Shown here piece after piece: positions 1-47,120 of a stretch of 47,120 nt of DNA; positions within the stretch are counted from its first letter, which is position 1, and each line of letters begins with the position of its first letter. A model generated the notes under the pieces. That model worked only from the letters and a program-made list of their open reading frames with translations, was not told where the DNA came from and did not search any database. Both the position numbers and the translations under genes were made by a program. This DNA is from Candidatus Poseidonia sp. (lineage in GTDB: Archaea; Thermoplasmatota; Poseidoniia; Poseidoniales; Poseidoniaceae), in the NCBI GenBank assembly GCA_022426155.1, contig JAKMEE010000030.1, positions 1 through 47,120 on the forward strand, given 5' to 3'.

Positions 1-2
1 TG

Positions 3-212
3 CCAATTCCAGGTACAGGCAATCCCAAGCACATGGAAGAAAATGCAACGGCTGTTGCGCTCTCTTACACCCTGAGTGACGAAGACATGGAGGCGATCGA
101 AACCTGCGTGCCAAGAAAGGCCATGGACAACCTGCCTCGTTATGGTGGAGGGTTGGGCAAGCGCGTGTTCACCAACGAAAACAACATCTCTCTTGAGGAA
201 TGGAAAAAATAG
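3..212 (+). CDS. Aldo/keto reductase, C-terminal fragment
   Basis: Only the last 69 residues are in the window; the gene runs off the left edge, in frame from base 3 to a TAG at 210-212. The fragment opens with PIPGTGNPKHMEEN, then LSDEDMEAIE, the usual C-terminal NADPH-binding signature and last helix of aldo/keto reductases. These enzymes are (beta/alpha)8-barrel, cytosolic NADPH-dependent carbonyl reductases. Substrate cannot be inferred because the catalytic Tyr/Lys/His region lies outside the window. Family assignment is fairly secure; specificity is unknown. Confidence 0.75.
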   Translation, partial: PIPGTGNPKHMEENATAVALSYTLSDEDMEAIETCVPRKAMDNLPRYGGGLGKRVFTNENNISLEEWKK

Positions 213-404
213 AGTCTTCCTAAACCATTGACAAAAATCATCTTTGTTGATTTAGAGAACCGACATATCATTCCCATGAAATCGCAAGGGTTCATTCAAA
301 CCCCTCAAGACATTATGGAAGAGTACAATGGGTGTTCAGTCCCCCAGTACACTGCCTACCCATGCGACACCCGTCAATACAGAGGGGGGCCCTTCCAACT
401 TTCA

Positions 405-414
405 CAATTTATTT
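405..414 (+). promoter_or_regulatory. TATA-box candidate for the 454-846 gene
   Basis: The AT-rich element CAATTTATTT is centred near 411. This predicts a transcript start near 437, leaving a short leader that carries AAGGA (445-449) four bases before a GTG start at 454. The 213-404 stretch upstream shows no convincing gene: the 63-codon TTG-started frame there has no recognisable features. Confidence 0.4.
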
Positions 415-453
415 GTTAGGAAGACATAACTATTGATTCCCTCTAAGGAATTC

Positions 454-846
454 GTGAGCAGAACCGTTTGGGGGATATTGTCTTTCATCACCGCTGGTGT
501 GTGTGTTCTTATTGCGCTAATTTGTTTAATGGAATATCTAAGTGTAAAGGCAGAATATGACCAGTATTGTACTGGAATTATTGGAGTTTTTGTAGAGATT
601 GGGGGTGGCGGGCAAACCTGCGATGAAGCAGAAGCCTACCTTGGTTTCCTAACTTTCAGTTGGCTTTGTTGTGGAGCCGCAAGTGTTGGACTTGGTATTC
701 TCGGGATAGTTTTACTCGCAACATCAGATAAACAACAGCAAGTCGTGTTAATTCCTCAAACAGGAGTGCAATATGTTCAACCGCATCAAGTTCAGAATCA
801 ATATATTCCCCCACAAACAATCCAAAAACCACCACCTGGGCATTGA
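454..846 (+). CDS. Small two-helix membrane protein with Gln/Pro-rich tail
   Basis: Not recognised as any named family. The 130-residue protein has two hydrophobic segments (about residues 6-29 and 62-85) separated by a loop with two Cys residues and a Gly-rich stretch. It ends in a roughly 40-residue Gln/Pro/Val-rich tail (HQVQNQY, PPQTIQKPPPGH) expected to be cytoplasmic or unstructured. I chose the GTG at 454 because AAGGA lies four bases upstream and a TATA-like box sits about 40 bp upstream; a TTG at 433 in the same frame would add seven residues. The next gene downstream also has a Gln-rich cytoplasmic part, so the two may work together, but that is only a positional guess. Confidence 0.55.
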   Translation: MSRTVWGILSFITAGVCVLIALICLMEYLSVKAEYDQYCTGIIGVFVEIGGGGQTCDEAEAYLGFLTFSWLCCGAASVGLGILGIVLLATSDKQQQVVLIPQTGVQYVQPHQVQNQYIPPQTIQKPPPGH

Positions 847-877
847 ATCAATTAACTAATCGATTCGGATAAATTGC

Positions 878-899
878 AAGGGGTCATCCGAAACCCCTC
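878..899. repeat. GC-rich hairpin, copy 1 of a spacer element
   Basis: The element reads AGGGGT, eight loop bases, then ACCCCT, giving a six-base-pair stem about 30 bases after the stop codon at 846. A closely similar element (shared core AAGGGG-T/C-ATCCGA, preceded by AAAT) lies about 35 bases after the next gene's stop, near 2178. The position after stop codons suggests a 3' UTR or termination structure, though no T-run follows. Confidence 0.35.
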
Positions 900-1000
900 T
901 GTAACGAAATCCATAGTTCGAAGGGTGTTCAGTGGGCCGATACAGACGCTACCGTTCGCATTCCTGTTCGGGCAATGGGCTCCTCTTCGTATGATGGCCC

Positions 1001-1012
1001 AACTAAATTATA
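1001..1012 (+). promoter_or_regulatory. TATA box of a leaderless gene
   Basis: AACTAAATTATA is centred about 26 bp before the ATG at 1034, which is the standard archaeal TATA-to-start distance. No Shine-Dalgarno sequence precedes that ATG, so the transcript is probably leaderless. Confidence 0.5.
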
Positions 1013-1033
1013 CTCACGCAGCCAGCGAAGTTC

Positions 1034-2143
1034 ATGCGGGGGAAGAAGCAAGGACTAACTTTTTTCTTGATGGCACTATTCATAGTCGGCTTTTTGCCGA
1101 TAACCAGTCAAGTTTCTGCAGCAGATGTAGAAGGCGGAGTAAATGTCGGGCCAGTGGTTGAAGAAACCATTTTCAATGCAATTTCTCATACCGAAGTAAC
1201 TACAGATTTAGGAAATTGGGACATTACAATGACTTTGAATAATGATGCATTCAACAATAATACTACATTCGATTTGATCACCCAGGTTTGTAATAATGAA
1301 GGGGTTTGCAGTCCATCAGAATTCGCTACCATAACAAGTGAGGATAACCGAATTTTCGCATCATCTGTGACTGCCATAGAAAACCATGCATTTGTCAATT
1401 GGAGAGTTAAAGCAACATATCCTAACGATAATGGTACGACCGAAATGTTCCCTTCATCCGGGTTTTACAAGACATGGTCAGATTGTTGGTTAAATGATGG
1501 AGAATGGGGTGGCGATGGGTGTAAAGATTCAGATAATGATGGAGTGCACGATGGAATTGATGAATGTCCTTCATCAGACAACCCAACTCCTTCAGACATG
1601 GATAAGAGCAGTGAAGTCGACTCTACTGGTTGTTTTGTTGAGGCGGCCGAGAGTGGAATCGATTCTGAATTAGCAGTAGAATTCTTGGGTGTGATGTTTA
1701 TTATTGCCGGATTTATCATTGGAGTGCGTAAAGTTCGAAACTCTAAACAAGAACAAATGCTCTTTGCACAAACCCAACCAGTGATGCCAGTTCAGCAACA
1801 ATCTGTTCCGATGCCACAGGCTTCATCGCGTGAAAGGCAATTAGAACATCAAAGTAGACAAGCACAAATCGAAGCACAAAGATTGCGCCAACAGTTGGCT
1901 AATCAAGCACAAATTACACAACAACTGCAAAGTGAAGCAGCTCAAAAGCAAATGTCTGATGCGGCACTTGCTCAGAAGCAACATGAGTTGGCAGTCGCTC
2001 AGCAGGAAAAAGAAGAATTAGAAGCCAAACTAGCAGAAGCAGAAAAGAATACTCCTATCGTTCAAAACATTACATACAACATCCAAGACAGCGCGATTTC
2101 GGGAGATATTACGAATAAGATTACTCGGAACGATTTGGAATAA
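1034..2143 (+). CDS. Secreted, membrane-anchored protein with Ca-binding loop and cytoplasmic coiled coil
   Basis: The 369-residue protein starts with a clear signal peptide (about residues 1-29, ending VSA). An extracellular part of about 175 residues follows, containing DSDNDGVHDGIDECP, the calcium-binding pattern of thrombospondin type-3 repeats. One membrane helix (about 210-230) comes next, then a Gln/Glu/Ala-rich segment of about 100 residues with strong coiled-coil character. The C-terminal tail reads QNITYNIQDSAISGDI. The topology suggests an anchored surface protein that can oligomerise inside the cell. No enzyme domain is visible. The ATG at 1034 fits a leaderless start 26 bp from the TATA box. 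The specific function is unknown; the architecture is common among marine euryarchaeal surface proteins. Confidence 0.75.
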   Translation: MRGKKQGLTFFLMALFIVGFLPITSQVSAADVEGGVNVGPVVEETIFNAISHTEVTTDLGNWDITMTLNNDAFNNNTTFDLITQVCNNEGVCSPSEFATITSEDNRIFASSVTAIENHAFVNWRVKATYPNDNGTTEMFPSSGFYKTWSDCWLNDGEWGGDGCKDSDNDGVHDGIDECPSSDNPTPSDMDKSSEVDSTGCFVEAAESGIDSELAVEFLGVMFIIAGFIIGVRKVRNSKQEQMLFAQTQPVMPVQQQSVPMPQASSRERQLEHQSRQAQIEAQRLRQQLANQAQITQQLQSEAAQKQMSDAALAQKQHELAVAQQEKEELEAKLAEAEKNTPIVQNITYNIQDSAISGDITNKITRNDLE

Positions 2144-2177
2144 TACAATGAACAATCCTATTTCTGAGTGAAATACG

Positions 2178-2199
2178 AAGGGGTTATCCGATTACCCTT
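2178..2199. repeat. GC-rich hairpin, copy 2 of a spacer element
   Basis: This element resembles the one at 878-899: AAGGGG, then TTATCCGAT, then TACCCTT, with a GGGT/ACCC stem extended by A-T pairs around a bulged G. It lies about 35 bases past the stop at 2143. The rest of the 2144-2323 spacer shows no gene. Confidence 0.3.
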
Positions 2200-2323
2200 G
2201 GCGATCAAATGAGAATGCAATGGGCTTACAGTGGTTCGCTGTGAACACTACCCTCTGATGAGATGACCAATCATAGGGGGGGCCAAAATCACCACTTTTT
2301 TGGGTAGAATGGAGTGCAATTTT

Positions 2324-3223
2324 TCATGCTTCGTGACGCGGAGGCTTTGAGAGATTGATTGAGGCGATGGTTGACCATGGGATGTCTTCAGGAGATTCAC
2401 GTCCCACAACGTGCATGCGAAGTTTAGCACCGAAGGGCAGGATTGCTTTGAGGTGCTGGGCGCCATGTCGTAATTCAATGGAACTTGGCAACGAGGAAAA
2501 TAACGAGAAGAGTCCGCTCTGATGAGACACTTTAGCGACCAGAGGCACGCCCCTTTCTTTTTGCCAAGACCGGACATCATCTCCCAATCCTAGGCCAAGT
2601 ACATCGCCCTTACACATCAGGCCCCCATTCAACTCAACTTCATCCCAGGTTCCAAATCCGTCAACGGTTTCGAGCAATGCTTCGTTTATCTCTCCTGGAC
2701 TTTCTTCTTCAAGCAGGGAAATGAATCCCGCTTCATCTTTCACCTCACTGCTCACGCGATGAACGTATTTTGGCCAATCCAGGTTTCGATTGGTGAAGGC
2801 TAGCACCACCCGAACAACCACTTCATCATCCTTCCCAATCCGCTCTTGATGCATCGCGATCAACATTCGAGCTTTGCGTGCAATACGCTGATTGACAGTG
2901 CTATGGTTGTGGCTAGTGCCGTTTTTCCGTTCCTGAATGAATTCTTCGTCCGAATTAATGGTAAAGGTCCCCGACCAGTGTTTTTGTTCAACGACGAGCA
3001 AACAGTTACCCCCCACGATGACCAAATCAATTTCTCGTTTTCCTCCCTGTTCTTCATCAGGGATTCGCACGGATTCAAAGACGTGCCAACCGTTAGCTTT
3101 TCCAGCAGCGCGGGAGATTTTTGCTAGGCGTTGTTCGGCTAATTCCCCAGCCCTATGAATGTCATCAGGGGGATGCACACGCCGCCTTTGTCGCCACCAC
3201 GTCCAGCGTGTTGACCATTTCAT
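2324..3223 (-). CDS. NERD-domain (nuclease-related) protein
   Basis: The 299-residue protein shows the NERD signatures in order: HRAGELAEQRLAKI near the N terminus, the acidic strand KREIDLVIVGGNCLLVVEQK, then HWSG. This matches the E-x-D...(E/Q)xK core of restriction-endonuclease-like folds found in NERD proteins. Such proteins are predicted to act on DNA or RNA, but activity is rarely demonstrated. The remaining 180 residues have no recognised domain. An in-frame start at 3259 would overlap the upstream HAD gene; I prefer the ATG at 3223, which lies four bases after the HAD stop and has AGGTGA overlapping that stop. It is the third gene of an operon with the phosphatase and the flavoprotein, a grouping that does not reveal its role. 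Confidence 0.7.
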   Translation of the reverse strand: MKWSTRWTWWRQRRRVHPPDDIHRAGELAEQRLAKISRAAGKANGWHVFESVRIPDEEQGGKREIDLVIVGGNCLLVVEQKHWSGTFTINSDEEFIQERKNGTSHNHSTVNQRIARKARMLIAMHQERIGKDDEVVVRVVLAFTNRNLDWPKYVHRVSSEVKDEAGFISLLEEESPGEINEALLETVDGFGTWDEVELNGGLMCKGDVLGLGLGDDVRSWQKERGVPLVAKVSHQSGLFSLFSSLPSSIELRHGAQHLKAILPFGAKLRMHVVGRESPEDIPWSTIASINLSKPPRHEA

Positions 3224-3227
3224 AAAC

Positions 3228-4016
3228 TCACCTGAGTAAATCGTCAACACTGTTGACAATGATGGTCGGGCGCTGTTCAGCCCCCATTGGAAGGGCGTTT
3301 ACATCGGCCTTGGTCGCTTCACCGGAAAGAACGAGCACGCCCACAACACCAGCTCGCGTGGCCATGGCCATATCGGTGTACAAGCGGTCTCCAACCATGG
3401 CGCATCGCTCAGGGTTCAACCCGAGTGCTTCGATTTTGTGCAAAATCATGCCTGCATTGGGCTTGCCTGTGATGTGAACAGGGTCAACACCTGTCGTGAC
3501 CTTGAACATCGCCAAATATGCTCCTACGTCGGGTAGGCCGCCCAGTGGACTAGGGCACACCATGTCGGGGTGGCTCGCAACGAGTGGGACTCCCGCATGG
3601 AGGTGTTCGCTAGCGCGGGAGATTTTGGAGTAGGAGAGTTCGGTATCGTATCCTAAGACTACATATTGCGGATGTTCACTTGTTGTTTTGATGCCTCGCT
3701 CTTCGAGCATGCTTCGCATTCCTTCGGTTCCAACAAGCCATGTTTCCGTGATGGCGTTTCGGTCAAGCCACGCCAAGAGGTCATGGGTTGAGAGGAGCAC
3801 GTCTTCCCCGACGGCAGGAATCCCTAAGCCCAGCAATTTCTCGAGGTATTGTGCGACGGATTTTGAAGAATTATTGGATAAAAAATACCGCTTCACTCCT
3901 TGTTGAGTGCAGCGTTCAAGGAATTCCTTTGCACCTTCAATCAGCTCCCCACCCAGATAGATGGTGCCATCGAGGTCGAGGAAAACAGCGTCGATCCCGT
4001 CAAGTTTGGCATCCAT
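3228..4016 (-). CDS. HAD-superfamily phosphatase, NagD/PGP-like (subfamily IIA)
   Basis: The 262-residue length is typical of the subfamily. Motif I is FLDLDGTIY with nucleophile Asp14 and general acid/base Asp16. Motif II is FLSNNSSKS (Ser48). Motif III Lys185 lies in ITGKPN, and motif IV is GDRLYTD (209-215). These cytosolic Mg-dependent enzymes hydrolyse small phosphate esters such as phosphoglycolate, glycerol phosphates, nucleotides or 4-nitrophenyl phosphate; sequence alone does not choose among them. The start has GAGGG seven bases upstream. It begins nine bases after the geranylgeranyl-reductase-like gene and is followed four bases later by the NERD gene, so the three are probably cotranscribed. 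A role in lipid-precursor dephosphorylation would fit the neighbour but is speculative. Confidence 0.85.
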   Translation of the reverse strand: MDAKLDGIDAVFLDLDGTIYLGGELIEGAKEFLERCTQQGVKRYFLSNNSSKSVAQYLEKLLGLGIPAVGEDVLLSTHDLLAWLDRNAITETWLVGTEGMRSMLEERGIKTTSEHPQYVVLGYDTELSYSKISRASEHLHAGVPLVASHPDMVCPSPLGGLPDVGAYLAMFKVTTGVDPVHITGKPNAGMILHKIEALGLNPERCAMVGDRLYTDMAMATRAGVVGVLVLSGEATKADVNALPMGAEQRPTIIVNSVDDLLR

Positions 4017-4025
4017 ATCTATCCC

Positions 4026-5393
4026 TCAGAACATCAGTGTCTTGAACATAAACCACGGTGAGTGAAGGTTTTCTTGTGCTTCTTTACTCGCGATCATTTC
4101 GGTCATCATTTCCTGAATGGCTGGCTTCTTTGAGGCCTTGCCCACAAACCAATTCAGCAACCAAGCCTTTCGACTCATTTTCTGCATTCGGTAGGAGTTG
4201 GTCAATTCGGGCCCGAGTGCCGCCCAGAGTGCCTTCTGATATTCTTCAGGGCCTTTGCCTTCAAGAATATGATTGGCAGCGATTTCACCGCTCACGAGGG
4301 CATTACCCACTCCCTCGCCGCTGAACGGATCCACCAGTGAAGCGGAATCACCAACCAAGAAAATGCCTTGACTTGCAGACCTTCGGGGTTGAAGGGCTGA
4401 TTTCTTACGAGGCGACCCAAAGGGAAGTTGCCAACCACGTCCAGTGTTTGGAAGCATGGTGGCGTTGGCAAACCGTTCTTTGAACAACGGGTGGTTTGCG
4501 ATGACATCGGCTTGCATAGCCTTCAGTTTCTTCTTCTGCTTGTCCATCAGTGAAATGACCATACCGATGCCCACATTGACCACTCCTTCTGCCACAGGGA
4601 AGAGCCAAAAATAACCAGGGATTACGGTGTCAACGAAATGAATTTCAATGTCTCCAATGTTTCCTTCGCATCCTTTCACACCGTCCCAATATTCACGATA
4701 TCCCGCACAATAGTGGTCTCGGTCCATCATCTGCTCTTCGTATGTTTCTTCCAACATTGATTTGGCAACAGGACAGCGATATCCCGCAGCACCAATGACC
4801 ACTGGAGCAAAATACGCGCTTTCAACACCTTTTTTCCCACCTACTCGGACTTTCACACCCTTTGCATGACGTAGATCGCCAGAACCCGAACCAGGGTCCT
4901 CGCCACCACCGGCTCCTTGATAGAGGACTTCACGGACATCAGCCCCTTGCATCACTTTACCACCAGCTTCACGAACAGTGGCCTGAACTTGTTCGAAAAG
5001 AAGATGGTCAAATTGCTGACGAGGAAGGGCATACCCAGCCTCAAGGCGTTGAACGTCTTCTTCTGGGAGGGCGACGCGAACTTGATGGCCCTTGGGAGAT
5101 GAAAAGACAATACCGGTTACGCGGAAATGTGGAGTTGCCTCCAATGTATCCTTTACGCCCAATTCTTTGACGTGACTCAGCGATTTTCCACCAACAGCAT
5201 CACCGCATATTTTGTCTCGTGGCCATGTTTCTTTTTCGATAAGAAGGACATTTTTTCCTGCCTTTGCCAAATATCCAGCCGCCGCAGAACCACCAGGGCC
5301 CCCCCCAACGACAATGGCATCAAAGTGAGCCCCATCTTCAGGAGTTTCACCCGTGTCAATGGGATGGTTCCATGAACCCCCTTCTTCGCCCAT
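4026..5393 (-). CDS. Geranylgeranyl reductase family FAD-dependent oxidoreductase
   Basis: From the preferred start the protein is 455 residues. A Rossmann FAD site GGGPGGS (30-36) is followed by PRDKICGD (58-65), the signature of geranylgeranyl reductases. A second FAD motif, FLVGDSASLVDPFSGEG, lies in the C-terminal half. Archaeal members saturate the isoprenoid double bonds of membrane ether lipids (digeranylgeranylglycerophospholipid reductase); others act on chlorophyll or quinone side chains. The Asp/Gly/Ser-rich insert around residue 170 is probably a surface loop. The longer frame to 5465 would add 24 residues without family similarity and run into the divergent transporter's leader, so I took the ATG at 5393. 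It is the first gene of the operon with the HAD and NERD genes. Confidence 0.8.
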   Translation of the reverse strand: MGEEGGSWNHPIDTGETPEDGAHFDAIVVGGGPGGSAAAGYLAKAGKNVLLIEKETWPRDKICGDAVGGKSLSHVKELGVKDTLEATPHFRVTGIVFSSPKGHQVRVALPEEDVQRLEAGYALPRQQFDHLLFEQVQATVREAGGKVMQGADVREVLYQGAGGGEDPGSGSGDLRHAKGVKVRVGGKKGVESAYFAPVVIGAAGYRCPVAKSMLEETYEEQMMDRDHYCAGYREYWDGVKGCEGNIGDIEIHFVDTVIPGYFWLFPVAEGVVNVGIGMVISLMDKQKKKLKAMQADVIANHPLFKERFANATMLPNTGRGWQLPFGSPRKKSALQPRRSASQGIFLVGDSASLVDPFSGEGVGNALVSGEIAANHILEGKGPEEYQKALWAALGPELTNSYRMQKMSRKAWLLNWFVGKASKKPAIQEMMTEMIASKEAQENLHSPWFMFKTLMF

Positions 5394-5486
5394 GACATGC
5401 TGTCGGAGGGGACACTCCTTGAGGGTATGCCCCCATGCAATCCAATAGACCACCATCCTCATCATCTTCCTCCCGTTGACGGAGGC

Positions 5487-6452
5487 ATGGGCGAAGCGAT
5501 TCAGGTAACGCCCTTAGAATTCAAACCCGAGCGTAAGAAAGCCGCGCTCGTTCTCTTTTCAGTGACTCTGATTTGGGGGGCGACCTTTGTTTGGATGAAA
5601 CAAGCTCTCGATGCATTGGATGCCGAATTAGCACTCTATGGGTCGTTTGGCGTTGTGGCTTTACTCGTGGCGGGGAGGTTCTTCATAGCGACCGTGTTGG
5701 TATTCTGCGTTTTCTCATCTGCAAGGGCAGGGCTGAGAGACCCTGAGGTGTGGAAAGGAGGAGGCCTCTTGGGGGGAATCCTCCTTGTTGGCTTCGTCTC
5801 TCAGATGATTGGTTTGGACTCCATCAACCCATCCACTTCCGCATTCCTCACCTCTCTTTACATTGTATTTACAGCCCTCATCAGCCGCCGCCTTGGTGGA
5901 AAACCCCTCACTCGCATGTTGGTTATCGGCGTTCTTCTCGCAACTTTCGGAGCGGGTTTCATCGAAGGACCACCTCATCTTTCTTGGGGGTGGGGTGAAG
6001 TTTTGACGGTTGGTTCAGCCACCTTTTTTGCCCTGCACATCATTTACACAGACATCATCACGGCTAAACAAGATCCACTCGCCATCACCCTCTCCTCGTT
6101 TTTGGTGGTCACTGCAGGAGCACTCCTGCTCTTTTTGTTTTCAGGGCAACCACCGGTTGAAGTTGCTCAGAACGTCCTATCTTCGAGAGAGGTGGTCCTT
6201 CCGTTGATCTATCTGGGAGTGGGGGGGTCGTTTTTCTGTTTGGTGGCCTTGAACATCTACCAGCGACATTTGCACCCAGTGCAAGCCGCCATCATTTATG
6301 GGTTTGAACCAGTTTGGGCTACGCTTTTTGGGCTTGGTTTGGGTATGGTGGAATGGACCTGGTGGATTTTAGTCGGAGGGGGCGCCCTGCTGCTTGGAAA
6401 TTTATTGGTTGAAATGACAGTTTCCACTCCTCAAATGGACGAAGCGGAATGA
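5487..6452 (+). CDS. EamA/DMT-family transporter
   Basis: The 321-residue polytopic protein has about ten hydrophobic helices arranged as two related halves. The first half opens with VLFSVTLIWGATFVWMK and the second carries YLGVGGSFFCLVALN and YGFEPVWATLFGL, both hallmark EamA segments. Members of this drug/metabolite transporter superfamily move amino acids, nucleotide sugars or other small metabolites across the cytoplasmic membrane; the substrate cannot be told. The ATG at 5487 is preceded by GGAGG two bases upstream and gives the usual family length; the frame stays open to a TTG at 5397 but the extra residues look non-coding. It is divergent from the geranylgeranyl-reductase-like gene and 58 bp upstream of the Cys/Met enzyme. 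Confidence 0.85.
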   Translation: MGEAIQVTPLEFKPERKKAALVLFSVTLIWGATFVWMKQALDALDAELALYGSFGVVALLVAGRFFIATVLVFCVFSSARAGLRDPEVWKGGGLLGGILLVGFVSQMIGLDSINPSTSAFLTSLYIVFTALISRRLGGKPLTRMLVIGVLLATFGAGFIEGPPHLSWGWGEVLTVGSATFFALHIIYTDIITAKQDPLAITLSSFLVVTAGALLLFLFSGQPPVEVAQNVLSSREVVLPLIYLGVGGSFFCLVALNIYQRHLHPVQAAIIYGFEPVWATLFGLGLGMVEWTWWILVGGGALLLGNLLVEMTVSTPQMDEAE

Positions 6453-6510
6453 CCTTTGGCAAGAGAATCCTTCAAAGTCCCGATTGAAGTCGGGAGTTTG
6501 AGGGAGCGAG

Positions 6511-7689
6511 ATGTCCAAGGAAAAGAACCTACACAACTTTGCCAGTAAAGCGGTCCACAGCGGCACCCAATCAATTGGCGACGCCGTTAACACCCCAATC
6601 TTCCAATCATCGACTTACAAATTGACCGATGAACGCTACGCTGGTTGGGCGGCAGGTGCTCAGCACACCCTCCTCTATGCCCGTCTCTCCTCGGTCAATT
6701 CAGATGCGGTAGCCCAGAAATTGACTGCCATGGAAGGTGGAGAAGACGCAGAAACCTTTGCTTCTGGCATGGCCGCTATATCAACCACCCTCCTTTCATT
6801 CCTCAACCAAGGGGATCACATCGTTGCCAGCGCTGATATTTATGGCGGCACCTACGGGCTACTCACCGCCGAAATGCCTCGCTTTGGAGTTTCAACCACC
6901 ATGGCTGATATGCGAGACCCAGCCTCTTATGAGGCGGCCATTCAACCCAATACGAAAATCCTCTACATCGAAACCCTGACCAATCCAGTGCTCAAGGTTT
7001 GCGACATTCCAGCCATGGTTGCATTGGGTAAAAAACACGGCCTGATGGTCATCATCGACAACACTTTTGCATCCCCCTGGGGTTGCCAGCCGTTGAACAT
7101 GGGTGTCGATCTTGTCATCCATTCCACAACAAAATATCTCGGAGGCCACTCAGACATCATTGGTGGTGCAGTCGTTGGTTCAAAGGAACTCATTTCAGAA
7201 GTGTTCATGCGAAAGGTCCACTTTGGTGGCAACCCAGACCCTCATGCTTGCTATTTATTGGAACGAGGAATGCGCACTCTCGATGTCCGCATGCCCCGAA
7301 TTTGTGAAAATGCCGCAGACTTAGCTCGACGTCTTGAGCAACACGATAAGGTCGACATTACTTACCACACCTCATTGCCAAGCCACCCCGATTACGACGT
7401 GGCTCAACGCATCATGCCAAAGGGCTCAGGAATGGTGGCCTTTGTCGTCAAGGGTGGCGATGAAGCCGCTTTGAAATTCATGCGCGGCCTCGACATCATT
7501 CTCGAAGCAACCAGCCTTGGGGGCGTTGAATCGTTGATTGAATGCCCATTCAATTCTAGCCACATGTTCGTCCCAGAAGACGTCCGTCATGATGCAGGAG
7601 TTGTGCCTGGCTTTGTCCGACTAAGTATCGGAATTGAACACGTTGAAGATTTGTGGAGCGACATCGCCGGAGCGCTCGACCAACTCTGA
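6511..7689 (+). CDS. Cys/Met metabolism PLP enzyme (cystathionine gamma-synthase/lyase or methionine gamma-lyase type)
   Basis: The 392-residue protein has the usual family length. Visible motifs are SSTYKLT near the N terminus, LLYARLSSVN (PLP-phosphate-binding Tyr/Arg), ASGMAAI, YIETLTNP, the pyridine-N-binding Asp183 in IIDNTFASP, the Schiff-base Lys208 in HSTTKYLGGHSD, and TSLGGVESL near the C terminus. The family catalyses PLP-dependent beta/gamma eliminations or replacements on sulfur amino acids in the cytosol. Choosing among cystathionine synthase, cystathionine lyase, methionine lyase or O-acetylhomoserine sulfhydrylase needs a phylogeny. The ATG at 6511 has GGGAGCGAG just upstream. 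Its stop is one base from the stop of the convergent gene at 7691. Confidence 0.9.
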   Translation: MSKEKNLHNFASKAVHSGTQSIGDAVNTPIFQSSTYKLTDERYAGWAAGAQHTLLYARLSSVNSDAVAQKLTAMEGGEDAETFASGMAAISTTLLSFLNQGDHIVASADIYGGTYGLLTAEMPRFGVSTTMADMRDPASYEAAIQPNTKILYIETLTNPVLKVCDIPAMVALGKKHGLMVIIDNTFASPWGCQPLNMGVDLVIHSTTKYLGGHSDIIGGAVVGSKELISEVFMRKVHFGGNPDPHACYLLERGMRTLDVRMPRICENAADLARRLEQHDKVDITYHTSLPSHPDYDVAQRIMPKGSGMVAFVVKGGDEAALKFMRGLDIILEATSLGGVESLIECPFNSSHMFVPEDVRHDAGVVPGFVRLSIGIEHVEDLWSDIAGALDQL

Positions 7690-7690
7690 A

Positions 7691-9445
7691 TCAGACCTGT
7701 TCGCCGGTTACGACCTGCAGTGCAGCAAAGGTTTCAGACCAATGTTCTTGGCAGCCTTCAATATCACTTTCTTCAGCAGCCAATAACCGCTCCCCGGCTT
7801 TGTTGAGAGATTTGGTAACTTGAGACCAAACTCCACCTTTGTCACGGGCGTTTGAATCGAAATGCCACTCTTGTCCTGTTGAACGATTGACTGCAACAAG
7901 CCACGCCCATGCTGCCGCCGCCGCATCGATGGAGTCCTTCTTTCGAGAGGTTGCATCCCGCTCCACCAAACCGAACCCTTCAGTGAGGCCACGGATGGTA
8001 AGTGATCGAATCTGCGACGAAGCACCGCCGTCGTCTTCATGATCAGGGAAGCGTCCTCGTTGTTGCGCTAGCGCCATTGTTTCATCCAATCCTTTCAGGA
8101 ACTTCCCAAACGGTTTTGGAGAATTGAGTTGTACTTCCCAAATGGTTTGAGATTCCTTTTCATTCATGCCCAAGGCGATGAGACTTTCCAAACCATGCGT
8201 GGGCCAAAACGCCCCTAAAGCAGCCCCACATGTTGCGCCGCTCATGATTCGAACTGCTCGCTCTTCGCGTTGCTCAACGTTTCCTCTCGCCTCAATTCGA
8301 ATGCATTGGGTGTCTTCATGAGGTGATTGAAGGGCAGCATGCAAGATTCTCGACGCCAAATGCCGCTCTTCATTGGAGCCAGCAAATTCCTTGAGGGATT
8401 CTTCGATTTCGTTGACGTCATCACCCACCAACCAATGCTCTCCAATAATCAATCCTTCTTCGATGGTTTCCATCACGGATTGCTTGATACTATTGGCGAC
8501 GATTCCCTCGTTCATGCTCAATCCTTGCCAGGCATCGAGGACTCGGTCAATCGCATCTAAACTCGCTTCAGGAAGTGAGCGGTCTTCTGGCCATCCTTCC
8601 GGGCACCACGCGGCTTCGACTTTCATGATTGAGGGTACAATAGGAGGGAGCATAGAGAGGGCAAGATGGTGGATGAACGATGTGTCTTTCTTGGAGAATG
8701 TTCCGAGCGCATCGAATCCAATGCCAACCACTTGGCCGGAATGAAATCGAAGCGTGATGTGGCCCTGAGGACTTGGTTTTCCTTGCACCACATCTTCGGG
8801 GACCAAACCCTCTGTCACCCAAACGCGAACACCTTCAATCTCAGAATCGGCCAGAGTAAAACGTGAGCGCTTCAACACATCCTCGACCCATGCTTCGGGG
8901 GGGGTCGGGTCGGGCCCAGTGCAAACAAATCCACCTTCCCAACTGAAAAAATACATTCCTCGTTTTGCGTGGTCCTCCCAAGGAAGCATGCGCAGTGTGA
9001 CGTTCGAGTAATTCTGAATGCCAGCCAAATAGCCCGGTTTTCCATCCCCTCTTCGGACATACGAAGCCGAACCAAACGAGGTGGAGTTGAATTGCCCAAC
9101 CAAGGTAAATTGCTCATCATGAGCTGCGTGTAAAGACCCTGCGAACGCCTTCGCCACCGGGTTGCCACGTTTGGACATCATGCGTTTTGAAAGCCACTTC
9201 AAATCGTTCTTTTTCTTCACGATTCGATCAAGTTCAATCAATGTCTTTGTCACCGGGTCTGTTCGCCCCCAACGCATTTTTCCACGAAACGTCATAGCGG
9301 GGAGATGTCCCCGTGGATTATCAAGGAATTTACCGAGTTGGCGTTCCAATTTCTTGGCAGTGGCTTCGTTGGCTTGTTTGGTTCCACGCATTTTCATGCG
9401 CTGTTTTTTCTGCCCGGGAAACTCAACCTTCGACGGACCTGCCAT
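7691..9445 (-). CDS. Uncharacterised 584-residue protein
   Basis: I do not recognise this protein. It is soluble, without a signal peptide or membrane helix. The N-terminal 100 residues are very basic (runs such as GQKKQRMKMRG and RIVKKKNDLKW), which suggests nucleic-acid or membrane-surface contact. The middle and C-terminal parts are Trp-rich, mixed alpha/beta and acidic. A GATCGAALGAFWP helix and an Ala-rich DAAAAAWAWL helix are the most hydrophobic parts. I prefer the ATG at 9445 because GGGGAG lies just upstream of it; an in-frame ATG at 9460 would add five residues. It is a single gene convergent with the PLP enzyme. Codon use resembles its neighbours, so a long-resident lineage gene is likely. 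Confidence 0.75.
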   Translation of the reverse strand: MAGPSKVEFPGQKKQRMKMRGTKQANEATAKKLERQLGKFLDNPRGHLPAMTFRGKMRWGRTDPVTKTLIELDRIVKKKNDLKWLSKRMMSKRGNPVAKAFAGSLHAAHDEQFTLVGQFNSTSFGSASYVRRGDGKPGYLAGIQNYSNVTLRMLPWEDHAKRGMYFFSWEGGFVCTGPDPTPPEAWVEDVLKRSRFTLADSEIEGVRVWVTEGLVPEDVVQGKPSPQGHITLRFHSGQVVGIGFDALGTFSKKDTSFIHHLALSMLPPIVPSIMKVEAAWCPEGWPEDRSLPEASLDAIDRVLDAWQGLSMNEGIVANSIKQSVMETIEEGLIIGEHWLVGDDVNEIEESLKEFAGSNEERHLASRILHAALQSPHEDTQCIRIEARGNVEQREERAVRIMSGATCGAALGAFWPTHGLESLIALGMNEKESQTIWEVQLNSPKPFGKFLKGLDETMALAQQRGRFPDHEDDGGASSQIRSLTIRGLTEGFGLVERDATSRKKDSIDAAAAAWAWLVAVNRSTGQEWHFDSNARDKGGVWSQVTKSLNKAGERLLAAEESDIEGCQEHWSETFAALQVVTGEQV

Positions 9446-9547
9446 GATGCTCCCCAGCATGAGCGGAGGGGGGGGAGGGTTTGAGCCCTTCTCTTCTGAT
9501 GGTGACGTTCAACAACCACTATCATGGACTACTTCCTCTCCGTGGTC

Positions 9548-10399
9548 ATGGTGACAGTCACGCTTCTTGGTACCGCACAAGATGGTGGGCGGCCACAGCC
9601 AGGATGTCAGCGTGCCTGTTGCCAAAATCTCGGCCCGACCGATCAGCGATATCCCGTGAGCCTTGGTATCCAGGATACAGAAGGAGGTGGTCATTTGGTT
9701 GAAGCAACTCGCTTCCTCGGCCAACAACTGGCTCTGTGGAAATTCCCTCCTCTCCGCTCAGTTTCAATTACACATGCCCATTTCGGCCATGTCGACGGGT
9801 TGGGATTATTTGGAAAAGAAACCATGAACGCCTCTTCCCTCCCTCTTCACCTTTCTTCGGCCATGTTTCACCTACTCGAAGAAACACCTGCATGGGCAGT
9901 AATGCTTGATGATGGAGTCTTCGAAGAACATATTTTTCTCCATCAAGACCATGTTCAACTCGGCCCCGGGCTTGTGCTTGAACCAATTAATGTCCCCCAT
10001 CGCGCTGAACTTTCCGACATGCACGCTTTCATTGTACGCGGCCCACGCCGAAGCCTCCTCTTCTTGCCCGACCATGATTCATGGAATGAAACACTCCAAA
10101 TGCACCATGCCACGACCATTCGCGCGTGGTTGTCAGCACTCGAGGTTGACATTGCGTTGATTGACGGGACCTTTTGGAGCATGAACGAATTGGAAGGGCG
10201 CACACAATCAGAGGTTCCACACCCACCTGTGAAGGAGACGCTGAAGCGATTAGGGACGCGTCAACCCAACGACCCAGAAATCCATTTCATTCACCTCAAT
10301 CACACCAATCCTCTTCACGATCAAGAATCGGATGAATCTCGAGAAGTGATTGGCATGGGATGGGGCGTTGCAGAGCAAGGGCAAAGCTTCAATCTGTGA
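9548..10399 (+). CDS. PqqB-like metallo-beta-lactamase-fold protein
   Basis: The 283-residue protein opens with VTLLGTAQDGGRPQPGCQR, matching the start of PqqB proteins. It later shows LIDGTFWSMNEL (PqqB-type DGTxW..(D/N)E) and HFIHLNHTNPL, equivalent to the family's HINNTNP. The metal motif reads THAHFGHVDGL where MBL enzymes have HxHxDH: the Asp is Gly. PqqB acts in pyrroloquinoline quinone biosynthesis and relatives hydroxylate or hydrolyse unknown substrates. No pqqA, C, D or E is in the window, so a PQQ role is doubtful. A frame extension to 9524 adds eight residues; I took the ATG at 9548 because homology begins there. Its 3' end overlaps the convergent symporter by 11 bp. Confidence 0.7.
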   Translation: MVTVTLLGTAQDGGRPQPGCQRACCQNLGPTDQRYPVSLGIQDTEGGGHLVEATRFLGQQLALWKFPPLRSVSITHAHFGHVDGLGLFGKETMNASSLPLHLSSAMFHLLEETPAWAVMLDDGVFEEHIFLHQDHVQLGPGLVLEPINVPHRAELSDMHAFIVRGPRRSLLFLPDHDSWNETLQMHHATTIRAWLSALEVDIALIDGTFWSMNELEGRTQSEVPHPPVKETLKRLGTRQPNDPEIHFIHLNHTNPLHDQESDESREVIGMGWGVAEQGQSFNL

Positions 10400-12500
10400 C
10401 CGGGGTCATGCCGCTTGGCTGGAAGATTAACATCCGCAACGTCACAGTGATGGTTTCCGAATTATCTTGGCCCCCAGGAAAGCCGTTGTTTGCTTCCAAT
10501 GAAACATCCATGTTGACGGTTCCAACCATCTCCGGGCTAGCAGCAAGGAATTCAAGAACTCCAATGAGGTCAGATTCAGTACCATTGAGGGTGTAATCTC
10601 CAGTCCCTTCAGAGGCATACTGATTCAAGTCTGAGTTGGGGCGTATGCTTCCAACAATTGTCGTCGTATCGCACTCATTGGTTGTCTTGGAACTATCATC
10701 GCTCTCTGAAAAGGGGCCCGCCAGCCCACTATAATCGGGCTGTGTGATGACGTCATCGCACGCCGATGTGACGATTTCTCCAGTATCGCTGTAGGTAATG
10801 GTCAATTCTGCAATTAGAATTGCCGTCACAGAGTCATCAAGTTCTACACTGAAAGTTTGCGTGTCCCCATCCGATAGAGAGAGGGTTTGGGACTCCGTCC
10901 ATTCACTCACAGTATAGCTCAATTGGTAGGCACCATTGCCCGAACTTGAGTCGCTCTCTTCAGGTGCAAAGGCCTGGTAGGACCCTTCGATGACGGCAAA
11001 GGAAGCCAAGAGAACCACAACCCCAATCGCCCCCGTTTTTTGCATGTCGAGGGTGTAGCGGCCAAAAGGATTGGACACCGATTGCCCTCGGAATTTGCAG
11101 AAGAGAAAATGGACAGCAAAAGCAGCACCCATTCCAGGGACAGAAGGAAATATTTCATCTCCTAGGCCAAGAATGGACCATGCGACCACGGCGAACATCG
11201 CCGCCAACATCATGCTAATCGAATGCGTAGTGTCAGGCTCGTACCCTGTCATGCGAATCAGAATGAGTGGGACAAAGATCCCCCCGAGTCCGTAAACGGC
11301 AAGAACCACCAATGCAAACACCGAATCGCCAAATCCTGGGAATCCTTGGCCTACCAACGAAATGAGGGTTGCAAAAGCAGCGACGACCAAAGTTACTCGC
11401 TTCGTCGTCTTGTGATCCTGGTTCCATTGGGGGCGCACGTCGTCGGTGATGGCTGCGGTACAAGCCAAAACCTGGCTATCTGCTGTTGACATTGTTGCAG
11501 CAAAAATCGAGGCTAAAATGAGCCCACCGAGAAAAGGGCTCAACTCACTCATAGCAAGTTGGGGTAAACCGCTCTCGGCACCTCCAGGGCCGAGTTCAGG
11601 AAGCAAGACACGGCATGCAAGTCCAATGAGGAACATCAGAGTGATGAAGGGCGTTTGCCAGACGAAAAACCAAATCATGGCCAGCTTCCTATCCTTATCA
11701 TCTTTCAGTGTCATGACTCGAGATACCACTTGAGGCTGTCCTGCAACACCAAGCCCACCGAGGAAGAACGCAGCAATCCAGAGAGTTGCACCAAACATCA
11801 AGCCAGAGGGGAATATGTTCACCATCGCTGGGTCAATGCTCACCAATTCATCATGAAGCCCAGACAATCCACCCGTGCTTTTGAGAGCGACGACACAAAG
11901 AATGGTTGAGCCGATGATCATGACACAGGATTGAGCAGCATCGGTCCAAATGGAAGCACGAATTCCACCCGCATAACAATAGGCAACAACCAGCACGAAA
12001 CCAATGAGAATCCCAATGATTTCAGACCAACCTAGCATGGTTTTGAGAGCTACACCACCTGCAGTAAGTTGGGCTGCAGCGTAGATGGAGAGGAAGATGA
12101 CGGAAAGAACCGCGGCCACCTTTGCCTCGGGGGAGCCCGCCGTACTCGAAACCAGAGAAGAGAGTGAGCGAATTCCGCGCGTTTCCCCCTCCTTCTGGAT
12201 GTATTTGTACAACCAAATCCATGCCACGAGTTGGCCTATGGTCGAAACCAAAGCAATCCAAATGGCAGAATAGCCCTGGATGAAAATGAATCCGATAAAC
12301 CCGATAAACATGTATCCAGAGTTCCAAGTACTCACGGCAGAGAGTGCAGCGAGGGCAGGATGCATGCCTCGCCCTGCTACGAGGTAATCGTCGGTCGTGT
12401 CTTCTTTGACGCGCATCGAAGCAAGCCCAACGCCAGCAAAAAAGCCCATGAAGAGCAAGAAAGAGAGGAGGAGGGAAATTTCATTGGAAAGCCCGAACAT
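10389..12500 (-). CDS. Sodium:solute symporter (SSS/PutP-like) with extra C-terminal extracellular domain
   Basis: The first 510 or so residues form about 13 membrane helices with SSS-family signatures: DDYLVAGRGMHP, LSAVSTWNSGYMFIGF and the helix YCYAGGIRASIWTDAAQS, as in PutP-type Na+/proline symporters. The protein couples Na+ entry to uptake of a solute such as an amino acid or pantothenate; the substrate is not deducible. About 180 residues follow the last helix. They are Ser/Thr/Asp-rich with several Cys and beta-strand patterns, probably an extracytoplasmic beta domain, and are unusual for the family. The ATG at 12500 directly follows the dphB stop and has GGAG upstream, so the two genes form an operon. 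A GTG at 12509 is an alternative. Confidence 0.85.
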   Translation of the reverse strand: MFGLSNEISLLLSFLLFMGFFAGVGLASMRVKEDTTDDYLVAGRGMHPALAALSAVSTWNSGYMFIGFIGFIFIQGYSAIWIALVSTIGQLVAWIWLYKYIQKEGETRGIRSLSSLVSSTAGSPEAKVAAVLSVIFLSIYAAAQLTAGGVALKTMLGWSEIIGILIGFVLVVAYCYAGGIRASIWTDAAQSCVMIIGSTILCVVALKSTGGLSGLHDELVSIDPAMVNIFPSGLMFGATLWIAAFFLGGLGVAGQPQVVSRVMTLKDDKDRKLAMIWFFVWQTPFITLMFLIGLACRVLLPELGPGGAESGLPQLAMSELSPFLGGLILASIFAATMSTADSQVLACTAAITDDVRPQWNQDHKTTKRVTLVVAAFATLISLVGQGFPGFGDSVFALVVLAVYGLGGIFVPLILIRMTGYEPDTTHSISMMLAAMFAVVAWSILGLGDEIFPSVPGMGAAFAVHFLFCKFRGQSVSNPFGRYTLDMQKTGAIGVVVLLASFAVIEGSYQAFAPEESDSSSGNGAYQLSYTVSEWTESQTLSLSDGDTQTFSVELDDSVTAILIAELTITYSDTGEIVTSACDDVITQPDYSGLAGPFSESDDSSKTTNECDTTTIVGSIRPNSDLNQYASEGTGDYTLNGTESDLIGVLEFLAASPEMVGTVNMDVSLEANNGFPGGQDNSETITVTLRMLIFQPSGMTPVTD

Positions 12501-12501
12501 C

Positions 12502-13392
12502 CTATTCACTCCGTTCCCAGCGAGTCAAAGCCTTCTCTTCAATTTCACCCGTGCCCGCAGGGAAAATGAGGCAGTTCAATCGCCCACCAGCTTCTTCGCC
12601 CAATTTTCCGAGCGTGGTAGTTACGATGTGTTGGTCATCGGTGCCCATGTCCGAGCACAATACCACCACAAGGTCATCGAATTCTTGCATCAAATAGGCT
12701 TTGGTCATCGCTTGTTTGTAAGCAAGCAAGACGATGTCTTCACTGAGCGGCTCATCTTCTGCATCATCCATTTTCTCCCACATGAGCCGCATGGATTCAA
12801 CCGCATCGTTCGGTTTCATTGGTCGTTGTTCTCCGATACCCTGTCCCGTTGGGTCAAGGTCGAGAAGCACCAATGTGTGGAGGTTTCGCGACCAATTCAT
12901 GGCCATGAATTCAAGGGGAGAGGTAGCAATCCAATCTCCATAAGGATAGGTCAAGGTGATTTGACGCCCAAAGCGATAGTTAGAGAGGCCGACAGCGCCC
13001 GTTGCCACGGTTGTGATTGAAATCCCATGAAACACAGTGCACTCAACCCCCGCTTCTTTTGCACGCAGTTGCAAATCAACGTGCGTGGTGGCTTGTAGTG
13101 GATCACCTACCACCAATAGGGCCACTAAGGACTCCTTGGCTAGGGCGAACAAAGCCTCCGGGTGCTCGACTTCAGGGCGCATGACGCGCTCAATGGACCC
13201 AACCTCCTCCTCCAGGCGAGCGAGTTCGTAATCCGGCCAAAGAGCCGTGTAAGCTTCGTAGCGTCGGTGATCCGCTTGCTTGGCCGCGTTAATGGCAGCA
13301 CGCGTCATACCTTCCACAGAACCCATCCCCATCCCGATGAGCAACAACCCCTTGCTTGGAGGAGTGGTGGATTCGTTTTCATGTTCCGCCAT
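12502..13392 (-). CDS. dphB: Diphthine synthase (diphthamide biosynthesis methyltransferase)
   Basis: The 296-residue protein has the tetrapyrrole-methylase fold signatures of DphB: GLLLIGMGMGSVEGMT near the N terminus, VVGDPLQATTHVDL, then VFHGISITTVATGAVGLSNY and FGRQITLTYP. DphB uses S-adenosylmethionine to methylate the modified histidine of elongation factor 2 during diphthamide synthesis in archaea and eukaryotes. The start at 13392 is preceded by a strong GGAGGT six bases upstream; an upstream ATG at 13431 would add 13 residues and overlap the divergent Trm5-like gene. The last codons adjoin the symporter start. Family assignment is secure, though the N-terminal third is more divergent than in typical archaeal DphB. 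Confidence 0.85.
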   Translation of the reverse strand: MAEHENESTTPPSKGLLLIGMGMGSVEGMTRAAINAAKQADHRRYEAYTALWPDYELARLEEEVGSIERVMRPEVEHPEALFALAKESLVALLVVGDPLQATTHVDLQLRAKEAGVECTVFHGISITTVATGAVGLSNYRFGRQITLTYPYGDWIATSPLEFMAMNWSRNLHTLVLLDLDPTGQGIGEQRPMKPNDAVESMRLMWEKMDDAEDEPLSEDIVLLAYKQAMTKAYLMQEFDDLVVVLCSDMGTDDQHIVTTTLGKLGEEAGGRLNCLIFPAGTGEIEEKALTRWERSE

Positions 13393-13429
13393 GCTCAAAC
13401 CTCCGTGACGCTTGGATAGGGCGAAGGCC

Positions 13430-14524
13430 ATGCGTCATTTGAGAGTGCCGAGTGCAGAAACGCAATCTTGGTTGATGCGTTGTCGGTCTTCAGGTTGGCT
13501 TTGGCAAGGTTCCGGTGTGGTTGAATTGGACGACCATCATCGCGGTATTCCGCTGACTGAGCAGGCGCCGCCCGATGAAGACGATGTTTGGGAAGGTCAT
13601 GGCTTTGTTGAAATTGATGCCGCTGCGAAATCACCGAGCCATTGGACACAACGTCTACCAAAAGAGCTGCAAGCACTACCATCCACGACATGGCCATCGG
13701 CCTACGAATTACAAGGGGATCTTCTCATTGTCAAACTCGAGCCCGGGGCCGAGTTGCATCAAAAGGCAATGGCTGAAGCCATGCTAGGGCAACTCTCCAA
13801 CGTCCGAGTTATATGCGCGGATGAAGGAGTGCATGGAGATTTCCGCGTTCGTGACCTTCGAGTCATTATGTCGCGAGAATCAAACGATAGCACCCGTACG
13901 AGGGTCCGAGAACACGGGCACCAGATTTGGGTTGACCCAGGAGCAGCATATTTTTCTTCACGATTGTCGACCGAACGCCACAAAACCCTCCTTGCGCTTC
14001 AAGAACTTCGCGATGAGGTTGGCCATGCATTGATTGTTGCTGACCCCTATGCAGGTGTTGGCCCGGCATTTCCGTTATTGCTTGAAAGCCCAGGATTGTT
14101 GAAAGGATACCTCGCCGGCGACCTCAACCCTTCCGCCGTTGAATTGCTCAAAATAAATTTGGAAGATTGGACTTCTCGGGATGATTCAGATCGATATTCT
14201 CCAAGCAAAGTAATGTGCGAAGACGCCCGTGCGTGGCAAAATGATACCGAGTTACGAGGTCAAGCAGACGCACTCTTGGTCAACCTCCCCCATGAGAGCT
14301 TCGAACATCTCGATGATTTACTGCCATTGCTGAAGACAAACTCGCCAGTGATGCTTCGCGGCTGGGCAATCCGTGAACGTGGTGAACTTGAGGCTGACCG
14401 ACAGCAATTAGAGCGGTGGCTCATCGGGCACAAAATAACAGCAAAATTGGTTCATATCAAGGAAATCAAAGGGTATTCGTCGACGCGATGCTTTGCTGTG
14501 TTTGAATGCCGATTTACAAGATGA
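13430..14524 (+). CDS. Trm5-like tRNA (guanine37-N1)-methyltransferase
   Basis: The 364-residue protein carries class I SAM-methyltransferase features of the Trm5 group: REHGHQIWVDPGAAYFSSRL followed by STERHK, the SAM loop ADPYAGVGPAF, the acidic strand end GDLNPSAVELLKIN, and the catalytic-type NLPHESFEHLD. Trm5 methylates N1 of G37 next to the anticodon and prevents frameshifting. The N-terminal 130 residues are less similar to canonical Trm5, so a related tRNA or wybutosine-pathway methyltransferase is possible. I took the ATG at 13430; a TTG at 13412 is in frame. The gene is divergent from dphB with only 37 bp between starts, so the promoters must overlap. Confidence 0.75.
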   Translation: MRHLRVPSAETQSWLMRCRSSGWLWQGSGVVELDDHHRGIPLTEQAPPDEDDVWEGHGFVEIDAAAKSPSHWTQRLPKELQALPSTTWPSAYELQGDLLIVKLEPGAELHQKAMAEAMLGQLSNVRVICADEGVHGDFRVRDLRVIMSRESNDSTRTRVREHGHQIWVDPGAAYFSSRLSTERHKTLLALQELRDEVGHALIVADPYAGVGPAFPLLLESPGLLKGYLAGDLNPSAVELLKINLEDWTSRDDSDRYSPSKVMCEDARAWQNDTELRGQADALLVNLPHESFEHLDDLLPLLKTNSPVMLRGWAIRERGELEADRQQLERWLIGHKITAKLVHIKEIKGYSSTRCFAVFECRFTR

Positions 14525-14567
14525 GCGAAGCGTTCATTTCTTGAAGCCTGCCTGCTTGGGCAGGGCC

Positions 14568-14693
14568 ATGGAGAACATCGTGAAGTGCGATTGCGGAACG
14601 AGCATCGATATCACCGGTGCCACGCCACGCAAAGACGGAACCAAGGTTTGGTGCCGAGTTTGTGGGACTGTCACCCTGCACCACCGTCTGTGA
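14568..14693 (+). CDS. 41-residue zinc-ribbon-like protein
   Basis: This small frame encodes two paired-cysteine knuckles, C7-D-C9 in VKCDCGTS and C29-R-V-C32 in VWCRVCGT, separated by 19 residues. The ATG at 14568 follows the Trm5-like stop by 43 bases, and the stop is two bases before the convergent M24 stop. The cysteine pattern and compactness suggest a zinc-binding mini-protein, but the first knuckle is CxC rather than CxxC. An upstream in-frame ATG at 14493 would add 25 residues that overlap the Trm5-like gene and look non-coding. Function unknown. Confidence 0.55.
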   Translation: MENIVKCDCGTSIDITGATPRKDGTKVWCRVCGTVTLHHRL

Positions 14694-14695
14694 AA

Positions 14696-15745
14696 TCAAA
14701 CGTTTAACGGGGCGAAATCATCTTGCCTATGGTTGCGCCATGCAGCAAGTCCTAGCAACGACAAAATATCCACCAGGGCAACTGGGAAAGGTAAAAACTG
14801 CTCATCATCCACATCGGGTGAAGTTTGCGGGGTAAAGGCCAAAGAGATGTCATAATCATCTTTCTCAATCATGAACCAGTCAAGATCTCTGGGGAGGTCG
14901 GCGGTCAAAAATTCATGATCTTCTTGATTGACTAAGAAATCATCTTCAATGCGGATGCCAAACCACCCGTCGAGGTAGATGCCAGGTTCGATGGTAATTG
15001 CGTCGTATGGCGCCAGAGGTTGCTGGTTGTATGAGAGCCCAAACAACGGGTCATCGGTTCCGCCCGAGAGCAACGGAGGTTCATGGACACAGACTCCAAA
15101 ACCATGCCCCAAAGAGTGGATGAAATACTCCCCAAAACCCTGTTCTTCAATATGAGTGCGGGCAATGTCATCCAACGCCCATGCTGGAGTTCCTGCCTCA
15201 ATGAGTGGGAACGTGAGATTCTGAGCATCGTAAACCGCCATGTAGGCTTTGGTGATGGTGGCATTGGTTGTTCCTCCAATGGCATAACTCCGAGTGACGT
15301 CACTCACCCAATCGTTAACACGAGCCCCCAAATCAACCACCACCACGTCTCCAATCATGACTTGTTTTGGTCCAGCGCCATCGTTTTCAGGGTCGCCGTG
15401 AGGGATGGCCCCATTCGCACCAGAAGCGACGATGGTCGTGAACGAAGGCCAGTTGGGGTTTGAACCGTTTTCGACCATGGCCCGGTCGATTTCATCGGCA
15501 ATGGTTTGTTCGGTAAGGGTGGCTCCCATGAGTACCTGCCATAGCATTTCACGAGCAACGTGTTGACCAATGCCAGCCAAACGGGCCGATTCGCGAATCG
15601 ACTCGTCTTTGTTTGGGGAGATGCCAGTTGGTGATGGAAATTCTCCGTTGATAATTCGTGCCGCTTCAGTTTCACATGCCGCAGAAGGCGGGATAGAAGC
15701 GAGAAAAAACGCGAGCAGAATCCCGAGAATCAACTTCCTCCCCAT
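14696..15745 (-). CDS. Secreted M24-family metallopeptidase (Xaa-Pro aminopeptidase-like)
   Basis: From the ATG at 15745 the protein is 349 residues, with a signal peptide (about residues 1-24, ending PSAAC). All five pita-bread metal ligands are visible: Asp138 in VVVDLGA, Asp149 in WVSDVTRSY, His214 in SLGHGFG, Glu253 in ITIEPGIY and Glu267 in IRIEDDF, plus the substrate-pocket His116 in AIPHGDP. M24 peptidases remove N-terminal residues, for example before proline. A hydrophobic stretch near the C terminus (LVDILSLLGLAAW) followed by basic residues looks like a membrane anchor, so the enzyme probably faces outward and digests peptides at the cell surface. The frame stays open to 15883, but the extra 46 residues precede the signal peptide and overlap the divergent gene. 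Confidence 0.85.
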   Translation of the reverse strand: MGRKLILGILLAFFLASIPPSAACETEAARIINGEFPSPTGISPNKDESIRESARLAGIGQHVAREMLWQVLMGATLTEQTIADEIDRAMVENGSNPNWPSFTTIVASGANGAIPHGDPENDGAGPKQVMIGDVVVVDLGARVNDWVSDVTRSYAIGGTTNATITKAYMAVYDAQNLTFPLIEAGTPAWALDDIARTHIEEQGFGEYFIHSLGHGFGVCVHEPPLLSGGTDDPLFGLSYNQQPLAPYDAITIEPGIYLDGWFGIRIEDDFLVNQEDHEFLTADLPRDLDWFMIEKDDYDISLAFTPQTSPDVDDEQFLPFPVALVDILSLLGLAAWRNHRQDDFAPLNV

Positions 15746-15828
15746 GATTGATGCTAAATCGTGCCTCCTCTTTGAAGCATCGGCATGTTCATGGTCGTCC
15801 CATGTCCGCAAGATATCAAGTGAAGACG

Positions 15829-16416
15829 ATGTCAGACCGGCCCTTGATAATCGATGTTGTGGATAACGGCGGGCAATGGACACATCGTGAATGGCGAATG
15901 CTCCGCTATCTCAAAGTGGATACACAAATTATCGACAATACAACTCCCGTCGAAGACCTCCGCGAATTGGACGGATTGATTCTGTCTGGAGGGGCTGCAA
16001 GAGTGGGGTTGGCCGGAGAGTTAGGCAACTGCGCCGCTTACCTCGACCTCGACATCCCCATTTTGGGCATTTGCGCTGGGCACCAATTCATGGCGCGACA
16101 TTACGGCGGGGACGCCCGCGAATCCCCAGAACCCGAATTCGGTGCCATGGAGATCCAACTTCAGAATGGTGGAGGGAAGATTTTCGCGAGAACCAACGAC
16201 ATTCAAACCGTATGGGAATCTCACAATGACGAAGTTCACATCGTTCCCGAGGGGTTTTATGTAACGGCTAGCAGCCCCTCATGCTCTGTTCAAGGAATGG
16301 AAAACAATGAAGGTACTCGATTTGGTTTACAATTTCATCCCGAGGTGAATGATTCCGAATTCGGGAAAGAAATGTTTGAAAATTTCGTTGAAATATGTCA
16401 AAAAGCCTCATTGTAA
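15829..16416 (+). CDS. guaAA: GMP synthase, glutamine amidotransferase subunit
   Basis: The 195-residue class I glutamine amidotransferase matches the stand-alone GuaA subunit A typical of archaea. The catalytic triad is Cys82 in ILGICAGHQ, His170 and Glu172 in LQFHPEV. The opening PLIIDVVDNGGQWTHR and LILSGG follow the family pattern. It supplies ammonia to the separate ATP-pyrophosphatase subunit, which converts XMP to GMP; that subunit is not in this window. The ATG at 15829 gives the normal subunit length; upstream ATGs at 15748 and 15802 would add residues without family similarity. It is divergent from the M24 peptidase. Confidence 0.9.
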   Translation: MSDRPLIIDVVDNGGQWTHREWRMLRYLKVDTQIIDNTTPVEDLRELDGLILSGGAARVGLAGELGNCAAYLDLDIPILGICAGHQFMARHYGGDARESPEPEFGAMEIQLQNGGGKIFARTNDIQTVWESHNDEVHIVPEGFYVTASSPSCSVQGMENNEGTRFGLQFHPEVNDSEFGKEMFENFVEICQKASL

Positions 16417-16434
16417 GACATATCTTGTTCGGGA

Positions 16435-16450
16435 ATACAATTAAATCCAA
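16435..16450 (+). promoter_or_regulatory. TATA-box candidate for the LDLa-like surface protein
   Basis: ACAATTAAATCC, with TTAAAT at 16441-16446, is centred about 26 bp before the ATG at 16470. This supports that ATG as a leaderless start rather than the ATG at 16491. Confidence 0.4.
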
Positions 16451-16469
16451 TAATTTTCTCGTGTTGGAC

Positions 16470-19250
16470 ATGACCCCACATAGTGGAACCATGCGAAGCC
16501 TGCTTCTTGCCACAATTTTGCTAACGGCCATCACGCCGCTAACGTCCGTGCAAGCTCAACCCGATGAATCCTCTAATTTCTTTTACGGCGTTGAATATGA
16601 TTGGACCAGTCTTGACACTGACCTTGAGAATTTTACGGGAATGTACCTCCCAGAAATCTTTGCTGAAGTCATGGGCGCAGCCGATGACGCTGGTCTCGGT
16701 TTGGCTCTCGGCCAGTTGACCACAGGCTCATCTAACGTGTACGTGCACTACAGCGAGGACATCAGCCCTCAAACCATCACTGATATTGACGGCAACGACA
16801 TTTCTGTATGGAGCCGAACCAACGACGTGACCCTCCGCCACGGCGTCATCAATGACGCCCTCTTTTCCACCGATTGGTCCGAAGAGAAATTCGGAAAGGA
16901 TACGACCTCGTTTGACATTGACGTCAACACCGATGCAGAACAAGTCTTGACCGTCGACATGATTTACAAAGAATACCTCAATGAGGATTATGAATTGGTG
17001 GGCGCCGACATGGACTTTGCCATGGAAATTTCCACTTCAGGATCTCTTTCCATTGAGGCTTTGTTCGAAGGGGGCGGCGAAACCCTCCCAATCGATTTCG
17101 ATACAAGTTTCAGCACATCTTACTCCATCACCGACTCGGATTCGGAGTGGCGACTTGGAGAACCATCAACACTCTTTATTGAGGTCTCTGACAGCGATTA
17201 TGTTGACTGGTCCTGTCAACAGGGCGAGGATGATTGGTACTATTACGACGAAATGCTCATTGATGACTGTGGCGTTATGGACGGCACATACTCAAGCGCC
17301 CTCACCTATGATTTCTCCGTCGCAGGCATCCCAACCGAAGAGTTCGGCTTGGACGCTGGCGAATTGGACTTGTCGATCAGTGATAACTTCCAACAATCAA
17401 ACTCCTATGAGTGGGAACCTGAAATGGATTTCACCTTTTCAAAGGAACAAGACATGACCGTTGACCTCGGTGATGGAAGCGGAATGACCACCGCAGTTTC
17501 TGCTTGCACCGATTGCCCCCCGGGTAGCCCGACCATGTTCGGAATGATGGCCAATGTCATCGCTGGTGTTTCATTGGACTTTGGGGAAGCCATCTCAGAA
17601 GATGTTATGGAAGGGTTTGATGACACCGTCGTTGGAGAATGGTTTGATTCCTGGGACGCAGCCGAGAACAATGATGGCGAAGAAGACAACCGATTTGTAT
17701 GCGATAGTGGCGACACAATCCCCCAAAGGTATGTTAATGATGGGTGGGAAGATTGCAATGATGGTTCTGATGAAATGGACATTTATTCGATCTCTTTCGA
17801 AGAGTATGCGTATGACGAAATGACCGGCGAATCCAACATTTGGATTGCCGGAGGCGCCAGAGTATCCAACGACCTCCTGGACTTTGACACCGACACACTT
17901 TACTTCGTTTGTCAGGACGGCGAAGAAGTCCCATTCAACTATGTTAACGATGAATATGCAGACTGCACCGACGGCACAGATGAGCCCGACGGCGACCGTA
18001 CCTTCACTTGTGATGACGGCGAAACGATCCCACTCGACTACGTCAATGATGGAGACATTGATTGCCAAAAGGCAGAAGACGAAGGAGCTACCAACTTCTA
18101 CGTACTCGATATCGCCATGACCGATGGCGATAAAACCCTCGTCGGCACAGGCTCTGCGACACTATGCGATACTTACGTATGTGATGACCAACCATCCCTT
18201 TGGAGTGATTACACAGATTTCGGTGTAAGCATTATGCAACAATCCGACGTTTATGGCGAGACTGAATATTGCGTTTCAGGTTCTTTCGAAGCAGCGAATG
18301 GAGATACCATCTCTCTGGATTCATCATGTGAAGTCCATACGACAGGCCCTGAAATGGGTAGCATGTACACACAAGTGGACGGCATGTCAATTGAAATGGA
18401 GGCCTATGTTTACAACACCTACGGACATTCCGACGTCGTCATGACTGCAGAAGTCTTCGATGCCTCTAATAACGAGGTGTATACCAACATGATGATTATT
18501 GATGACCAAGAGTATAGCATGGAATATTATGACACCTTGGACCTCTCTGAAGAAGGTGAATATTGCATCACCATTAAGCTCACACAAGTCGACTCCAGCG
18601 CTCCATATTCGGAAGAAACCTCTTGCGAGGATGTTTCGATGGAAGGCGAACCTAGTGACCGCCTCATGGCCATTGCGGAGGCCTTTGAGGATTCTGGCAT
18701 CGAAGAAGTCATGAATGATTTCGGAGAAAATCTCGAGGACCGCCTTGAATCCTACTTGGATGGCCTCGATGCCTTCGAATTCCCATACGATGATGGAATG
18801 TTTGCTCCACTTTGGAGCAACGAACACGCCACGATTGTTGGAGTTGGAGTTTACGTAGAAGACTTGGACGGAGACTGGCACACTCTCGTTGGCCCTCAAA
18901 CACAAGGCTACTCCAATGACGCACCTGCAAAGGTGAGCCTGCGATATTTGACTGGTACCGCAGCCGAAACAGCAGCAGATGAGATGGAAGGTGCAAGCAC
19001 CCTTGCGGATTTGGTTGATGCAGAAGATCACGACGTCACTCAAATTGTTGAAGACTTGGAAGAAGCAGGTATCGATACATCTGGCATGAATATCCCAGAA
19101 GACGAATCAAACACAGAAGAGGTAGCTCAAACAGCCGAAGAACTCGCAGAAGATGCAGGACTCCTACCCTTCTTGTCTCCATTGACTGTGTTCATGTTGA
19201 TCGGCATGGCCGCAATTATTGCTGGCCGTCGTGAAGAAGACAACGAGTGA
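16470..19250 (+). CDS. Large acidic surface protein with LDL-receptor-A-like half repeats
   Basis: The 926-residue protein has an N-terminal signal peptide (LLLATILLTAITPLTSVQA) and a C-terminal membrane helix (FLSPLTVFMLIGMAAIIAG) followed by RREEDNE, so it is anchored with its bulk outside. It is very rich in Asp and Glu. Between about 17690 and 18090 (residues 407-540) three units read F.C..G..IP..YVNDG..DC, two of them ending DGSDE or DGTDE. These are the last two thirds of an LDL-receptor class A module, keeping the calcium-binding acidic cluster but only two of six cysteines. Beta-rich regions flank them. The start is chosen from the TATA box at 16441; an ATG at 16491 would just trim the N terminus. 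It is translationally coupled to the next gene. Function is probably surface binding or envelope structure; no enzyme motif is visible. Confidence 0.8.
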   Translation: MTPHSGTMRSLLLATILLTAITPLTSVQAQPDESSNFFYGVEYDWTSLDTDLENFTGMYLPEIFAEVMGAADDAGLGLALGQLTTGSSNVYVHYSEDISPQTITDIDGNDISVWSRTNDVTLRHGVINDALFSTDWSEEKFGKDTTSFDIDVNTDAEQVLTVDMIYKEYLNEDYELVGADMDFAMEISTSGSLSIEALFEGGGETLPIDFDTSFSTSYSITDSDSEWRLGEPSTLFIEVSDSDYVDWSCQQGEDDWYYYDEMLIDDCGVMDGTYSSALTYDFSVAGIPTEEFGLDAGELDLSISDNFQQSNSYEWEPEMDFTFSKEQDMTVDLGDGSGMTTAVSACTDCPPGSPTMFGMMANVIAGVSLDFGEAISEDVMEGFDDTVVGEWFDSWDAAENNDGEEDNRFVCDSGDTIPQRYVNDGWEDCNDGSDEMDIYSISFEEYAYDEMTGESNIWIAGGARVSNDLLDFDTDTLYFVCQDGEEVPFNYVNDEYADCTDGTDEPDGDRTFTCDDGETIPLDYVNDGDIDCQKAEDEGATNFYVLDIAMTDGDKTLVGTGSATLCDTYVCDDQPSLWSDYTDFGVSIMQQSDVYGETEYCVSGSFEAANGDTISLDSSCEVHTTGPEMGSMYTQVDGMSIEMEAYVYNTYGHSDVVMTAEVFDASNNEVYTNMMIIDDQEYSMEYYDTLDLSEEGEYCITIKLTQVDSSAPYSEETSCEDVSMEGEPSDRLMAIAEAFEDSGIEEVMNDFGENLEDRLESYLDGLDAFEFPYDDGMFAPLWSNEHATIVGVGVYVEDLDGDWHTLVGPQTQGYSNDAPAKVSLRYLTGTAAETAADEMEGASTLADLVDAEDHDVTQIVEDLEEAGIDTSGMNIPEDESNTEEVAQTAEELAEDAGLLPFLSPLTVFMLIGMAAIIAGRREEDNE

Positions 19251-20113
19251 ACCTAAAGCATGGAAGCCGTGGGCTGTTTGTGCTCAAACGCCCATCCCAC
19301 CGCGGCTGGTATGTTCACCTTCGGGTTTGCATTACTGTTTTGTTTGCCTTGCATGTTTTCATGTCGGCATGGCTTGTTGTCTCCTTTGAAGGCAAGTACA
19401 CCGATGGGCGACCTGCCCCCTCAGAAATCAATGCTATTGTAGCCATTGATAAGGAACAAACCCTCATCGATGTCAAATTTGAGAAAGCCACAGCCCTGAT
19501 CTTTTACTCCTTGGACCGCAACTCCTCTGAACCGGAAGGGGGCGAGGAAGAGGCAGACTCATCCGATAGCCCCTGGTTATCAGAAGACATAGATTGGTTA
19601 TTTTTGGGCCGAACACTTGCCATCATTTCGTTGGTACTCATGGTGCTCGCTGAAATGCACGCTTATACGGGCCGTAGAGGGGGGAAATGGTTACGAGGAG
19701 GTTGTTTTTCATTCATGATGCTGAATTTCTGCATCTTATTCCCAGTGAGTTATGTATTGGATCTTGGAAGCATTGAAGGCGACCAATTCGGGAATACATC
19801 TGATGAAGATTTAATGGCTCATCAATCAGGAGAAATTGATTTTTCTCTCAATTTCATCGGTTTTGAATTTGAAACGAACTCGGAGGGGTACGACCTTGGC
19901 CTTATTCCAAGCGAGGAACACGCCAATTTTTCTCAAACCCCTCCAGAAAGTGGACCAACCCACCCGGCTTACATCGCTTTTGAGTCAAATTTCGAATTCA
20001 AGGTTGGTAAAAATATCCCAAGTTTGCTGATTCTTCCATTCATGTGGATTCTATTTCCCTCAAAACCATCTAAGATTGGCGGGAAAAAGACGTACTGGGA
20101 CGAATCGGAATGA
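19247..20113 (+). CDS. Membrane protein coupled to the LDLa-like surface protein
   Basis: Not recognised. The 288-residue protein starts with a GTG that overlaps the preceding stop (GTGA), so translation is probably coupled. It has about four hydrophobic segments: one near residues 26-46, one near 118-138, one near 152-172 and a short C-terminal one (IPSLLILPFMWILF). Two acidic extracytoplasmic loops lie between them, one containing an EGGEEEADSS run. Tight coupling to the surface-protein gene suggests it assists that protein's display or anchoring, which is inference from position only. Confidence 0.65.
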   Translation: MNLKHGSRGLFVLKRPSHRGWYVHLRVCITVLFALHVFMSAWLVVSFEGKYTDGRPAPSEINAIVAIDKEQTLIDVKFEKATALIFYSLDRNSSEPEGGEEEADSSDSPWLSEDIDWLFLGRTLAIISLVLMVLAEMHAYTGRRGGKWLRGGCFSFMMLNFCILFPVSYVLDLGSIEGDQFGNTSDEDLMAHQSGEIDFSLNFIGFEFETNSEGYDLGLIPSEEHANFSQTPPESGPTHPAYIAFESNFEFKVGKNIPSLLILPFMWILFPSKPSKIGGKKTYWDESE

Positions 20114-20119
20114 AGGTAG

Positions 20120-20194
20120 TGGCGCCCACTCCGGGAATTGAACCCGGGTCGCAGGAATGACAATCCTGCATGATAACCTCTACACCAAGCGGGC
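20120..20194 (-). tRNA. tRNA-Asp (GTC)
   Basis: On the minus strand the sequence folds as a cloverleaf. The acceptor GCCCGCT pairs with AGTGGGC. The anticodon stem GCAGG/CCTGC brackets a loop TTGTCAT... with anticodon GTC, and the T arm is CCGGGTTCAATTCCCGG. The discriminator is G73, normal for tRNA-Asp. A CCA tail is encoded at 20120-20122. No intron is present. It is divergent from the gene at 20249 and shares a symmetrical TATA-like box with it. Confidence 0.93.
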
Positions 20195-20221
20195 AGTTTC
20201 AGCCCTTCGGGGACGCAACCG

Positions 20222-20230
20222 CTATTTAAG
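20222..20230. promoter_or_regulatory. Shared TATA-like element between tRNA-Asp and the 20249 gene
   Basis: CTATTTAAG reads as a TATA box on both strands (CTTAAATAG on the minus strand). Its centre is 32 bp from the tRNA 5' end and about 23 bp from the ATG at 20249, both compatible with archaeal initiation distances. No other AT-rich element occurs in the 54-bp spacer. Confidence 0.45.
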
Positions 20231-20248
20231 CCGCGCCATGTGGGTGAG

Positions 20249-21634
20249 ATGGGTGCTACCGTGGCGAAACCGAAAACTTCTGCAGAAATCGCACGTGATG
20301 AAGCCGAAAAGGCGCAGCTTGACAACATGCTTGGGGGGGCCTTCGGGGACATCGAAGGACTCGAACCCGCTCAAGAAAAACCACCTAGCGAAGTACCCGT
20401 AGGCGAAGAAGTAGAGTCCGTTGAACAACCCCCAAGTGAAACCCCACCTACCAATTCGCCGACAGGCCCACCCAGCGGACCGCCAAAGGGATCGCCAACG
20501 GGGCCGCCTAGTGGGCCGCCTAGTGGGCCGCCAAAGAAATCGCCAACAGGGCCGCCTAGTGGACCGCCAACGGGGCCGCCTAGTGGGCCGCCAAAGAAAT
20601 CGCCAACAGGGCCACCTAGTGGACCCCCTAGCGGACCGCCATCGAACGAGACTCCATCAGAGGCGCCAGCCTCTGAAGAAACTCCCATTGAAGAAACGGT
20701 AGTCGAAGAAGCACCTCCCGAGGAAACCGCTCCAGAAGAAACCCCCATTGAAGAAACGGTAGTCGAAGAAGCACCTCCCGAGGAACCCGTTCCAGAAGAA
20801 GCCCTCGTTGAAGAAACGGTAGTCGAAGAAGCACCTCCCGAGGAACCCGTTCCGGTCCAAAGTCCACCATCCGAACCATCTACTGAGGCTCTCGCCGCTC
20901 TGGCCGAAAAAGAAGCAGAATTGGAACGCCTTCACGCTGAGAACGCTCGTCTCCGTCAATCGGTGATTGGAGCAACTGAAGTCATTGAACAACTTGAGGA
21001 GCCCTCCATGCCACCCCTGGTGGAAAACAACATCGTTGTCGCCGCCCACGTCATCTCTGATTTCGTTCGCCTTGGTCGCCAACTCGACCGAGAGCATTTG
21101 GTTCGTTCAACCATGGGCAGTCTCGCCATGCTCCACCCCGATCAGCCTGGTTTGATGGTATCAACGCGCCACATGGCTCAGCTTCCAAGAATGAACGAGC
21201 GAAGTTTGTGCGCTGCACCATTGGGTAGTTCTGCACCAAGAGGCTCTCCTGCCGACTGGCGCGTCATGGAAATCATCCTCGCTTCTGTGAGTATGGTGAC
21301 GGGCGGCCCAGCTGCGGTCATTCACATGCATGGGCCCTATACGACAACTGCGAGTTGTGAAAAAGACCTGGTTCTATTGACTCCGAAGGACGAGATTGGG
21401 AAACAACACATTGGAAAAATTATCATCGTTGATGAAGATCTCGAGCAACCAGATGATTATCTTCGTCAAGTAGCGGAGGCGCTTAAGCAAGGGGGCATGC
21501 GATGCGTTGTTGTAAGAGGTAATGGAGCCTATGCAGTGGGTGCTGATTTCGACCAAGCATGGGCCAATGCTGCCATGCTTGAACACAGCATGCAAATCCA
21601 TTTACTCGCCCGCCAAGCCAACTTGAAAATTTGA
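20249..21634 (+). CDS. Pro-rich and acidic repeat protein with C-terminal aldolase-II/adducin-like domain
   Basis: The 461-residue protein has three parts. Residues about 71-131 are tandem GPPSGPP / KKSPTGPP units. Residues about 145-202 are a 20-residue acidic repeat built on EETVVEEAPPEE. After a short coiled coil (LAEKEAELERLHAENARL), residues about 250-455 resemble class II aldolase/adducin domains: AVIHMHGPYTTTAS carries the HxH metal pair (His359, His361), and VVVRGNGAYAVGADFDQA follows the usual RNHGvvvvG pattern. There the third metal His is Asn425, so metal binding and aldolase activity are doubtful. Adducin itself is a non-catalytic scaffold with this fold. The ATG at 20249 fits a leaderless start from the shared TATA box; a GTG at 20240 is in frame. 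Cytosolic; role unknown. Confidence 0.7.
   Translation: MGATVAKPKTSAEIARDEAEKAQLDNMLGGAFGDIEGLEPAQEKPPSEVPVGEEVESVEQPPSETPPTNSPTGPPSGPPKGSPTGPPSGPPSGPPKKSPTGPPSGPPTGPPSGPPKKSPTGPPSGPPSGPPSNETPSEAPASEETPIEETVVEEAPPEETAPEETPIEETVVEEAPPEEPVPEEALVEETVVEEAPPEEPVPVQSPPSEPSTEALAALAEKEAELERLHAENARLRQSVIGATEVIEQLEEPSMPPLVENNIVVAAHVISDFVRLGRQLDREHLVRSTMGSLAMLHPDQPGLMVSTRHMAQLPRMNERSLCAAPLGSSAPRGSPADWRVMEIILASVSMVTGGPAAVIHMHGPYTTTASCEKDLVLLTPKDEIGKQHIGKIIIVDEDLEQPDDYLRQVAEALKQGGMRCVVVRGNGAYAVGADFDQAWANAAMLEHSMQIHLLARQANLKI
20461..20643 (+). repeat. Proline-rich coding tandem repeat
   Basis: Irregular units encode GPPSGPP and KKSPTGPP, with blocks such as GGGCCGCCTAGTGGGCCGCC recurring several times. 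It codes for an extended, probably disordered linker in the 20249 protein. Copy number is likely to vary between strains because the units are nearly identical at the DNA level. Confidence 0.85.
20681..20855 (+). repeat. 60-bp acidic coding tandem repeat, about three copies
   Basis: AGTCGAAGAAGCACCTCCCG recurs at 20701, 20761 and 20821, exactly 60 bp apart, with only a few substitutions in the intervening bases. Each unit encodes a 20-residue Glu/Pro/Val block. Confidence 0.9.
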
Positions 21635-21716
21635 ACTCCTTATCAGCAGTCAACGACATTCATTGAAGGATGAACGACTCACCTCAGATATTGGCCGAAG
21701 TCGTAAACTCGGCCTT

Positions 21717-21724
21717 GTTTATAT
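21717..21724 (+). promoter_or_regulatory. TATA box and ribosome site for the tandem ubiquitin-like gene
   Basis: TTTATAT at 21718-21724 predicts a transcript start near 21747. The short leader then carries AGGTGA ending about five bases before the ATG at 21759. This combination decides that start over the in-frame ATG at 21663. Confidence 0.5.
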
Positions 21725-21758
21725 GTGGTTGAAGGTTCATGATTTTACAGGTGAAACA

Positions 21759-22190
21759 ATGGAACAGAAATTCATAGTTGAAATTGCAGACAAATCTGGC
21801 CACTCCGTGGTTGAGATGACCCAAGAACAAATCGTAGAGGAATCACAGCGTGCAGCAGGCACCTGGGTGTTCGTGAACGACCAACTCGTCAGCACAGCTG
21901 ACGTGGCCGACATGAACCTCGAAGCCGGTAGCCGAGTCCGCTTGATGCCAGGCCTTGTCGGTGGCAGCGAAACCCCAACCTTTACTGTTGAAATCGCAGA
22001 CAAGTCAGGCCACTCCACAGCCGTGATGACCCAAGCAGAAATTGCAACCCAAGCCAAGAAGGCAGCAGGTACCTGGGTGTTCGTGAACGACCAACTTGTC
22101 AGCACAGCTGACGTGGCCGACATGAACCTCGAAGCCGGTAGCCGAGTCCGCTTGATGCCAGGCCTTGTCGGTGGCGTAACTGCCTGCTGA
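21759..22190 (+). CDS. Tandem beta-grasp (MoaD/ThiS/SAMP-like) protein with two Gly-Gly ends
   Basis: The 143-residue protein is two copies of a 70-residue domain. Each runs: strand pair FIVEIADKSGHS / FTVEIADKSGHS, a helix, then TWVFVNDQLVSTADVADMN, LEAGSRVRLMP and GLVGG. The order of strands and the ending (hydrophobic-x-P-x-x-x-GG) match MoaD, ThiS and archaeal SAMP proteins, which have the ubiquitin fold and are activated at the C-terminal Gly-Gly for sulfur transfer or protein tagging. Gly-Gly falls at 68-69 and 138-139. A four-residue tail, VTAC, follows the second, so both sites would need proteolytic exposure. The fold is inferred by eye, not by profile search. The start at 21759 has AGGTGA upstream. 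The gene is followed after five bases by a SANT-like gene, then rpo12. Confidence 0.65.
   Translation: MEQKFIVEIADKSGHSVVEMTQEQIVEESQRAAGTWVFVNDQLVSTADVADMNLEAGSRVRLMPGLVGGSETPTFTVEIADKSGHSTAVMTQAEIATQAKKAAGTWVFVNDQLVSTADVADMNLEAGSRVRLMPGLVGGVTAC
21852..22175 (+). repeat. Direct repeat: two 114-bp copies 210 bp apart
   Basis: Bases 21852-21965 and 22062-22175 differ at only two positions (C/T at 21860/22070 and 21897/22107), both synonymous. The first third of each domain, just before these copies, is much more diverged. This points to recent gene conversion or strong constraint on the second part of each domain. Confidence 0.92.
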
Positions 22191-22195
22191 ACAGC

Positions 22196-22411
22196 ATGAC
22201 ATCGCTTTCCCAAGGGCCTTGGACAGCGGAAGATGAAGACTTGCTGGTCTCCAATTTGGAGATCGGACAACCGCTTGAAATTCTCGCGAATGTTCTGGGC
22301 CGGTCCGAATTTGCTTTGGCAATGAAAATGGTGCGAATGTACTGCAAAGGGCAACTCGTTGTCCTTCATCCAGACTCTTTGGACCATCTTCTCAAATCAA
22401 CGAAGGCATGA
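22196..22411 (+). CDS. Small SANT/Myb-like helical protein
   Basis: The 71-residue protein begins after SLSQG with PWTAEDEDLLVSNLEIGQP, then LEILANVLGRSEFALAMKM. The spacing Trp-x(4)-Glu-Asp-x-x-Leu, then iA..LgRs..A, follows Myb/SANT-type helix-turn-helix DNA-binding domains. A role in transcription is plausible but unproven. It starts five bases after the tandem ubiquitin-like gene and ends 47 bases before rpo12, so all are probably in one operon. It might equally be a small protein-interaction domain, as SANT domains often are. Confidence 0.55.
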   Translation: MTSLSQGPWTAEDEDLLVSNLEIGQPLEILANVLGRSEFALAMKMVRMYCKGQLVVLHPDSLDHLLKSTKA

Positions 22412-22458
22412 ACAGGTTCAAAACAGGATGCACGGTCGCGTGAAATGGAGAGAGACGA

Positions 22459-22608
22459 ATGGTTGAACTCGTTGACTACAAATGCGCTGATTGTGGAAGC
22501 CTTGAATCGTTTCATCGAGAGCGTAACGGAATTAGTTGCAAAGCATGCGGTTCCCGCATTTTCATGAAACTCCGCCGCCACGGCACCAAGCGTATTGACG
22601 CTGAGTGA
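22459..22608 (+). CDS. rpo12: DNA-directed RNA polymerase subunit P (Rpo12)
   Basis: The 49-residue protein has two zinc knuckles: Cys9/Cys12 in YKCADCGS and Cys27/Cys30 in ISCKACGS. RIFMKLRRHGTKRIDAE follows, matching the conserved C-terminal tail of archaeal subunit P and eukaryotic Rpb12 (RIL.K.R...v.A). It is a structural zinc-binding subunit that stabilises assembly of the Rpo3-Rpo11-Rpo10 platform. It is short but complete. The ATG at 22459 has GGAGAGAGA upstream. Its stop overlaps the GTG of the RFC-like gene. Confidence 0.85.
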   Translation: MVELVDYKCADCGSLESFHRERNGISCKACGSRIFMKLRRHGTKRIDAE

Positions 22609-23801
22609 ACAATACTTCTCAACTCGCAGAGTTGAAAGACCTTGGACATTGTCAACACACTATGACGATGTGGATGGATTCATTTGCACCACGTCTCTTT
22701 TCGGATTTGGTAGGCCCCCATTCACTGGTTGAGGCCTTAACAAACACATCCCTTCAATCCAATCCTCCCCACCTGTTGCTTTCAGGGCCTCCGGGGTGTG
22801 GAAAAACCGCCGCCTACCGATTGATTTGCCGACAAGTCCTCGGACCCGCTTGGGAAGCAACAACGCATGTGTTGCAGGCACGAGATCTTTCCAAGACATC
22901 CGGTGCGATGGCAAAATTCGAGACGTTTTTACGGCCATCGGGCGCAGGTTCTGAAGACACATTGGCAGGAAGAACAAGCCTGGATGCCTTCGACCAATCC
23001 CTTTCCGTTTCAACGAATGACAGCCCCTGGCCCGCAGGACAGCCACCCGAATTTACCGCCTCAAACGGAAGGGCTCCAGTTTCGAGAATCATCGTGATTG
23101 AAGACGCGGACTATCTCGGCCATGCACGCCAATCTTATTTACGACGAATGATGGAAGAAAGCAGCCGAAGTGCCCGTTTTATTTTCACGACCCACACTCC
23201 TTCTCGGATGATTGAAGCGATTCGGAGCCGAGTCCAACACATTCGCTTTCCATCTCTAACACGGGTCATGATCGAACAACGATTGAACGCCGTTTTAGGA
23301 GAAGAAGGGCACGACGCAACCCTCGGTCTTGTTGGGGATGTAGCCCATGTTGCGAATGGAAACCTTCGGAAAGGATTGTTCATGCTACAATTGTTGGCGG
23401 AGAGGGAACTATTACAGGACCGAAAGCATGTTCAAATGCTGATGGCCAACACCTCCTTACGCGAAGTTCAACTCATCATCGAAGAAGCCCTTCGCAATCG
23501 AGTCCACGAATGGCGTTGGGAAAAACACGGCGAGAAAAACAGTCGCGTCCTCAAGGGCGCAATGGGTGCCTTAGACCAATTGATGAACGCCCATGAAATG
23601 GACGCCATGGAAGTAGTCTCCCGTATTCACCAATTTCTAACGGCAGGGAGGTCACATTATCCCCCAGCTCTCTTGACGGAATTGCTCAACGCTCTTGCGG
23701 CATGCGATGCTTCTCTTCAACGATCGGCTCAAGGGCGCATCCAATTGGAAGTATTTCTGCACCGTGTGGCAGAAATTGGGGCCCAATACCCCGGGCTATG
23801 A
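22605..23801 (+). CDS. RFC clamp-loader-like AAA+ ATPase
   Basis: The 398-residue protein (379 if translation begins at the ATG at 22662) opens in RFC style with MWMDSFAPRLFSDLVG, like W.EKYRP..l.DivG. Walker A is LLSGPPGCGKTAA (61-68). Walker B reads IIVIEDADYL, with Glu and Asp exchanged relative to the usual DEAD. The sensor/arginine region is ARFIFTTHTPSRM then AIRSRVQHIRF, with SRV where RFC has SRC. An insert of about 60 Ser/Pro/Gly-rich residues lies between Walker A and B. The C-terminal helical collar is present. It probably belongs to the DNA sliding-clamp loader, as a large-subunit-like or accessory RFC. The GTG at 22605 overlaps the rpo12 stop; homology favours 22662. Confidence 0.75.
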   Translation: MNNTSQLAELKDLGHCQHTMTMWMDSFAPRLFSDLVGPHSLVEALTNTSLQSNPPHLLLSGPPGCGKTAAYRLICRQVLGPAWEATTHVLQARDLSKTSGAMAKFETFLRPSGAGSEDTLAGRTSLDAFDQSLSVSTNDSPWPAGQPPEFTASNGRAPVSRIIVIEDADYLGHARQSYLRRMMEESSRSARFIFTTHTPSRMIEAIRSRVQHIRFPSLTRVMIEQRLNAVLGEEGHDATLGLVGDVAHVANGNLRKGLFMLQLLAERELLQDRKHVQMLMANTSLREVQLIIEEALRNRVHEWRWEKHGEKNSRVLKGAMGALDQLMNAHEMDAMEVVSRIHQFLTAGRSHYPPALLTELLNALAACDASLQRSAQGRIQLEVFLHRVAEIGAQYPGL

Positions 23802-23842
23802 GCATCGGAACCGTCTTGAAACACCGCCGGTCCCCTCACGTT

Positions 23843-23916
23843 GGGCGTGTAGCACAGCTGGATAATGCACCGGCCTCCTAAGCCGGAGATCGCGGGTTCG
23901 AATCCTGCCACGCCCG
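23843..23916 (+). tRNA. tRNA-Arg (CCT)
   Basis: The acceptor GGGCGTG pairs with CACGCCC. The D arm is GCACAGCTGGATAATGC, the anticodon stem CCGGC/GCCGG encloses CTCCTAA with anticodon CCT, and the T arm is GCGGGTTCGAATCCTGC. Discriminator G73; CCA is not encoded (CCTCCC follows), in contrast to the tRNA-Asp in this window. No intron. It begins 41 bases after the RFC-like stop. Confidence 0.93.
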
Positions 23917-23943
23917 CCTCCCCTCAGCAGAAGAGCCATAATC

Positions 23944-25494
23944 ATGGGATGCCACGCATCATCGGGTAGGTCCATGAGTAGCAAAGAGGGTTCATCTTCC
24001 AAATCCCTGCTCCCCGACCCCTATGGTCACGGTTTTGTACAGGCGGAAAACCCCGTTGAACGAACTATGGAAAAATGGCAAAAGCACGAGGCATTCAGGC
24101 TGAAAACTGGGAGACTTGCCCGAAATCCATTTTTCCAGGCGGTGCGGGTGGTATTCGGCCTCGGAATCTCAATCACGGCTTTAATTTCCGTTCTTTCTCC
24201 TCAATACGCCCCACCAAATCCGGGTTATGTGTTGATATTCGGGTTGATTCCCGCCCTTTTGGCAACCCTACCCTCTCTGCTTTCAGGCGAAGCCCTGTGG
24301 CAATCCATTCAGGCCAGAATTTCCCTTCGAGAGGTTGATCAAGATGGAGCAGGTCAAAATCTCTCACTTCGCTCACAACCAGGAATGGATCGAATTCTGG
24401 AAGGCCTCACCGATGTTCGTCGGCACAATTACATCAACGCGGTGCTCTCTGCAAGTGCTCTTGCCTTCCTTTCCTTTGGAACCATTATCACACAGGATAC
24501 GCTGGTTTGGAACCTTTCGTTCTTGGTGTCGATGACCTTAGGTTTTGCTCATTTGTTCCACTCAGCCTTCACAGCCGACACTGTTCGGCAACAAGGAGAT
24601 ACGATGCCTTGTCTGACCCACCACGCCCCCACCCACCACCCGACGCAACTGGGTTCGATTTTGGGAGAACTGATGGTCCTCCATTTGGACCCAGATTTGT
24701 ATCTGGAATGGCTAGAATGGCTGGCTACATTTCGAGCAAGCATCCTTCCAGGGTATGACAAAGAACAAGCTTGGGAGCGAGTGCTTTACATTCTCCATCT
24801 TCATGCTAACGAAGAATTGGATGACGATAGTTCAATCAAAGAATTGAAAGAATTTATTCGCCCGGATGCATTGCCCGAAGTGCTCTTTAACGAAGATGGT
24901 AAATTCAATTGGCGGACGCTCCAGCGTTTAATCGAACATTCAAGGGTGTGGCAACCTAGTGCTTTCCGATTGTTAGAACGATTGCAACTCGATCTCCTCT
25001 CAGGAACTCCACAAAAACTCCGTTTGCCTTGGAGAATGGACGTCGCACTGGACCCTGAATGTGAAGAAGGAACAGGCCACCTCTTTATCGCCTTAAACAA
25101 TCAAACATTCAACCAAGCCACGGCTCGGATCGAAGTGATTTGTCCCGGCGGCGACCCCGTTGCCCGAGATCACCGCTTTGAGTTACAACCCTGCCCTCCG
25201 CCACGCGGTGCCATTGAATTGAACATTGAAGGAGAAGACGACGCATTGGACTGGGTGCCAAGATACTTGCAACAAGGTGTGGTGTTGTGGCTTGGCGTTG
25301 CGTGGCCAGAAAAGTCCCAAGGACCACGCTATGTCCAAGTGATATTGCGCGATGATGAAGGCATTGTCATCGAGTCACACGTCTTGCGAACCTTGGTCAA
25401 GAAGAAAAGTAGTAGTCAACAAAGAATCAAGAATAAGCGCCTTGAAAAGGCCCGTACTTGGGCGTCAAAACCCCTTCCAAGCAATTCGCCGTAA
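23944..25494 (+). CDS. Four-helix membrane protein, uncharacterised
   Basis: I do not recognise this 516-residue protein. After a basic N-terminal segment it has two pairs of hydrophobic helices (about residues 68-88 and 95-115, then about 165-185 and 190-210). A long cytoplasmic-looking region of about 300 residues follows. That region is mostly helical at first (LYLEWLEWLATFR, HANEELDDDSSIKELKEF), then beta-rich near the end, and closes with a Lys/Arg-rich tail (KKKSSSQQRIKNKRLEKAR). No catalytic motif is visible. An ATG at 23974 is an equally good start. It stands alone between tRNA-Arg and the SdhA-like operon. Confidence 0.7.
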   Translation: MGCHASSGRSMSSKEGSSSKSLLPDPYGHGFVQAENPVERTMEKWQKHEAFRLKTGRLARNPFFQAVRVVFGLGISITALISVLSPQYAPPNPGYVLIFGLIPALLATLPSLLSGEALWQSIQARISLREVDQDGAGQNLSLRSQPGMDRILEGLTDVRRHNYINAVLSASALAFLSFGTIITQDTLVWNLSFLVSMTLGFAHLFHSAFTADTVRQQGDTMPCLTHHAPTHHPTQLGSILGELMVLHLDPDLYLEWLEWLATFRASILPGYDKEQAWERVLYILHLHANEELDDDSSIKELKEFIRPDALPEVLFNEDGKFNWRTLQRLIEHSRVWQPSAFRLLERLQLDLLSGTPQKLRLPWRMDVALDPECEEGTGHLFIALNNQTFNQATARIEVICPGGDPVARDHRFELQPCPPPRGAIELNIEGEDDALDWVPRYLQQGVVLWLGVAWPEKSQGPRYVQVILRDDEGIVIESHVLRTLVKKKSSSQQRIKNKRLEKARTWASKPLPSNSP

Positions 25495-25592
25495 GCCTCA
25501 CTTGCGCTTGATTTCTTCGTGATTTCACAGACGGTGGAAGCGCGTTCCTTATGGCGGGCCGTTGCCTCGGCCAAGATGTCGGAAGTGAAGTC

Positions 25593-27212
25593 ATGGAAGC
25601 ATGGGATGTCATTGTCTTGGGAGATGGACCCGCAGCATTGCGTGCGGCTGCAGAAGCCGCCAAGGGTGGCGCAAACACGCTGATGATGTCTTCAACGGCA
25701 CTCGGACAACCTGGTTTTTCAGCCCAAGACGGGCTTTCTGCCTCCCTCCAAGAGTCAAATAATCGCAGCCACCGAGAAGACACCATTCGTTGCGGCAGTT
25801 TCCTCAATGACCAAGACATCGTGACAGAGTTCACATCTCGCGCAGTTCGGGAAGTTGATCTTCTGGAACGGCGAGGTGTCAATTTTCATCGGGATGCACA
25901 AGGCCTCCCCATGGTTCGAAAGGCCGTTGGACACAGCCAGCCCAGAACGGTGGATTCCGGAAGCACAACTTCTGTGGAAATCCAACAAATCGGAGAAGAA
26001 CAATGCATGCGTCACGGCGTCATTCGTCGCGGTGATCAAATCCCTCTCTCTCTCGTTCATGCGAATCAAAGCGTGACCGGAGTCGTTGTCCTTGATTCCA
26101 TCAACGGCCGAATAATCGGCCTCCAATGCAAAGCCCTCATCATCGCCGATGAAGGGTTTGAAGGCGCCTTTCACTCAGGTGTTGTTGGTCTTGGCATGGA
26201 CCTTGCGTTCCGAGCCGGCACACCGCTACGGGATATGGAATTTGTTTCAAACCACCCACTCACAATCAAAGGAACCAACCTGTTCCTTCCCATGGGCCTC
26301 CTCAATGATGGGGCAGCCTTGCATGAAGGCTCTGGACCCGCTTTAGAGGTGGCTGGCCAAACGTTGAGCGAAGTGTGCCGAGCTGTTGATGCAGCGGTTC
26401 AACCCGTTCTTGATGCCCGCGACATGGGAGTCGCTGGAGCATGGTGGGGCTCATTATTCCGATTGGTCAAACAACGTACTGGTATTGATATGACTCGTCA
26501 AACCGTACCCATCGCAAATACAGTCCACCACACCGTCGGAGGTCTTTCAGTGGACGGCCATGGAAGATGCGTTCTGGATACTTGGTCAAAATGGTTCACA
26601 GGTTTGTACGCCGCGGGTGATGCAGCATGCACGGGATTCCACGGAGCCTCCGCCCTCTCCGGTAACCGCCTTCTTGATGCCCTTTGTTCGGGAGCTTCAG
26701 CCGGTATTCATGCAGCAACATGGGTGAGCACCAGGTCATTCCATACGTCTTCGGCCTTGAGTGATGCCGTGGAACAAGCCAAGGCGGATATTTCTGCCAT
26801 GACCGAGGCTGACCAATCCACCCATGTCGCTCGTACCGGGACCGTCATGGCTTCGATACACAGCGCTCTGGCAGGAGTTACCGATTTTAATCAGGACTCC
26901 ATGGTCAATCTTCTTTCCAAATTAGAGGCAGCCAGCCATGCTGCTGAATCGTTGCATCTCGACCAACCTTCTCTGATCGCCAACGCCAATGCGTTGGAGA
27001 TCTTCCGCACACAGGCGGCCGTACGCATGCTAACTGCCTCGGTTCAAAGCGGAATGGCCCGAGAAGAATCCCGAGGCGATTTCCACCGTAGTGACTTCCC
27101 CGAATCCGACCCAACATTCCATCACCACACCACCGTTGACCAAGCAGGTCAAATTGGGACCTTACCAGTGAAGAAAGGTGCGGGTAACCATTGGGTCTTA
27201 CCTCCACAATGA
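25593..27212 (+). CDS. SdhA/FrdA-like flavoprotein with altered active site
   Basis: The 539-residue protein has the FAD nucleotide site DVIVLGDGPAALRAAAEAA at the N terminus. A fumarate-reductase/succinate-dehydrogenase A core follows: LRDMEFVSNHPL, VHHTVGGLSVDGHGR, then GLYAAGDAACTGFHGASAL. By eye two hallmark residues differ. The His that carries covalent FAD (SHTVAAQGG) is replaced in PGFSAQDG, and the substrate-binding Arg of HGANRLG is Ala in HGASALSG. No iron-sulfur or anchor subunit is adjacent. It may be an oxidase or reductase of another substrate, an aspartate-oxidase relative, or a divergent paralogue. The ATG at 25593 begins right at the Rossmann strand; 25551 is in frame. ATGA overlap leads into the HIT gene. 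Confidence 0.75.
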   Translation: MEAWDVIVLGDGPAALRAAAEAAKGGANTLMMSSTALGQPGFSAQDGLSASLQESNNRSHREDTIRCGSFLNDQDIVTEFTSRAVREVDLLERRGVNFHRDAQGLPMVRKAVGHSQPRTVDSGSTTSVEIQQIGEEQCMRHGVIRRGDQIPLSLVHANQSVTGVVVLDSINGRIIGLQCKALIIADEGFEGAFHSGVVGLGMDLAFRAGTPLRDMEFVSNHPLTIKGTNLFLPMGLLNDGAALHEGSGPALEVAGQTLSEVCRAVDAAVQPVLDARDMGVAGAWWGSLFRLVKQRTGIDMTRQTVPIANTVHHTVGGLSVDGHGRCVLDTWSKWFTGLYAAGDAACTGFHGASALSGNRLLDALCSGASAGIHAATWVSTRSFHTSSALSDAVEQAKADISAMTEADQSTHVARTGTVMASIHSALAGVTDFNQDSMVNLLSKLEAASHAAESLHLDQPSLIANANALEIFRTQAAVRMLTASVQSGMAREESRGDFHRSDFPESDPTFHHHTTVDQAGQIGTLPVKKGAGNHWVLPPQ

Positions 27213-27664
27213 ACAAAGACATCGGCACGCCTCGCGATGCTATGGCGACACTCTTCGAGAAGATCATCGCTGGTGAAATCCCTTCGCATTGTGTAGCAGA
27301 AGGAGATGATTGGTTTGCTTTTTTGGACATCTTCCCCCGAAGAGAAGGTCACACATTAGTGATTCCACGACGAGCCGCTCAACGATTGGCGCAACTTACA
27401 ACTGCCGAACGGTCAAGCCTCATGGAAGGTGTTGCCCATGTTCAATCACTTCTTGCAAAGCACTTTGCGACCACGGATTTTACAGTTTGTGTGCATGATG
27501 GCCCTCTCGCAGGACAAGAAGTACCCCACGTTCATATTCATGTCCTTCCCAGAACCGAAGGAGACCAAGGCGGTACGTTGATGTCAATGTGGCCCAACAC
27601 CCATACCGTTGAACCAGACCACGCCGCCCTTGCAAAATTGGCGACTTCCATACAAGGAGTTTGA
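27209..27664 (+). CDS. HIT-family nucleotide hydrolase
   Basis: The 151-residue protein contains the HIT triad HVHIHVLPR in its C-terminal half, with KIIAGEIPSH and AFLDIFPRREGHTLVIP upstream, as in Hint/PKCI-type and diadenosine-polyphosphate hydrolases. The middle His of the triad forms a nucleotidyl intermediate. Such cytosolic enzymes cleave AMP from phosphoramidates or Ap4A. The ATG at 27209 overlaps the previous stop (ATGA), which supports it over 27242. It is followed five bases later by the acyltransferase gene. Confidence 0.88.
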   Translation: MNKDIGTPRDAMATLFEKIIAGEIPSHCVAEGDDWFAFLDIFPRREGHTLVIPRRAAQRLAQLTTAERSSLMEGVAHVQSLLAKHFATTDFTVCVHDGPLAGQEVPHVHIHVLPRTEGDQGGTLMSMWPNTHTVEPDHAALAKLATSIQGV

Positions 27665-27668
27665 ACCA

Positions 27669-29267
27669 ATGGAAGCGCCTGAACAACATCCGGATATGTA
27701 CAATGGGGAACTACTCCCCGAACTTTCATCCTCTGCGAAGAAGATGAACATGGGTAAATTACTGTCAGCACCCCTACCGACTCCATCAGGCCCAACCCCC
27801 GGTTCTCCGTTTTGGACTCGGTTAGCGTTTTGGATGTGCCGCCGCGTCGCCAGGGTCCAATTCCGAACCACATCCACCTCTACCGTTGAATCGTTGGATC
27901 AGCCCCATGGCGCCATGTGTTGCGGGTGGCATACAAATGGATTGATGGATCCATTAGGGGTCTTCCTCGGCCATCCAAAACACTTCGTTGTTGGGGCGCG
28001 ACATGACCTGGTGACTCGTCCCCTTCTGGGATGGTGGACGCGACGATTGGCCGTACAACCCGTTGTTCGCAAAGCCGAATTATTACGAGGAGGTTGTTCA
28101 GAAGAGGAAGCCTCCTACATCAATGGCCGCTCTTTGCTTGCCCTCTCCAGCGGAATTGCTCATGGCTTCGGATGTGTGCTGTTCCCCGAAGGGACGAGCC
28201 ACGACAAATCACATATGATACGTTTCAAAACAGGACCTATTCGAACGATTCTTGCTGCTGCTGCTTTAGCAAAAGCCAGCGACCTCCCCCTTCCAGCCCT
28301 CATTCCAGTTGGGTTGCATTTCCGGCGAAAGGAATACTTCCGTACAGATCAATATGTTGAATTCGGGCAATCGATTCGTATTGAGCCAAACGACCTCCCC
28401 AACGACATGGTGGAGGCGGTCAAGCAAGGTGGCTGGGTTGAGCCTCCCGCTGAGTTGGTGCACAGCATTCGAGATCGCCTTCAGGCCGTGCTCCCAGCCC
28501 AAACAGCAAATCTATCAACTTGGGAAGAACATCGCGCTGTTCATCTCCTGGCCCATATCAAAGCCCGTCATGCGGGCCAATCATTGAACAACTGGCAGGA
28601 AGAGGTCCACGCCGCACGTATCATTCGAGACCAATGGAGTGATCATGAAACGACCTTCCCCCCCACGCCATTGGTGGGGGAGCGCATTGAACTCGCCAAA
28701 GAAGCCTCCGCCATCATGGATGCTAAGAATTTAGACGGACGAGACCTCGACACTACAGGTACACGATTACGTAGAGCAAACCCCCTCAAACTTCCAGGCG
28801 CTTTGGTTCGCTTGGCGTTTTTCTTGCTGATGCTTCCACTCGCAATTACGTCGCTGGGCCTTCAAGTGACACTTGGGCGGCTTCTTGGCGATTCAACCGA
28901 TGAAGGGTTGGATGCTAGAACAAGTTACCAGTTTTTGGCGGCCTTCTTTGGCTCAATGTTGATATGGCCGTTTATCGCTTTGGCATGGACCGCAGCCGCT
29001 TGGTTCGGACACGACACTCTCACCGGGCTCATCGGCCAAGATTGGCGTTACATGCTTGGGCAAGAGTCCGCTTGGTTGATGTGCATGACGTTCTTCGTTG
29101 GGCTCTTCCCTCTCTTTTGGCTAAGTGGGCGCAGCTTTGCCTTAGCATGGGATGTCGTCGTTGACACAAAGAAATCGATCTCCCGCCGTCGTTTGCCCAA
29201 CGGCCAACGTGAGCGTCTCAACAAGGCGCTTGAACGCCTACTCGAACTTGAGCGAAACACTTCTTAG
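27669..29267 (+). CDS. PlsC-like glycerolipid acyltransferase with C-terminal membrane region
   Basis: The 532-residue protein has acyltransferase blocks in the first half: block I WHTNGLMDPLG (His then Asp), block III VLFPEGTSHDK and block IV IPVGLHF. These match 1-acyl-glycerol-3-phosphate and GPAT/GPT2-like acyltransferases, which move acyl chains to glycerol phosphate at the membrane. The C-terminal 180 residues hold three or four membrane helices (FFLLMLPLAITSLGL, FLAAFFGSMLIWPFIALAW, LMCMTFFVGLFPLFWL), longer than bacterial PlsC. A fatty-acyl transferase in an archaeon is unusual but fits reports that Marine Group II carries bacterial-type glycerophospholipid genes. The start has AAGGAG ten bases upstream and lies five bases after the HIT stop. 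Confidence 0.82.
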   Translation: MEAPEQHPDMYNGELLPELSSSAKKMNMGKLLSAPLPTPSGPTPGSPFWTRLAFWMCRRVARVQFRTTSTSTVESLDQPHGAMCCGWHTNGLMDPLGVFLGHPKHFVVGARHDLVTRPLLGWWTRRLAVQPVVRKAELLRGGCSEEEASYINGRSLLALSSGIAHGFGCVLFPEGTSHDKSHMIRFKTGPIRTILAAAALAKASDLPLPALIPVGLHFRRKEYFRTDQYVEFGQSIRIEPNDLPNDMVEAVKQGGWVEPPAELVHSIRDRLQAVLPAQTANLSTWEEHRAVHLLAHIKARHAGQSLNNWQEEVHAARIIRDQWSDHETTFPPTPLVGERIELAKEASAIMDAKNLDGRDLDTTGTRLRRANPLKLPGALVRLAFFLLMLPLAITSLGLQVTLGRLLGDSTDEGLDARTSYQFLAAFFGSMLIWPFIALAWTAAAWFGHDTLTGLIGQDWRYMLGQESAWLMCMTFFVGLFPLFWLSGRSFALAWDVVVDTKKSISRRRLPNGQRERLNKALERLLELERNTS

Positions 29268-29307
29268 GAAGGGTGCGATTCAAACAGGATGATGGTTTAG
29301 CACCGAC

Positions 29308-29943
29308 ATGACGCCGGAAGATGTGGCTGCACAGTTGAAGCAATGGTTCACCGAAGAGCGATTGACGGTGAAGGCACAACAAGACCCGCGTGCTACCGCT
29401 CATTTCTTGGTGAAATATCCAGGTGGCAAGCAGGGGCATATGTTCGCTGTTGTTATTCCAAAGGGCCGAGATCTCGTTGCGTTATCGAGCATGACCCGTG
29501 TTGACGAAGGGCAACAAAATGAAATGGTCGCTCACATGGGTGATGAAGAAAGTGATTGGGCAGAATGGATTCATGAAAGTCGCCTTCACTTGATTCGCTC
29601 AGGAGTGGATTGGGTCATCCACATGGGGCACAAAGAAAAGCAAAAACCTGGCCCACTCCAAGCGTTCAATGTATCTCTGCCAATTTGGTTTGATGGATTA
29701 AGCAAGCATGAATTCATGAACAGCCTGCGTCGATTGTGGCTGGCAAAACTTGGACTGATTCATGAAATCAAGTACTCCTACGGGCCAGGGGTGGGCAAAC
29801 CAGGGCCCGTTGATGATTGGGCCAAACAAAAGAGCCAATCCGGCGGCCAGCCCATGGGTATGAACGAAGCAAATGCTCCAGAAGTTGAATTTGATGAAAA
29901 GATGTCATTTGGCTCTGGTTTTGACCCTTCGGAATGGGCCTAG
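29308..29943 (+). CDS. DUF2299-like archaeal protein
   Basis: The 211-residue soluble protein runs LKQWFTEERLTVKA, then FAVVIPKGRDLVALSS, then a helix and FNVSLPIWFDGLSKHEFM. This order (amphipathic helix, two-strand core, Leu-Pro-Ile-x-Phe-Asp-Gly-Leu-Ser loop) resembles the archaeal DUF2299 family, whose fold recalls type III secretion chaperones. The last 50 residues are a low-complexity Gly/Gln/Asp tail. Function unknown. It begins 40 bases after the acyltransferase and may share its transcript. Confidence 0.6.
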   Translation: MTPEDVAAQLKQWFTEERLTVKAQQDPRATAHFLVKYPGGKQGHMFAVVIPKGRDLVALSSMTRVDEGQQNEMVAHMGDEESDWAEWIHESRLHLIRSGVDWVIHMGHKEKQKPGPLQAFNVSLPIWFDGLSKHEFMNSLRRLWLAKLGLIHEIKYSYGPGVGKPGPVDDWAKQKSQSGGQPMGMNEANAPEVEFDEKMSFGSGFDPSEWA

Positions 29944-30073
29944 TACTGGTTTTTTTGACGAGTTTTTCCGCCCCACAGTTCGGGACACTGATTCCCCGTT
30001 TGGTGACCGTTGGGGAGCGCGGTTAAGTAGGAAGAGCGATAGGAATGAATGCTTAATTGCTTGAGGTGGCCAC

Positions 30074-33000
30074 ATGAATCAGAAAACCAAATCCATTAGC
30101 CTAGCATCATTGATGATGATGTCAGCCCTATCGACCTTACTAATTGCTAGCATAACCGTCGCTGCATCGACCGTCGTGATTACAGAAGCCGTTCAAATTG
30201 TTGATGGCGGTACATCCTCAGACGCACAGGCCGCCGTCGGCTCAGATAGTTCAGGAAACGTCCACATCGTATGGACTCGAAACAACCTGCACCTCTACTA
30301 CTCCATGATTTCGCCACGGGGGGAGACATTGATTGATGCCACTCAAATCACCAATGCTGGACTGCACAAGATTTGGCATCCAGATCTCGTGGTCGACGAA
30401 TACGACCGAATCCACATTGTTTGGGCAGACAAGTCTGGACAACACGCCATCATGTACACGGCACTTTCACCGTGGGCTTCTCCGATGGACGGCATGGCTT
30501 CCGATGATGGAACCATTACCGCGATCGATGACACCATCATTTCCCGCCGCTCTCAAAACCGCGACTGGCCAGCCCTCGATTTGGACAGCCAAAACAACGT
30601 CCACATCGTCTGGGAAGACAATTACGATCAACTAGGAAAGTTCTACAACCAACCTCAAATTTACTACTCCATGATCCAACCCGACATGGCCTCTGGGGCA
30701 GTCATCACACTGTTTGACGACACCCTTCTTACACCGATTATCGGGCACAAAGGGCACCCCGACGTGGTCGTTGACGCCAACGATTACGTCCAAATCGCTT
30801 GGGATGACACCCGTGGAGGTAAGGTTGAACTCAGCTTCGTTGTTGACACCTCTGGGTCAATGTACTCCGAATGGGCCGATATTTGCACAGTTGTATATGG
30901 CGGAAACTTTGCCTCAGGAGGATACTTCCAAGGTATCAAGCCCATGCTTGAAACTGCTAATATGACGGTCTACGAGACCATTTACGGACTCGGTAACACC
31001 CTTCCTGGTGCAGCAAGCACAGGGAACTGTGCTGGTTATAACAAGAATTCAGGGCCTCGAACATCCCCGCTTGGACAAATTCCCGGCGATGATTCAGGTG
31101 GTATTCGAAAGCTCCCGGGAACCATCTACAACGGAAATACATACTCTGGCTATTCCGGTGAAGACTGGGGTCCAGGATCCAACTGGGCCTGCCTCTCTTG
31201 GAAAGATTCTGCAGGTAACGTCCCAGGAAACCCCCCAACCAACGATGACCACAAGTGGAACCCGAACGCGACAAAGATTGTTATCCCAGTGTCCGATGAA
31301 GGGCCAAAAGATGGAGATCCATCCCAGCAAGCAGACGATATTTCTTCCATCCAAGAAGCTCACGATAACTGCCTCTTGGCGGGTGTGATTCCAGTCGGTT
31401 TGTACGGCCAAGGATACGGAGGAGCGGGCAACATTCAATCCCACTTCATGGACTTGGTTCAATGCCCCAATGGTGTTGTGTCCACGCAAACTCGTAATTG
31501 TCCCGGCAACACATTGGCAAATACCGATGCTGGTGGACAGGCCTATGAATTCCCATCAGGCAGTGGTGGTACGAACGCTATGGCCCTTCTTGTTGAGGCA
31601 ATGGTTTACATCTCTACCAACAACTCCCGCGAGATTTACATGACTGTTCTCGATCCATACGCTAAGATGAACAACGATCCTTCGTGGACACCAGGGTCTT
31701 CAGGACATTCCGTTGAAGGTAGCACCTACGTCGAAGATACAGGAGCAGGCGCAGACGGGCACCTCGTCGTTGTCAACGACACCCGAGTCACCATCGATGA
31801 CGCTTACTCTTTCCACCCCTCTATTGGGGTTGACATGCAAGGTAATACACACATTGCGTGGATGGACGGCCGTGACTATGGATTCGAAAAGGACGTCAAT
31901 TACGAGGTCTACTACACCAAGTTGCGTCTGCAAGGCGCTGGTGCTTGGGATGGTGCAGAAGAAGGGCTCTCAACCTTCGCCATCAAGAAGATCAATGATA
32001 CCCCAATCTCCAAGGTTGAAGGTAAGAATGGACTTCCCCCGGCATCACCGTACGCAGGGAACTCTGTTTTCCCCTCGCTCTTAACCGATGACCAGAACAA
32101 CGTTCACATCGCATGGGTTGATTCAGGAAACCTTTCGGCATCCGAAGAGATTCTGTATGTTCGGTTGAATCAAACAGACTTGACAGGAGACGGCCTGGTT
32201 GCATTAGATGAATGGGAAGCTGTGGCAGTAACCTCATGGAATTCAAACAAACTCGGCCCGAACACTGGCCGTCAACCAAGTATCGGTATGCCCCCTGCTT
32301 TCTCCAATGACCTTGGAAGCGGAGCACACATCGCTTGGTCAGACACCAACAAATGCAGCGACGATGGCAACAACAACCGATTCACTGTGTGTTATTCACA
32401 CGTGCTAACCGGGCAAGTCGATGTCGATTTCGAAGAGGGTGAGACTTTCTATCACGTGATTGAACCTGGGCAGCAGACCATCTACAACATGACGATGAAC
32501 AACTCGACACCTGGTCCAAAGGATTTGGTGGCTGACACCTATGGATTGAACATCTCTGGTGTTCCATTGAACTGGACAGCCAACCTCTACTTTGCCTCAA
32601 ACCACTCCAGTATCTTCCCCGACACCCCCATCTTCCTCGAAGGTGGCGAAGATATCCGGTTCTACATGCGAGTCCAAGCCCCTTCAATTTACCAAGCAAA
32701 CGGTGATGAATTGGCTGAGATCGAAGTGACAGCGCAATCCTACAAGGATCCAGCCATCCAAAACGACATCACCACGTTGACGTTGATGGACGTGGTCCAC
32801 GGAATCAATCTTGATACCTCTCACAGTATGGCCGACATTGAACAAGGCCAAACCGCCATCTTCTCAATTACCATTACCAACACTGGAAACGTGCACGATG
32901 CTTTCGTATTCTGGGATGCAAACAGCTTGGAGGGCCAGCAAGAATGGTTGCTACCATTCGGTTGGCAAATTGACTTCCCGACTCGAGTTGAGCTTGATCC

Positions 33001-35098
33001 AGGGCAGTCCGTAACCAAGAACTTGGCCGTGACAGTTCCAACCACCGAAGATCCAGGAGCCTTCGTGATTTACGTGAAGGGCTGGTCTGAAGGCGAACCG
33101 ATTAAGTCGGTGGAGAAGGGAACATACGACATCCTTGAACTGGGCGTCTTCGTTTCCATTCGTTCTACAGGCAACGTTGTCTTCTTCCTCGAGGATCCAA
33201 CAGAACGCGTTCTACCCGGCGACTGCGCTATCTACACCGTTGAGGTCACAAAGAACTTCGATTCGGGAGACCTCGTCTTCGCAACGCCAGGCGCTCCAGA
33301 TCAGAAACCTGACGGCATTAGTATGGATGCATGGCGCATCGAAAACTGGGTGGTCACTGTTGACTTCTCCGATGCACCCGGTGGCGAAAACACCCCAATG
33401 AATGAACCTCGCACATGGGCGATTCCGGGCGGAGCTGATTTCGTCACGCACGAGGTTCACGTCGAAGTATGTGCTCCTACAAACGCAACGGCAGGCCTCG
33501 GTCCGGCAGTTAGTTTGAAGGCCTATCTCGATGGATATCCGCGAATCTCAGATTCCGAAGTGATGTCAACGAATGTGATCCATGAATGGATTTTGGATGC
33601 AGGCGTTGATCCAGATACGGGATACTCCATTTCCGTGAATCCAGGAGACAAAGTCACCCTACCAATCACGGTAACCAATGATGGAAACGGACCGGATCGG
33701 TTTGACTTCCGTCTTGCAAGAGTTACAGACGCCTTTGGTGTTGACGTGATATGGGACATTGACATCCCACGAGATTCCTTGATGGAACTCTCTCCAGATA
33801 CCTACCAGGCCTTTGATGTACTCATGAATGTGCCAAACAAGGTTCCAGCCGGAGAATACACTGTAGTGATGCAGGCTTTCTCCGAAGAAGCCTACGAGGA
33901 TGAACAAGGTCGAGAAACACGCTTGCGAGATACGCTTGTGTTCACCATCACAGTGAACGAATTCCACGACATGCAAATCGAAATGGATTCCAGTGTGGAC
34001 AATGCAGTCAAGACATCAGCCCCGGGACGAATTGTTAGTTTCACCTTGAATGTGACAAATAATGGAAACGTGCCCGATGTTCCAACCCTCAACAATCACA
34101 CCGCTCAACGAGACGGTGACGACTTGCTTTGGAACACCATGCCCGGCATGAACATGCTCGATGGTTGGTCCGTTGAATGGTTGATGAAGAAGCAAATCAG
34201 TGCTGATGTAGAGATCAAAGAACCCTGTCTCGAAGAAGTATCCACTGCCTCTTCTTATCCCGAAGACAGTTGTGTTTTCCTCACAGATTTGAATGAATTC
34301 CGTCTTCCAGAGATGGCACCATACGAAACCATCACCGTAGTTGCAGCAGTGACCATCGGAACCAACGCCAAGCTTGACACCCGAAGTCTCGGATTGAAGG
34401 TTGTTTCAATGCACGGCGACATGGAGAATGACGGTGATCACGATGATTCACCTGAGTGGGGCGGCGACGACATGGATACCAACGAATTCATCGTTACACT
34501 CCGCCTTCGCGCTCCGAATTTGGAAATTAAGGAAATCATCTTGCCACCATCATTGAGTGGCGATGTTGATACAACCATCCCAATCGGAATCATCCTGCAA
34601 AACACCGGAAACGTTCATGCAACTGACATCGAGATTGTCTTGTGTGAATACGACGATGTGAACGATGCAGACCTGATCAAGGATTTGAGAAAGAACGGTT
34701 GTGAAGAAGAGCGCGTTGTGATGCGACAAGTTGTTGGTGCGTTACTCGCTCCTGATGACACCGAAGATGCAAAGGAAATCGAATTGTATCTCCTCTACCC
34801 AGTGACCGCTGGAAGCAAGGGCGTCTATGTTGTGGTTGACCCAATGAACGAGATTGTTGAATCCGATGAGCGGGACAACGTCAAGGCAATCGGAGAGGCC
34901 CTTGAATCAAGCAGTCCACTGCTCGACCAAGCCAGCCAAGTGGTTGCCTCAACGGCTCTACCTTTCATCGTCATCATGTTGACACTCGCTCTTCTAGGAG
35001 TGGTGTACATGGTCGGTAAGGGACGTCGTGATGAAGTCAACAAGCGTCTTGCAGAACAATCTTCCTTGGTGACTGTACTCAGCGAAGAGAATCTTTGA
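30074..35098 (+). CDS. Giant surface protein: propeller-like repeats, VWA domain, NEW3/CARDB-like modules
   Basis: The 1674-residue protein has a signal segment (SLASLMMMSALSTLLIASIT) and a C-terminal helix (ALPFIVIMLTLALLGVVYM) with a short basic tail. At least six repeats with (D/N)-x-HI(V/A)W (GNVHIVWTR, DRIHIVWAD, NNVHIVWED, NTHIAWMD, NNVHIAWVD) resemble beta-propeller blades. Between the fourth and fifth a von Willebrand A domain begins VELSFVVDTSGSM, with the MIDAS motif DxSxS at Asp258-Ser262. The C-terminal half has four or more Ig-like modules with (T/Q)N-x-GN-(V/G)-x-D patterns (TNTGNVHDAF, TNDGNGPDRF, TNNGNVPDV, QNTGNVHATD), as in NEW3 and CARDB families. The ATG has GAGGTGG upstream. 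Probably a cell-surface adhesin or envelope component. Confidence 0.85.
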   Translation: MNQKTKSISLASLMMMSALSTLLIASITVAASTVVITEAVQIVDGGTSSDAQAAVGSDSSGNVHIVWTRNNLHLYYSMISPRGETLIDATQITNAGLHKIWHPDLVVDEYDRIHIVWADKSGQHAIMYTALSPWASPMDGMASDDGTITAIDDTIISRRSQNRDWPALDLDSQNNVHIVWEDNYDQLGKFYNQPQIYYSMIQPDMASGAVITLFDDTLLTPIIGHKGHPDVVVDANDYVQIAWDDTRGGKVELSFVVDTSGSMYSEWADICTVVYGGNFASGGYFQGIKPMLETANMTVYETIYGLGNTLPGAASTGNCAGYNKNSGPRTSPLGQIPGDDSGGIRKLPGTIYNGNTYSGYSGEDWGPGSNWACLSWKDSAGNVPGNPPTNDDHKWNPNATKIVIPVSDEGPKDGDPSQQADDISSIQEAHDNCLLAGVIPVGLYGQGYGGAGNIQSHFMDLVQCPNGVVSTQTRNCPGNTLANTDAGGQAYEFPSGSGGTNAMALLVEAMVYISTNNSREIYMTVLDPYAKMNNDPSWTPGSSGHSVEGSTYVEDTGAGADGHLVVVNDTRVTIDDAYSFHPSIGVDMQGNTHIAWMDGRDYGFEKDVNYEVYYTKLRLQGAGAWDGAEEGLSTFAIKKINDTPISKVEGKNGLPPASPYAGNSVFPSLLTDDQNNVHIAWVDSGNLSASEEILYVRLNQTDLTGDGLVALDEWEAVAVTSWNSNKLGPNTGRQPSIGMPPAFSNDLGSGAHIAWSDTNKCSDDGNNNRFTVCYSHVLTGQVDVDFEEGETFYHVIEPGQQTIYNMTMNNSTPGPKDLVADTYGLNISGVPLNWTANLYFASNHSSIFPDTPIFLEGGEDIRFYMRVQAPSIYQANGDELAEIEVTAQSYKDPAIQNDITTLTLMDVVHGINLDTSHSMADIEQGQTAIFSITITNTGNVHDAFVFWDANSLEGQQEWLLPFGWQIDFPTRVELDPGQSVTKNLAVTVPTTEDPGAFVIYVKGWSEGEPIKSVEKGTYDILELGVFVSIRSTGNVVFFLEDPTERVLPGDCAIYTVEVTKNFDSGDLVFATPGAPDQKPDGISMDAWRIENWVVTVDFSDAPGGENTPMNEPRTWAIPGGADFVTHEVHVEVCAPTNATAGLGPAVSLKAYLDGYPRISDSEVMSTNVIHEWILDAGVDPDTGYSISVNPGDKVTLPITVTNDGNGPDRFDFRLARVTDAFGVDVIWDIDIPRDSLMELSPDTYQAFDVLMNVPNKVPAGEYTVVMQAFSEEAYEDEQGRETRLRDTLVFTITVNEFHDMQIEMDSSVDNAVKTSAPGRIVSFTLNVTNNGNVPDVPTLNNHTAQRDGDDLLWNTMPGMNMLDGWSVEWLMKKQISADVEIKEPCLEEVSTASSYPEDSCVFLTDLNEFRLPEMAPYETITVVAAVTIGTNAKLDTRSLGLKVVSMHGDMENDGDHDDSPEWGGDDMDTNEFIVTLRLRAPNLEIKEIILPPSLSGDVDTTIPIGIILQNTGNVHATDIEIVLCEYDDVNDADLIKDLRKNGCEEERVVMRQVVGALLAPDDTEDAKEIELYLLYPVTAGSKGVYVVVDPMNEIVESDERDNVKAIGEALESSSPLLDQASQVVASTALPFIVIMLTLALLGVVYMVGKGRRDEVNKRLAEQSSLVTVLSEENL

Positions 35099-35115
35099 TG
35101 AAAGCCATCATGGCT

Positions 35116-35862
35116 TTACTTTGGCCCAGGGCCAAGGTACCATCGAAGTTCACTGTTCAATGGTGCAGCGATTACTTGGCCAGACCGACGAGCGATTTGC
35201 CGTTCAAGTTGATTACGAATACGTTCAAGAGCTTCTGTGGGGTTCTGTTCCCCGACGAGTTGATGCTCGATCAATGATGTCAAATCTAACGGTTCCCCAT
35301 TCGCCTCAACCATGGTCTGGATGATACTCCGCTCTTCATATACATCGAAGTCTGAAGCCACCCCAGCAGAAACTCGCTGGCGAACATGCTGGTGAAGAGA
35401 AATGATGGCATCTCGTTGGGCATCTAAGTCATCGAGAACGGCGGATAGAGTTCGCAGGTGAGCAAGGCCTTCAGCAACGGCGATTTTCTTACGTCCACTC
35501 AACGACTCAGCCACACCTCTTGATGCTGAGGGAAGCCTTGGTGAAAGGCGTATGGGGCTGATTTTTGGTAAGGTCCGTTGCTCGCATCGAAACAGATCCG
35601 GGCCGATGTCGATTTGAACTGAAAAAGCTTCTTCAACGCTAAAGATAGTACGTGGGGGACCACCTCGTTCCGATGGGACTTCAGCCTTGTTAACCAAGCC
35701 GCCTGACTCCAATTTCTTCAGATGTTTGACAATTGCGGGCTGACTGACACCGATCAATGTCGCCAACTGCAAGGGGTAATGTGGCTCTCGAACCAAGCGC
35801 TCGAGAATCTCGCGACGAGTTTTATTTTGCAGCAATGATAAGGCAGTTTCAAGTCCAACCAT
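35116..35862 (-). CDS. Winged helix-turn-helix transcriptional regulator
   Basis: The 248-residue protein begins with an ArsR/MarR-type winged helix: ALSLLQNKTRREILERL, then YPLQLATLIGVSQPAIVKHL as the recognition helix region, KKLESGGLV and the wing SERGGPPRTIFSV (residues about 5-78). The remaining 170 residues are mainly helical, acidic/basic mixed, with a possible coiled coil, and probably serve dimerisation or ligand sensing. A perfect 5-bp inverted repeat lies just upstream and could be its own operator. It is convergent with the giant surface protein gene (17 bp between stops). Target genes unknown. Confidence 0.82.
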   Translation of the reverse strand: MVGLETALSLLQNKTRREILERLVREPHYPLQLATLIGVSQPAIVKHLKKLESGGLVNKAEVPSERGGPPRTIFSVEEAFSVQIDIGPDLFRCEQRTLPKISPIRLSPRLPSASRGVAESLSGRKKIAVAEGLAHLRTLSAVLDDLDAQRDAIISLHQHVRQRVSAGVASDFDVYEERSIIQTMVEANGEPLDLTSLIEHQLVGEQNPTEALERIRNQLERQIARRSGQVIAAPLNSELRWYLGPGPK

Positions 35863-35867
35863 CTTCT

Positions 35868-35880
35868 CAACCTATGGTTG
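35868..35880. promoter_or_regulatory. Inverted repeat upstream of the HTH gene, possible operator
   Basis: CAACC-TAT-GGTTG is a perfect 5-bp dyad ending five bases before the regulator's ATG. A further CAACC half-site lies at 35856-35860, overlapping the start codon region. Winged-helix proteins often bind such dyads next to their own start. Chance occurrence cannot be excluded. Confidence 0.3.
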
Positions 35881-35915
35881 GGTAGTGCTAGGCCCTCTTT
35901 GAACTCACCGATGGT

Positions 35916-36965
35916 TCAGAGGTCATCCCAATCTTTCCAAGCATCATCGGGGGCTTTCGGTATCGATGAGGAGGTTGACTTCATTTTCTGGCCCGTATGT
36001 TCACTTACGAGTTTAGTCGTATCCGAATTCATTTCAGCGCCTTCATCCCACGAATGAATGGCGGCGGAATTCGCAGCCTGCTTGAAGACTTGCTCGGGAT
36101 TTTCATCTTGGAACCGTTCATTTCTCGCTCGTTCTTGAGCCCCCTCAACATCTCCTTTCATCAGTGCAAAGACCTGTTCAGTGGTGAGGAGGTGGCCTGA
36201 TTTCACATCATCTAACCCGTCGACAAAGTCTTCTGAAGGACGCTGCTCCACTGTATCAGCAAAGGGCGGAGCTACATCCTGATTCAATGGAAGAGGATCT
36301 TGCGTTTGTTGCTCCTGCATCTGCTGAATGGTATGAGGGGTAAGGTCGGTAATTGGCACCAAGGTTCCATCTGCATTCACCATCATCACTCGAGGGGCCC
36401 TTCCTGATTTTGTGGCTAAATGCAGAATGAGCCCAAGCGGTAAAATCAAAATTCCAAGACAACACATGGCTCCACCAAGCATCAACCATTCAGATTGAAA
36501 CAATTCTCGTTCTGCCGAATCAATGGACATTAACCATCCGTTGATATCATCGCAGTTTTCTTGACATGTGATTTGGAGGGCATACTTCCCCTCGTTATTG
36601 AGGTTCCAAGAAGCGACTTCAACGAATTCAGTTCCGTCCCCAGACATTGTTTGAAAGTCTTGGAGGCATTTGGCTTCCTGAATTGCTTCACCTACGATCG
36701 CAGAACCATCCACGTGTTTCAATGTGACTTCCATCAATGGATCTCCTGACAATTGATAGAATCGGTAGCAGTTGTCCTCAAGGACCAGTTCTTCGATGGT
36801 TTCGCCCGTGGCCATGGCCTCATGATTTTCACGAGGGTCGAAGATATCGGAAATCACACTACTCTGACTAAACAACAAGATGGTTCCCAAGCCAAACAAT
36901 ATGCCCCCAACGATGAGCAAGCGGCGCCCCCAACGCGAACGCTTGGCTGGCGGAGATGCTTGCAT
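35916..36965 (-). CDS. Two-helix membrane protein with acidic cytoplasmic tail
   Basis: Not recognised. From the preferred ATG at 36965 the protein is 349 residues: a basic start (PPAKRSRWGRR), a membrane helix (about 15-33), an extracytoplasmic beta-rich domain of about 130 residues with four Cys, and a second helix (WLMLGGAMCCLGILILPLGLIL). A cytoplasmic tail of about 170 residues follows, rich in Gln, Asp and Glu, and ends DDAWKDWDDL. GGAAG lies just before that ATG; a TTG at 37007 would overlap the top6A stop. It follows top6A in the same direction and may be cotranscribed, but a link to topoisomerase is not evident. Confidence 0.65.
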   Translation of the reverse strand: MQASPPAKRSRWGRRLLIVGGILFGLGTILLFSQSSVISDIFDPRENHEAMATGETIEELVLEDNCYRFYQLSGDPLMEVTLKHVDGSAIVGEAIQEAKCLQDFQTMSGDGTEFVEVASWNLNNEGKYALQITCQENCDDINGWLMSIDSAERELFQSEWLMLGGAMCCLGILILPLGLILHLATKSGRAPRVMMVNADGTLVPITDLTPHTIQQMQEQQTQDPLPLNQDVAPPFADTVEQRPSEDFVDGLDDVKSGHLLTTEQVFALMKGDVEGAQERARNERFQDENPEQVFKQAANSAAIHSWDEGAEMNSDTTKLVSEHTGQKMKSTSSSIPKAPDDAWKDWDDL

Positions 36966-37003
36966 GTTACTTCCAGCCCCTCTTCCCCCATAAGGCTCGC
37001 CGT

Positions 37004-38104
37004 TCAAGCGAGGCCGAGGTCGGCGAGTTTTTCTGGAAGGTATGTTTCTGTGACGAAATCAAGACCGTACTTTGCCAGGGATTGTTGTTCAGCTTTTTGT
37101 CCGAGTTCCAACATCATGTTGATTTGATCTTGCCACCAACCGTCTGCAAACCGCGGGTCGGTCAATTCAGCTTTGAGTGCATCAATATCACGAGGTGATA
37201 AATCGTCACTGGGGAGGTCATACGCCATGATATCATCGGCAGTAATTCCGAGATAGGTGGCCGACGGAGTCGCCAGATATTCAGAAATATGCGCCGTCTT
37301 GATAGCACCGTAGGCAATAGAGGCGAAGATTCGGAACGACCATGGATCACCGTCGAGGAACACGACAACGGGCAAATCCCATTCTTCGCTCATCCGCTTC
37401 AAAATGCGCCGAGTGGAACGGGCAGGTTGACCTTTCAAATGCAACAGTCCACATTTGTAATCTTCATCAAATCCGTTTTCAATCAATCTGTCAAACATAC
37501 CACCGGTCTCGATGGCCATGATGAATTTGATATCGTGTTCAAGAAGTTCAATCTTTTCTAATTCAACATTGTATGGGACTCCATATCCGGAATCACCTAC
37601 ATCGTCTCGTGCATTGATTCTCATCCATTCACCCCGGCGGTTACGTTCTCGTAATGTGAGATTACCAATCATTCTCGCACCGTCTTCTTCTGGTCGTAGT
37701 TTGAAATCTTCACGTAAACATTTGGTGACGACCTCAAGGTCCTCAGCCAAATTATTTGATTCATTTTGAGATGAAAACTTACCTAATCCCCATGCTTCAG
37801 AGATGTAGTACATTTCTCTCAGGGTCGATGATTTTCCAGCATCAATCATCTCTTCAATGAATTCAACAACGTGCAATGCTCTCAACAATTGTTTGGCTGA
37901 GCCGAGGCTTGTTGCATCACGAGTGGAGCGTTTCTTGCCGTACTTGTAAACGCCCAACTTTGCATCAAAGCCAATGTTTGTTTTAGTCCGAACGGGTAGC
38001 GTCATCGTCGGCGCTTCGCCCTTGACAATTTTGTCATACATTTCTTCGACCACGCCGTGGAGGGCTTCTCTTGTCTCTTCGTTGGTATGGGTTCTCGACA
38101 TCAT
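37004..38104 (-). CDS. top6A: DNA topoisomerase VI subunit A
   Basis: The 366-residue protein has the Spo11/Top6A layout. The CAP-like domain carries TLREMYYIS with catalytic Tyr100. The Toprim domain carries MAIETGGMFDRL (Glu199) and VVFLDGDPWSFRIF (Asp251, Asp253), the magnesium ligands. As an A2B2 tetramer with Top6B it cuts both DNA strands through 5'-phosphotyrosyl links and passes another duplex, relaxing and decatenating the chromosome. The ATG overlaps the top6B stop (AATGA), so the subunits are translationally coupled. Length and motifs are normal; the enzyme looks intact. Confidence 0.95.
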   Translation of the reverse strand: MMSRTHTNEETREALHGVVEEMYDKIVKGEAPTMTLPVRTKTNIGFDAKLGVYKYGKKRSTRDATSLGSAKQLLRALHVVEFIEEMIDAGKSSTLREMYYISEAWGLGKFSSQNESNNLAEDLEVVTKCLREDFKLRPEEDGARMIGNLTLRERNRRGEWMRINARDDVGDSGYGVPYNVELEKIELLEHDIKFIMAIETGGMFDRLIENGFDEDYKCGLLHLKGQPARSTRRILKRMSEEWDLPVVVFLDGDPWSFRIFASIAYGAIKTAHISEYLATPSATYLGITADDIMAYDLPSDDLSPRDIDALKAELTDPRFADGWWQDQINMMLELGQKAEQQSLAKYGLDFVTETYLPEKLADLGLA

Positions 38105-40158
38105 TCACCACCTCCAAATAGGGTTTGTTGCCCCGTGGGGGGCGGGATTTCAGGTGATGCGGGATTTTGTTCCATATCATCCATATCGTCATGTTCGGTT
38201 TCTTCGGGAGCCGCAGCTACTGCCTCTAGCCGTCGGATTTCCTCGAGGATCTTTTCATCCATCTTGGAGGCCCCAATCACTTCTTGAGAACCTCGATAGA
38301 AGACATCGGTATCTGTCCAATCGCCTCTTTCAAGGCCCGAGAGAGAGTAAGTGATGACAAAGGTCTGACCCGGGTCGAGTGTTTCTAACTTCCATGCCCA
38401 CACACCAGTGGCTTCTTTTCGCCCACCCAAGTCGTTGTGTTCCATTGCAGCGCCATCGCGTTCAGGCCATGAAACGAGTAAGGTGTACGCACGTGCCCGT
38501 GAAGTGTAATTGAACAGCGTGATGGAGACATCGGTTTGCTTGGTTTCTTTGTTCCATGTTGTGGTGGTTTCTGCGATGACAGCCCCCATAATTTTGGTGA
38601 TTGAACCAGAAAGGTCCGGAACAGGACGGCCAAGAATCTGTGCAGACTTTTCTGCGATGGCAGGGATAATGTCGTTAACCAATTCGAATTTCTCCTGGGT
38701 TTTGGCCATTTTCTTTTTCTTTTCAAGGTGCTTTCGCAAACCACGACCCATTTCAAGCAGAGCTTTGCGAACCTCTTCCATGACTTCGGCGTTATCAGCC
38801 AATGCTTCTTTGGCCTCAGAGGTGAATTGAACGTTGGTGCTGGCAAGGTGGACAAGGATGGCAGCAGGACCTTTTGGAACCCCACGCCCTCCGGCCTGAT
38901 CCAAGCCATATTGCCGCCAATCCACAGATTCAATCGCTTTGGTTAGCAAACATCCACCTTGCTGGTACATGAGTGGAACTCGATTAGCAAATCTGAGCAC
39001 TTCCACAGGTTTGTCGGCCAGCATTCCCTCGCCGAAGATGAGACCCACCTCAACTTGGTACGGATTACCTTGTGTTACAGTTGGTGACCGAGTCATGGTT
39101 GTGACGAATTTTGAGTCAATGGTTTTTGACAAACCTTTCTTGATGAGTAATTCCTCAATCGGCGAAAGGCAATTTGTAGGAGGATTCAGCAATTTGACCG
39201 GTTTTTCGTTGATCATACGCTCGCCTTGGAAGGCTTCGAGTAGAGCCCGATAATGATCTGGTTTGAGGGATTTAGGTTTCATCTTCTCATCAATTTCTGC
39301 TGCTTGAAGCAATTCTTTGGCGGCGCGAGAGGAAACCCCGGAAAAGTTCCCGCGCAAAAAGACAGTCATTCGGGAATCTTTTGATTCGCTGCACATTCGC
39401 TGTAAGGTCCCTAGATGGATGCCGTGCGGATGGGGTTTGATACTCTCAACCTTGGTGGGAAGGCGTTCAGTAACCCTTGGCCAGTGATGCCTTTCCCCAT
39501 CAGGATCAATGAAAGTGATGTCGGCGTGGGGGTTGACGATGCTCGTCATTCGCAAATACTGGTAGACGCTCTGACGGCCTCGTTGATATTTCCCTTTCAT
39601 CCGAGTGGTGACTTCAAGACCGTGCTCCTTGAGCGTTCCATCCTCATGCTCCCAAATTTCACGCGTTTCGTTTGATTTCGTTGCCTTGTTTTTGCGAGTA
39701 TCCAACCCGATATCCACCAAGGCAGCGGAGGCTTCTGTAGCAATTTTTGAGCGAACATGAGTTTTCCGTCCAGTGGTCAATTGACTGTACATCACGACCC
39801 CGGTGATTCCAATTCCTTGTTGACCGCGAGATTGCCGAATTGCATGGAAGCGAGAACCAAAGAGCAATTGCCCGAAGACCTTCTCAATGCTACGTTGAGG
39901 AATCCCAGGACCGTTGTCTTCAGTTTTCAATTCAACAATATCCTTCTTTCCGTCAATCTTTGTCAATTCAACGCGAATATCAGGAAGGATGCGTGCTTCT
40001 TCGCAAGCATCGAGCGAATTGTCTACGGCTTCTTTGACGGCGGTGATCAATGAACGGGTAAGAGAATCAAATCCAAGAAAGTGTTTGTTCTTCTCAAAAA
40101 ATTCAGAGATTGCAACTTGTTTTTGGTTGGATGCCATCCTTTCTGCTGTTCCTGCCAT
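38101..40158 (-). CDS. top6B: DNA topoisomerase VI subunit B
   Basis: From the ATG at 40158 the protein is 685 residues. The GHKL ATPase motifs are EAVDNSLDACEEA (Glu43, Asn47), TEDNGPGIP (about 80-87) and RGQQGIGITG (about 111-120), followed by the helix-two-turn-helix and transducer regions. The C-terminal 150 residues form an Ig-like beta domain and an acidic Glu/Asp/Pro tail. The subunit binds ATP, dimerises and drives strand passage with Top6A. A strong GGAGGTGA five bases upstream decides this start over the frame extension to 40305, which overlaps the aconitase-family gene. It is the first gene of the top6BA operon. Confidence 0.95.
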   Translation of the reverse strand: MAGTAERMASNQKQVAISEFFEKNKHFLGFDSLTRSLITAVKEAVDNSLDACEEARILPDIRVELTKIDGKKDIVELKTEDNGPGIPQRSIEKVFGQLLFGSRFHAIRQSRGQQGIGITGVVMYSQLTTGRKTHVRSKIATEASAALVDIGLDTRKNKATKSNETREIWEHEDGTLKEHGLEVTTRMKGKYQRGRQSVYQYLRMTSIVNPHADITFIDPDGERHHWPRVTERLPTKVESIKPHPHGIHLGTLQRMCSESKDSRMTVFLRGNFSGVSSRAAKELLQAAEIDEKMKPKSLKPDHYRALLEAFQGERMINEKPVKLLNPPTNCLSPIEELLIKKGLSKTIDSKFVTTMTRSPTVTQGNPYQVEVGLIFGEGMLADKPVEVLRFANRVPLMYQQGGCLLTKAIESVDWRQYGLDQAGGRGVPKGPAAILVHLASTNVQFTSEAKEALADNAEVMEEVRKALLEMGRGLRKHLEKKKKMAKTQEKFELVNDIIPAIAEKSAQILGRPVPDLSGSITKIMGAVIAETTTTWNKETKQTDVSITLFNYTSRARAYTLLVSWPERDGAAMEHNDLGGRKEATGVWAWKLETLDPGQTFVITYSLSGLERGDWTDTDVFYRGSQEVIGASKMDEKILEEIRRLEAVAAAPEETEHDDMDDMEQNPASPEIPPPTGQQTLFGGGE

Positions 40159-40297
40159 GAAATCACCTCCGCCGGTCCTCCTCTGTCGTGATGACATCGG
40201 GCCGTCAGATGCCCATCCCCTTCTTTGAGGGTACTTTAACAAAGCAGGCGCAGTACGATGAATCGCATTGATTTGAAGGCGGTCAAACCTTCTCCAA

Positions 40298-42286
40298 TCA
40301 AGCAAATAGGTCAGGTTGCCACGACGATATCACGCCCGTGAAGGCGGACGCAGCAACGGTGAGGGGGCTTGCAAGATACAATTTCCCAGGTCCAGAGCGA
40401 CCTTGGAAATTTCGATTGATGGCTGAAACGGTCACTTCATCCGGCGTCACAGAAACACCGGGTCCAGCACCTATGCAAGCACCACACCCAGGGTCGATGA
40501 GATTCACACCGACGTCTTGGAAGAGTTGATGCCAACCCTGATCAATTGCCATTTGTTTAACGAGCCCTGATCCGTATTGAATGTAAAATTCAACACCGTC
40601 TTTGACCTTGAGCCCCGCAGTCTTTGCGGCTTGACACACTTCGGCATAATAGGCAATATCATCTTCCTTTCCTGCGGTGCATGAACCTCCATAGGCGATG
40701 TTGATGGTGACTTCTCCGATATCAGTGACGTTGGCTCCATTGGTTGGGTCACTTGGAATGCCTTGGTTAGGGTCGCCGGGGTGTGCGACCATAGGAACAA
40801 TGCTTGAGAGATCGATTGTGTGGACGCCTCCATCGTAATGAGCGCCGGGGTCAGGACTGACCATTTGTGCCATCTGTTTTTCGCGGGAAAGGTGAGGCTG
40901 AGCAGCGATCATCCAGTCAAGTAAGGCATCATCAGCTTCACAAATGCCGGTGCGACCTGAGCATTCAGTGGCCATGTTGCATAGCGTGGCCCGTTCATCA
41001 ACTGAAAGCGAAACGAGGCCGGAGCCTCCAAATTCCATGCTCCGATTGAGGGTTAATTCCTTGCGCGCATGGTCGGCGAGAATGGCGAGGATCACGTCCT
41101 TAGCAGTGCAACCATGGTGTAATTCTCCCACCAATTCAAACCGAATGGATTGAGGCACTTTGACAAACGTGAATCCTGCACTAACAAGGTTGGCATATTC
41201 AGTAGCGCCAACGCCCCAAGTGAGTGCGTTTGATGCCCCACCCATGCAGGTGTGAGAATCGGTGGCTTGGATGAAATCCCCAATCTCAATGAACTCTTCT
41301 CGTGCAACTTGGTGACAAATTCCAGGAGAGACGCCGTCGATTGCAGAATAATCACGGACGTTGGTATGGTGCTGGAATGCAACTTGGAGGTCCCGAAGTG
41401 TTTGCACCTTGTGCATGAAGGGAACAAATTTGGGATTGTGATGAGCGTAGAGCAAATGGTCTTCAAACACGGCAAATTTCGAAGGGTTAGGAAGTGAATA
41501 ATCCATACCATACTCTTCTTGTAGGAAGGTGTGAACTTGTGCAGTGGTGAATTCGTGAGAATATCCGCCTTGAACTTGTGCGATGACTGGGTCGCCAGGT
41601 TTGACGCATTGACCTGCGGGTTGGCCAACTAAGTTGCGACTGATGATTCGCTCCGCCATGGTCATCGGTTGATTGGGCGTATTGAGCGCGGGAAGGTGCA
41701 AACTTCCTTCTTTGAGTGCTTTAGCAAACGGAAACAACCCTCCACGCTCGAGAATTAATTGTGTCACTGGATCGTATTTGTCGATGAATTCCTGCAAACT
41801 GAGTTCCTCTCCATTTTGCAGGCGTTCAAGCATGGCATGATCGCCCATCAATTGCCCAAGGTTGATGTTGTTGCGCTCATGGATGGGTGCAAATGATGCC
41901 GCAATCACGATGTTAATTCCAGCCCACCGTTCACACTGTGCTGCGGTTTCACGACTGGATCCCGTGCCCTTGCGTTGACCGGAGACAATGACTTCGAACC
42001 CCCCAGCCTTCAGAGCATTTTCATTGAAGACTCGTAGGCCGTTGTGCATCAGACCTGCATAAGCGTTCTTGGCAATTTCAGCTGGATCGTGGTCAAAACA
42101 AACCCACGCTGGGGTCATGACGTCCGTGTTGATGTCATCGAGAAGGTCGTCAACGGTGAGATCTTTCATTCGGAGATTCAAACCTTCGTACAATTGCTTC
42201 TTGATGAGGTCCAAATCCTTGGTCAAAAACAGCACGCGCTTCCCGGGGGTCAGCGCAATTTTTTCCGGCGGCCACTCCCCTCGCAT
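40298..42286 (-). CDS. Aconitase/3-isopropylmalate dehydratase family protein, swivel domain fused N-terminally
   Basis: The 662-residue protein has a LeuD-like swivel domain first (residues about 50-150: NTDVMTPAWVC, then KGTGSSRETAAQ and APIHERNN), followed by a LeuC-like catalytic core. Core motifs are ATDSHTCMGGASNAL, YGGSCTAGKEDD and DPGCGACIGAGPGVS, giving Cys ligands for a [4Fe-4S] cluster, and NRNFQGRSG, the substrate-phosphate/carboxylate loop. Domain order is like bacterial AcnB without its HEAT domain, and opposite to AcnA. It hydrates/dehydrates a tricarboxylate or isopropylmalate-like substrate, probably citrate to isocitrate; family trees would decide. The ATG has GAGGGG six bases upstream. 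It is separated from top6B by 139 bp holding a GTTAAAG TATA-like box on the minus strand. Confidence 0.82.
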   Translation of the reverse strand: MRGEWPPEKIALTPGKRVLFLTKDLDLIKKQLYEGLNLRMKDLTVDDLLDDINTDVMTPAWVCFDHDPAEIAKNAYAGLMHNGLRVFNENALKAGGFEVIVSGQRKGTGSSRETAAQCERWAGINIVIAASFAPIHERNNINLGQLMGDHAMLERLQNGEELSLQEFIDKYDPVTQLILERGGLFPFAKALKEGSLHLPALNTPNQPMTMAERIISRNLVGQPAGQCVKPGDPVIAQVQGGYSHEFTTAQVHTFLQEEYGMDYSLPNPSKFAVFEDHLLYAHHNPKFVPFMHKVQTLRDLQVAFQHHTNVRDYSAIDGVSPGICHQVAREEFIEIGDFIQATDSHTCMGGASNALTWGVGATEYANLVSAGFTFVKVPQSIRFELVGELHHGCTAKDVILAILADHARKELTLNRSMEFGGSGLVSLSVDERATLCNMATECSGRTGICEADDALLDWMIAAQPHLSREKQMAQMVSPDPGAHYDGGVHTIDLSSIVPMVAHPGDPNQGIPSDPTNGANVTDIGEVTINIAYGGSCTAGKEDDIAYYAEVCQAAKTAGLKVKDGVEFYIQYGSGLVKQMAIDQGWHQLFQDVGVNLIDPGCGACIGAGPGVSVTPDEVTVSAINRNFQGRSGPGKLYLASPLTVAASAFTGVISSWQPDLFA

Positions 42287-42486
42287 TGCTTCCCCTCAAG
42301 TTCGTTCAAACGCCAAGTGTTCATAATCGGTTCGGGGGATGGATGAAGAAGGGTCATCCTTGAAATTGCGAAATTGTGCATCTGATTCACGAAAAACGCA
42401 CGAGGGGCTGGGGTGCTAAACGGTGACGTGCTCCAAGTACGCCGAATAGGAGAGAAAACCCGTGACGCAAAACATGGGAATTAGGT

Positions 42487-42524
42487 CAAAAAATTTAAAT
42501 ATGAAACCCAAAAGGACTAATATA
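42487..42524 (+). promoter_or_regulatory. Promoter region of the TFB gene
   Basis: Two TATA-like elements lie upstream of the TFB start: TTTAAATA (42494-42501) preceded by a purine-rich BRE-like stretch (CAAAAAA), and TAATATA (42518-42524). They predict transcript starts near 42524 or 42547. GAGGGA at 42549-42554 is a ribosome site five bases before the ATG. The 42287-42486 part of this divergent spacer shows only a weak ATTATG box for the aconitase-family gene. Confidence 0.5.
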
Positions 42525-42559
42525 GATTCACCTATAAAGGGTGGAAATGAGGGAAGAAT

Positions 42560-43486
42560 ATGGATGATCAGCAAGTGGAAGATATTGTAAAATGCAGCGA
42601 CTGTGGAAGTCGTTCGCTCTCGAGAGACGAAACCCGTGGCGAAGTGGTTTGCGACGATTGTGGATTGGTGTTGGAAGACAACGTCATCGACCAAGGCGCA
42701 GAATGGCGCGTGTTCTCTCCAGAACAAGGTGATCAAAGAGCCCGAACTGGTGCTCCAATGACCGTCATGCTCCACGACAAAGGGCTGTCAACCGATATCG
42801 ATTGGCAAAACAAAGATTACTCTGGAAAAACCATCAATTCCCGCTACCGTTCACAATTTTATCGAATGCGAAAGTGGCAGAAGCGAAGTCGTGTCAGCAA
42901 CGCGACGGAACGCAACCTCGCCATGGCATTGGCCGAGTTGGACCGCATGGCAAGCCGTTTGGAATTGCCCAAGTCCGTTCGCGAAGCAGCAGCTGTAAAT
43001 TACAAGAAAGCCGTCGACAAGCGTTTGATTCGTGGCCGCTCCATCGAAGGTGTGGCCGCCGCTTCTCTCTACGCTGCTTGCCGTCAATGCGGTGTTCCTC
43101 GAACCCTGGATGAAATCGGACAAGCCTCTCGTACTGGACGAAAAGAAATCGGCCGAACTTACCGATTCATGGTGCGAGAATTGAAGATGAAGATCATGCC
43201 AACTGGCCCAGAAGATTACATCTCCCGTTTCTGTTCTGGATTGGGGTTGGATGCTGAGGTGGAAGCCAAAGCATACGAACTCATCAAAGCGGCTCAAGAA
43301 AAAGAATTGACCAGCGGACGTGGACCAACCGGTATCGCAGCCTCCATCATTTACATCGCCTCAGTTTTGTGTGGAAAGCGCCGAACTCAGCGAGAAGTAG
43401 CAGAGGTCGCTGGAGTGACTGAAGTGACGATTCGAAACCGCTACAAGGAATTGATTCAGAACCTGAACATCGAACTCGATATCTGA
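42560..43486 (+). CDS. tfb: Transcription initiation factor IIB (TFB)
   Basis: The 308-residue protein starts with a zinc ribbon (Cys12, Cys15, Cys31, Cys34 in KCSDCGS and VVCDDCGLV). The B-reader/linker follows ([19 protein letters not shown]), then two cyclin-like repeats: one around [20 protein letters not shown] and [20 protein letters not shown], the second around [18 protein letters not shown] and [23 protein letters not shown] binds TBP-TATA and the BRE, and recruits RNA polymerase. Length and domains are canonical. Archaea often carry several tfb paralogues, so this may be one of more than one. Confidence 0.96.
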
Positions 43487-43501
43487 GGCCATTTCTCATG
43501 A

Positions 43502-45010
43502 ATGATAGGCCAGCGAGGAAGTGAGGCCTTGGGCAAAAGTCGAAACGCAGTGGCAGAAGCCGCCTTTGAACGGGTGGCTACTGGATTGGTTGAAGCCCTC
43601 GAGCGAGGAACCCTTGCTTGGCCTCTCCCAGCCCCACCGATGGCAGATCCCGACTTCCCTGCTATCCCCCCGACCTCCCCCCAAAGTTTGTTTGAACAAG
43701 GTCTTGGAATTTTGAACATTGATCGCGGGATGTTTGACCGACACCTCAATTCTGTTGTGGATTTGATTGTTCCTCATCGGATGAATTTGAGTGATGACCC
43801 GTTTGAAGTGCATCAAAAATGGATCACTCGCCGATTGGACGATGTCGCCACCCGAATGCTCTTTTGCATCACCACCGACTGGCTTGCTCAAGCCTTTGAC
43901 CCTCACGCCCCCAACACTGACCGCTGGTGGTTGAGCATTGCATTACTCAACGGATTAGCTACCGTCCCACACGGTCAACCCGTGCACCAAGGCTACCATC
44001 TCGTTGAATCCATTGCTTTGGCAGAACGGCCAGGTACATGGCATACTCAACCCGATGCTGGCCCCCAACACATGGATTGGAATCCAAACGCCGTTGTCCC
44101 GCGCCTTTCCACCGTTGTCGTAGCTCACGAGCAAGGTGTGGAAGCGGCCACGTGGTTACTCCAACGATTGGAAGACGGTCCGTCAGAGCGTCGATTATTG
44201 TTGATGGAGTGGGTCCGCCTTCTTCTCGAACGGCCTCCTTTGGTAAAACCTCTCGGACTTGAAGGCATTCTCATGCGCCGCGCCCTCGACAACGACCCCG
44301 AGGTTGCCAACAAGGTCACGTTATGTCTTGCCAAGAGCGTTGAATTTGACCGAGATTTTGGTCATGGCCTCGCTCAACGCCTTCACACCAGCACCGAGAC
44401 ACTTGTCCAACGTGGCATGGCCGACGTTCTCACGCGATTGTTCCGCCGTCTTGGTGAAGACGCGATTCCATTCCTTGATGATATGCTGGCCTCTGAAGAT
44501 GAAGGGGTGCTGGCAGCTGCAAGCGCAACGGTTGGCGACCTCCGTTTCATGGACAAAGAACGCTGGGCTGACACAATCAAATCCTTGATCGACCATCCTC
44601 TCCCCATTGTTCGCCGCAATTTGGTACCGAATCTTCGAGAGTATGTTGAGTTTGACCCGATGGACGGACGAGGTATTCTCCACGATTTGTGGTGTGATGG
44701 TGATGAAGTTGTACGGACCCGATTGCGAGAACTGTTCTTGCGAATGGAAGAAGTGGACTCAGACCGCTTCGCACGCCAAATATCTCAACTTCGCGACTCG
44801 AAGGCCAACTTGGAAGCTCTCTGGGAATTGCTCACCATTCGACGTCCTGAACGCTGTCAAGCCTGGACGTCTTGGTTAGCAGGTGAAGGCGACCAACCGA
44901 CAACCCCCGAGCACCCTCGCCCCCAATCCAGCATGGAGGCCCCAGAAGAATTACCTGAGTTGGGTGAAGCCTTGGATGTCCTCGACCAAGAATTGGGCTT
45001 CCTCGATTGA
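43502..45010 (+). CDS. HEAT-like helical repeat protein
   Basis: Not recognised as a named family. The 502-residue soluble protein is almost entirely helical. Its middle and C-terminal parts (residues about 215-450) show repeated paired helices with conserved Asp/Arg turns, for example RALDNDPEVANKVTLCLAK, DDMLASEDEGVLAAASATV, and SLIDHPLPIVRRNLVPNL, a HEAT/armadillo-like pattern. Such solenoids bind proteins or nucleic acids. The C-terminal 45 residues are acidic and Pro-rich. It starts 15 bases after the tfb stop and could be cotranscribed with it; any role in transcription is inference from position. Confidence 0.65.
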   Translation: MIGQRGSEALGKSRNAVAEAAFERVATGLVEALERGTLAWPLPAPPMADPDFPAIPPTSPQSLFEQGLGILNIDRGMFDRHLNSVVDLIVPHRMNLSDDPFEVHQKWITRRLDDVATRMLFCITTDWLAQAFDPHAPNTDRWWLSIALLNGLATVPHGQPVHQGYHLVESIALAERPGTWHTQPDAGPQHMDWNPNAVVPRLSTVVVAHEQGVEAATWLLQRLEDGPSERRLLLMEWVRLLLERPPLVKPLGLEGILMRRALDNDPEVANKVTLCLAKSVEFDRDFGHGLAQRLHTSTETLVQRGMADVLTRLFRRLGEDAIPFLDDMLASEDEGVLAAASATVGDLRFMDKERWADTIKSLIDHPLPIVRRNLVPNLREYVEFDPMDGRGILHDLWCDGDEVVRTRLRELFLRMEEVDSDRFARQISQLRDSKANLEALWELLTIRRPERCQAWTSWLAGEGDQPTTPEHPRPQSSMEAPEELPELGEALDVLDQELGFLD

Positions 45011-45011
45011 A

Positions 45012-45431
45012 TCATTCTTCTTCGTCCATGACCAGTGGCCCTTGAATGATCGCCCACACATAGACTCCGTTGAACAATGTCAAACCGCCAATCAAGGACA
45101 AAATCAGGGCGGCTGGGTCAGGAAAGAACCCCTGTGTGTCAAAGACTCCTATTGCTCTTGAAACCACCAAGATAGCCAACCCCACAATCACGACCGTTGA
45201 CCATGTTGTTTCGGGTTGCTTCCATAGATTGACCGTTGGAGCAAGTCCAAATCGTTCAAAAGTCGCCATAAACCAAGCGACATACAGTGCCATCAACCCG
45301 ACCAAGCCGACCACACCTCGTGTGAATGACCGTGAATCCCAGGGACCGTTTGGTGCAAGATCAATGAACGACTGCACGACGAGGGCCACGCCCGCAACAG
45401 CGAGCCCCAAAACCTGCCCGTTTGCCTTCAT
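45012..45431 (-). CDS. Small four-helix membrane protein
   Basis: Not recognised. The 139-residue protein has four hydrophobic segments (GQVLGLAVAGVALVVQSFI, VVGLVGLMALYVAWFMA, WSTVVIVGLAILVVSRAIGV, ALILSLIGGLTLFNGVYVWA) and an acidic end (MDEEE). Its stop abuts the stop of the HEAT-like gene. I prefer the ATG at 45431, which keeps it clear of the divergent nucleotidyltransferase start at 45484; a frame extension to 45485 would overlap it. Confidence 0.65.
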   Translation of the reverse strand: MKANGQVLGLAVAGVALVVQSFIDLAPNGPWDSRSFTRGVVGLVGLMALYVAWFMATFERFGLAPTVNLWKQPETTWSTVVIVGLAILVVSRAIGVFDTQGFFPDPAALILSLIGGLTLFNGVYVWAIIQGPLVMDEEE

Positions 45432-45483
45432 CAGGGGTGCGTGGAAGGTCACGCTTGAAAGCCTGTGCCTCCACAGACCATCC

Positions 45484-46347
45484 ATGCAGGCGGTTCAAGA
45501 CGCTCTCATTGTCGCCGGCGGATTGGGCACTCGCATGTTTCCTGTCAGCGCCATGCAGGCCAAAGAAACCCTTCCTCTGGTCGATGTCCCCCTGCTCACA
45601 CATTTGATTCTCGAAGCCAAGGCCGCAGGAGCCACCCGCATTCACATCATCTTGTCTCCCAAAAAGAACCTCGATGGCTTCCTCACCGACCGTTCTGAGC
45701 TTGCATCCTACCGTCCAGACCTCGACTCGGCTTTGTTTAATCCAATAGAAGGGCTGGAAGTGCGTACTCACTACCAAATGGAACCCAAAGGACTTGGCAA
45801 TGCCATTGAAACCGCTCTTGACGACGTCCAAGGTCCATTTTTGGTCTTACTCGGAGATAACGTTCTCCTCAATCACCATGCACCTTCTACACACTACGAG
45901 CCATCTCACGCCTCCCTACGCTTGGTGGAACACTTCATGCAGCATAACCGCCCGACCGTCGGACTTCTTGAAGTTCCAGAATCACATGTCCACCATTATG
46001 GAATTGTTGAGATGGAAGGGCATCGTATCGTAGGAATGGTCGAAAAACCGAGTCTCGAAGAAGCCCCAAGTCGTTTAGCCCTGTGCGGCCGGTACCTCTT
46101 TCCAAGTACCACTCAAGCCCTCCTCAAGCAATTTGATTATGACACACACGGAGAGATGCAATCCATCGCTCTACAACAACACTGGATGAACGAGGGAGAA
46201 TTGGATGGTGTCCAATACCCGGACATGCAATGGTACGATTCAGGAACACCGCTCATGTGGCTCCAAGCTCAGGTTGACCACGCACTTCGCCGGCCAGAAT
46301 ACGAAGATGCCATGCGGGCATGGTTGGATCGGCGCCTTGATCGCTAA
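45484..46347 (+). CDS. GalU-like sugar-1-phosphate nucleotidyltransferase
   Basis: The 287-residue protein opens with ALIVAGGLGTRMFPVSAMQA then KETLPLVDVPLL, the nucleotide-binding loop and Lys-containing motif of UTP-glucose-1-phosphate uridylyltransferases and related RmlA/GlmU-type enzymes. Further motifs are YQMEPKGLGNAIETA, VLLGDNVLL (metal-binding Asp) and VEKPSLEEAPSRLALCGRYLF. It makes an NDP-sugar from an NTP and a sugar-1-phosphate for surface glycans or glycosylation. UDP-glucose is the best guess from the E-P-K-G-L-G motif. The frame stays open to 45070, but those 138 residues are antisense to the membrane gene and non-coding; the ATG at 45484 begins directly at the nucleotide fold. 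Confidence 0.87.
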   Translation: MQAVQDALIVAGGLGTRMFPVSAMQAKETLPLVDVPLLTHLILEAKAAGATRIHIILSPKKNLDGFLTDRSELASYRPDLDSALFNPIEGLEVRTHYQMEPKGLGNAIETALDDVQGPFLVLLGDNVLLNHHAPSTHYEPSHASLRLVEHFMQHNRPTVGLLEVPESHVHHYGIVEMEGHRIVGMVEKPSLEEAPSRLALCGRYLFPSTTQALLKQFDYDTHGEMQSIALQQHWMNEGELDGVQYPDMQWYDSGTPLMWLQAQVDHALRRPEYEDAMRAWLDRRLDR

Positions 46348-46528
46348 TCCCTGGATGACAGAACAAGGGTAGTGACTAAACCGGCCCACTGAACACCCTT
46401 TATTGGCATAAATTCTGTTGGATGGGTTTTCAGATAGACCCTTTCAACTTATCCGAAACGATTTGTTTATGATTAAAAATAATTACACTTACTGGGCCAC
46501 TTCTGAGTTTGCACCAAATAACCCTATT

Positions 46529-46927
46529 ATGATGAAAAAACTAGGCAGAAACATGCGCCCGTTCATCACCATCGAGAAGCGAGCCCAAGAGGCTCTTGAT
46601 TTTTATTCATCTATTTTTCCAAGTTTTTCTCTAATTTCATTGAATCATCACGAAGAACCACATCATGAACTCGTCATGTTGGGAGTTTTTTCAATCAAAG
46701 GCCAAGAAATAATGATCAGTGATAGTTTTGTTTCTCACGAATGGGATATAACTCCAGGTATCTCGTTTTTTATTGATTTAGACGATGAAGATCATTTGGA
46801 CTCTCTTTCAAAATCTCTGGGAGAGCAAGGGAAAATTCACATGCCTGCGGATAATTATGGCTTTTCGAAACGATTCGTTTGGGTTGAGGACAAGTTTGGT
46901 GTGAACTGGCAATTGAATGTAGAATGA
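46529..46927 (+). CDS. VOC/PhnB-like (glyoxalase-fold) protein
   Basis: The core reads MRPFITIEKRAQEALDFYSS then IFPSFSLIS, ELVMLGVFSIKGQEIMISDS, ISFFIDLDDEDH and a closing WVEDKFGVNWQLN. This is the beta-alpha-beta-beta-beta arrangement of PhnB/3-demethylubiquinone-methyltransferase-like VOC proteins. The substrate is unknown; many are uncharacterised. I list the ATG at 46529 (132 residues) because family similarity begins just after it, while in-frame starts at 46418 (TTG) and 46469 give longer versions. The gene is more AT-rich, with more AAT/TTT codons, than its neighbours, which suggests recent acquisition. Confidence 0.68.
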   Translation: MMKKLGRNMRPFITIEKRAQEALDFYSSIFPSFSLISLNHHEEPHHELVMLGVFSIKGQEIMISDSFVSHEWDITPGISFFIDLDDEDHLDSLSKSLGEQGKIHMPADNYGFSKRFVWVEDKFGVNWQLNVE

Positions 46928-46934
46928 TTGTAGA

Positions 46935-46959
46935 AGTACAAAGGGGCCCCCTTTGTACT
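46935..46959. terminator. Perfect 12-bp inverted repeat between convergent genes
   Basis: Twelve base pairs (AGTACAAAGGGG against its complement) flank a single central C at 46947. It lies eight bases after the VOC stop and before the 3' end of a convergent partial gene. This is an obvious candidate for a bidirectional termination or RNA-processing structure. A partial copy, ATACAAAGGGTACC, follows at 46967, so it may also be part of a small repeat family. Confidence 0.5.
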
Positions 46960-47044
46960 ACATACGATACAAAGGGTACCGTTCCAACTACCCATGGTTT
47001 GAAGGGGGGGCCCATGCAACTTCCGATGAAGTAATCACTGAATA

Positions 47045-47120
47045 TCAATCCACGATTCCGTGTCCAACATAGAGGAGAATGAGTGCAACCAGTGACAGTG
47101 TTCGCTGTAAATGGAGTAGA
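47045..47120 (-). CDS. C-terminal fragment of a probable membrane protein
   Basis: On the minus strand the last 24 codons before a TGA at 47045-47047 read LLHLQRTLSLVALILLYVGH then GIVD. This is a hydrophobic helix flanked by polar residues, like the end of a membrane protein. The gene would run in from the right edge and converge on the VOC gene, with the palindrome between them. With so little sequence this is suggestive only; the family cannot be told. Confidence 0.35.
   Translation of the reverse strand, partial: LLHLQRTLSLVALILLYVGHGIVD

Follow-up and report, generated by a model that had tools for sequence, protein, structure and literature searches.

The window analysed here is the whole of a 47,120-nucleotide stretch of DNA from Candidatus Poseidonia sp. 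(order Poseidoniales), namely positions 1 to 47,120 of contig JAKMEE010000030.1 in GenBank assembly GCA_022426155.1, read on the forward strand. An open frame on that strand, running from an ATG at 21759 to a stop codon that ends at 22190, encodes a 143-aa protein made of two domains of ~70 aa each in head-to-tail order, for which we use the label "Ubl" (ubiquitin-like) on grounds set out below. We refer to this gene as di-Ubl and to the kind of gene that it represents as poly-Ubl. Its features, in coordinates of the window, are as follows.

21759..22190, + strand: poly-Ubl (di-Ubl) gene, 143 aa plus stop; an open frame whose homologues start at the matching position
21759..21965, + strand: Ubl domain 1, residues 1-69, with the end LMPGLVGG; weak profile resemblance to ubiquitin and ThiS
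21966..21980, + strand: linker SETPT, from the Gly-Gly of domain 1 to the core of domain 2
21966..22175, + strand: Ubl domain 2, residues 70-139, with the end LMPGLVGG
22176..22187, + strand: C-terminal tail VTAC, following the final Gly-Gly and expected to be removed; tails occur in relatives
21777..21965, + strand: DNA repeat copy 1, 189 nt
21987..22175, + strand: DNA repeat copy 2, 87% identical to copy 1, with the last 78 nt identical

A preliminary description of this DNA had reported two domains of about 70 residues, both ending in LMPGLVGG and followed by VTAC, and translation of the 143-aa frame bears this out. Within the gene there is a direct repeat of 189 nt (87% identity, spacing 210) that is far beyond chance: the best self-alignment score of the gene is 114, at offset 210, and none of 200 codon shuffles exceeds 16; 53 of 65 aligned residues are identical between the two repeats of the protein. 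The linker between the Ubl domains is variable among the relatives (NAPT, QDAPT, KEDPT, SETPT).

Downstream of di-Ubl, and on the same strand, lie a 71-aa ORF (22196-22411), a gene for an Rpo12-type zinc ribbon (22459-22608; Pfam RPAB4, E 1.4e-7) and a gene for an RFC-like AAA ATPase (22605-23801). The preliminary description had named Rpo12, the ATPase and the order of the genes as we find them, but its "SANT-like" label for the 71-aa ORF finds no support, with Pfam giving Myb at no better than E 0.16 and NCBIfam giving no match. At 20240-21634 the window also encodes a protein with a class II aldolase/adducin domain (Pfam E 4.9e-14), the N-terminal part of which is a long run of PSGPP-type and acidic repeats, and the same gene is found upstream of the Ubl array in another genus (L056).

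Ubl arrays, their ends and their repeats

Homologues were gathered from 59 genomes, the window's own included, that belong to two families of the order, and a single-sequence search with the window Ubl gave matches in 36 of them. We collected 56 distinct Ubl-bearing frames (frames, not genomes), 31 of which have at least two domains, so that the same tandem, sought in related genomes, is present there as arrays of 2-4 domains. Frames of two, three or four domains occur in the window's genus; those with one domain come from the order's other family and from certain genera of the window's own family. The arrays end their domains in GG in all 72 readable cases (31 array frames, with a 73rd domain cut by a contig end), and the internal Gly-Gly is as conserved as the terminal one. 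Leaving aside two array frames with a truncated 3' end and two that are E1 fusions, the other 27 of the 31, complete and unfused, all carry 1-6 residues beyond the last GG, with a final Cys in 20/27. Loss of the Gly-Gly, which had been put forward as grounds for abandoning the proposal, is confined to three single-domain frames (AG in L066, AG in L107 and FG in L108), while the tail is absent from two single-domain Ubls, that of L108 (FG) and one frame of L112 (GG). In G073, a genome of another genus assembled as one contig of 2.06 Mb, di-Ubl adjoins rpo12 and the RFC-like gene and stands 0.4 Mb from the operon described in the next section, which makes it unlikely that either the tandem or the separation of Ubl and operon is an assembly artefact.

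Two frames of other kinds were seen among the homologues. At L027:1909-2556, a frame that comes after a three-Ubl frame holds a fourth Ubl and then 143 residues of an unrecognised kind, and L109:4573-4881 is a single Ubl that runs on for 19 residues past the Gly-Gly and lies immediately upstream of genes for E1 and JAMM.

The Ubl domain is likely to have a beta-grasp fold, judging from profile comparisons whose individual values are low. When a Ubl profile built from 38 diverse domains was searched against the PDB, 57 of the best 60 of 101 matches (to E 10) were ubiquitins. Since the very small E-values of polyubiquitin chains are sums over repeats in the database chain, single-domain values were used instead, and by these the best ubiquitin stands at E 0.17, a chance level also reached by an unrelated enzyme chain (3d6x, E 0.16). 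Direct alignment with hhalign scored 21.0 against ubiquitin over 52 columns, and 300 shuffles in which the terminal GG was kept did not go above 12.4; the probability is only 12.9, the N-terminal part of the alignment is unconvincing and the likeness in sequence lies in the C-terminal half. Against E. coli ThiS the score was 16.9 over 65 columns (maximum of 300 shuffles 12.1; probability 4.3). The whole di-Ubl protein matches Pfam ThiS weakly, at E 1.3e-4 and 22.9 bits, for a cut-off of 22.5, and remains below the cut-offs of the NCBIfam ThiS, SAMP1 and MoaD models. Most single Ubl domains match no Pfam family, with ThiS appearing in 2 of 29 members at E 0.1 (best E 0.035).

Comparison of the repeats in 19 genes of the window's genus, of which 13 have exactly two Ubl copies and from which the truncated gene of L019 was excluded, indicates that the two halves of each repeat have had different histories. 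The C-terminal (3') halves evolve in concert within genes: their DNA identity is 0.929 within a gene versus 0.804 between species at either position, and at third codon positions 0.853 versus 0.609. The N-terminal halves are position-specific (0.690 for the same position, 0.624 for the other position). Homogenisation thus affects the part of the repeat that E1 and JAMM, if shared, would both read, and the N-terminal parts diverge. The window gene differs from 16 of the 18 others by dN of 0.11-0.27, with dS of 0.65-1.5 in 15 comparisons and undefined in one. The third repeat of the L003 gene is identical to its second in protein sequence, which points to a recent gain.

The E1-JAMM-X operon and its distribution

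The partners that the preliminary description had predicted, a JAMM-type protease and an enzyme like E1, are both found in one operon on another contig of the same genome. This operon consists of a small E1 (G000:C26:6067-6717; 216 aa, a ThiF domain alone), a JAMM gene (G000:C26:6714-7256; 181 aa) and a gene that we call X (78 aa), with overlaps of four bases at both junctions, such that the start of JAMM is overlapped by the small E1 and the start of X by JAMM. The JAMM protein carries EXnHTHX7SXXD, in keeping with the JAMM/MPN+ motif EXnHS/THX7SXXD (PMC300881), and its residues E60, H98, H100, S108 and D111 are invariant in 12/12 sequences. Its PDB matches are weak (E 0.08-0.42), 12 of 13 being AMSH-type JAMM deubiquitinases; Pfam Prok-JAB was matched by 7 of 12 members at E up to 0.1, the best value of 7e-4 lying below the cut-off. 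A search for JAMM relatives confirmed none in viral contigs and gave no match in plasmids.

The small E1 matches PF00899 (ThiF) with 65.9 bits, for a cut-off of 28.1, and in 13/13 sequences retains G19, G21, G22 and G24 of the GxGGxG ATP loop together with C161, which hhalign places opposite C184 of E. coli ThiF. Position 59 is an invariant His (13/13; NLGHQ-type), where E. coli ThiF has the Arg of NLxRQ. Yeast Uba1 is matched at E 1.5e-11 in a comparison with eukaryotic E1s. In its distribution the small E1 (~216 aa, or fused) tracks the Ubl: within the window's family 33 of 35 genomes have it, and in the other family it was found over the cut-off in 4 of 24, with a weak fifth beside JAMM in G050. 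The search for E1/ThiF proteins also revealed a ~400-aa E1-like protein in 54/59 genomes (E below 1e-60), and pairs of longer ThiF-domain frames (504-942 aa), which represent a different E1-like class, were noted at G039:C36, G007:C53 and G026:C4. Genes of the system are joined in some lineages, as Ubl-Ubl-E1 fusions (L026/L054, L028/L055) and as E1-JAMM fusions (L065, L103, L104, L105).

Protein X (~80 aa) comes after JAMM in most operons that were read, although a profile search did not find it beside JAMM in L062 and L065. Among the members of X that were scanned, Pfam gave nothing below E 0.05 and PADLOC nothing at all, the PDB matches were unconvincing, and NCBIfam yielded just a chemotaxis model that scored far under its cut-off. 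Four weak matches to X outside the order (E 8e-5 to 9e-4) fall in frames of 450-505 aa and were put down to chance. The E2 models PF00179 and PF14461 matched in 0/59 genomes, but since the control genomes were likewise without a match, this zero carries no weight. A protein "Z" (231-254 aa) was considered as a substitute for E2 and set aside, its matches being limited to 2/59 genomes, both of which had supplied sequences to the alignment, with none in the window genome; its frames (L067:4759-5841, L062:1626-2321, L112:6822-7559, L108:6327-7091) share an invariant Cys (4/4), and that of L067 is a fusion with Ubl, the other three being neighbours of an E1 or Ubl gene.

Among 389 genomes of the phylum, JAMM was detected in 65, Ubl in 65 and X in 63, and all Ubl and JAMM matches, as well as 59 of the 63 to X, fall within the same two families. 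Ubl and JAMM occur together in 60 genomes, Ubl alone in five, JAMM alone in five and neither in 319 (Fisher p 2.6e-58, a value that ignores shared ancestry); incomplete assemblies may lie behind the five Ubl-only and five JAMM-only genomes. The corresponding numbers are 53 both, 12 Ubl only and 10 X only for Ubl and X, and 57 both, 8 JAMM only and 6 X only for JAMM and X, the p-values again ignoring shared ancestry. For this reason the patchy pattern in the other family is better evidence than the p-values: JAMM is present in 5 of its 24 genomes and Ubl in the same five (in G050 by profile search only), 19/24 are without Ubl and JAMM (some by single-sequence search only), and the patchiness extends to the inside of genera g10 and g11. 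In the window's family, Ubl, JAMM and X are all absent among the eight genomes listed for genus g17, and of the 30 genomes of the window's genus, counting its own, 29 have JAMM.

The poly-Ubl system is probably additional to an ordinary Ubl system, since the same genomes hold a distinct ThiS/MoaD-family match: there is one apart from the poly-Ubl gene in 56/59 genomes, located in the window genome at G000:C40:60545-60754 and, in G004 and G013, partial and inside a longer frame. A further JAB-like gene, in frames of ~190-420 aa outside the E1-JAMM-X operon, is matched in 46/59 genomes at E 0.001; eight of these matches exceed the curated cut-off, and a few are other JABs.

The preliminary description had also taken the genes around di-Ubl as a hint at transcription or replication. 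The rpo12 gene is indeed a conserved neighbour of the array, its diagnostic peptide being present in 25/30 loci; nevertheless, the E1 and JAMM genes, as well as the single-copy Ubls of the other family, sit away from this site, which leaves only a weak tie between the Ubl array and transcription or replication. TFIIB-like neighbours may offer another hint at transcription, to be taken as a lead only. A TFIIB-type zinc ribbon scored over the Pfam cut-off at four other-family loci (seven candidates tested), directly 3' of X in L103 and L106 and ~3 kb from Ubl in L062 and L112; the candidates at L104, L105 and L065 were not confirmed over that cut-off. A TFIIB-like zinc-ribbon gene at L107 was judged by eye.

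A candidate polyubiquitin-like precursor and its known counterparts

We think it rather probable that the tandem is a processed precursor with an E1 and a JAMM of its own. The dedicated JAMM would cut poly-Ubl behind every Gly-Gly and trim off the short tail, which would yield Ubl monomers with identical ends. The small E1, whose gene immediately precedes that of JAMM, would adenylate the C-terminal glycine of the Ubl and probably take the Ubl onto its conserved cysteine C161; the activated Ubl would most likely be passed to target proteins, with or without the help of X, and JAMM may also remove it from them. The precursor cut after each Gly-Gly had been proposed from the window alone, and it gains comparative support from the GG ends of the arrays, their copy number of 1-4, the tails, the E1-JAMM-X genes that track the Ubl, and the Ubl-E1 and E1-JAMM fusions, the cut itself being a prediction. 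The tandem, its Gly-Gly ends and tails, the motifs of E1 and JAMM, the operon, the co-occurrence and the fusions are features of the sequences themselves. From them we infer cleavage, activation, conjugation to proteins, its reversal and any role of X.

Of the other readings, that of a sulfur carrier could share its first steps with the precursor, so that the odds of the readings need not sum to one. In this case JAMM would trim the tail, the E1 would adenylate the end, and a thiocarboxylate formed there would pass its sulfur on to tRNA or to a small molecule, in the way of ThiS, MoaD or the QbsE/PdtH siderophore pathways. The marginal Pfam ThiS match and an hhalign score to E. coli ThiS above 300/300 shuffles agree with such a role, and siderophore-pathway operons of Ubl, JAB and E1 have been described (PMC1779556), but most of the genomes already have a distinct ThiS/MoaD-family match and the ~400-aa E1, next to which the small E1 is a bare ThiF domain; no recognisable sulfur or cofactor gene lies within the E1-JAMM-X operons that were read (most neighbours judged by eye), and E1s linked to JAB have been argued to act more like true E1s (PMC1779556). 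We therefore consider a sulfur carrier unlikely and, given the separate ThiS-family protein, the lack of recognised sulfur genes in the operons read and the linkage to JAB, favour protein modification as the probable use of poly-Ubl. The tandem could also be double or multiple by nature, a unit used whole in the manner of ISG15, with trimming of the tail only and no cut between domains. Such a unit would account for N-terminal halves that keep to their positions and for the preponderance of two-copy genes in the window's genus; it fits less well with copy numbers of one, two, three or four and with the occurrence of single-copy Ubls alongside that same E1-JAMM-X operon, and an internal Gly-Gly conserved like the terminal one and linkers that vary also speak against it, so that it seems improbable to us.

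For a captured defence-type Ubl conjugation system, of the Bil or CBASS type II kind, one can cite the patchy presence in the other family and the PADLOC models for E1-E2 (E 4.8e-8) and BilD (E 9.8e-5), to which the small E1 bears a weak likeness. These matches, however, reflect the generic E1 fold only, with none for Ubl, JAMM or X at E 0.1, and the near-constant presence of JAMM in the window's genus and the conserved chromosomal site of the Ubl array speak against a defence system, an origin that we regard as very unlikely. As for the processed precursor, a more elaborate version of it can be framed, in which the Poseidoniales would have their own polyubiquitin gene, a tandem precursor kept uniform by gene conversion, and a minimal E2-free cycle of small E1, JAMM and a helper X, separate from ThiS/MoaD and with TFIIB-type factors among its targets; taken together these elements are possible but doubtful.

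The closest described arrangement is that of bacterial polyUbl operons (class 6e), in which a protein with between one and three Ubl repeats goes together with an E1, as a rule fused to a JAB, and with an inactive E2-like protein (PMC1779556), and which have been restated for bacteria (PMC11354881). A metal-binding protein Y also belongs to this class. Shared with class 6e as described there are the Ubl repeats of ~70-75 aa, an E1-like enzyme and a JAB peptidase (PMC1779556), the present system having tandem Ubls of 2-4 domains (31 frames) and an E1 and JAB joined by operon or fusion. It differs in its archaeal host, in the extra ~80-aa X, in having up to four repeats and Ubl-Ubl-E1 fusions and, in the window's lineage, in having the poly-Ubl gene on another contig than the E1-JAMM operon. 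Class 6d comprises Ubl, JAB, E1, E2 and an alpha-helical protein (PMC1779556), and PRTRC cassettes would correspond to this class. Among what was searched, the small E1 is closest to PRTRC ThiF, which is its best NCBIfam match (E 7.2e-17, 61.5 bits, for a curated cut-off of 144.75) and also its best plasmid match (31% identity, E 2e-10); hhalign relates the two at E 2.9e-15. PRTRC A shares an HTH...FWSxxD block with JAMM (hhalign E 0.0019, 26 columns), whereas PRTRC C of the one locus compared ends in GTKG and has no recognisable relation to the Ubl; that locus has no tandem, and no counterpart of the B protein was found here.

SAMPs are single-domain Ubls of the ThiS/MoaD type. In Haloferax, SAMP1 is an archaeal Ubl attached covalently to protein and released by the JAMM protease HvJAMM1 (PMC4443979); the window genome has its ThiS-family match separately from poly-Ubl. 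Caldiarchaeum ubiquitin has a tail past the Gly-Gly that is removed there by the JAMM protease CsRpn11, and CsUb/CsRpn11 coexists with CsSAMP/CsJAMM much as poly-Ubl stands beside a ThiS-type protein (PMC6043591), but its precursor is a single domain of 87 residues (PMC6043591) and its cascade includes an E2 and a small RING protein (PMC5654768). One Marine Group II single-cell genome has been reported to have UCH and RING-type genes (PMC4327156). Given earlier E1 fusions, such as that of Ubl to ThiF in Campylobacter (PMC1779556), domain fusions are not new in themselves; what sets the present system apart from other archaeal and bacterial E1 fusions is the joining of tandem Ubls to E1, together with the E1-JAMM-X operon. 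The genes considered here share with their eukaryotic counterparts a head-to-tail arrangement of repeats that vary in number, those of eukaryotes being cut at Gly-Gly (PMC11354881), and differ from them in that likeness among the repeats is confined to their 3' halves, the predicted protease is a JAMM and the resemblance in sequence is weak. Our searches of open-licence literature found no paper on an archaeal poly-Ubl. The system appears to be a new, archaeal variant of the bacterial polyUbl/PRTRC-type systems.

Polyubiquitin genes are best known from eukaryotes, in which they evolve in concert and carry an extra residue after the last Gly-Gly, and it appears that some archaea have their own version of this arrangement. 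The tandem-Ubl operons described in 2006 were bacterial and often mobile (PMC1779556); the present version is archaeal and chromosomal, is found in nearly all sampled genomes of one marine genus and consists of a handful of parts. The predicted proteins are short, and their cleavage and activation are thus directly testable in vitro. As such, this is a small system for asking why tandem Ubl precursors exist, whether Ubl conjugation works without an E2, and how parts related to those of plasmid PRTRC cassettes entered core cell biology.
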